A stretch of DNA of 32,467 nt from Sedimenticola sp. (GTDB lineage: Bacteria > Pseudomonadota > Gammaproteobacteria > Chromatiales > Chromatiaceae): NCBI GenBank assembly GCA_026196795.1, contig JAPHUE010000052.1, positions 1 to 32,467 of the forward strand, written 5' to 3'. Both the position numbers and the translations under genes were made by a program. Positions 1 through 32,467 of this stretch are shown in pieces. The notes beneath the pieces were generated by a model, which was given only the letters and a program-made list of their open reading frames with translations, was not told where the DNA came from and did no database searches. Numbering within the stretch: the stretch's first letter is position 1; every line of letters begins with the position of its first letter.

Positions 1-462
1 GCCCACATCGATCATGCGGGTGCCGCAGGTGAACTCTCAAGACGTTTAAGCATACCCATTGAGGGACCGCATCAAGAGGATAAGTTCTGGATCGATGATT
101 TGGCAGAGCAGGCCAAGATGTTTGGCTTTCCGCCTTCCGAGACCTTTGAGCCGGCCCGTTGGCTGAATCAGGGTGATCGGGTACAGGTCGGCAATCAGGA
201 GCTGGAAGTGCGTCACTGTCCCGGGCATACACCCGGACACGTGGTTTTCTTTAATCCAAAAGAGAAAGTGGCCATTGTCGGGGACGTCTTGTTTAACGGC
301 TCTATTGGGCGCACCGATTTCCCGAAGGGCGATCATGCCACGCTATTGCGTTCAATCCGTGAGCAACTCTGGAGCATGGGCGATGACGTTGAATTTATCT
401 CCGGTCATGGTCCTGTCTCAACCATCGGACATGAACGGACGACCAATCCTTTCCTGAATTAA
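1..462 (+). CDS. Metallo-beta-lactamase-fold hydrolase (glyoxalase II-like, YcbL type), 5' truncated by window edge
   Basis: Frame 1 is open from base 1 (AHIDHAGAAGELSRRL..., the end of the HxHxDH metal motif), then CPGHTPGH, GDVLF..SIGRTDFP, SGHGPVSTIGHE. The ORF track starts only at an internal ATG (100). Confidence 0.9.
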   Translation, partial: AHIDHAGAAGELSRRLSIPIEGPHQEDKFWIDDLAEQAKMFGFPPSETFEPARWLNQGDRVQVGNQELEVRHCPGHTPGHVVFFNPKEKVAIVGDVLFNGSIGRTDFPKGDHATLLRSIREQLWSMGDDVEFISGHGPVSTIGHERTTNPFLN

Positions 463-474
463 TGCCTGATTATT

Positions 475-507
475 GATCACGCCCGGCATTAACCGCTGGG
501 TGTGATT
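475..507. terminator. Hairpin between convergent genes, possible bidirectional terminator
   Basis: ATCACGCCCGGC (476-487) pairs with GCTGGGTGTGAT (495-506), allowing two G-U pairs; 7-nt loop; lies between convergent stops. No strong T-run. Confidence 0.4.
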
Positions 508-516
508 AACCTCAGC

Positions 517-1701
517 TCATGCAGACGCCGCCTGTGTACCCCGCTGCTCTCTGTTGACCAAGCTTGCGAGTCTTTGCACACCCTGTTCGATTAATTCAAT
601 CGGGCTGTTGGAGAAGTTGAGTCGCATGCTGTTATTTGACTCACCCTGGGCATAGAAGGCTTCTCCCGGAACAAACGCCACTCCCTGTTCAACGGCCGCA
701 GTAAATAACGCCAGGGTACTCTCATTCGTCGTCAGTGTGGCCCAGATGAACATACCGCCTTCAGGTTTAGTGAACTGCAATGTCTCCGGCATGGTGCGAC
801 TGAGCGCTGATGCCATGATTTCGAGTCGCTCGCCATAGGCGGCGCGAATCTTCTGCAGATGAGGCTTGAGAGCGCCACTTTGCAGAAAATGCAGTACCAG
901 TTGCTGGTCATAACCGCTGGAGTGCAGGTCAGCGGCCTGCTTCAGTTTCTCTACTACCTTAATGATTTCCTGCGGTGCATTGATCCACCCCAGTCGAAGC
1001 GCAGGGGCAATGATTTTGGAGAATGAGCCAAACCGGATAACCCGATCAGGCATCAATGTGTGCAGGCTTGGCAGCATCTCTCCGGTATAACGCAAGGCCG
1101 CATAGGGCGCATCCTCCAGGATCAGGAAGTTGTATTTTTTTGCCAGTGCAACCAATCGCTTCCGACGCTCAAGGGAGTAACTGGTACCCGTTGGGTTTTG
1201 GAAATCGGTCACGGTATAGAAAAAGCCGATAGACTCCTGCTTAACAACTCTTTCGAGTGCCTCAAGGTCAGGTCCCTGATCATCTGAAGGAATACTAACG
1301 AGTTCAGCCTGATTAGCCCGCAATACTTGCAAGGCACCCAGATAGGTCGGGCCTTCCACGACGACTTTCTGGCCCGGATCAATCAGACAGCGAACCACCA
1401 GATCCAGCCCCTGTTGAGAACCAGTGGTAACAATAATATTTTCCCGTTTTGAATCGGTAACGGTCAGATGCTCGGCAATATACTCTCTTAACGGCAACAG
1501 GCCGGCGGTTTCACTGTATTGATAGAGGGCGCTACCCAGATTCTGGTGCATCGCTTGGGCCGCTTGCTTCAGATCTTCCACAGGGAAAAGGGCCGGGTCT
1601 GGCAGGCCGCCAGCAAAAGAGATGATGTGAGGTTGCTGGGTGACAGCGAGAATGTCCCGAATAAACGAGCTGTTAAGATTTTTAGTTCGCTGGGCAAACA
1701 T
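517..1701 (-). CDS. PLP-dependent aminotransferase class I/II (2-aminoadipate aminotransferase/LysN-like)
   Basis: 394 aa; ISFAGGLPDPALFP, TTGSQQGLDLV, YTVTDFQNPTGTSYSLERR, FGSFSKIIAPALRLGW (PLP lysine), MRLNFSN. Confidence 0.9.
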   Translation of the reverse strand: MFAQRTKNLNSSFIRDILAVTQQPHIISFAGGLPDPALFPVEDLKQAAQAMHQNLGSALYQYSETAGLLPLREYIAEHLTVTDSKRENIIVTTGSQQGLDLVVRCLIDPGQKVVVEGPTYLGALQVLRANQAELVSIPSDDQGPDLEALERVVKQESIGFFYTVTDFQNPTGTSYSLERRKRLVALAKKYNFLILEDAPYAALRYTGEMLPSLHTLMPDRVIRFGSFSKIIAPALRLGWINAPQEIIKVVEKLKQAADLHSSGYDQQLVLHFLQSGALKPHLQKIRAAYGERLEIMASALSRTMPETLQFTKPEGGMFIWATLTTNESTLALFTAAVEQGVAFVPGEAFYAQGESNNSMRLNFSNSPIELIEQGVQRLASLVNREQRGTQAASA

Positions 1702-1792
1702 CCGCTAATCCTCTCCTGGGTTATGGGTTAGTTGAGCATAAGTCAGAGGGGTTAAAAATCATTTGATCGGATGGGGGTATTATTTTGTCTAA

Positions 1793-2737
1793 ATGTGCTA
1801 TTTTTTGCCTATGGGACAACGCAGAAATACATCCTATGAGCATCAGGAGCGCATCAACGAGGCGCTTTATCGTATTCATGCGGATCTTTCTGGGGACCTC
1901 GATATTATCTCTCTGGCACAGCGTGCCTGTTATTCCCCTTACCATTTTCAACGGATTTTTAAACAGATAACCGGTGAGACGGTCCATGATTACGTACGGC
2001 GCTGTCGTCTGGAGTGGGCAGCGAACTTGCTGATCTATAATCCGGATACGGCCATTGTTGAAATTGCCACCGAGTGTGGGTTTCATTCAAATGCCTCCTT
2101 TAATCACGCCTTTAAGGCATTCGTCGGCTGCTCCCCCAGTGTCTGGCGCAGAGAGGGGTATGAGAACCGTAGTCGCAGTCTGAAGGCGCTCTGGTCGGTT
2201 TCTGATACCAATCCTCACCGCAAGTACTATGAAGATACGCTGCGGGAGACAGACCGTCCTGTGTTACCTCCTGTGGTTATAAAACACCTGGCCAGTCAGC
2301 CGGTCGCGTATATCCGGCATATAGGCTATGACCAGGGTATCGGGGAGGTCTGGGCGCGTTTGCTTGACTGGGCGACCGTTCACGATATAGCGGTTGAAAA
2401 GCAGCAGATGATCGCGCTGCATCATAGCAACCCTGATTTGATACCGTTTGAACGATGTCGTTATGTGGCTTGCCTTACTCTACCAAACAAGACCTATCCC
2501 AGTGATGGTGTTGGTGTAATGGAGATACCTGGTGGTTTGCACGCCTGCTGTGAAGCAGAAGGGGTGTTTGGTGATCTGTTGTATTTGATGCGCAACCTTT
2601 ATATGCAGTGGCTCCCCGCCAGTGATTATCAGGCCAGGAGTATTCCACCCCACGCCCGTTATCAGGACAACCACTTTATTAATCAGAGTCGTCGGTTTCG
2701 TTTGACATTCAATATTCCTGTCAGTCGTAAGCGCTGA
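1793..2737 (+). CDS. AraC-family regulator with C-terminal GyrI-like effector-binding domain
   Basis: N-terminal double HTH (SLAQRACYSPYHFQRIFKQITGETVHDYVRRCRLEWAANLL...IATECGFHSNASFNHAFKAFVGCSPSVWR), then VAYIRHIGYDQGIGEVWARL, typical of GyrI-like domains. Confidence 0.88.
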   Translation: MCYFLPMGQRRNTSYEHQERINEALYRIHADLSGDLDIISLAQRACYSPYHFQRIFKQITGETVHDYVRRCRLEWAANLLIYNPDTAIVEIATECGFHSNASFNHAFKAFVGCSPSVWRREGYENRSRSLKALWSVSDTNPHRKYYEDTLRETDRPVLPPVVIKHLASQPVAYIRHIGYDQGIGEVWARLLDWATVHDIAVEKQQMIALHHSNPDLIPFERCRYVACLTLPNKTYPSDGVGVMEIPGGLHACCEAEGVFGDLLYLMRNLYMQWLPASDYQARSIPPHARYQDNHFINQSRRFRLTFNIPVSRKR

Positions 2738-2814
2738 TAATAGACGGTCATTCAGGTAATAATAGTCATCTCTGGTCTTCGGTTTTGCCGATGTGCGGAC
2801 TCGTTTTCAATTGA

Positions 2815-4251
2815 TTGAGTGATATACATCATGAAGCTAGACGAGTGATGCCCAGTTTGCTGGACAGTAGAAAGGTGAATATCTATTCTAGAGTTGCGAT
2901 GAGAACGTTTAACGCCCTGTTAATCAGCGTGATTCTCTCCATTCTAATTGGTGGTGTCCTCTTTGTGACTGTTTTTCCTCAAGGTCAATGGGTTCACTAT
3001 CCGCTCCATGCCTTTGTTGAAGGTCTCGGTACCTTTATTGCGCTGCTGATTGCCGTTCTGATTTTCATGTTGCGGATTTATGATCGCCTGCCTGTGCGCT
3101 ATGTCTGGATTGTTTCTGCATTGATGGGCATGGGTGTACTGGATGGTTTTCATGCCATCTCTCAAGACACGCAAAGTTTTATATGGCTTCACTCATTAGC
3201 CATGCTAATTGGTGGTTTCATATTCTCATGTATCTGGTTGCCGGATGCGATCGCACAGCGAGGATATGAACGACAGTTGCCGATTATTGTTTTTGTTCTT
3301 GCTGTTCTGGCTGGCGCGACCTCTTTAGTGTTCTCTTCTTCACTGCCCTTAATGAGTCATGGTTCGGAATTTTCGCCCTTGGCACGAACCATAAACCTGA
3401 CTGCCGGTGGCTTTTTCTTTGTCGCATCGGCTTACTTTCTGTTGCAGTATCAGCAGACCAGAATTCGGGATAACAGCATTTTTGCCAGTCACTGCCTGTT
3501 GTTTGGTTTTTCAGGCATGCTGTTTGAATTCTCAACGCCTTGGGATGGTGTCTGGTGGTGTTGGCATATCCTACGCTTTGCCGCTTATGCACTGGTTCTC
3601 TATTACTTCTTTATGCTCTCTCATGCCGAGGAGCGCCAACTGCAAATGCTGAATATTGAGTTGGAAGATCAAGTTGTCCAGCGAACCCTGCAGTTAAGTA
3701 ATGAGCTTAAAGAGCGTGAACGGATAGAGAAAGAGCTGAAACATCTGGCGACCCATGATCCCCTGACGGGTCTGTATAACCGTAATGAGCTGGAAAGAAG
3801 AATTACTGATGATCTAGAGCGTGCTAACCGTTATGTACATCCACTCTCCATCTTTATGGTGGATATCGACCATTTCAAAGAGATCAATGACCGCTACGGC
3901 CATGGAGGTGGTGACAGGGTATTGCGTAGTATGGCTTTTGAACTGGAGAGCTCTTTACGTAAAACTGACTATGTCGCCCGGTTTGGTGGCGAAGAGTTTC
4001 TTGTCGTATTACCTGAAACGTCCCATTCCTGGGCGGTAGAATTGGGTGAACGTCTGCTCCACAGAATCGCTAACCATGAAGCAAGGCTCGGAGATGAAAA
4101 TGTAGCCCTGACTATCAGCATTGGTGTAGCCAGTTATCCTGATATCGCTACGACCTGGAGCGATTTGCTTGATGCCGCCGATACAGCCATGTACCAGGCC
4201 AAGCATGACGGTCGTAATTGCCTTAGATCAGCACAGAAAGCGATTTGCTAA
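2815..4251 (+). CDS. Membrane-bound diguanylate cyclase (multi-TM MASE-like sensor plus GGDEF)
   Basis: About 270 aa of hydrophobic N-terminal segments, then HDPLTGLYNR, DIDHFKEINDRYGHGGGD, RKTDYVARFGGEEF (I-site RxxD plus intact GGEEF). TTG start; ATG at 2848 is an alternative. Confidence 0.9.
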   Translation: MSDIHHEARRVMPSLLDSRKVNIYSRVAMRTFNALLISVILSILIGGVLFVTVFPQGQWVHYPLHAFVEGLGTFIALLIAVLIFMLRIYDRLPVRYVWIVSALMGMGVLDGFHAISQDTQSFIWLHSLAMLIGGFIFSCIWLPDAIAQRGYERQLPIIVFVLAVLAGATSLVFSSSLPLMSHGSEFSPLARTINLTAGGFFFVASAYFLLQYQQTRIRDNSIFASHCLLFGFSGMLFEFSTPWDGVWWCWHILRFAAYALVLYYFFMLSHAEERQLQMLNIELEDQVVQRTLQLSNELKERERIEKELKHLATHDPLTGLYNRNELERRITDDLERANRYVHPLSIFMVDIDHFKEINDRYGHGGGDRVLRSMAFELESSLRKTDYVARFGGEEFLVVLPETSHSWAVELGERLLHRIANHEARLGDENVALTISIGVASYPDIATTWSDLLDAADTAMYQAKHDGRNCLRSAQKAIC

Positions 4252-5184
4252 TCAGGGTGTGGACGCGGCCAGTTTTCTTGCAAGGGAGTCCCGCTTCATC
4301 TGATTTCTGGAGTCCACGCTAAAGATGATTAATCCTAACCAGATGAGTGAGAAGGTGATCAGGTGCGGTATTGAAAAAGGCTCATTAAACAGAAACACCG
4401 CGAGTAGAAACTGAACGGTTGGATTCAGATATTGCAAAAGACCAACGGTGCCAAGCCTAAGTCGTTTTGAGGCTGATGTGAACAGGATCAGGGGTAGGGC
4501 GGTCATTAGGCCTGACCCAATGAGCAACAGATCAAAGCCGATGTTCAGGGTGCCAAAAACCAGCTCGCCATCCCTATGTAGTAGCCAGAGATAACACAGT
4601 GCAACGGGTGTAAGAAATAGGCATTCCATGGTGAGACCCACCAGTGCGCTCACATTGACCTTCTTTCTTACTAGGCTGTAAAACCCAAAGGATATAGCCA
4701 GCAATAACGCGATCCAGGGGAGCTGTTGAATCGCCACGAGCAGGTTTAGTACGCCCAAGCAGACCAGAACCAACGAGATGACCTGGCTGCGGCTTAGCCG
4801 TTCATCCAGAAACAGACGGCCGAGCAGTACCATCACGATGGGCATGATGAAGTAACCCATACTGGCTTCGAGGGCCTTTTCGTTATTTACCGCCCAGATA
4901 AAACCCAGCCAGTTCACTGAGACCAGAATAGAGCTGATCAGCAGGATGAGGAGAAGCTTGCGGTTGGAGAAGAGCCGAATGAAGATTCTTACCTGACCCG
5001 TCGTGCCAACTAGAATCAACGTAAACAGTAATGACCAGATGGCGCGATGGGCGATGATCTCTAACGCAGGCGCATCACCTATTACCCGATAGTAAAGTGG
5101 TGAGAATCCCCAAATAAGAAACGCACCTAACGCACTGGCGACGCCAATTTTTATTGAGCAATCAGATTCAGCGGAGTGGGGCAT
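4252..5184 (-). CDS. rarD: EamA-family transporter, RarD type
   Basis: 310 aa; GAFLIWGFSPLYYRVIGDAPALEIIAHRAIWS, NWLGFIWAVNNEKALEASMGYFIMPI, LQYLNPTVQFLLAVFLFNEPF. Confidence 0.88.
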   Translation of the reverse strand: MPHSAESDCSIKIGVASALGAFLIWGFSPLYYRVIGDAPALEIIAHRAIWSLLFTLILVGTTGQVRIFIRLFSNRKLLLILLISSILVSVNWLGFIWAVNNEKALEASMGYFIMPIVMVLLGRLFLDERLSRSQVISLVLVCLGVLNLLVAIQQLPWIALLLAISFGFYSLVRKKVNVSALVGLTMECLFLTPVALCYLWLLHRDGELVFGTLNIGFDLLLIGSGLMTALPLILFTSASKRLRLGTVGLLQYLNPTVQFLLAVFLFNEPFSIPHLITFSLIWLGLIIFSVDSRNQMKRDSLARKLAASTP

Positions 5185-5271
5185 GGCTCAGGCAGTCCAG
5201 ATAGGGTGTCAGTTTCGAATGTAACCGTTCGATAATGATGAGGCAACCTATCCCGCCTTTTAATCGTGGAA

Positions 5272-5739
5272 TTAGAGCTTAACGGCTGTTTCGAACTTTA
5301 CCCGCTCCAGGGAAATAAGACTGCGGAATTTCCGTAAATTGGTTTGGGTATAAAGCACTTTGTGGGTAAAAGCATCATAGGTCTGCATGTCTGGAACTGA
5401 TACCACCAGGATAAAATCCACCTCGCCGGTCACCGCATAGCATTGGGTGACTTCGGGGGAGGCCACTATCGCCTTTCGAAATTGGGCGGCCAGTTCCAGG
5501 TGATCCCGCTCCATCTCCACTTCAACAATAATATTGATCTTATGCCCTGAGATCTGTGGATCAACCAGGGATACGTCATCTGTAATGACCTTTTCATCTC
5601 GCAGTCGTTTGACCCGTCGCAGGCAGGCCGGCGGGGAGAGTCCGACCTGTTCGGCAAGTTTTATGTTGCTGATTTGATTGTTTTTTTGTAATTGATTGAG
5701 GATTCGCCCATCAATCCGGTCAAGTGTGTGAGATGCCAT
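5272..5739 (-). CDS. Lrp/AsnC-family transcriptional regulator
   Basis: LDRIDGRILNQLQKNNQISNIKLAEQVGLSPPACLRRVKRL HTH; GEVDFILVVSVPDMQTYDAFTHKVL RAM domain. Confidence 0.93.
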   Translation of the reverse strand: MASHTLDRIDGRILNQLQKNNQISNIKLAEQVGLSPPACLRRVKRLRDEKVITDDVSLVDPQISGHKINIIVEVEMERDHLELAAQFRKAIVASPEVTQCYAVTGEVDFILVVSVPDMQTYDAFTHKVLYTQTNLRKFRSLISLERVKFETAVKL

Positions 5740-5899
5740 GATTAATAATATTCAATAAAAGTTTTAAAAAATGGAATTAAATAACAGAATTATAAAAAAT
5801 AAAAAATATAAGTCCATTGTATCTAGATTAAACGAAATCATAGCAGAATTAGATTGATTACAATATCAACCAGACAAATTAACCTTATTGGGACGCTGC

Positions 5900-6865
5900 A
5901 TGAAAAACTGGTTTAAAGAGCTGCTGAAGGATATCTATCAGGTAACCTCCACCCTGTTCAAAATCATGATCCCCACCTTGTTGCTGGTAAAGCTTCTGGA
6001 AGAGAGTGGGGGCGTCGCAGTAATTGCCTGGCTGCTGGGGCCTGTAATGGCTTGGGTAGGGCTTCCCGAAAGTATGGGGTTGGTCTGGGCTACCACGTTG
6101 CTCACCAATATCTACACGGGCATGATCATCTTCTTCAATGTCGCTCAAACAGAGACACTCACTGTTGCCCAGGTGACCGTGATCGGCACCATGATGCTGA
6201 TTGCGCATACTTTGCCTATTGAAGCGCGTATTGCCCAGAAAGCAGGGGTCAGGCTCGGTGTAACCCTGCTGATTCGTCTCTCAAGTGCACTGGTACTGGG
6301 TTTTATTCTGCATCATCTGTATGGCTGGGGTGGTTGGTTGCAACAGCCCAATCAACTGCTTTGGTCACCTGGCGTGGTTGATCACTCACTGTCGGCCTGG
6401 TTGCTCAGTCAGCTTAAAAGTCTTGGCATGATTGTGGTGATCATCTCTGTTCTGCTTACAACACTCAAGTTGCTGCGACTGTTACACATTGAGCGCCTGC
6501 TTCACTGGTTACTACAGCCGCTTTTAAGGATGCTGGGGATTGGTCCCACGGCTACCACTATTACAATTGTTGGCTTTACCCTGGGTTTGGCCTTTGGTGG
6601 TGGCTTGTTGATAAAAGAGGCTCAGGCTGGGCATGTACCTTACCGTGATGTCTTCAGTGCCATGACCCTGCTGGCGCTTTGTCACAGCGTGATTGAGGAT
6701 ACCTTGCTAATTCTTCTTCTGGGTGCAGATCTCAGCGGTATTCTCTGGATGCGTCTGTTGTTTGGTTTCCTGGTAGTGGCTTTTGCCAGCCGCTTGTTGC
6801 GTCGAAGTAGTGAGCGTTTTCACCGGCGTTTTCTGGTTCGTGAACTGGAGGTGGCCAAGCCATGA
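5900..6865 (+). CDS. Nucleoside-recognition (Gate) domain membrane protein
   Basis: Polytopic; TLFKIMIPTLLLVKLLEESGG...LGPVMAWVGLPESMGLVWATTLLTNIYTGM and a second Gate-like half (LLRMLGIGPTATTITIVGFTLGLAFGGGLLIKEA). ORF track start 5888 (TTG); ATG 5900 preferred. Confidence 0.75.
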   Translation: MKNWFKELLKDIYQVTSTLFKIMIPTLLLVKLLEESGGVAVIAWLLGPVMAWVGLPESMGLVWATTLLTNIYTGMIIFFNVAQTETLTVAQVTVIGTMMLIAHTLPIEARIAQKAGVRLGVTLLIRLSSALVLGFILHHLYGWGGWLQQPNQLLWSPGVVDHSLSAWLLSQLKSLGMIVVIISVLLTTLKLLRLLHIERLLHWLLQPLLRMLGIGPTATTITIVGFTLGLAFGGGLLIKEAQAGHVPYRDVFSAMTLLALCHSVIEDTLLILLLGADLSGILWMRLLFGFLVVAFASRLLRRSSERFHRRFLVRELEVAKP

Positions 6866-7782
6866 GTCCTGCTCAATCTGATCATAATGAGGCGCGCACA
6901 GGTTTTATTTACGGGTTGCTTGCATTCGGTATGTGGGGCTTTGGTCCTGTCTACTTCAAGGCTGTTGCAACCGTCTCTCCTGCAGAAGTGCTGGCGCACC
7001 GGGTTATCTGGTCAGTAGTGCTTTTGTTGATGATGATCACGTGGCAACAGCAGTGGGGTGCCTTAAAAAACCTGTTTTCTAATCTGAGACATGTGGGCTG
7101 GTTATTGGTAACAGCCTTGCTGGTGGCGGCAAACTGGTTGACCTTTATCGATGCTGTTACCCGGGGTGATATTGTAGCGGCCAGTATGGGTTACTTCATT
7201 ATTCCACTGTTCAGTGTGCTGCTAGGGGTACTGTTTTTCAGTGAACGCCTGAGATACATTCAGATGTTGGCTATATTGCTGGCCTTGTGTGGAGTAGTAA
7301 ATGAAGTGATCACCCTGGGTGAATTGCCACTTATTGCGCTCACATTGGCGGTGACGTTTGGACTCTATGGTTTGATTAGGAAGAAAATTGCTGTCGATCC
7401 GCTGCTGGGGCTCAGTGTGGAGACCCTGCTTTTGTCACCCTTTGCACTGTTGTATCTCTACTGGTTGGATGTCACTGGTGAGCTGGGCTTCGGATCGAAC
7501 GTGGTTTCAATGGACTTGCTGCTGATGTTGGGTGGTCTGGTGACCACATTGCCACTTGTCTGCTTTGCTGCCGCCGCTAACCGATTATCAATGACCACAG
7601 TGGGGGTACTACACTATCTGGCGCCCAGCATCACATTTCTCTTGGCCATCTATCTTTATAATGAGCCCTTTGTTGGCCACCAGATGATCACATTTGGTTT
7701 TATCTGGACGGCATTGGCCATCTTCTCCTGGGAAGGGTGGTTAAATCAGCGAAAGGTCGTATTGGCACTTCAAGGGGGTTGA
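6862..7782 (+). CDS. rarD: EamA-family transporter, RarD type (second paralog)
   Basis: 306 aa; GFIYGLLAFGMWGFGPVYFKAVATVSPAEVLAHRVIWS, NWLTFIDAVTRGDIVAASMGYFIIPLFSVLLG. Start overlaps previous stop (ATGA). Confidence 0.88.
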   Translation: MSPAQSDHNEARTGFIYGLLAFGMWGFGPVYFKAVATVSPAEVLAHRVIWSVVLLLMMITWQQQWGALKNLFSNLRHVGWLLVTALLVAANWLTFIDAVTRGDIVAASMGYFIIPLFSVLLGVLFFSERLRYIQMLAILLALCGVVNEVITLGELPLIALTLAVTFGLYGLIRKKIAVDPLLGLSVETLLLSPFALLYLYWLDVTGELGFGSNVVSMDLLLMLGGLVTTLPLVCFAAAANRLSMTTVGVLHYLAPSITFLLAIYLYNEPFVGHQMITFGFIWTALAIFSWEGWLNQRKVVLALQGG

Positions 7783-7803
7783 GACTAAATACCCCGTTTT
7801 TTG

Positions 7804-7833
7804 AAAAATGGCGCTGTAAAGCGCCATTTTTTA
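7804..7833 (+). terminator. Rho-independent terminator
   Basis: AAAAATGGCGC-TGTAAA-GCGCCATTTTTTATT just downstream of the RarD paralog. Confidence 0.88.
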
Positions 7834-7895
7834 TTAAACTCAGCTCACTATGCTGCCGATAGCTTATTAAATGAGCCTGGGTCCATGAGGGGATA

Positions 7896-9713
7896 ATGAA
7901 TCAACCGCAAGGTGAGTGGAAAAAGAAGTACTTTGATAGTCTGGCTGACCTCGAGCGCAAGGAGGAGCGCTGGGAGCGTGTCGAATCGGCTTTAAGACGC
8001 TGTATATCCCGTCTCTCCCTGGTAGGGGATGGGCTAGACCCGCTATTGGATGAGCGGCTGGAGCAGCTACGTAACCGGGTCCGGGGTGAGCAGGACACCA
8101 AGGCATTGTTGCGCCTGGTTGAAGACATTGCGGGCAAGGCGGAGGGTGTTCAGGCCAGGCGTGAGCCTGAAGGTGATATCAGTGCAAGTGATTCTCTCTG
8201 GCTGACACTGTTCACCGAAGCCCAATTCCCTAAAAACCTTGAGAAACCGGCGCGCAAACTCACCAAGGTATTGAAAAAAACACCGGTAGCACCCGAGACC
8301 TTAAACGCCGCTAAGTCATTGGTACTGGAAGCCCTCTTGCTCACCCCGGCAGCTGAGCCTGAGCGAACAAAAGGGTTGATTGGCAAACTGTTCAACAAAG
8401 AGTCTGACAGCCGTGAGACTGTTGTAAATGCCGAGGTGCCGGAGTCAACCGAAAAAACGGCGGCGGTAGAGGGGCGTCAGCTATTAGTTTCCCTGGCCAG
8501 GCAGTTGGCACATCAACACAGTGCGGCGGATGAACTGCAGAAAGTAGCTGATAGTGCGGCTGCTGCAGTTAGCAATCACGTACTGGAACAGCTTGTTACC
8601 GACCTGGTTGGGATACTAACCGCCGGTTCCGGGTCTGCTCCTTTAGAGATGCTGCCTTCTGCTGATCAGGTATTACTGCAACTTATTGAGCGACTGGATG
8701 TTACTGAGCAACTGAAACCGAGAGTGCAGGCTCTCAGGAAGCAGCTGTCCAGAGGGATCATTGCCAAAGATATCCCCTCAATTCTCACCGAACTTTTGCA
8801 GCTGGTGGAATACGCCAAAACCCAGGCAGAAAATGAACGGCAGGAAGTTGAGCGTTTTCTGTTACAGATGACAGAGCAGCTCCAACAGTTAGACCAGGAG
8901 GTGACCGGTATAGGTGAGGTTGGGGGCGAGCTTGCGGAAAACAGTCACCGAATGGATCAGGATATGCAGGCGCAGATGGGGCACTTGCAGGAGAGCGTTG
9001 ACCAGGCGACGGATCTGAAAGACCTCAAGCACTCAATCACCGAACGATTAAGTTTGATACAGGAGCGCCTGCGGGGAAACCGTACGGACAATGAACGGTT
9101 GGTGGAGGATTTTGAGCAACGCATTGATCTGCTAACGACAAAGATTGGCGATATGGAGCATGAGACGGCCTCACTCAAAGAGTCTGTTGAAAAGGCTCGC
9201 ACCGAGGCATTCACCGATGCACTGACCGGATTAAATAATCGTCACGCCTTTGATTGTAAGTTGGAAGAGGAATTTACCCGCTGGAATCGCTATGGTTATC
9301 CTCTGAGCATGATTATTGTAGATGTTGATCACTTTAAGAAAGTGAATGATACCTATGGGCATCTGGCAGGCGATAAGGTGCTGCATGTGATTGGTGCGCA
9401 TCTGAAAAAGGCCACACGAAAGGTAGATTTTCCTGCGCGCTATGGTGGCGAAGAATTTGTGGTACTGTTGCCGGAAGTCGATCTCAAGGGTGCCAAGATT
9501 GTCGCTGAGAAAATCAGACGGGCTGTTGAAGAGAAGCCCTTCAGGTCTGGGGATAACCGGGTAAACATTACTGTCTCTTGTGGTGTGGCTCAATTCAGGA
9601 AGGGTGATGGAAGGAAAAACCCCTTTGAGCGGGCCGATGAGGCACTTTATCTGGCCAAACGGGGCGGACGTAATCGCTGCTGCACAGAAGAGCAGGTTAA
9701 GTTAGACGGCTAA
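7896..9713 (+). CDS. Soluble diguanylate cyclase with long helical/coiled-coil N-terminus (DgcP-like arrangement)
   Basis: 605 aa; helical N-terminal ~430 aa; DALTGLNNRHAFD, DVDHFKKVNDTYGHLAGDKVL, RKVDFPARYGGEEF (I-site plus GGEEF). RBS-like GAGGGG upstream. Confidence 0.9.
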   Translation: MNQPQGEWKKKYFDSLADLERKEERWERVESALRRCISRLSLVGDGLDPLLDERLEQLRNRVRGEQDTKALLRLVEDIAGKAEGVQARREPEGDISASDSLWLTLFTEAQFPKNLEKPARKLTKVLKKTPVAPETLNAAKSLVLEALLLTPAAEPERTKGLIGKLFNKESDSRETVVNAEVPESTEKTAAVEGRQLLVSLARQLAHQHSAADELQKVADSAAAAVSNHVLEQLVTDLVGILTAGSGSAPLEMLPSADQVLLQLIERLDVTEQLKPRVQALRKQLSRGIIAKDIPSILTELLQLVEYAKTQAENERQEVERFLLQMTEQLQQLDQEVTGIGEVGGELAENSHRMDQDMQAQMGHLQESVDQATDLKDLKHSITERLSLIQERLRGNRTDNERLVEDFEQRIDLLTTKIGDMEHETASLKESVEKARTEAFTDALTGLNNRHAFDCKLEEEFTRWNRYGYPLSMIIVDVDHFKKVNDTYGHLAGDKVLHVIGAHLKKATRKVDFPARYGGEEFVVLLPEVDLKGAKIVAEKIRRAVEEKPFRSGDNRVNITVSCGVAQFRKGDGRKNPFERADEALYLAKRGGRNRCCTEEQVKLDG

Positions 9714-9794
9714 CTAATAAAGCGATGGCTCAATTAACATTTTATCCTGTTTGATGAGCCATCTCTCAAACAGAGAAGTATTTGAGAATGTGGT

Positions 9795-11414
9795 ATGGCG
9801 ACCAAGATTGAACAACTACACTTTTTGATTATTGATGACTACGGTGATATGCGTGGTGTACTGCGCAATATGCTGCAATCTTTTGGTGTTACTCATATCG
9901 ATTCAGTGGCAAATGGACGTGAGGCCATGGCCCTGATTGAATCGAAGCGGTATGACGTTATTCTTTGTGATTATAATCTTGGTGATGGACGTGACGGACA
10001 ACAGATACTAGAAGAGATTCGCGCCAGAAGATTGGTTGGTGTCAGTACGGTGTTCGTCATGATAACGGCTGAAAATACCCGCCTGATGGTAATGGGGGCA
10101 GTGGAGTATGAGCCGGATTCCTATCTCACCAAACCCTTCACCAAAGACCTGCTGGCGCAGCGGTTAGAAAGATTGCTCAACCGAAAGGCCGATCTGCTGG
10201 AGATTGAAAACGCCATTGATCACAAAGAGTATGATGTAGCTAATGCTTTGCTGGATAAGCGGATTGAAGAAAATCCAAAAAATGTAAATGAGTTTATAAA
10301 ACTTAAAGCAGACCTCTGTATCAAGGCTGGGGCCTATGATCAGGCCGAGGCGATCTACTCAGGTGTGCTTGTACAGCGTGAGATTGCCTGGGCGCGCCTT
10401 GGTATCGGCAAGGCCTACTTTGGAAACCGGCGTTATGATGAGGCCAAAATGGTTTTTCAGGGTTTGCTGGATGGCAATGAGCGATTTATGGCGGCCTATG
10501 ATTGGCTTGCAAAGACCCAGTTAGCCCTTGATGAGCCGGTGCAGGCACAAAAGGTTCTGGAAACAGCTACATCACATTCAGCAAAGGCTATTGTACGACA
10601 ACGTGCATTAGGCGAGTTGGCAATGGCCAATCATGATGAAAAAGTGGCTGAACATGCCTTTAGTCAGGCTATTCATCTGGGTAAATACTCGATCTACAAG
10701 CACCCCTCGATTTATGCCAATCTGGCAAAAACAAAGGCGACTAATGCCAATGGCGAGGCAGGTCTAAGGGTATTGCGTGACCTGAAAAAAGCCTTCAAGG
10801 GTAATAAAGAGGCAGACCTTTATTCCTCTATGACAGAGGCGGTCTTACAGGAGGATATGGGTAATAGTGTGCGGGCAAGATCCTGCATGGATAATGCCCA
10901 TGAGCTGTATAAAGAACTGGGAACCAAGGCGGCTCCAGAACTTGCCCTGGATATGGCGCGCTCCTGCAGCAAAATGGGTGAGCTCGATCGTGCCCAGGAG
11001 TTTCTACAGCAGGCTGTAAAGAATAATCACTCAGACGAAGCCTTTTTGAAACAGGTAGGGGCTACCTTGGCCGATCTTGGTCTGTCAGATGACCCCAATG
11101 CACTGATCGCAGATATTAAGAAGGGTATTGTTCGCCTTAACAACAGGGGAGTAGAGCTAGCCAAGCAGGGTAAGTTGGATGAAGCCATGCTGTTATTTGA
11201 AGAGGCGGTGGATGGTATGCCGGGTAATAAGGTGGTCAATCTTAATGCGGCACGAATCTTCATGCTGCAGATGAAGAAGTCAGGCATCGTTCCAAAACGG
11301 ATTGATCAGGTGCGCGAATACCTTACGCGTGTAAGGCAGATGGACTCAGAGAATCGGACGCTGCATAAAATGGATCGCATGCTTAAACAGTTGCTGGATG
11401 GGGCCAAGCCTTAG
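9795..11414 (+). CDS. Response regulator: CheY-like receiver fused to TPR repeats
   Basis: LIIDDYGDMR (acidic pair), DVILCDYNLGDGRDG (phosphoacceptor Asp), MITAENT, YLTKPF; then TPR-like helices (YDQAEAIYSGVLVQREIAWARLGIGKAYFGNRRYDEAKMVFQGLL). Confidence 0.88.
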   Translation: MATKIEQLHFLIIDDYGDMRGVLRNMLQSFGVTHIDSVANGREAMALIESKRYDVILCDYNLGDGRDGQQILEEIRARRLVGVSTVFVMITAENTRLMVMGAVEYEPDSYLTKPFTKDLLAQRLERLLNRKADLLEIENAIDHKEYDVANALLDKRIEENPKNVNEFIKLKADLCIKAGAYDQAEAIYSGVLVQREIAWARLGIGKAYFGNRRYDEAKMVFQGLLDGNERFMAAYDWLAKTQLALDEPVQAQKVLETATSHSAKAIVRQRALGELAMANHDEKVAEHAFSQAIHLGKYSIYKHPSIYANLAKTKATNANGEAGLRVLRDLKKAFKGNKEADLYSSMTEAVLQEDMGNSVRARSCMDNAHELYKELGTKAAPELALDMARSCSKMGELDRAQEFLQQAVKNNHSDEAFLKQVGATLADLGLSDDPNALIADIKKGIVRLNNRGVELAKQGKLDEAMLLFEEAVDGMPGNKVVNLNAARIFMLQMKKSGIVPKRIDQVREYLTRVRQMDSENRTLHKMDRMLKQLLDGAKP

Positions 11415-11430
11415 ACAAGGAAAACGTGCA

Positions 11431-12099
11431 ATGAAATTCTACGACGTATTAGCATCTTTGATCCATGACATGAAAAACTCTCTAAGTATGGTGGTGCATA
11501 CACTCGAGCAAATGACAGAAGATCCCTCGTTTCACTATGACAAGCCAGAACGCGTCACGGCCCTGCAAAATGAGGCAAATAGGCTTAATAATAATCTGAT
11601 TGAACTGCTCACGCTTTATAACATAGAAAACGAAAGAATCTCTCCAACCATTGAGGATGTAGATGTTGCTAACTTTCTTGAAGAAGTTATAGCAGAGAAT
11701 CATGCTTCTGCTGAAGCTAATCACATCAATCTGTTTGCTGAGTGTGATCCGGATCTTTACGGCTACTTTGATGAAGGACTGGTCCGTGGTGTCATGAATA
11801 ATCTTGTTGGAAATGGGCTTCGCTATACGCGGGATACATTGTGCGTATCCGCTTCACAGGAAGATAATTATCTGGTTCTCCGGGTTGAAGATAATGGTGC
11901 GGGGTATCCAAAAGAGATGTTAGCTGCTCAATCTTCTCAGGATTTACATCGTGATATAGCAGAGGGAAGAACTCAGTTGGGTTTATACTTTGCTACCCTC
12001 ATTGCCGAAATGCATAAGAACAAAGAGCAAGTGGGTTTTATACGCCTGGAAAATGGTTACAAGCTCACTGGTGGCTGTTTTTCTGTCTGGTTGCCCTGA
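11431..12099 (+). CDS. Small soluble sensor histidine kinase without recognisable input domain
   Basis: LIHDMKNSLSMVVHTLEQM H-box, NNLVGNGLRYT N-box, VEDNGAGYP G1-box. ATG at 11431 follows AAGGAAA; ORF-track start 11398 overlaps the upstream gene and is less likely. Confidence 0.82.
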   Translation: MKFYDVLASLIHDMKNSLSMVVHTLEQMTEDPSFHYDKPERVTALQNEANRLNNNLIELLTLYNIENERISPTIEDVDVANFLEEVIAENHASAEANHINLFAECDPDLYGYFDEGLVRGVMNNLVGNGLRYTRDTLCVSASQEDNYLVLRVEDNGAGYPKEMLAAQSSQDLHRDIAEGRTQLGLYFATLIAEMHKNKEQVGFIRLENGYKLTGGCFSVWLP

Positions 12100-12295
12100 T
12101 TCCCTTTCTGACAAATCGTGTTCTGATTTTATCTTCTTTGTTGTTTTTTAGTACAATAATCAATTATTTTTCTTTGAAAACTGTATAGAATGAGTGTCAG
12201 GCGGGACAGCCTGTTGTCACCGTCACCTATTGACTTCATTAGATTTGTAGAAATTTTAATGATAGTGATTATTTATGCAGGGGAGAGTGGTTAAT

Positions 12296-14020
12296 ATGAG
12301 TTGTAAAATTGGGTTTTGTCGCGGTTCGTTTATTTTTATCGTTTCTCTGCTAGCGTTTTATTTATCACCAATCAGTGCCCAGCAATCAGGGCAAATAGCC
12401 AACGAACAGGTTGTACTGGAAGAACCCTCCGCTGCAAATGTTACGCAAGGCCTTCTTGGCGAGTTAAAAAGTCTGGGTGCTGAACTGGACCAGATCCACC
12501 TCGATCTGAATAAGGCGACAGGTGATGATCAGCTTGCGTTGAATAATCGATCACTTCAATTAAAAAGCAGCTACCGTAAAACGATGCGTAAGTTGCTTAA
12601 AGAACTCATTGATCAGAAAGAGAGTGGTGTAGATACGTCTGATCTAGTAGAGAAAATTAAACAACCTGCAAAAGAGTTAACCCAGATTATTCGAAAGGAT
12701 ATCGAATTTGTACAGAAGGAGATTGAGTCATTACGAACGCAGCAAGAAAAAGCCACGCCTGAACAAACGCTAAAAATACAAGAATCCCTCTCTTCCTCAT
12801 TAGATCGCAACAGCGATCTTATACTGGCCCTATTTGAACAAAGTGAGAAGATGTCTCTGTTGGGTTTGGATGCAAGAAAGGACATAACATATCTGGATGC
12901 TTTACTGAAAGAGCGGGCAAAAAATAGTGCGGGAAGGATTGAAGTATTTCTGGATAAAATAAAAAAAATAGAGAAACGGCAAGCAAACGCAACCGATGAT
13001 GAAAAAAAGAATATGGCGGTTGAATTGCAGTTATTAACAGAAAAGAAGCAGAACAATGCCAAAAGTCTGGCACTAACTATTGATATCATGGGGAAGCGCA
13101 ATATTGATACAACGCCTTATAGTCAGTTACTCATAATGGCTACGGGTGAGATTAGCGGCGATATCTTTGACAGGAAGGTGGTAATTGGACTCACTCAAAA
13201 GTGGATGGAGTCGTTGATGGAGTGGGCGCAAGAGAATGGCCCGGGGTTATTCCTCAAGGCCTTGGTTATCGGTTTTATTTTACTGTTGTTCAAATTCCTT
13301 TCAAGTCTGGCGGAGCGCTTGGTCAGACGTGCTTTGAGTGCTTCAAAACTCCATATTTCCAAGTTGCTTCAGGATTTCTTTGTTAATCTTTCCAGCAAGG
13401 CCGTGATGGTTGTTGGATTGCTGGTAGCACTTTCACAAATGGGTGTTCAGGTTGGTCCGCTGTTAGCTGGCCTGGGCGTCATTGGTTTTATCCTGGGCTT
13501 CGCCTTGCAGGAAACGTTGTCGAATTTTGCTTCTGGATTGATGATCTTGATTTATCGGCCCTATGATATCGGAAACACCATTGAAGCGGGCGGGGTTACG
13601 GGTAAAGTTCAAGAGATGAATATGGTGGCAACCACAATAATGACACCCGATAATCAAAAGTTGGTTGTGCCTAATAACAAGATATGGGGTGGGGTGATAC
13701 GCAATGTGACTGCCCAGACAAAACGTCGTGTGGATATGGTATTTGGGATTGGTTACGGTGACGATATGGCAAAGGCTGAAAATATACTTCGCAATATTGT
13801 CGAATCAGACACAAGAGTTCTAAAAGACCCAGAACCGATTATAAAAGTGCATACGTTGGGTGAGTCATCGGTCGACTTTATTGTACGTCCGTGGGTCAGT
13901 ACCCCAGACTATTGGGATGTGTACTGGGATGTGACACGAAAAGTCAAAGAACAGTTTGATGCTAATGGCGTCTCCATACCCTTCCCGCAGCGTGATATTC
14001 ATATGATCAGTAATACTTAG
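12296..14020 (+). CDS. MscS-family mechanosensitive channel with signal peptide and long periplasmic coiled-coil N-terminus
   Basis: LGVIGFILGFALQETLSNFASGLMILIYRPYDIGNTIEAGGVTGKVQEMNMVATTIMTPDNQKLVVPNNKIWGGVIRN. ATG 12296 is a better start than 12275. Confidence 0.92.
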   Translation: MSCKIGFCRGSFIFIVSLLAFYLSPISAQQSGQIANEQVVLEEPSAANVTQGLLGELKSLGAELDQIHLDLNKATGDDQLALNNRSLQLKSSYRKTMRKLLKELIDQKESGVDTSDLVEKIKQPAKELTQIIRKDIEFVQKEIESLRTQQEKATPEQTLKIQESLSSSLDRNSDLILALFEQSEKMSLLGLDARKDITYLDALLKERAKNSAGRIEVFLDKIKKIEKRQANATDDEKKNMAVELQLLTEKKQNNAKSLALTIDIMGKRNIDTTPYSQLLIMATGEISGDIFDRKVVIGLTQKWMESLMEWAQENGPGLFLKALVIGFILLLFKFLSSLAERLVRRALSASKLHISKLLQDFFVNLSSKAVMVVGLLVALSQMGVQVGPLLAGLGVIGFILGFALQETLSNFASGLMILIYRPYDIGNTIEAGGVTGKVQEMNMVATTIMTPDNQKLVVPNNKIWGGVIRNVTAQTKRRVDMVFGIGYGDDMAKAENILRNIVESDTRVLKDPEPIIKVHTLGESSVDFIVRPWVSTPDYWDVYWDVTRKVKEQFDANGVSIPFPQRDIHMISNT

Positions 14021-14123
14021 GGATCTCCTGTTCAAATCATGCCTTGGTGTCTGGCGAGCGTGCAATAAGTGTATATATTTGTTTGCTGATAGGCTACACA
14101 GAGTGATTATTTATCTGGATTTT

Positions 14124-16205
14124 CTAATCTCTTGGAGTTACGCTGATTTTTAATGGAAGGGTAATATAAAAACTTGTGCCGACACCATCTTGGGAATCAA
14201 AAGTCAATCGGCCCTGATGTTTTTCGGTAATCGTCTGGTAGGCCAAAGAGAGCCCTTGGCCGGTACCTTTTCCTACCTCTTTAGTGGTAAAGAAAGGGTC
14301 GAATATTTTGTCCTGAATGTGAGTTGGAATTCCGCTGCCATTATCTTTAATACAGATAACAATGGAATCGTTCTCTCTGTAGGTGCTTATATGTATCACT
14401 CTGCTTATCAGATCTGTTTCAGTCTGAATGTTTTGTATGGCGTGTGCTGCATTGATAATAATATTAAGTATTACTTGTTTGATTTCGCCAATATAACAAC
14501 AGACCAGTGGCAGTGATGAATCGAGGTCTGTTTGCATCTCGGCTATATATTTCCACTCGTTCCGTGACACTGCAATGGTGCTTTCAATTGCTTTGTTAAT
14601 ATCTTCTTCGGTAAGGTTCTCTGATCCCATATGTGAAAATCCCTTCATGGCACTAACGATCTCGGCTACCCGGTCAATGCCCTCCAGGGATTGGTCTGCA
14701 GAGATGGGCAGTTCTTCGCGGATAAATTCAAAATCATACTCTTCTTCCAGTAGCTTAAGATGCTCTTTTAATACCGAATGCTGATTGTCATCAGCGATGT
14801 CAATGATCATACGGTTTTGTTTGTTAATGTATTCAATTAATTCAGAAACATTCTCTTTTATAAAAATCGTATTATCTCTGATAAACTGAATGGGTGTGTT
14901 GATTTCATGTGCAACACCAGCTGCCAATGTACCTATGGATTCAAGCTTCTGGGCACGCAAGAGTTCTCTTTCGAGTTGTTCAGTTTTCGCGCTTTCTAGC
15001 TTGCGCTCGGTTATGTCCTCATAAATACAAAGGACGCCGGAGATCTCTTCATAAAGATTAAATAGCGGGAGCACACTGCGGTCAAACCATTTTTCATGAT
15101 CATTCTTGTCGATAACTTTCTCAATTGCATGAACTACTGGCTCTTGTGATAACAGGATGGCAGCGTCGGATTCTGAAAAGTGTTTTTCGATATTTTGATC
15201 TAGTTGCAGGATCTGGATTTGGGTGATGCTAATATCCAGCGGATTATCAATGCCTACATCTTCTGCAAATTGTTGATTGCAACCAAGATAATCCCCCCGT
15301 AAATTCTTCCAGTAGATACTTTGGGGAATGGTATCCAAGACAAGCTGGCGCATGCGCCTTGCTTTATGCAGGGCCTCTTCACTCCTTTTTCGCTCGGTTA
15401 TATCAATAACCGTACCCTCAATGCACTGGTCACTCTTGAAATAGATGGCTGAAATGGAAACCTCTTTGATTATCCCATTAGGTAAGGTGATTGGTATTTC
15501 GTAATCAAATAGTTGTGCATTTCTGCGTAATTCATCTAATAAGATTTTCCGGTTTTCTTTAGGGATAAAGTCATTCAAGAAGAATTTGCTCAGAAGTTCT
15601 TGATGATCTGTTTCCAGTAGTTCTTGTGTGGCTCTATTGGCTTTTATAAAGCGACCTGTAGCAATATCTATTTTCCACATGCCTACCAGGCTAGCTTCAT
15701 ACAGACTTCTGTATTCTGTCTCGCTCCTTCGCAATAGGAGATAGGTCCATATAACAGCGGTGACCAGGAACAGTATAAGGAAAATATAGATAGTGTCGTA
15801 GATAGTCTTGCGATACCACTCTACTTCAATGACACCTAACCTGTTTCCCTGGTAGGTAATAGCTGTTTTGTATTTTTCTTGTCCAATAACGCCCAGAGCA
15901 AGAAGAGGGCGGTCAATTCCGCTCAACTCTGGACCATTGATGCTTGTGAAAATATTTCCCTGCTCGTCAGTTATGACTACCTGTCTATAACTATTTTGAT
16001 CTGCAGCTAGTCTGAGATAGTCAGTGATCGTATGAGGAGTGATATCCCACATTGATTTGGCTATGACTTTAGCGTGTTCATGAACCGTTTCTTTTAGCTG
16101 ATTAGCACTGTATCGGTTTGCCAGTGCTACCAATATTGCGAAAGTGAATATCAATAGAATACTGGCGGTAAGAATCAGCTTTCTGTTTTTATGTTTGTTT
16201 GTCAT
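14124..16205 (-). CDS. Membrane sensor histidine kinase with periplasmic domain and two PAS domains
   Basis: TM1, ~100 aa periplasmic segment, TM2 (YDTIYIFLILFLVTAVIWTYLLL); two PAS with PAC endings (GTVIDITERKRSEE, GVLCIYEDITERKLES); GTLAAGVAHEINTPIQFIRDN; NAAHAI; IKDNGSGIP; GKGTGQGLSL. Confidence 0.92.
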   Translation of the reverse strand: MTNKHKNRKLILTASILLIFTFAILVALANRYSANQLKETVHEHAKVIAKSMWDITPHTITDYLRLAADQNSYRQVVITDEQGNIFTSINGPELSGIDRPLLALGVIGQEKYKTAITYQGNRLGVIEVEWYRKTIYDTIYIFLILFLVTAVIWTYLLLRRSETEYRSLYEASLVGMWKIDIATGRFIKANRATQELLETDHQELLSKFFLNDFIPKENRKILLDELRRNAQLFDYEIPITLPNGIIKEVSISAIYFKSDQCIEGTVIDITERKRSEEALHKARRMRQLVLDTIPQSIYWKNLRGDYLGCNQQFAEDVGIDNPLDISITQIQILQLDQNIEKHFSESDAAILLSQEPVVHAIEKVIDKNDHEKWFDRSVLPLFNLYEEISGVLCIYEDITERKLESAKTEQLERELLRAQKLESIGTLAAGVAHEINTPIQFIRDNTIFIKENVSELIEYINKQNRMIIDIADDNQHSVLKEHLKLLEEEYDFEFIREELPISADQSLEGIDRVAEIVSAMKGFSHMGSENLTEEDINKAIESTIAVSRNEWKYIAEMQTDLDSSLPLVCCYIGEIKQVILNIIINAAHAIQNIQTETDLISRVIHISTYRENDSIVICIKDNGSGIPTHIQDKIFDPFFTTKEVGKGTGQGLSLAYQTITEKHQGRLTFDSQDGVGTSFYITLPLKISVTPRD

Positions 16206-16246
16206 GCTGAAGTAGCTTGTATTATATTACAGGGATGGTTGGATAA

Positions 16247-17020
16247 TTATTGCCACTTTTTTATGATGCGTTCATAAGTGCCATCGCTAATCATTGCCTT
16301 TATTGCATCGTCTATCAGCTCTGCTTTCTCTGCAAAGGGTGACTTTTTTGATATGCAGAAGGTAAATGGGGCTGTGTCAAAAGTTACTGGGACCTTTACC
16401 ACTTTATCCTGTAGGCCAAGCAGTTTTAAATTGTAAAAAACCAGCTGGGGATTCTCGACAAGAATATCTCCACGCTTTAAGGCCAGCTTTTTCAGGACCG
16501 TGCCAAAAACACCTGAAAACTCAACATCTAAGCCATTTTCCTTTACAAGATTCTTTTCTGTCCACCCATTTCCCAGGTAATCAATAAGTGCATAAGGCTT
16601 GAGCTCACTGAGTGACTTGATCTTATGCATGGCCTCAAGTTGTGGATGACCATTATAGGTGAAGATGGTTTTATCCATCATCAGGAGAGGTGTCTTGGTT
16701 GATGTAGTGTAACTCCTGCGTTCAGGCGTCGGGGTCGATATATAGGCATCTTCAGTCCCGGTTCGGACCTCTTGTTGTGCTCTGGCCCAGGAATACTCAC
16801 TGTAGACTACTTTCCAGCCCAGGCGATTAACCAGTACTTCATCTGTCAGGTCAACAAAAAGCCCAACGGTTTTGCCTGATGCTTGGTCATACCAGTGAAA
16901 GGGTTTGTACTCATCGTGTGACAGCTTGAAGGTGATCTGTTCCGCTGATGCAGTCAGGGTCGAGAATATCAGGCAGATCAGGCTGAGCACTCTCACGCTC
17001 TTGTTGATTAACGCTGGCAT
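16247..17020 (-). CDS. Periplasmic solute-binding protein, family 3 (PBPb)
   Basis: Signal peptide; FKLSHDEYKPFHWYDQASGKTVGLFVDLTDEVLVNRLGWKVVYSEYSWARAQQEVRTG; FCISKKSPFAEKAELIDDAIKAMISDGTYERIIKKW. Confidence 0.88.
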   Translation of the reverse strand: MPALINKSVRVLSLICLIFSTLTASAEQITFKLSHDEYKPFHWYDQASGKTVGLFVDLTDEVLVNRLGWKVVYSEYSWARAQQEVRTGTEDAYISTPTPERRSYTTSTKTPLLMMDKTIFTYNGHPQLEAMHKIKSLSELKPYALIDYLGNGWTEKNLVKENGLDVEFSGVFGTVLKKLALKRGDILVENPQLVFYNLKLLGLQDKVVKVPVTFDTAPFTFCISKKSPFAEKAELIDDAIKAMISDGTYERIIKKWQ

Positions 17021-17048
17021 GCATATCTCCTTTTTTTATTGTAGATAG

Positions 17049-17197
17049 CTATAGGGCACCTAGAAAAACTATCTTTTCCGCGATTGCAGCGTCAGTTCCG
17101 TGCTCGAATCCTCATTTACTCCTTGTAAACTATTGTTCTCCGCGCGGTGCTTGCTTGCACTAACAAAAAAAGCTTAGTTTTTAGCGGTACCCTATAT
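17049..17197. mobile_element. MITE-like element with ~23-bp imperfect terminal inverted repeats
   Basis: Left CTATAGGGCACCTAGAAAAACTA (17049-17071); reverse complement of right end (17175-17197) ATATAGGGTACCGCTAAAAACTA; 18/23 identical. No ORF large enough for a transposase inside. Confidence 0.6.
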
Positions 17198-17205
17198 ATG
17201 ACTAG

Positions 17206-17263
17206 CGGCACAACAGGGAAGTTCTTGAGAAATAAGCATTTAAGAACAGCAGGTAATGTGCCG
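17206..17263. repeat. Nested inverted repeat (potential stem-loop)
   Basis: CGGCACA (17206-17212)/TGTGCCG (17257-17263) enclosing GTTCTT (17221-17226)/AAGAAC (17242-17247), both perfect. Confidence 0.5.
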
Positions 17264-17479
17264 ATAGATAAACCGATCACAAAACAACATGCTTTAGGGC
17301 CATATGTCTGATTATTATTAGATATAACAATGATCTATGTGCTTTTTGATGGCTGATGGGTAGGGATAAGCTGGTGCTGTATCGATACTCGACTAGTGCA
17401 ATGTATGTTTTGTTCTTTCTGTGATAGATTTTTCACGGTTATCAATGCGGTTGATAAGAAGTAATAAGGGTAAGCAAGA

Positions 17480-18196
17480 ATGCCACGTTTTTTGATGCAA
17501 GTTTTATTAATCTGTTTTTTCCTCTCTGGCTGGAGCGTGGCGGTTGCTGCAAAAATGTATAAGTGGGTTGATGAGAAGGGTGAAGTGCATTTCAGTCAGA
17601 CACCACCTATTCAGGACGAAACTCCCGTTGCTCAGGATCAGGTCGAGATTCATACCACATCAGGCTCTGTCTTAGTCCCTACAGGGGTCGATGGGCAGCT
17701 CTACTGTGGTGAATTAAAGTTACCCATTGCATCAGGAAAGCGTCGCCTGACGGTAAAAACGCTTAATGATAAGGTTAAGTACTGGAACCAGACACTTGAG
17801 CGCTCTAAACAAGCACTGGATCGTTATCTCGCGCCCAAGCGTAAGCGTTATTCATCCTCATACCGAAACAAATCGACAACTTTCAACGAAGATTTGGCGC
17901 GGTATCAGAAACCTGTCAATGAATACCAATGTGCCATTGATTGGGCTAACAGTAAAAAAGAGAGCGCCCGCGCTTCTGAGGCCGATTACATGCAGGAGAG
18001 AAACAAGGCCCAAAAGGACCTTGATGTTGCAACAGCCCAGATGCATCGACTCTGTGGTGAAGAGCCAGAGAAGTATAACGAGTACGGAAAGAAGCGTGAG
18101 CGCTATCTCGCCTGGAAAAAATGTACACGTAAATATGGTGCAGTCGTACGTGAAATGCGGAATAAATTGAATTCAGTGAAGCGTAATCATTATTGA
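17480..18196 (+). CDS. Exported DUF4124-domain protein
   Basis: Signal peptide then KMYKWVDEKGEVHFSQTPP, the typical DUF4124 sequence; charged helical C-terminus. Confidence 0.82.
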   Translation: MPRFLMQVLLICFFLSGWSVAVAAKMYKWVDEKGEVHFSQTPPIQDETPVAQDQVEIHTTSGSVLVPTGVDGQLYCGELKLPIASGKRRLTVKTLNDKVKYWNQTLERSKQALDRYLAPKRKRYSSSYRNKSTTFNEDLARYQKPVNEYQCAIDWANSKKESARASEADYMQERNKAQKDLDVATAQMHRLCGEEPEKYNEYGKKRERYLAWKKCTRKYGAVVREMRNKLNSVKRNHY

Positions 18197-18357
18197 GAAG
18201 ACAGCGGTCATTTAAGTAATCTGTCGTTAGAGCAAAGGTATCATTCGGGCAATCAATCTTATTGATCAACAAACTATGTTTACCAATAGGGCACTCTGTT
18301 AGTCTATGATTGGCTTAATAGACGAGCCACTCACATTTTTTAAAAGGGAGAACATAA

Positions 18358-18600
18358 ATGGATAACCCAGTACGGGCTGCGGACAGCCCTTTTGCTGTAG
18401 ATGTGGAGCAGGGTAAGTCCTACTATTGGTGTGCGTGTGGTAGAAGTGCATCACAACCTTTTTGTGATGGTTCGCATAAGGGTACAACCTTTCAGCCCAC
18501 TAAATATGAAGCGGCTGAATCCAAAACTGTCTATTTCTGTGGCTGTAAAGCGACTGCTAGCGCGCCTTTGTGTGATGGTAGCCATAAAAAGTCACCTTAA
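18358..18600 (+). CDS. CDGSH iron-sulfur domain protein (two CDGSH motifs)
   Basis: 80 aa; YYWCACGRSASQPFCDGSH and VYFCGCKATASAPLCDGSH; RBS-like GGGAG upstream. Confidence 0.93.
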   Translation: MDNPVRAADSPFAVDVEQGKSYYWCACGRSASQPFCDGSHKGTTFQPTKYEAAESKTVYFCGCKATASAPLCDGSHKKSP

Positions 18601-18653
18601 TACCGCATTTATCGCCTTCATAAAGAGTTTTGATCTAGTCCGATAGCCAGTCG

Positions 18654-19169
18654 ATGCCAGATCTTATGAGTAATCCTTCAACTACTCTGGTTCGGCTTGG
18701 CGTTAAGCATTGCCTGTTTGACTGGGGCAATACCCTGATGGCTGATTTGCCCGGAATGCATGGCCCAATGTGTGACTGGCCAACGATTTCTCTGGTAGAT
18801 GGTGCTGATAGGGTATTGCAAGCGCTTTCATCCAGCTACAGTTGTCATTTGGCTACCAGTGCGGCTGATTCTGATTCGTCTCAAATCAGACAAGCCTTAT
18901 CCCGCGCAGGAATCGCTACCCCTATTGAGCAGATTTTTTGCAAAGCCACTCTTAACTGCGATAAACGCTCTGCGAACTATTATAATGGTATTGTTCAACG
19001 CCTCGGTTCCTCGCCTTCTCGTATTGTGATGATTGGTGATTCACTTTCAGACGATATCATGGGTGCCCTAAATTGTGGGCTCAAAGCAATCTGGTTTAAC
19101 CCTAATAAACTACCCGTTCCTGCAGGGATAACGGCTATCACTCATCTAAATGATCTGATCGGCAACTAG
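18654..19169 (+). CDS. HAD-superfamily hydrolase
   Basis: CLFDWGNTLMAD (motif I), ATSAADSDSSQIRQALSRAGI, IVMIGDSLSDDIMGALNCGLKAIWFN (motif IV). Confidence 0.82.
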   Translation: MPDLMSNPSTTLVRLGVKHCLFDWGNTLMADLPGMHGPMCDWPTISLVDGADRVLQALSSSYSCHLATSAADSDSSQIRQALSRAGIATPIEQIFCKATLNCDKRSANYYNGIVQRLGSSPSRIVMIGDSLSDDIMGALNCGLKAIWFNPNKLPVPAGITAITHLNDLIGN

Positions 19170-19245
19170 TGATCGTTTGCGTTTGATCAATTCTGTAAGC
19201 GTTTTTTCTGGTTTATAATCGGCTACCTATCGGAGGAGTGGCCTG

Positions 19246-19662
19246 ATGAACGGTTTCGTAAACTTGAAAATTTTCGCAACAGCGTTAGTGGTAACAGTAT
19301 TAGTTGGGCCCGTTGTTCAATGGCTGATGCCAACCTGGGCTGCTCTGGTTGCCGATGTTGGCCCGGGTGGGGCTTGGTTTGCCTCAATTCTGTACCACAT
19401 TGTCTACGGTATTATCATTGGGGCAGGGGCTGCGCTCGCGGTTGCTGTGCTGGGTCGGATAGGGCGTAGCATCACGCAACAGGCTGCAGTTATTGCAGCC
19501 TGTTTAACGGTGATTTTATTTGATGTGGGTTTTGTTGTTAGTGGAGTAAAGGTTAGTGAATTCAGCTATCTGGCGATACTCCTTGCGCTGATCAGTTTTG
19601 TCCTGCAGATAGCCGTAGTGTTGCTACTGTTTGGGAAAAAACAATCATCATCTGAAGCCTGA
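19246..19662 (+). CDS. Small integral membrane protein of unknown function
   Basis: 138 aa with about four hydrophobic segments; RBS-like GGAGGAG upstream of ATG. Confidence 0.72.
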   Translation: MNGFVNLKIFATALVVTVLVGPVVQWLMPTWAALVADVGPGGAWFASILYHIVYGIIIGAGAALAVAVLGRIGRSITQQAAVIAACLTVILFDVGFVVSGVKVSEFSYLAILLALISFVLQIAVVLLLFGKKQSSSEA

Positions 19663-19702
19663 TTCAGGTAGCTATTCGAAGCGCTGTGCCTGACGATACT
19701 GA

Positions 19703-20224
19703 TTAGCAGGCCAGCGTGCCATGCTCCCTGTCGGCAAAGAAGCCCTGAGGGTCCTCCAGCATCTGGATTGAGTCCTGAATGGCCTTCAGGTGATGAAACT
19801 CTTCATGGGCCAGCTGGGTATAGAAGTTTTTCTCAAATAGGTCAGAAACGTCTTCAGCGCGTTTGGCGTAAAAACTCTCACCGTTCTTCTCGAACTTGGC
19901 GGCTTGTCTTAGTGCCTCAATATCGTCGGTATTCACTGTTTTCTGCTGCTTGAGTTCAATCATGGCGTCAGAGAATATGGTTTTGAAAATCACTTCGTTG
20001 TCATCTTCGACGGGTGGACTGTCAGGCCAATTACCTGACTGCTCAAGGCTATGATAAATCTCACGAATACGTCGCATGTGTCCTTCCTCAGACTTGCGCA
20101 AGTATTCAAACATATTACGGCCAATTTCACTGGTCGCCTTGTCGCGGGAGGTTTCATAGAATGCCATGCCCTCTTTTTCTAACTGCATGGCTTTTTTGAG
20201 TGCACTGAGACGTACATCTAACAT
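19703..20224 (-). CDS. Ferritin-like/rubrerythrin-family di-iron protein
   Basis: KKAMQLEKEGMAFYETS...SEEGHMRRIREIYHSLE and AAKFEKNGESFYAKRAEDVSD...AHEEFHHLKAIQDSI: two E...ExxH-type helical pairs. Confidence 0.82.
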   Translation of the reverse strand: MLDVRLSALKKAMQLEKEGMAFYETSRDKATSEIGRNMFEYLRKSEEGHMRRIREIYHSLEQSGNWPDSPPVEDDNEVIFKTIFSDAMIELKQQKTVNTDDIEALRQAAKFEKNGESFYAKRAEDVSDLFEKNFYTQLAHEEFHHLKAIQDSIQMLEDPQGFFADREHGTLAC

Positions 20225-20323
20225 GGGGCTGACTCCGCGGTGAACAGGCTACAAAGAGATAAACAATGGGATTCATAAGTTTATCTCAAGAATTAGTAAT
20301 ATGTATCATATTTAACACGGTTT

Positions 20324-20380
20324 TAATCAGGTAGGCAAAGGAAATTATCGAGAATACCAGGTAAAAAAACTACCTGATTA
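20324..20380. repeat. 11-bp perfect inverted repeat partly overlapping the short TIR element
   Basis: TAATCAGGTAG (20324-20334) and CTACCTGATTA (20370-20380) are perfect reverse complements. Confidence 0.6.
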
Positions 20381-20491
20381 CCCACTAAACTCAGCTCGAA
20401 AGCAGCGTACAGAAGCATTTTGGATTCAAAAAGTTGCGACTCTTTTCTTTAATTTCTTTGGTGCCATGGCTGAATAGGGTGGGTAATCAGG
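20373..20491. mobile_element. Short MITE/REP-like element (copy A), 119 bp with 13-bp perfect terminal inverted repeats
   Basis: CCTGATTACCCAC (20373-20385) and GTGGGTAATCAGG (20479-20491); imperfect inward extension (…CTCAGC / GGCTGAAT…). Internal CATGGCTGAA and ACAGAAGC segments shared with 29962-30296. Confidence 0.65.
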
Positions 20492-20507
20492 ACAATCCAA
20501 GTCAATG

Positions 20508-20536
20508 GAGCGCCCCGCCTTTTAGGTGAGGCGCTC
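20508..20536 (-). terminator. Hairpin downstream of the DsbA-like gene, possible terminator
   Basis: GAGCGCCCCGCCT-TTT-AGGTGAGGCGCTC, 13-bp near-perfect stem just past the minus-strand stop codon; no clear T-run. Confidence 0.5.
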
Positions 20537-20542
20537 AGTAGC

Positions 20543-21223
20543 CTACTTTTTACCGAGTGCAAGAATGGTTTCCATGAAGTCCGCGGCGAAGTTGTTGTTA
20601 TCCAACTTGGCGAATTCAAGCTGGTATTTTCCATTGATGATCAGTGATGGAACGCCAGTGAGTTCCGCCTGATCGAACAGACGCTTGGAGCGTTCTATCT
20701 GGATAGAGACCTCCTGGCTTTCCATGCTGGTTTGAAGAGCCTCTTTAGTGATGCCGTTCTTACTCATCAGGCTGCTTATTTCATCCAGGGTGGGATAGCG
20801 CTTTTCGGTACGCTTATCAGCATAGAGCTTAAAAACTTGATCAAGATGAGCTTCTTTGGCCCCCAGGGCTTCCATGGCATAGAACAGGCGCGCTTCTATT
20901 TCCCAGCGTTTGTTTGGAGCGGCCGGCATCATAATAAATTCGAAGTCAGGGTTGTTCTGTTTGAATGCCTTGGTTAAGGGTTCAAGGCTGTAGCAATGTG
21001 GACAGCCAAACCAAAAGAATTCGACCACGTAGGGTGTCTTGTTGGTCAGCTCTTCAGACGGTAACGGTGCCTTAAGTACTGTGTATTTACCCTCAGTATT
21101 GTCACTGATTGGCTGGGTCGTTTTACTGAGTTGATCAGTAGGGCTGGGCGGCTGAGTGCTGTTATCGCAACCTGTTAGGAAGATGCTGATGGCCAATGCT
21201 GCGATAAGTAGGCTGTTTTTCAT
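20543..21223 (-). CDS. dsbA: DsbA-like thiol:disulfide interchange lipoprotein
   Basis: ISIFLTGCDNS lipobox; VVEFFWFGCPHCYSLEPL (CPHC active site); LTGVPSLIINGKYQL (cis-Pro loop). Confidence 0.88.
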   Translation of the reverse strand: MKNSLLIAALAISIFLTGCDNSTQPPSPTDQLSKTTQPISDNTEGKYTVLKAPLPSEELTNKTPYVVEFFWFGCPHCYSLEPLTKAFKQNNPDFEFIMMPAAPNKRWEIEARLFYAMEALGAKEAHLDQVFKLYADKRTEKRYPTLDEISSLMSKNGITKEALQTSMESQEVSIQIERSKRLFDQAELTGVPSLIINGKYQLEFAKLDNNNFAADFMETILALGKK

Positions 21224-21262
21224 TATAATTCCGATTGTTAGGCGCTTTATGATAAAAACGGA

Positions 21263-21397
21263 TTACTGAGTATTGTTGATTCATCAGCATAGCTTCAGGT
21301 ACTGATTACTTCAACTGCCTGTCTCATCTGCTGGGTAACGCCAGCTTGATTTGCTACGGCCTTCACGCCGTTGACAGGCATGTGTAATACTCGGTGA
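21263..21397. other. Multi-branch inverted-repeat structure (candidate structured RNA/leader or repeat)
   Basis: Outer TTACTGAGTATT (21263-21274)/AATACTCGGTGA (21386-21397); TGCCTGTC (21316-21323)/GACAGGCA (21373-21380), perfect; enclosing GCTGG-GTAACG-CCAGC (21330-21345) and ACGGC-CTTCAC-GCCGT (21356-21371), both perfect. Confidence 0.5.
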
Positions 21398-21473
21398 CAC
21401 TATTTCCATTTATATTGGGTTATTCGCCCATTTGTGTGACTAAAAAACAGCAACAACTGAGGAGCTTTGGCCT

Positions 21474-23192
21474 TTGAGTTATCGGATTGATAGTCGTGTG
21501 GAGAAACTGGTCCCTCCTAAGATTTTACTCTTGGATTGGCATGCAACGCTGGTTGACTCGCTAGAAGCGATGTATCTGGCGATAGATGACTTACTGCCGC
21601 AGTTCGAAGAGCTTGGGTTGCTGGAACGTCTGGTACCAGAGGAGTTAAGCAAAACTCCGGATGATAGGAAACTGGTTCGTTTTGTTCGCATTTTTCGACG
21701 TTTACACCCAAAAATACGGGCCGAGCGAAGAGTTTCTCGTACCGATATCTTTGATGCCCTTTTTGGCCCGGATCTTGAGGCGATATCGATAGCCCACAAG
21801 GCTTTTAATAACTGCTACCGGGATCATTATGGGGCGGTTTCGCCTTTTGAAGAGGGGATGCGTGAACGTCTGTTGTTGCTACGTAAACTGGGAATTAAGT
21901 TGGGTGTGCCGACAAACAGAAGTCGAGAGTTTTTGGGTCAGGAGATTCGAAGCCTTGAGGGTGGGAGTTGGCTTGACCTGTTTGATACTACGGTATGTGG
22001 TGATGAAGTCCGGCATCATAAACCCGCGCCGGATGTATTAGTCAAGTCTATTGCCAATTTAAAGGCGAGTCCTGGCCCCGATATCTGGTATCTGGGTGAT
22101 AGCCGCACCGATACCATAGCGGCCAAAGAGGCGGGTATAACAAGTATATTTTACAATGGAGCCATGTGGGATTGGGACTGGCTAGAACGCATATTCCCTT
22201 GCAGTGAACAACATCCACACAAACCAGATGCGGTGGTCGATGATCTCGATTCACTGTTGGATCTGATACAGAAGCTCGATGGAAATGAGCGTGCCGATAT
22301 TTGGGCTGAAAGACCCGAACGAACCCCTCCCCGGCGTAAGCCACCTGCCCGTATTGAGCCTGACTGGCATCCTGCGGTAGTTGATCTTACGGCACCGATC
22401 TTTTTGCTTTTTGATTGGCATGCCACGCTAGTGGATACCCTGGACGCGATGTATCACGCGGTTGATGATATGTTGCCGGAGCTTGATGAGTTAGGACTTT
22501 CTGAGCGTCTGGTGGATCCGAGTCAGAGTAAAACAGTTGAAGATGCAAAGCTGGTGGAGCACGTGCGTGATTATCACCAGCTTCACCCCAAGATCAAGGC
22601 AGACAGAAAAATCTCGCGCACAGATATTTTTGAAGTTTTGTTTGGTGCCGATGAAGAGGCCAAACAGATAGCGCATCATGCATTTAACCGTCACTATCGC
22701 AATCACTATGGTGCCGTCTATCCGTTCGAGCCCGGTGTAAAGGATATGCTGATTGGGTTAAGGGCGCTTGATCTTAAGTTGGGCGTATTGACTAATCGTG
22801 ATCGTGAGTTTTTTCAGCATGAACTCGCAGCTGTCGAAGGTACGGGCTGGTCGGAGCTTTTTGATACCACTGTATGTGGTGATGATACGGCGCTAAGAAA
22901 ACCGCATGCTGATCCCATTCTCAAGGCGTTGGATAATTTACATCTGTTAGCGGGGCCGGAGATCTGGTATATCGGTGACAGCACCACGGATACCATCGCG
23001 GCCAAACGGGCCGGTGTAACCAGTGTCTTTTTTAATGGGGCGCAGTGGGATCAGCAGTGGCTGGACAAGATCTTTCCCGGTACTGAAAAACATCCGCATA
23101 AACCGGATGTAGTGGTGAACGACTTTGGTGAGTTCTGGGCTTTGACGTTGGCCTGTCGAGCGGCCAGGCCCAGGAAGGGATGGAGCATTTAA
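21474..23192 (+). CDS. Tandem double-HAD hydrolase (two homologous HAD domains in one chain)
   Basis: Repeated halves: LLLDWHATLVDSLEAMYLAIDDLLP / LLFDWHATLVDTLDAMYHAVDDMLP; RLHPKIRAERRVSRTDIFDALFG / QLHPKIKADRKISRTDIFEVLFG; IWYLGDSRTDTIAAKEAG / IWYIGDSTTDTIAAKRAG. TTG start. Confidence 0.88.
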   Translation: MSYRIDSRVEKLVPPKILLLDWHATLVDSLEAMYLAIDDLLPQFEELGLLERLVPEELSKTPDDRKLVRFVRIFRRLHPKIRAERRVSRTDIFDALFGPDLEAISIAHKAFNNCYRDHYGAVSPFEEGMRERLLLLRKLGIKLGVPTNRSREFLGQEIRSLEGGSWLDLFDTTVCGDEVRHHKPAPDVLVKSIANLKASPGPDIWYLGDSRTDTIAAKEAGITSIFYNGAMWDWDWLERIFPCSEQHPHKPDAVVDDLDSLLDLIQKLDGNERADIWAERPERTPPRRKPPARIEPDWHPAVVDLTAPIFLLFDWHATLVDTLDAMYHAVDDMLPELDELGLSERLVDPSQSKTVEDAKLVEHVRDYHQLHPKIKADRKISRTDIFEVLFGADEEAKQIAHHAFNRHYRNHYGAVYPFEPGVKDMLIGLRALDLKLGVLTNRDREFFQHELAAVEGTGWSELFDTTVCGDDTALRKPHADPILKALDNLHLLAGPEIWYIGDSTTDTIAAKRAGVTSVFFNGAQWDQQWLDKIFPGTEKHPHKPDVVVNDFGEFWALTLACRAARPRKGWSI

Positions 23193-23207
23193 CAGGTTTA
23201 AGTTGTC

Positions 23208-23549
23208 GTGCCGTTGAACATAAATCAATACAGCTGCCCTGATTGTAAGGAGCCGATCGCTTCATGGGTCGTTCGTCGTCCTGAGTTTGTCTGTGACTCA
23301 TGTGGTCAGGGCTTTCTATCCAATTATCGCCGCTCGCTGAAAAGAAGTGCCCTGCTGGGTCTGCTGTTCTGGTTGGGCGGTGTTGGGTTGGCGCTGCTTA
23401 TGGTGGATGCCTGGCAGATGGTGCTGGTTTTTTCAATAGAGTTTGGGGGGGTGTTGGCTTTTCTGCTTGCCTATCTTGTGCATCGCTATTCCATACACAT
23501 TACCATGAAGAGTAAGCATAATAAGGCGGTGCAAGAGGGCGTGGATTGA
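23208..23549 (+). CDS. Small membrane protein with N-terminal zinc-ribbon-like CxxC pair
   Basis: YSCPDCKEPIASWVVRRPEFVCDSCGQGFLSNYRRSLKRS followed by two hydrophobic segments; GTG start. Confidence 0.68.
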   Translation: MPLNINQYSCPDCKEPIASWVVRRPEFVCDSCGQGFLSNYRRSLKRSALLGLLFWLGGVGLALLMVDAWQMVLVFSIEFGGVLAFLLAYLVHRYSIHITMKSKHNKAVQEGVD

Positions 23550-24289
23550 AGCGTTTTAAAAATAATAATCTGCCAATTCGAGTAGTCATCAAGTCTGTCA
23601 TTCTTATCTTCTGTTTTTCCACTACGGTCGTGATGGCCGCGGAATCGGATGCAGTGCGTTCCCCCTGTCCAGGCAGTAAGGTCCACGTTAACTACCGTCA
23701 TCGGCATGATTTTAAACTGGTATGCGAGGCAATTGAGCTGTTAGTTCCAAGAGTTGCACAGTGGCGTATGCAGACCGGGATTACTACAGAAGTGATCATC
23801 AAGGATCAGGTGGATTATAAGAACTTTGAAGATGCGCCTCCAATGCAGGTCTATGGCTTGTACCAGCGTCAGTTTGATCTTATACAATTGATATCCTGGA
23901 ACAGTCCCTCCCTCTATCCGGGGAGTCGGCAAGTGCTGGGGCTGGATGTGGATGAGACGCTTCATCGTTCAGTCATTATTCACGAACTGAGTCACGCTTT
24001 TATCAGGTTGAATGCCCATCATAAACTCTCTTCTGTAGGTCAGGAATTCTGGGCCTATGTGTTGCAACTGGATATGCTTCCAGAAGAATACAGAAACAAA
24101 ATTATGGCTCACTATCCAGGTCGGTTTGAAAGCCGTGAAGAGATTAACTCGATCCAGCATGCCGTGAATCCTTCTGCTTTTGGTGTGCAGGCCTATCGCT
24201 GGTATCAAGAGCAGGGGGATGGATTGATGCAGGAGATTCTTGATGGAGACTTCACTCCGGATCAACTGCTAGACGCTATGGTGCACTAA
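23546..24289 (+). CDS. Exported putative zinc metallopeptidase-like protein
   Basis: Signal peptide-like N-terminus (IRVVIKSVILIFCFSTTVVMAAES); HExxH motif in RSVIIHELSHAFIRLNAH; TTG start overlapping preceding stop. Confidence 0.68.
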   Translation: MKRFKNNNLPIRVVIKSVILIFCFSTTVVMAAESDAVRSPCPGSKVHVNYRHRHDFKLVCEAIELLVPRVAQWRMQTGITTEVIIKDQVDYKNFEDAPPMQVYGLYQRQFDLIQLISWNSPSLYPGSRQVLGLDVDETLHRSVIIHELSHAFIRLNAHHKLSSVGQEFWAYVLQLDMLPEEYRNKIMAHYPGRFESREEINSIQHAVNPSAFGVQAYRWYQEQGDGLMQEILDGDFTPDQLLDAMVH

Positions 24290-24505
24290 CCCACGACTTT
24301 CCTGTATACGACACAACCACACTATTCTTACTGCTTTACTCACTCACACTACTTCCGTCCATTCTTAACAATTGTGTCTCTCTATTTACAAATATTAACA
24401 AACCATTTTACTGGGGATTGTTAGACTGCAGTCAGGGATTGGTCCTGTTGATCGAGTTTTCAGCGATACCAGTTACGTTATTAAATACCACAGGATTGGA
24501 GTGGA

Positions 24506-25609
24506 GTGATGAATAAAACTAGGATTTTTCTGCCTTTAAGCGCCGTGGCACTTGGCTTGACTCTGAGCGGCTGTGCAACGACAAATACAAACCGTGTTGC
24601 TGAGTTGCAGTCTGAGTTGAACCAGACACAGACAGAGCTGATGAAAACTCAGAAAGAAAAAGCTGAGATCAAAACGGCGATGGAGAACCTGTCAGCAGAG
24701 TATGTAAACAAGCAGCCGGCTACCGCAAGTATGGGCTCAGCCAGCTTGCTGCCACCCGATGCTAAACCGGGTCACTGTTATGCGCGAGTTCTCACGCCTG
24801 CCAGTTATCAGACAATGCAGAAACAGGTGATGGTGAATGAACCAACTGAACGGGTCCAGGTTATTCCGGCGCGCTATGAATGGGCTGAGCAAAAGGTACT
24901 GGTAAAGGAAGAGTCCAAGCAGGCTAAACTGATACCAGCTCGCTACGAATGGAGAACAGAAGAGGTGCTGGTCAAAGAGGCATCAGAAGAGTTGATGGAG
25001 ATGCCAGCAACCTACAAGACGGTAACGGAGCAGGTATTGGTTAAACCTGCCTATACCATATGGAAGAAGGGTCGAGGGCCTATCGAGCGTGTTGATAACA
25101 CCACTGGCGAAATTATGTGTCTCGTTGATGTTCCAGCAGAATTTAAAACCGTTTCGCGCCAGGTTCAGGTGACACCTGCCCGCACTACAAAACGTGTTAT
25201 TCCTGCTGAATACAAGACGGTTAAGCGCCGTGTAATGGTTGAAGAGCCCAGAATGGCAACGGTTACTATTCCAGCTGAATATCAAGTTGTTAAGGTGAAA
25301 CGACTGGTCTCTGCAGCACAGGAAAAACGTCATGCGATACCCGCAGTCTACTCAACTGTAACTGAGCAGACCAAAGTATCCGATAGCAGCATGGAGTGGC
25401 GTTCAATTCTTTGTGAAACTAACACCACCCCTGGTGTTGTAAGACGTATTCAGGCCGCACTGGAGCAGAAAGGGTACAGCCCAGGCCGGATTGATGGTGT
25501 GATTGGTCAGGAAACAATGTCAGCAATGAAAAAGTATCAGCGTGATAGTCGTTTGTCGGAAGGTCAGTTGACCATTAAGACATTGGACTCTCTGGGTGTG
25601 AAGCTCTAA
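24506..25609 (+). CDS. Lipoprotein with repeated PAxY motifs and C-terminal peptidoglycan-binding domain (PG_binding_1-like)
   Basis: LTLSGCATT lipobox; eight PA.Y/F repeats (TPASY, IPARY x2, MPATY, VPAEF, IPAEY x2, IPAVY); C-terminal VRRIQAALEQKGYSPGRIDGVIGQETMSAMKKYQ. Confidence 0.85.
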   Translation: MMNKTRIFLPLSAVALGLTLSGCATTNTNRVAELQSELNQTQTELMKTQKEKAEIKTAMENLSAEYVNKQPATASMGSASLLPPDAKPGHCYARVLTPASYQTMQKQVMVNEPTERVQVIPARYEWAEQKVLVKEESKQAKLIPARYEWRTEEVLVKEASEELMEMPATYKTVTEQVLVKPAYTIWKKGRGPIERVDNTTGEIMCLVDVPAEFKTVSRQVQVTPARTTKRVIPAEYKTVKRRVMVEEPRMATVTIPAEYQVVKVKRLVSAAQEKRHAIPAVYSTVTEQTKVSDSSMEWRSILCETNTTPGVVRRIQAALEQKGYSPGRIDGVIGQETMSAMKKYQRDSRLSEGQLTIKTLDSLGVKL

Positions 25610-25640
25610 TAACACTCGACACTGACACAGCAAGATAAAA

Positions 25641-25676
25641 GCCGATGCATCCTTTTGGGTGCATCGGTTTTTTTAA
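25641..25676 (+). terminator. Rho-independent terminator
   Basis: CCGATGCATCC-TTTT-GGGTGCATCGG followed by TTTTTTT. Confidence 0.9.
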
Positions 25677-25684
25677 ATTCAGAG

Positions 25685-25888
25685 TTACTTTCCAACCTTG
25701 CTGAAATCTGTTCCGACTTTCAGCCCAAATGATTGGTCCAGGCCCAATTCATTGATAAGGGCATCTACCGCCTGTTGATCAAAAGTTCGCTGCACGTCAC
25801 CCAGAATCATGCGTACAGCATTTCGGTTATAGCCGCTGCTAAACTGCAGCTGAACCAGAATCAACTCTTTTGCTCTGTCTATGTTCAT
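25685..25888 (-). CDS. Small conserved-looking protein of unknown function
   Basis: 67 aa: MNIDRAKELILVQLQFSSGYNRNAVRMILGDVQRTFDQQAVDALINELGLDQSFGLKVGTDFSKVGK; intergenic position and ordinary amino-acid composition. Confidence 0.6.
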   Translation of the reverse strand: MNIDRAKELILVQLQFSSGYNRNAVRMILGDVQRTFDQQAVDALINELGLDQSFGLKVGTDFSKVGK

Positions 25889-26085
25889 CGGATGCCTTTC
25901 TGGGCGTTACTGAATAAGCCCTATCATACCCTGATGATTAATCAGTCGTCTAAATACCAGTCACTACGTCAGCGTTATGCAATGTTTTTTCTCGGGAGCG
26001 TCATACCCTACATAATATAAGATTTTTATTTCACTATTTACCGCTAGACTTGTCTCTATACTGACCAGACAAAGGATATGCGCTG

Positions 26086-27138
26086 ATGCAGAACACTGAC
26101 GAAATAGAGAAGCTGTATCATCGGATAGTCTCTCTGCATAAGGACATTGATACCCTTCGTCAACCGCTATTGGATATCAAGTCAGTCATAACTGAAATCA
26201 AGAAAATAGTTGATCTACCCGGTACTGTTGCTAAAGACCTTAAAAAACTTCGGACACTGGTCTCGGCACTTAATGAAGTTGTACAACTACTGGAGTGGGT
26301 ACCCGGGCAGTTAGGGACAACCTGCAAAGCCGTACACAGGCTGCTTTCACCCCTGGTTGAACCGGCTACGAAAGGTGTATTAGACGAACTTATCAATACG
26401 ACTGAGCAGATGGATAAGGCCATGACCAAGATAAAACAGTATCTTGAAAAGGTTGAACCCTATATTGATAAGTCACTCAAGGCGATTAATGGCGTGCGGG
26501 ACGAGGTTATAGCGCTAGAACTGAAAATGGCTGAGTTGGTAGAACACTATAAACGGATAGCGCCTTCAGCTGAGACGATCGAGTGTGTGAGGACGATTAA
26601 CCGATATATTGACCAGCTTGAGGGCGTGGTGCTGAAGTTGAAAGCTCAATTTGAGAGCGCTATTCAACCGCTCAGTGCTGTACTGAGTCAGATACGAAAG
26701 GCACTTGATCCGATTGCCGCACTTGCAGAACAAATTACTCATGTACTCAAGCAGATTGATATCAAAGCGATCAATGATCTTATCCGCCAAGTCAATCAAT
26801 ATAAGAAGAAGATTCAGGATTTCAGGAAAAAGGTTGTATCTAAAATAGAAGCGGTTGTTCGAGCGGCCTTTAAAAAGTTTGGTATCGATATTGATGCCAT
26901 AGATAAACTGATCAGCAAGTTAATCAATTCGGCATTGAAACCGCTGCGTCATGTGATAGACGATATAACGGCCAAAGTGACAAATATGCTGAGTCAAATA
27001 TCAACAATGTTAGAGAAGCTGTTACCACTTGATCAACTGAATCAGATTGTATCGGCAGTAGAGTCATTGCGAGATGATCTGCAACGGGAACTTGATCGAA
27101 TCGCCGGCTCAGCCTGTAGGTCAGTCCTAAGAGCCTAG
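26086..27138 (+). CDS. Long amphipathic helical/coiled-coil protein of unknown function
   Basis: 350 aa, heptad-like I/L spacing throughout, few helix breakers, no signal peptide; e.g. VTNMLSQISTMLEKLLPLDQLNQIVSAVESLRDDLQRELDRIAG. Confidence 0.72.
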   Translation: MQNTDEIEKLYHRIVSLHKDIDTLRQPLLDIKSVITEIKKIVDLPGTVAKDLKKLRTLVSALNEVVQLLEWVPGQLGTTCKAVHRLLSPLVEPATKGVLDELINTTEQMDKAMTKIKQYLEKVEPYIDKSLKAINGVRDEVIALELKMAELVEHYKRIAPSAETIECVRTINRYIDQLEGVVLKLKAQFESAIQPLSAVLSQIRKALDPIAALAEQITHVLKQIDIKAINDLIRQVNQYKKKIQDFRKKVVSKIEAVVRAAFKKFGIDIDAIDKLISKLINSALKPLRHVIDDITAKVTNMLSQISTMLEKLLPLDQLNQIVSAVESLRDDLQRELDRIAGSACRSVLRA

Positions 27139-27160
27139 TGTTTTAGTTGTCCTTATTGAA

Positions 27161-27247
27161 ATGAAGGGCGCTGAAATGACCTGCCAATCCAGTGATATGA
27201 CACTTAAAGATTATTTGAAGAAGCGCGAAAAGGGCAGCAGCTTTTAG
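27161..27247 (+). CDS. Possible 28-aa microORF
   Basis: ATG..TAG translating MKGAEMTCQSSDMTLKDYLKKREKGSSF; between the coiled-coil gene and the lysine-rich gene; not in the ORF track. Confidence 0.2.
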   Translation: MKGAEMTCQSSDMTLKDYLKKREKGSSF

Positions 27248-27419
27248 TCGATAATCAGATGAGTGGCTTCGACTAGTGCAGGATAGTTGCTCTGGGTCAG
27301 GTAAAAGTGCGACACGCTTTAAATATGCTGGAAAGCGGTATAAAGTCAGAAGTGAACCTGTAATAGTTATTTAGCACAGGCGATGATGATAATAACCAAC
27401 TACCAATGGGATGTTAATA

Positions 27420-27605
27420 ATGGGAAAAAAGAAAAGCGATAAGAAGAGTGATAAGAAGGCTGACGAGCTAAAGAAAAAATTAAAGGCCAAGACGAAAAAA
27501 CGCAAGGCCAAGAAAAAAGCCAAGAAAAAGGCTGAGAAGAAGGCGAAAGCCAAGAGCAAAAAGAAATCAAAAAAGAAAAAATCCAAGAAATCTAAAAAGA
27601 AATAA
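27420..27605 (+). CDS. Extremely lysine-rich 61-aa basic protein (histone-H1-tail-like)
   Basis: MGKKKSDKKSDKKADELKKKLKAKTKKRKAKKKAKKKAEKKAKAKSKKKSKKKKSKKSKKK: 37 of 61 residues Lys; mixed AAA/AAG codons; terminator follows. Track start 27411; 27420 also plausible. Confidence 0.65.
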   Translation: MGKKKSDKKSDKKADELKKKLKAKTKKRKAKKKAKKKAEKKAKAKSKKKSKKKKSKKSKKK

Positions 27606-27631
27606 ATTAGTGCCCCCTGACTCGTTGAGTA

Positions 27632-27657
27632 ACACCCGCTTCTGCGGGTGTTTTTAA
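27632..27657 (+). terminator. Rho-independent terminator
   Basis: AACACCCGC-TTCT-GCGGGTGTTTTT, 27 nt downstream of the lysine-rich ORF. Confidence 0.9.
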
Positions 27658-27667
27658 TTGTGGAGTT

Positions 27668-28147
27668 TTAGTAATCAAGCTCCAGCAGTGGCAGTGCTGC
27701 ACGTGCCTTGATTTGTGAAAGCTGAATGTTTGACTTGATTGAAGAGACGCCAGGCATTTTCATCAAGTGTTCAGATATAAAGCGAGAAAACCCCTGCAGG
27801 TTTTTGGCAATCACCCGCATTTCGTAATCCCCATCGCCCGTAATCAACAGGCACTCCAGGATTTCAGGCCGCTCCTGTACCGCCTTCTCAAAAGCCGCTG
27901 CAATATTTTCCTGATGCTTTTCCAGAGTGATGTTAATCAGGGCGACCACATCCATACCCAGCGCCTGGGGATCGATTACCGCCGTGTAGCCACGGATGAC
28001 ACCGGCATTTTCCAATTGTTGCAAGCGTCTGGCGCATTGGGAGGGGGAGAGATTGATGCGCTCAGAAAGAGCTACATGTGAGAGGCGGGCATCCTCCTGC
28101 AAGTGATGCAGAATCAGTCGATCAAATTTATCCAGCTTGAGTGTCAT
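27668..28147 (-). CDS. Lrp/AsnC-family transcriptional regulator
   Basis: LDKFDRLILHHLQEDARLSHVALSERINLSPSQCARRLQQLENAGVIRGY; GDGDYEMRVIAKNLQGFSRFISEHL. Confidence 0.94.
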   Translation of the reverse strand: MTLKLDKFDRLILHHLQEDARLSHVALSERINLSPSQCARRLQQLENAGVIRGYTAVIDPQALGMDVVALINITLEKHQENIAAAFEKAVQERPEILECLLITGDGDYEMRVIAKNLQGFSRFISEHLMKMPGVSSIKSNIQLSQIKARAALPLLELDY

Positions 28148-28185
28148 CAGTCACTTGCCTCGAGAAAGGGTATGAATTCTTAATG

Positions 28186-28234
28186 AAATGCTATTAATCA
28201 TCAATAAATAGCGATTTATGCATGATAATAGCAT
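28186..28234. promoter_or_regulatory. Candidate Lrp-type operator in divergent promoter region
   Basis: Overlapping AT-rich inverted repeats: AAATGCTATT...AATAGCGATTT (28186-28217) and CTATTAATCATCA...TGCATGATAATAG. Confidence 0.45.
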
Positions 28235-28327
28235 ACGAGTTTGAATTGATGACCTAAAACACCCGATAACGTCACTCCAAACCCCGTATGCTGGACGCCT
28301 TATTTGGCCACCATACTGGAGAACGCA

Positions 28328-29956
28328 ATGACACTGGCAGAAGCATTACTGAAGGGTTTAAAGGGGCACGGAGCCGCCGAACTGTTTGGTATACCCGGGG
28401 ATTTTGCCCTGCCTTTTTTTAAGGTCATTGAGCAGTCAGGCATTCTTCCGTTCTATACGCTGAGTCATGAGCCGGGTGTGGGATTTGCGGCTGATGCAGC
28501 CGGCCGTGGCCGGGGTTCGCTGGGTGTGGCGGTTGTGACCTATGGAGCCGGTGCCTTCAATATGCTGAACAGCGTAGCCTGTGCCTATGCGGAGAAATCA
28601 CCTCTGGTTGTTATCTCCGGTGCACCGGGAATCTCAGAACTGCAGGGCGATCTGTTGCTGCATCATCAGATCAAGACGCTGGGTTCTCAGTATGAAGTGA
28701 TGAAGGAGTTTACCTGTGATCAGGTGTTACTGAATGATCCGGCCAATGCCCCAGAGCAGATAGCCCGGGTCCTGCGCAGCTGTCTTGAACAGTCGCGGCC
28801 GGTGTATATCGAATTCCCCAGGGATCTGGTAAATGCCCCCTGTGATCCAGTCCCTCTGCTGCCGCCCACAACGGCAGACCCACAGGCATTGATTGACTGC
28901 GCTAGTGAAATATTGAATCGACTCGCCGCCGCTGAAAGGCCGGTCATCCTGGCGGGTGTGGAAGTACGGCGTTATGGCCTGGAGGATAAGGTGGCCGAGC
29001 TCTCACGGCGTCTGCAACTGCCGGTTGCCACCAGCTTCATGGGACGTGGCTTGTTCTCAGATTCAGATTGTCAGCTGATCGGTTCATACATTGGTATGGC
29101 AGGGGATCAGTCGATCAGTGAGACGGTGGAGACATCGGATCAATTACTCATGTTAGGGGTTATTGTTTGTGACTCAAATTTTGGGGTCTCTGCAAAACGA
29201 CTGGATATTCGCCATACCGTGAATGCCTCGGATCAAGAGGTAAAAGTGGGTTTTCACTTGTATCAACAGCTCTCACTGACCGAGTTGGTTGATGAGCTGC
29301 TGAACCAGACTGAGACCACCAATCATCATGCATCGCCGGTTAAACCTAACTATCCACGAGGTCTGGAAGCGGATGACAACCCGATTGTTCCAACCGATAT
29401 TGCCCGGGCCGTGAATGATCTGTTTGATCGTCATGGCCCCATGCCCATTGCCTCGGATATTGGTGATTGTCTGTTTACCGCCATGGATATGGATAACACG
29501 CAGCTGGTGGCACCAGGCTACTATGCGACGATGGGTTTCGGTGTACCCGCCGGGATGGGGTTGCAGGCGTCTACCGGACAGAGACCGATTATTCTTGTGG
29601 GTGATGGCGCCTTTCAGATGACCGGTTGGGAGCTGGGCAACTGCCGACGTTATGGTTGGGATCCTATTGTCCTGTTATTCAACAACAGCTGCTGGGGTAT
29701 GCTCGCGACATTCCAGCCAGAGAGCAGTTTCAATCACCTGGATGATTGGCATTTTGCGGATATGAGCGCATCGCTGGGTGGTGATGGAGTGCGGGTACAG
29801 ACCCGTGCTGAGTTACAGACGGCATTGAATCAGGCCGTAGAGACCCGGGGGCGTTTTCAACTTATTGAGATCATGATGACAGCCGATGCTCGCAGTGCCA
29901 CTTTGCAGCAGTTCGTGGAGGCCCAGGGGCGTCGCACTGGGATGCGTAAGGGATAA
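28328..29956 (+). CDS. Thiamine pyrophosphate-dependent decarboxylase (indolepyruvate/phenylpyruvate decarboxylase family)
   Basis: FGIPGDFALPFFKVIEQSGILPFYTLSHEPGVGFAADAAGR; TPP motif VGDGAFQMTGWELGNCRRYGWDPIVLLFNN. ATG 28328 after GGAGAACGCA preferred over track start 28304. Confidence 0.9.
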   Translation: MTLAEALLKGLKGHGAAELFGIPGDFALPFFKVIEQSGILPFYTLSHEPGVGFAADAAGRGRGSLGVAVVTYGAGAFNMLNSVACAYAEKSPLVVISGAPGISELQGDLLLHHQIKTLGSQYEVMKEFTCDQVLLNDPANAPEQIARVLRSCLEQSRPVYIEFPRDLVNAPCDPVPLLPPTTADPQALIDCASEILNRLAAAERPVILAGVEVRRYGLEDKVAELSRRLQLPVATSFMGRGLFSDSDCQLIGSYIGMAGDQSISETVETSDQLLMLGVIVCDSNFGVSAKRLDIRHTVNASDQEVKVGFHLYQQLSLTELVDELLNQTETTNHHASPVKPNYPRGLEADDNPIVPTDIARAVNDLFDRHGPMPIASDIGDCLFTAMDMDNTQLVAPGYYATMGFGVPAGMGLQASTGQRPIILVGDGAFQMTGWELGNCRRYGWDPIVLLFNNSCWGMLATFQPESSFNHLDDWHFADMSASLGGDGVRVQTRAELQTALNQAVETRGRFQLIEIMMTADARSATLQQFVEAQGRRTGMRKG

Positions 29957-29961
29957 GTGAA

Positions 29962-30296
29962 CCTGTTTGTCCGCGAGAGTCAGGCAGCAAACAGAAGCAC
30001 TTAATTCAAAGTGCTGCTGCGCGGCCATTTATTTGATCGGGGCTCGCGCGCCCCTACGGCGTGTCACTTTTGTTTCGGCAAAAGTGACCAAAACCATGGC
30101 TCCGTCATACCACCCTGCGCTACTCATAAATCAGGGGCGTCGCAAAACTCGCTAACGCTCAAACAGTTGCGACGCTGATCCCCGGTTTATTCCGTTGATC
30201 GGTGGTATGAAAGTCGCAATAGGTGCGGCATCTCAACATTGAGTGCCTTATTTTTTGATTCTGTGATGTCATGGCTGAACGTTGTAGGTAATCAGG
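29962..30296. mobile_element. Long composite intergenic repeat (copy B) related to the 20373-20491 element, with nested hairpins
   Basis: Shares ACAGAAGC, CATGGCTGAAnnnnGTnGGTAATCAGG and a degenerate left end with copy A. Hairpins: GGGGC/GCCCC (30039-30054), GTCACTTTTG/CAAAAGTGAC (30063-30088), CATACCACC/GGTGGTATG (30106-30209) enclosing GCGTCGCAA/TTGCGACGC (30137-30175). Confidence 0.6.
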
Positions 30297-30350
30297 CAAG
30301 TGAATAATAGGGTTTGATCAGAACGGTCTTGCTTGTGCTTGACCCGAACT

Positions 30351-31274
30351 TTACAACACCTTATCCCAACTCTCACTGGTGAGGTTGGCACCAAACAGGG
30401 GTTCATCCCACGCCTTGGTACAGGTGAAGCCGGCCTTGGTATAGAGCTTTCGTGCTTGGGTCAGACAAGAGCAGGTCCAGAGTGTCATCTGCTTGTAGCC
30501 ACACTGGCGGCAGAAATCAATACACTGCTCGATCAGTTGCCGACCAATCTGCATGCCGCGAAACTGGGGTTCAACCAGCAGCGCGCGCAGGCGGGCGGTC
30601 TCGTCACTCTCTTTTACGGCAAAGATGCTACCGGCAAACTGGCCATCTACCTCGGCAATCCAGCCCCGTTCGCAGGTCTCATCAACCGTGTTGGCAAACT
30701 GAGCCAGCACTTCCAATACGGTACGTTCAAAGCTTTTATCCCACTGGTACTCAGTGGCATAAAGTACGGCATGACGGTTAATGACCGTACCCAGATCGCC
30801 CAACTGAAGAGGACGAATCAGTACCCGCTGTTGTCGTGAGGGTTCCAGTAACGCCCTGATACGATTCATCAAACTGACCAGCTCACTACGCTGGGGCGGG
30901 GATAAGGGCGCTAGCAACTGCTCCAGATTGTTGCGAGCGAGATCATTAAGTGATTGTAATAGCTCCTCTCCTGATGGGGTGATCATGAGCTGTTTTCTGC
31001 GTCGATCAGACGGATCAGTAGCTCTATGCAGCAGGCCCATCTTCAGCAGTTTGGCCAGTATCCGGCTGACATAGCCCGGATCCATGCGTAGATAATCGGC
31101 AAGCACATTAGCGGTAAGGGTGCTCTCTTTGGCGACTTCAAATAGCACACGAATCTCCGGCAGATTCAGTGGCTGTCCCAGAAAACCTTCATCCAGAATG
31201 CCGATATGGCGGGTGTAGAAGCGATTGAATGACCGAACCTGATCAATTGCATCCTGCTGTGCAGTGGTTAGCAT
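30351..31274 (-). CDS. MarR-family HTH regulator fused to GNAT N-acetyltransferase
   Basis: N-terminal MarR wHTH (LTANVLADYLRMDPGYVSRILAKLLKMGLLHRATDPSDRRRKQLMITPSGEELL); C-terminal GNAT (LRALLVEPQFRGMQIGRQLIEQCIDFCRQCGYKQMTLWT...ARKLYTKAGFTCT). Confidence 0.93.
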   Translation of the reverse strand: MLTTAQQDAIDQVRSFNRFYTRHIGILDEGFLGQPLNLPEIRVLFEVAKESTLTANVLADYLRMDPGYVSRILAKLLKMGLLHRATDPSDRRRKQLMITPSGEELLQSLNDLARNNLEQLLAPLSPPQRSELVSLMNRIRALLEPSRQQRVLIRPLQLGDLGTVINRHAVLYATEYQWDKSFERTVLEVLAQFANTVDETCERGWIAEVDGQFAGSIFAVKESDETARLRALLVEPQFRGMQIGRQLIEQCIDFCRQCGYKQMTLWTCSCLTQARKLYTKAGFTCTKAWDEPLFGANLTSESWDKVL

Positions 31275-31312
31275 GTCTAAATCTCTCTCGGCTATCTATT
31301 TAATGTAATATG

Positions 31313-31337
31313 CAACCTAATAGTTGATTATGTCAAC
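31313..31337. promoter_or_regulatory. Candidate MarR-type operator upstream of the MarR-GNAT gene
   Basis: GTTGA-TTATG-TCAAC (31323-31337) perfect inverted repeat, plus adjacent CAAC-CTAATA-GTTG (31313-31326). Confidence 0.4.
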
Positions 31338-31386
31338 AAATAGCTCGAAATTCGACAAATCTCAATAAACACACCTGACCAACAGG

Positions 31387-31788
31387 TTAGTTTGAACAGA
31401 GGCGTCCGATAATAGGAAAGCGGAATTCAGCTCCGGCCATGGCCTTGGCTAAACCTACGATGCCGAGCAGAACCAGTGTGGAGTGGACCGTCGTAAAGTA
31501 GAGTATCAACACCATCCAGGTGTTCGGGCTCTGGTAACCACCGAGCCAGAGAATGGCCAGGTTGGCAATCACCAGTAGCACCCCCCCAATAATACTGCCA
31601 ATAAAGGTCTGTTGCAGATGGCAGCGGGCAAGTGCGGGGGCCGTGTGGCGGTGTTTAAAATAGAGATAGGTGAGCCAGGCAAAACAGACGCCGGGAAGCA
31701 GCAGCAGATTGGCTAGAAACAGTCCCTGAGCCATGGTGGCCAGTTGTGTGCCTTCCTGTTCATTACCGTTATCAGTTGTCTCATTCAT
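31387..31788 (-). CDS. Small integral membrane protein of unknown function
   Basis: 133 aa with three or four hydrophobic segments (LFLANLLLLPGVCFAWLTYLYF, GSIIGGVLLVIANLAILWL, MVLILYFTTVHSTLVLLGIVGLA). Confidence 0.7.
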   Translation of the reverse strand: MNETTDNGNEQEGTQLATMAQGLFLANLLLLPGVCFAWLTYLYFKHRHTAPALARCHLQQTFIGSIIGGVLLVIANLAILWLGGYQSPNTWMVLILYFTTVHSTLVLLGIVGLAKAMAGAEFRFPIIGRLCSN

Positions 31789-31947
31789 TTGGGTAGCCGG
31801 ATTTCATTTGGTGATTAACACGCATCATACAGATCCATAATACGGCTATCAGATACCGTTGTCTCTTCTGATACGCTCTATTAAGGCATACTATACAAAC
31901 AATAGTTGCTATATTTGAAACAAAGAGTGAATCAGCAAGGAAGTCGT

Positions 31948-32467
31948 ATGCCACAACTGTTATCACTATCCCGAGCGGCCCGACTGGCAGATATCAGTCG
32001 CGGTGAGTTGCAGAAACGAATCCGAAAAGAACGAGTGGAGACCTTTGAGGGCGAGATATCCTTAGAGGCGCTGCTCGCGCTCTATCCTCATATCGACATG
32101 GATGAAGATCCCGTGTTGGAACGTGTGCAGCGTATCAAGACAGAAGCGCACCCGAAACGACACTACAGTGATGGTTGGATGCCTGATCCCGAAATCCTCA
32201 TGACCCGTCTACATGAGTTTCAGCGCACGCTGGTTCATACCAAAGCCGCTTTGAACTCATCAGAGGCCTTACTTGATGAGTCTGTGACTGATCTTAAAGT
32301 GGCACTTGAAAAACCCGAAGTGAAGCTGCGTCAAGCGGTTAAAAAGTGCATTGAAAAACTGGATGGTGCGATGGGTCGCCTGGACAAGGCGAGCGATGCC
32401 AAGGCACGTCTGTTTGCCAAAGATGCCTTAATGAAGATCGTCACCGCATCTGTGCGTTTGTTGCCCA
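31948..32467 (+). CDS. N-terminal part of a protein with HTH-like start and helical linker, 3' truncated; possible 2Fe-2S protein of the ferredoxin type
   Basis: ATG at 31948, open to window end: MPQLLSLSRAARLADISRGELQKRIRKERVETFEGEISLEALLALYPHIDMDEDPVLERVQRIKTEAHPKRHYSDGWMPDPEILMTRLHEF... Missing from ORF track because truncated. The Fe-S assignment rests on recalled similarity of the N-terminus only. Confidence 0.7.
   Translation, partial: MPQLLSLSRAARLADISRGELQKRIRKERVETFEGEISLEALLALYPHIDMDEDPVLERVQRIKTEAHPKRHYSDGWMPDPEILMTRLHEFQRTLVHTKAALNSSEALLDESVTDLKVALEKPEVKLRQAVKKCIEKLDGAMGRLDKASDAKARLFAKDALMKIVTASVRLLP

Follow-up and report, generated by a model that had tools for sequence, protein, structure and literature searches.

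We consider it highly probable that copy B, a 335-bp repeat in the 32,467-nucleotide stretch of Sedimenticola sp. DNA analysed here (the window), is an IS1595-type MITE that carries an independent palindromic module maintained at the DNA level, and that copy A, a shorter repeat in the same window, is a derivative that lost nearly all of this core. The identification of copy B as an IS1595-type MITE is firm, and it is well supported that the core represents an independent, class-wide palindromic family. Copy B and its ends are as follows.

29962–30296, plus strand: copy B, a complete non-autonomous IS1595-type element (MITE) with a structured core, 335 bp; recognized by its ends, its target-site duplication, a multi-copy family and element-free orthologous sites
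29954–29961, plus strand: left target-site duplication TAAGTGAA, 7 of 8 positions identical to the right copy
30297–30304, plus strand: right target-site duplication CAAGTGAA, from comparison of the flanking octamers
29962–29985, plus strand: left terminal inverted repeat, degenerate (CCTGTTTGTCCGCG..), alignable with the IS1595 end CCTGATTACCCAnnAAnCTCAGCC
30273–30296, minus strand: right terminal inverted repeat (CCTGATTACCTAC.. on the minus strand), matching the IS1595 end

Copy B extends from CCTG at 29962 to CAGG at 30296. As the first-pass annotation had stated, it starts 5 bases after the stop codon of its 5' neighbour, a TPP-enzyme (thiamine-diphosphate, decarboxylase-like) gene at 28304–29956, identified from the ORF list and Pfam. 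Its 3' neighbour is a convergent GNAT/MarR gene on the minus strand (30351–31274). No ORF of at least 100 aa, and hence no transposase gene, lies within 29962–30296. The end sequences ACAGAAGC and CATGGCTGAAcgttGTaGGTAATCAGG, described earlier as shared with copy A, were indeed present, with the left end of copy B being degenerate (CCTGTTTGTCCGC versus CCTGATTACCCAC). At two orthologous sites (G008:C46 and G005:C314) the GNAT gene directly follows the decarboxylase gene without the element; the two joints differ base for base, and the comparison shows presence and absence rather than the exact empty site. The site of copy B is a convergent 3' gap that tolerates insertion. The decarboxylase gene is itself partially duplicated in S. 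selenatireducens BK-1 (G002), where the complete gene is followed, after approximately 2 kb, by a second copy of its last 63 codons (C25:34167–34355, locus L132; 87% identical).

To define the family, we searched the draft genome of the source, an assembly of 2.77 Mb in 294 contigs at 78% completeness, and obtained 11 matches on 9 contigs, some of them small fragments; C209, detected by a covariance model, brought the number of contigs with full or partial copies to about 10. Further sites were found in S. thiotaurini BK-3 (G008; at least seven) and S. selenatireducens BK-1 (at least two). Both arms and the core were common to the aligned copies. Each of the nine genomes of the genus contained the pattern CCTGATTACCCAC, allowing one mismatch. 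In one of them (G001), it occurred 45 times, versus none for the reversed control, and the matches often faced each other at a distance of about 250 bp. One facing pair in G006 enclosed a 1.03-kb element (L077) with TAACGCTA on both flanks, and its ORFs matched two Pfam domains of IS1595 transposases, DDE (PF12762, E 1e-33) and zinc ribbon (PF12760, E 8e-15). Six relatives from the same bacterial family contained complete IS1595 elements of 1021–1045 bp with CCTGATTACCCAnnAAnCTCAGCC, or minor variants of it, at both ends; five of their 8-bp duplications were perfect, and the sixth agreed at 6 of 8 positions. The 24-bp ends of the MITEs matched L077, L259–L264, L268 and L269. Flanking octamers of 27 elements were identical at a mean of 6.78 of 8 positions, versus 3.11 with permuted flanks (p 5e-5); when the comparison was restricted to the eight long-form copies, the values were 5.25 and 3.23 (p 4.5e-4).

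The L077 transposase, the sole IS1595 transposase seen in the genus, was split over two frames, and open homologues of 331–336 aa were present in G043 and G809. PF12762 occurred in G006 within the genus and, according to a protein search covering 116 genomes of the bacterial family, in 39 of them; the PF12762/IS1595 transposase was not found in the 78% complete source draft. Current mobility of the copy B family is therefore unproven. IS1595 ends also surrounded palindromes unrelated to the core in G001, G003 and G007. The elements concerned (L078–L088) were MITEs, mostly of about 250–285 bp, whose IS1595 ends were the same and whose 8-bp duplications were perfect or nearly so; their interior was an unrelated palindrome (GCCGCGAATGAACGCG .. 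CGCGTTCATTCGCGGC), sometimes with a third repeat (GAGGAGTGGTGCAAGGATGCACC).

Copy A belongs to the same family.

20373–20491, plus strand: copy A, internally deleted member of copy B's family, 119 bp, with 13-bp perfect terminal inverted repeats (CCTGATTACCCAC) and a retained core fragment
20426–20458, plus strand: remnant of the long-form core within copy A, identical at 26 of 33 positions to the L045 and L032 cores

The 33-bp remnant corresponds to the apex of the core in the long form, and its score was reached in none of 500 shuffles. Because copy A keeps this remnant, it is a deletion derivative of the long form and not its ancestor, in agreement with the internal loss that the first-pass annotation had proposed. 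The 8-mers flanking copy A were alike at only 5 of 8 positions. It is extremely improbable that copies A and B share their ends by coincidence: the poor left end of copy B speaks for this, yet the ends of both copies are those of a multi-copy family whose members have 8-bp duplications, these ends match complete ISs, and copy A retains part of the core. Coincidental ends, which would have overturned the earlier annotation, were thus ruled out. Just left of copy A, AATCAGGTAG (20325–20334) matches CTACCTGATT (20370–20379), which lies at the left edge of copy A, exactly and in inverted orientation; it may be what is left of another IS1595 end.

The core of copy B contains the following helices.

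30011–30217, plus strand: structured core module, 207 bp, 7 helices in the aligned model; defined by covariance model R1 and covariation
30013–30025, plus strand: helix 1, outer hairpin GCTGC-TGC-GCGGC
30039–30054, plus strand: helix 2, GGGGC/GCCCC hairpin
30063–30088, plus strand: helix 3, 10-bp stem GTCACTTTTG-TTTCGG-CAAAAGTGAC
30105–30210, plus strand: helix 4, long-range stem TCATACCACC/GGTGGTATGA, arms 30105–30114 and 30201–30210
30127–30189, plus strand: helices 5–6, TAAATCAGGG/CCCCGGTTTA
30137–30175, plus strand: helix 7, 9 bp, GCGTCGCAA/TTGCGACGC, arms 30137–30145 and 30167–30175, conserved loop AACTCGCTnnCGCTCAAACAG

The perfect stems noted earlier (10 bp with the TTTCGG loop, and a nested 9-bp pair) were exact, with helix 7 nested inside helix 4. 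The region folded better than shuffled sequence, both as RNA (z −3.2, equalled by 1 of 200 shuffles) and as DNA (z −5.7, equalled by 0 of 100). The unpaired loop motifs GCGCTACTC, CGTTGCTC and CTCGCTnCGCTCAAACA were conserved across families. At three loci (L003:300–470, L006:1640–1950 and L034:1620–1800), another inverted repeat of the GTAGGTTGGGCTGA..TCAGCCCAACCTAC type was inserted in the core apex, at a similar place in the source genome and in G002, as if the apex were an insertion hot spot.

The core was also present without IS1595 ends in other genera of the bacterial family (G027, G031, G057 and G019). Of 369 genomes sampled from the class, 64 (about 1 in 6), belonging to 54 genera, matched a covariance model built from 14 copies; copy numbers per genome are lower bounds, as six candidates were scored in each. 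In a phylum sample of 399 genomes, 19 matched, all of the same class, the number of the 399 from other classes not being stated. Since the core occurs elsewhere without IS1595 ends, and these ends occur with other palindromes, ends and core are exchangeable. The composite element that the first-pass annotation had suggested is therefore supported.

Outside Sedimenticola, 34 of 66 core groups were tail-to-tail inverted pairs, and the outer hairpins of these pairs differed from genome to genome (e.g. GTGCGGCTGCGCCGC and GTATCGCTCCGCGATG; GTTTCGGCC ends in G169 and G285). Three inverted pairs (L173:1677–2830, L158:1745–2692 and L154:817–1501) each enclosed one small ORF (143, 261 and 131 aa, respectively) with no confident Pfam family; inverted pairs may sometimes carry cargo. 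A Blast search with the G169 pair recovered 15 plasmid records, from Burkholderia, Pasteurella, Aeromonas and other genera, most of which matched its first hairpin only, and gave no match in phages or E. coli. Copy B had no match in plasmids or phages, nor did the exact loop-motif pattern in IMG/VR; on these searches, phage or plasmid carriage of the core was rejected. Rfam 15 contained no family for the core, with no match at the gathering score and none credible at E 5. We found no account of it in the open-access literature; subscription papers may hold an earlier name.

Core groups outside Sedimenticola occupied convergent or co-directional gaps, with just one group in a divergent gap. Among the single copies there, the 5'-side gene ran into the core in 23 of 27 classified cases, and in Sedimenticola the orientation to genes was mixed without clear preference; these counts are approximate, as ORFs were called by length only. 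This context fits a repeat that is tolerated behind genes, for which a function is not needed. REPs likewise sit intergenically near gene 3' ends (PMC3733652). A terminator search of the copy B region gave three terminator-like matches (shuffle mean 0.9), none strong, and a terminator role for the core was rejected. In several genomes (loci L144, L176, L177 and L193), the outer end of a core pair comes directly after a hairpin that resembles a terminator and has a T run (..TTTTTTGTTTG); this arrangement may point to a target preference or to placement of the core downstream of termination.

We then asked whether the helices are kept as RNA or as DNA. Compensatory changes, anticipated by the first-pass annotation, were abundant. 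In a structure-blind alignment of 14 sequences, 94% of cells were paired, and double changes occurred in 19 of 48 pairs, versus 7.4 in shuffles and 2–4 for slid partners. Across 131 distinct copies, in an alignment fitted to the structure, 92% of cells were paired and 47 of 48 pairs had double substitutions (1783 double-changed cells versus 531). RNA tolerates G-U pairs, but not A-C. The core contained 232 G-U versus 169 A-C cells in total, 54 versus 77 where both neighbouring pairs were intact, and 19 versus 16 in the structure-blind set. G-U was in excess in helices 1 (81:16) and 8 (44:13), and the reverse was seen in helices 4 and 7. As a control, 6S RNA taken from 30 genomes in the same class showed 105 G-U versus 17 A-C, and its own strand folded better in 30 of 30, whereas the plus strand of the core folded better in only 8 of 38 sequences and the minus strand slightly better in 30 of 38. 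Alifold structures gave a G-U to A-C ratio of about 2:1 on either strand, the pairs there being chosen for that strand. The near-equal G-U and A-C counts, together with the lack of a folding advantage for the plus strand, suggest that the helices are maintained at the DNA level. As the helices are not uniform, the evidence favours but does not prove a DNA-level palindrome over a strand-specific RNA; a minus-strand RNA from the core is still conceivable. The stable transcript implied by the earlier annotation was not supported, as the changes lacked an RNA-type G-U excess.

The core might instead be a conserved non-coding RNA or a 3'-UTR element (terminator or stabilizer) whose RNA fold is selected, with the IS1595 ends merely spreading it. 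The strong covariation, the UUCG-type loop on the 10-bp stem and the location of most non-Sedimenticola copies just past a gene end, on the strand of the gene in the 23 of 27 single copies mentioned above, would all suit such an element. We nevertheless regard it as unlikely, given the near symmetry of G-U and A-C against 6:1 in 6S RNA, the better fold of the minus strand, the absence of an Rfam match, the weakness of the three terminator-like matches and the mixed orientation in Sedimenticola. Moreover, any tolerated repeat is expected to avoid divergent gaps; a 3'-UTR role was rejected as the cause of the orientation bias, which is largely explained by this avoidance and by the inverted pairs. 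Still less probable is a REP/BIME-like element mobilized through single-stranded DNA hairpins by a Y1 (RAYT) transposase. Multiple hairpins, inverted pairs and intergenic 3' locations are indeed found in REPs (PMC3733652), and Y1_Tnp was somewhat commoner in carriers of the core (31 of 40 versus 22 of 40). However, this association is weak (p 0.06, raw counts uncorrected for genome size), the unit is about 210 bp (core 207 bp) rather than 20–40 bp, and no constant GTAG or CGTC tag occurs in the core. Nine of the 40 carriers, including the multi-copy genomes G200, G285, G345 and G354, do without Y1_Tnp, and dependence of the core on RAYT was rejected on this ground.

Two further readings deserve more weight, although we hold each only tentatively. 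The covariation could be a mere by-product of template switching during replication, which would perfect palindromes without selection and leave the core functionless. The strand symmetry of the mismatches speaks for this reading, and template switching between arms reportedly creates and maintains hairpins (PMC8794818); it could keep the helices without selection. The conserved non-pairing motifs are not explained by arm-to-arm switching and suggest that it is only part of the explanation, although descent or copying within a family could account for them. It is likewise possible, with about as much doubt, that the core is a class-wide multi-hairpin DNA family of about 210 bp, with loop motifs conserved although unpaired, whose folded DNA is recognized by some recombinase or host protein and which switches vehicles, these being tail-to-tail pairs in most genera and IS1595 MITEs in Sedimenticola.

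In the reading that we prefer, an IS1595 MITE with an independent DNA-level module, copy B inserted behind the TPP-enzyme gene with formation of an 8-bp target-site duplication, and an IS1595 transposase acting in trans probably moved it. Between its ends it carries a passenger of about 207 bp with seven nested helices, which forms a repeat family of its own in other Gammaproteobacteria; copy A lost nearly all of this core. The helices may be kept as DNA through hairpin or cruciform recognition, or through template-switch correction between the arms. One type of transposon end with several unrelated palindromic interiors, and one module in different vehicles, indicate that ends and core evolve apart. 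The results also call for caution, as a repeat without RNA strand preference can covary almost throughout (47 of 48 pairs); covariation evidence alone would have mis-filed the core as RNA. A sequence found in about one-sixth of the sampled genomes of the class and absent from Rfam merits a name and a test of its recognizer.

Compared with known systems, the core resembles 6S RNA (RF00013) in its similar length and mostly paired structure, but it has neither the G-U excess nor the one-strand folding bias of 6S RNA. It shares with the GTAG- or CGTC-tagged REP/BIME repeats (PMC3733652) a palindromic nature, inverted dimers and positions near gene 3' ends; it differs in its length, its several helices and the lack of a constant tag or an obligatory Y1 transposase. 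Copy B shares its 24-bp termini and the 8-bp length of its target duplication with the IS1595 family (ISXO2-like DDE transposase, PF12762), but a palindromic module takes the place of the interior with its transposase. Bacterial MITEs have been reviewed as short, non-coding, intergenic and foldable sequences with terminal inverted repeats and duplications (PMC10969869). Copy B agrees with this description; in contrast to such MITEs, its interior is also found on its own throughout the class, and its ends recur in other MITEs around unrelated palindromes.
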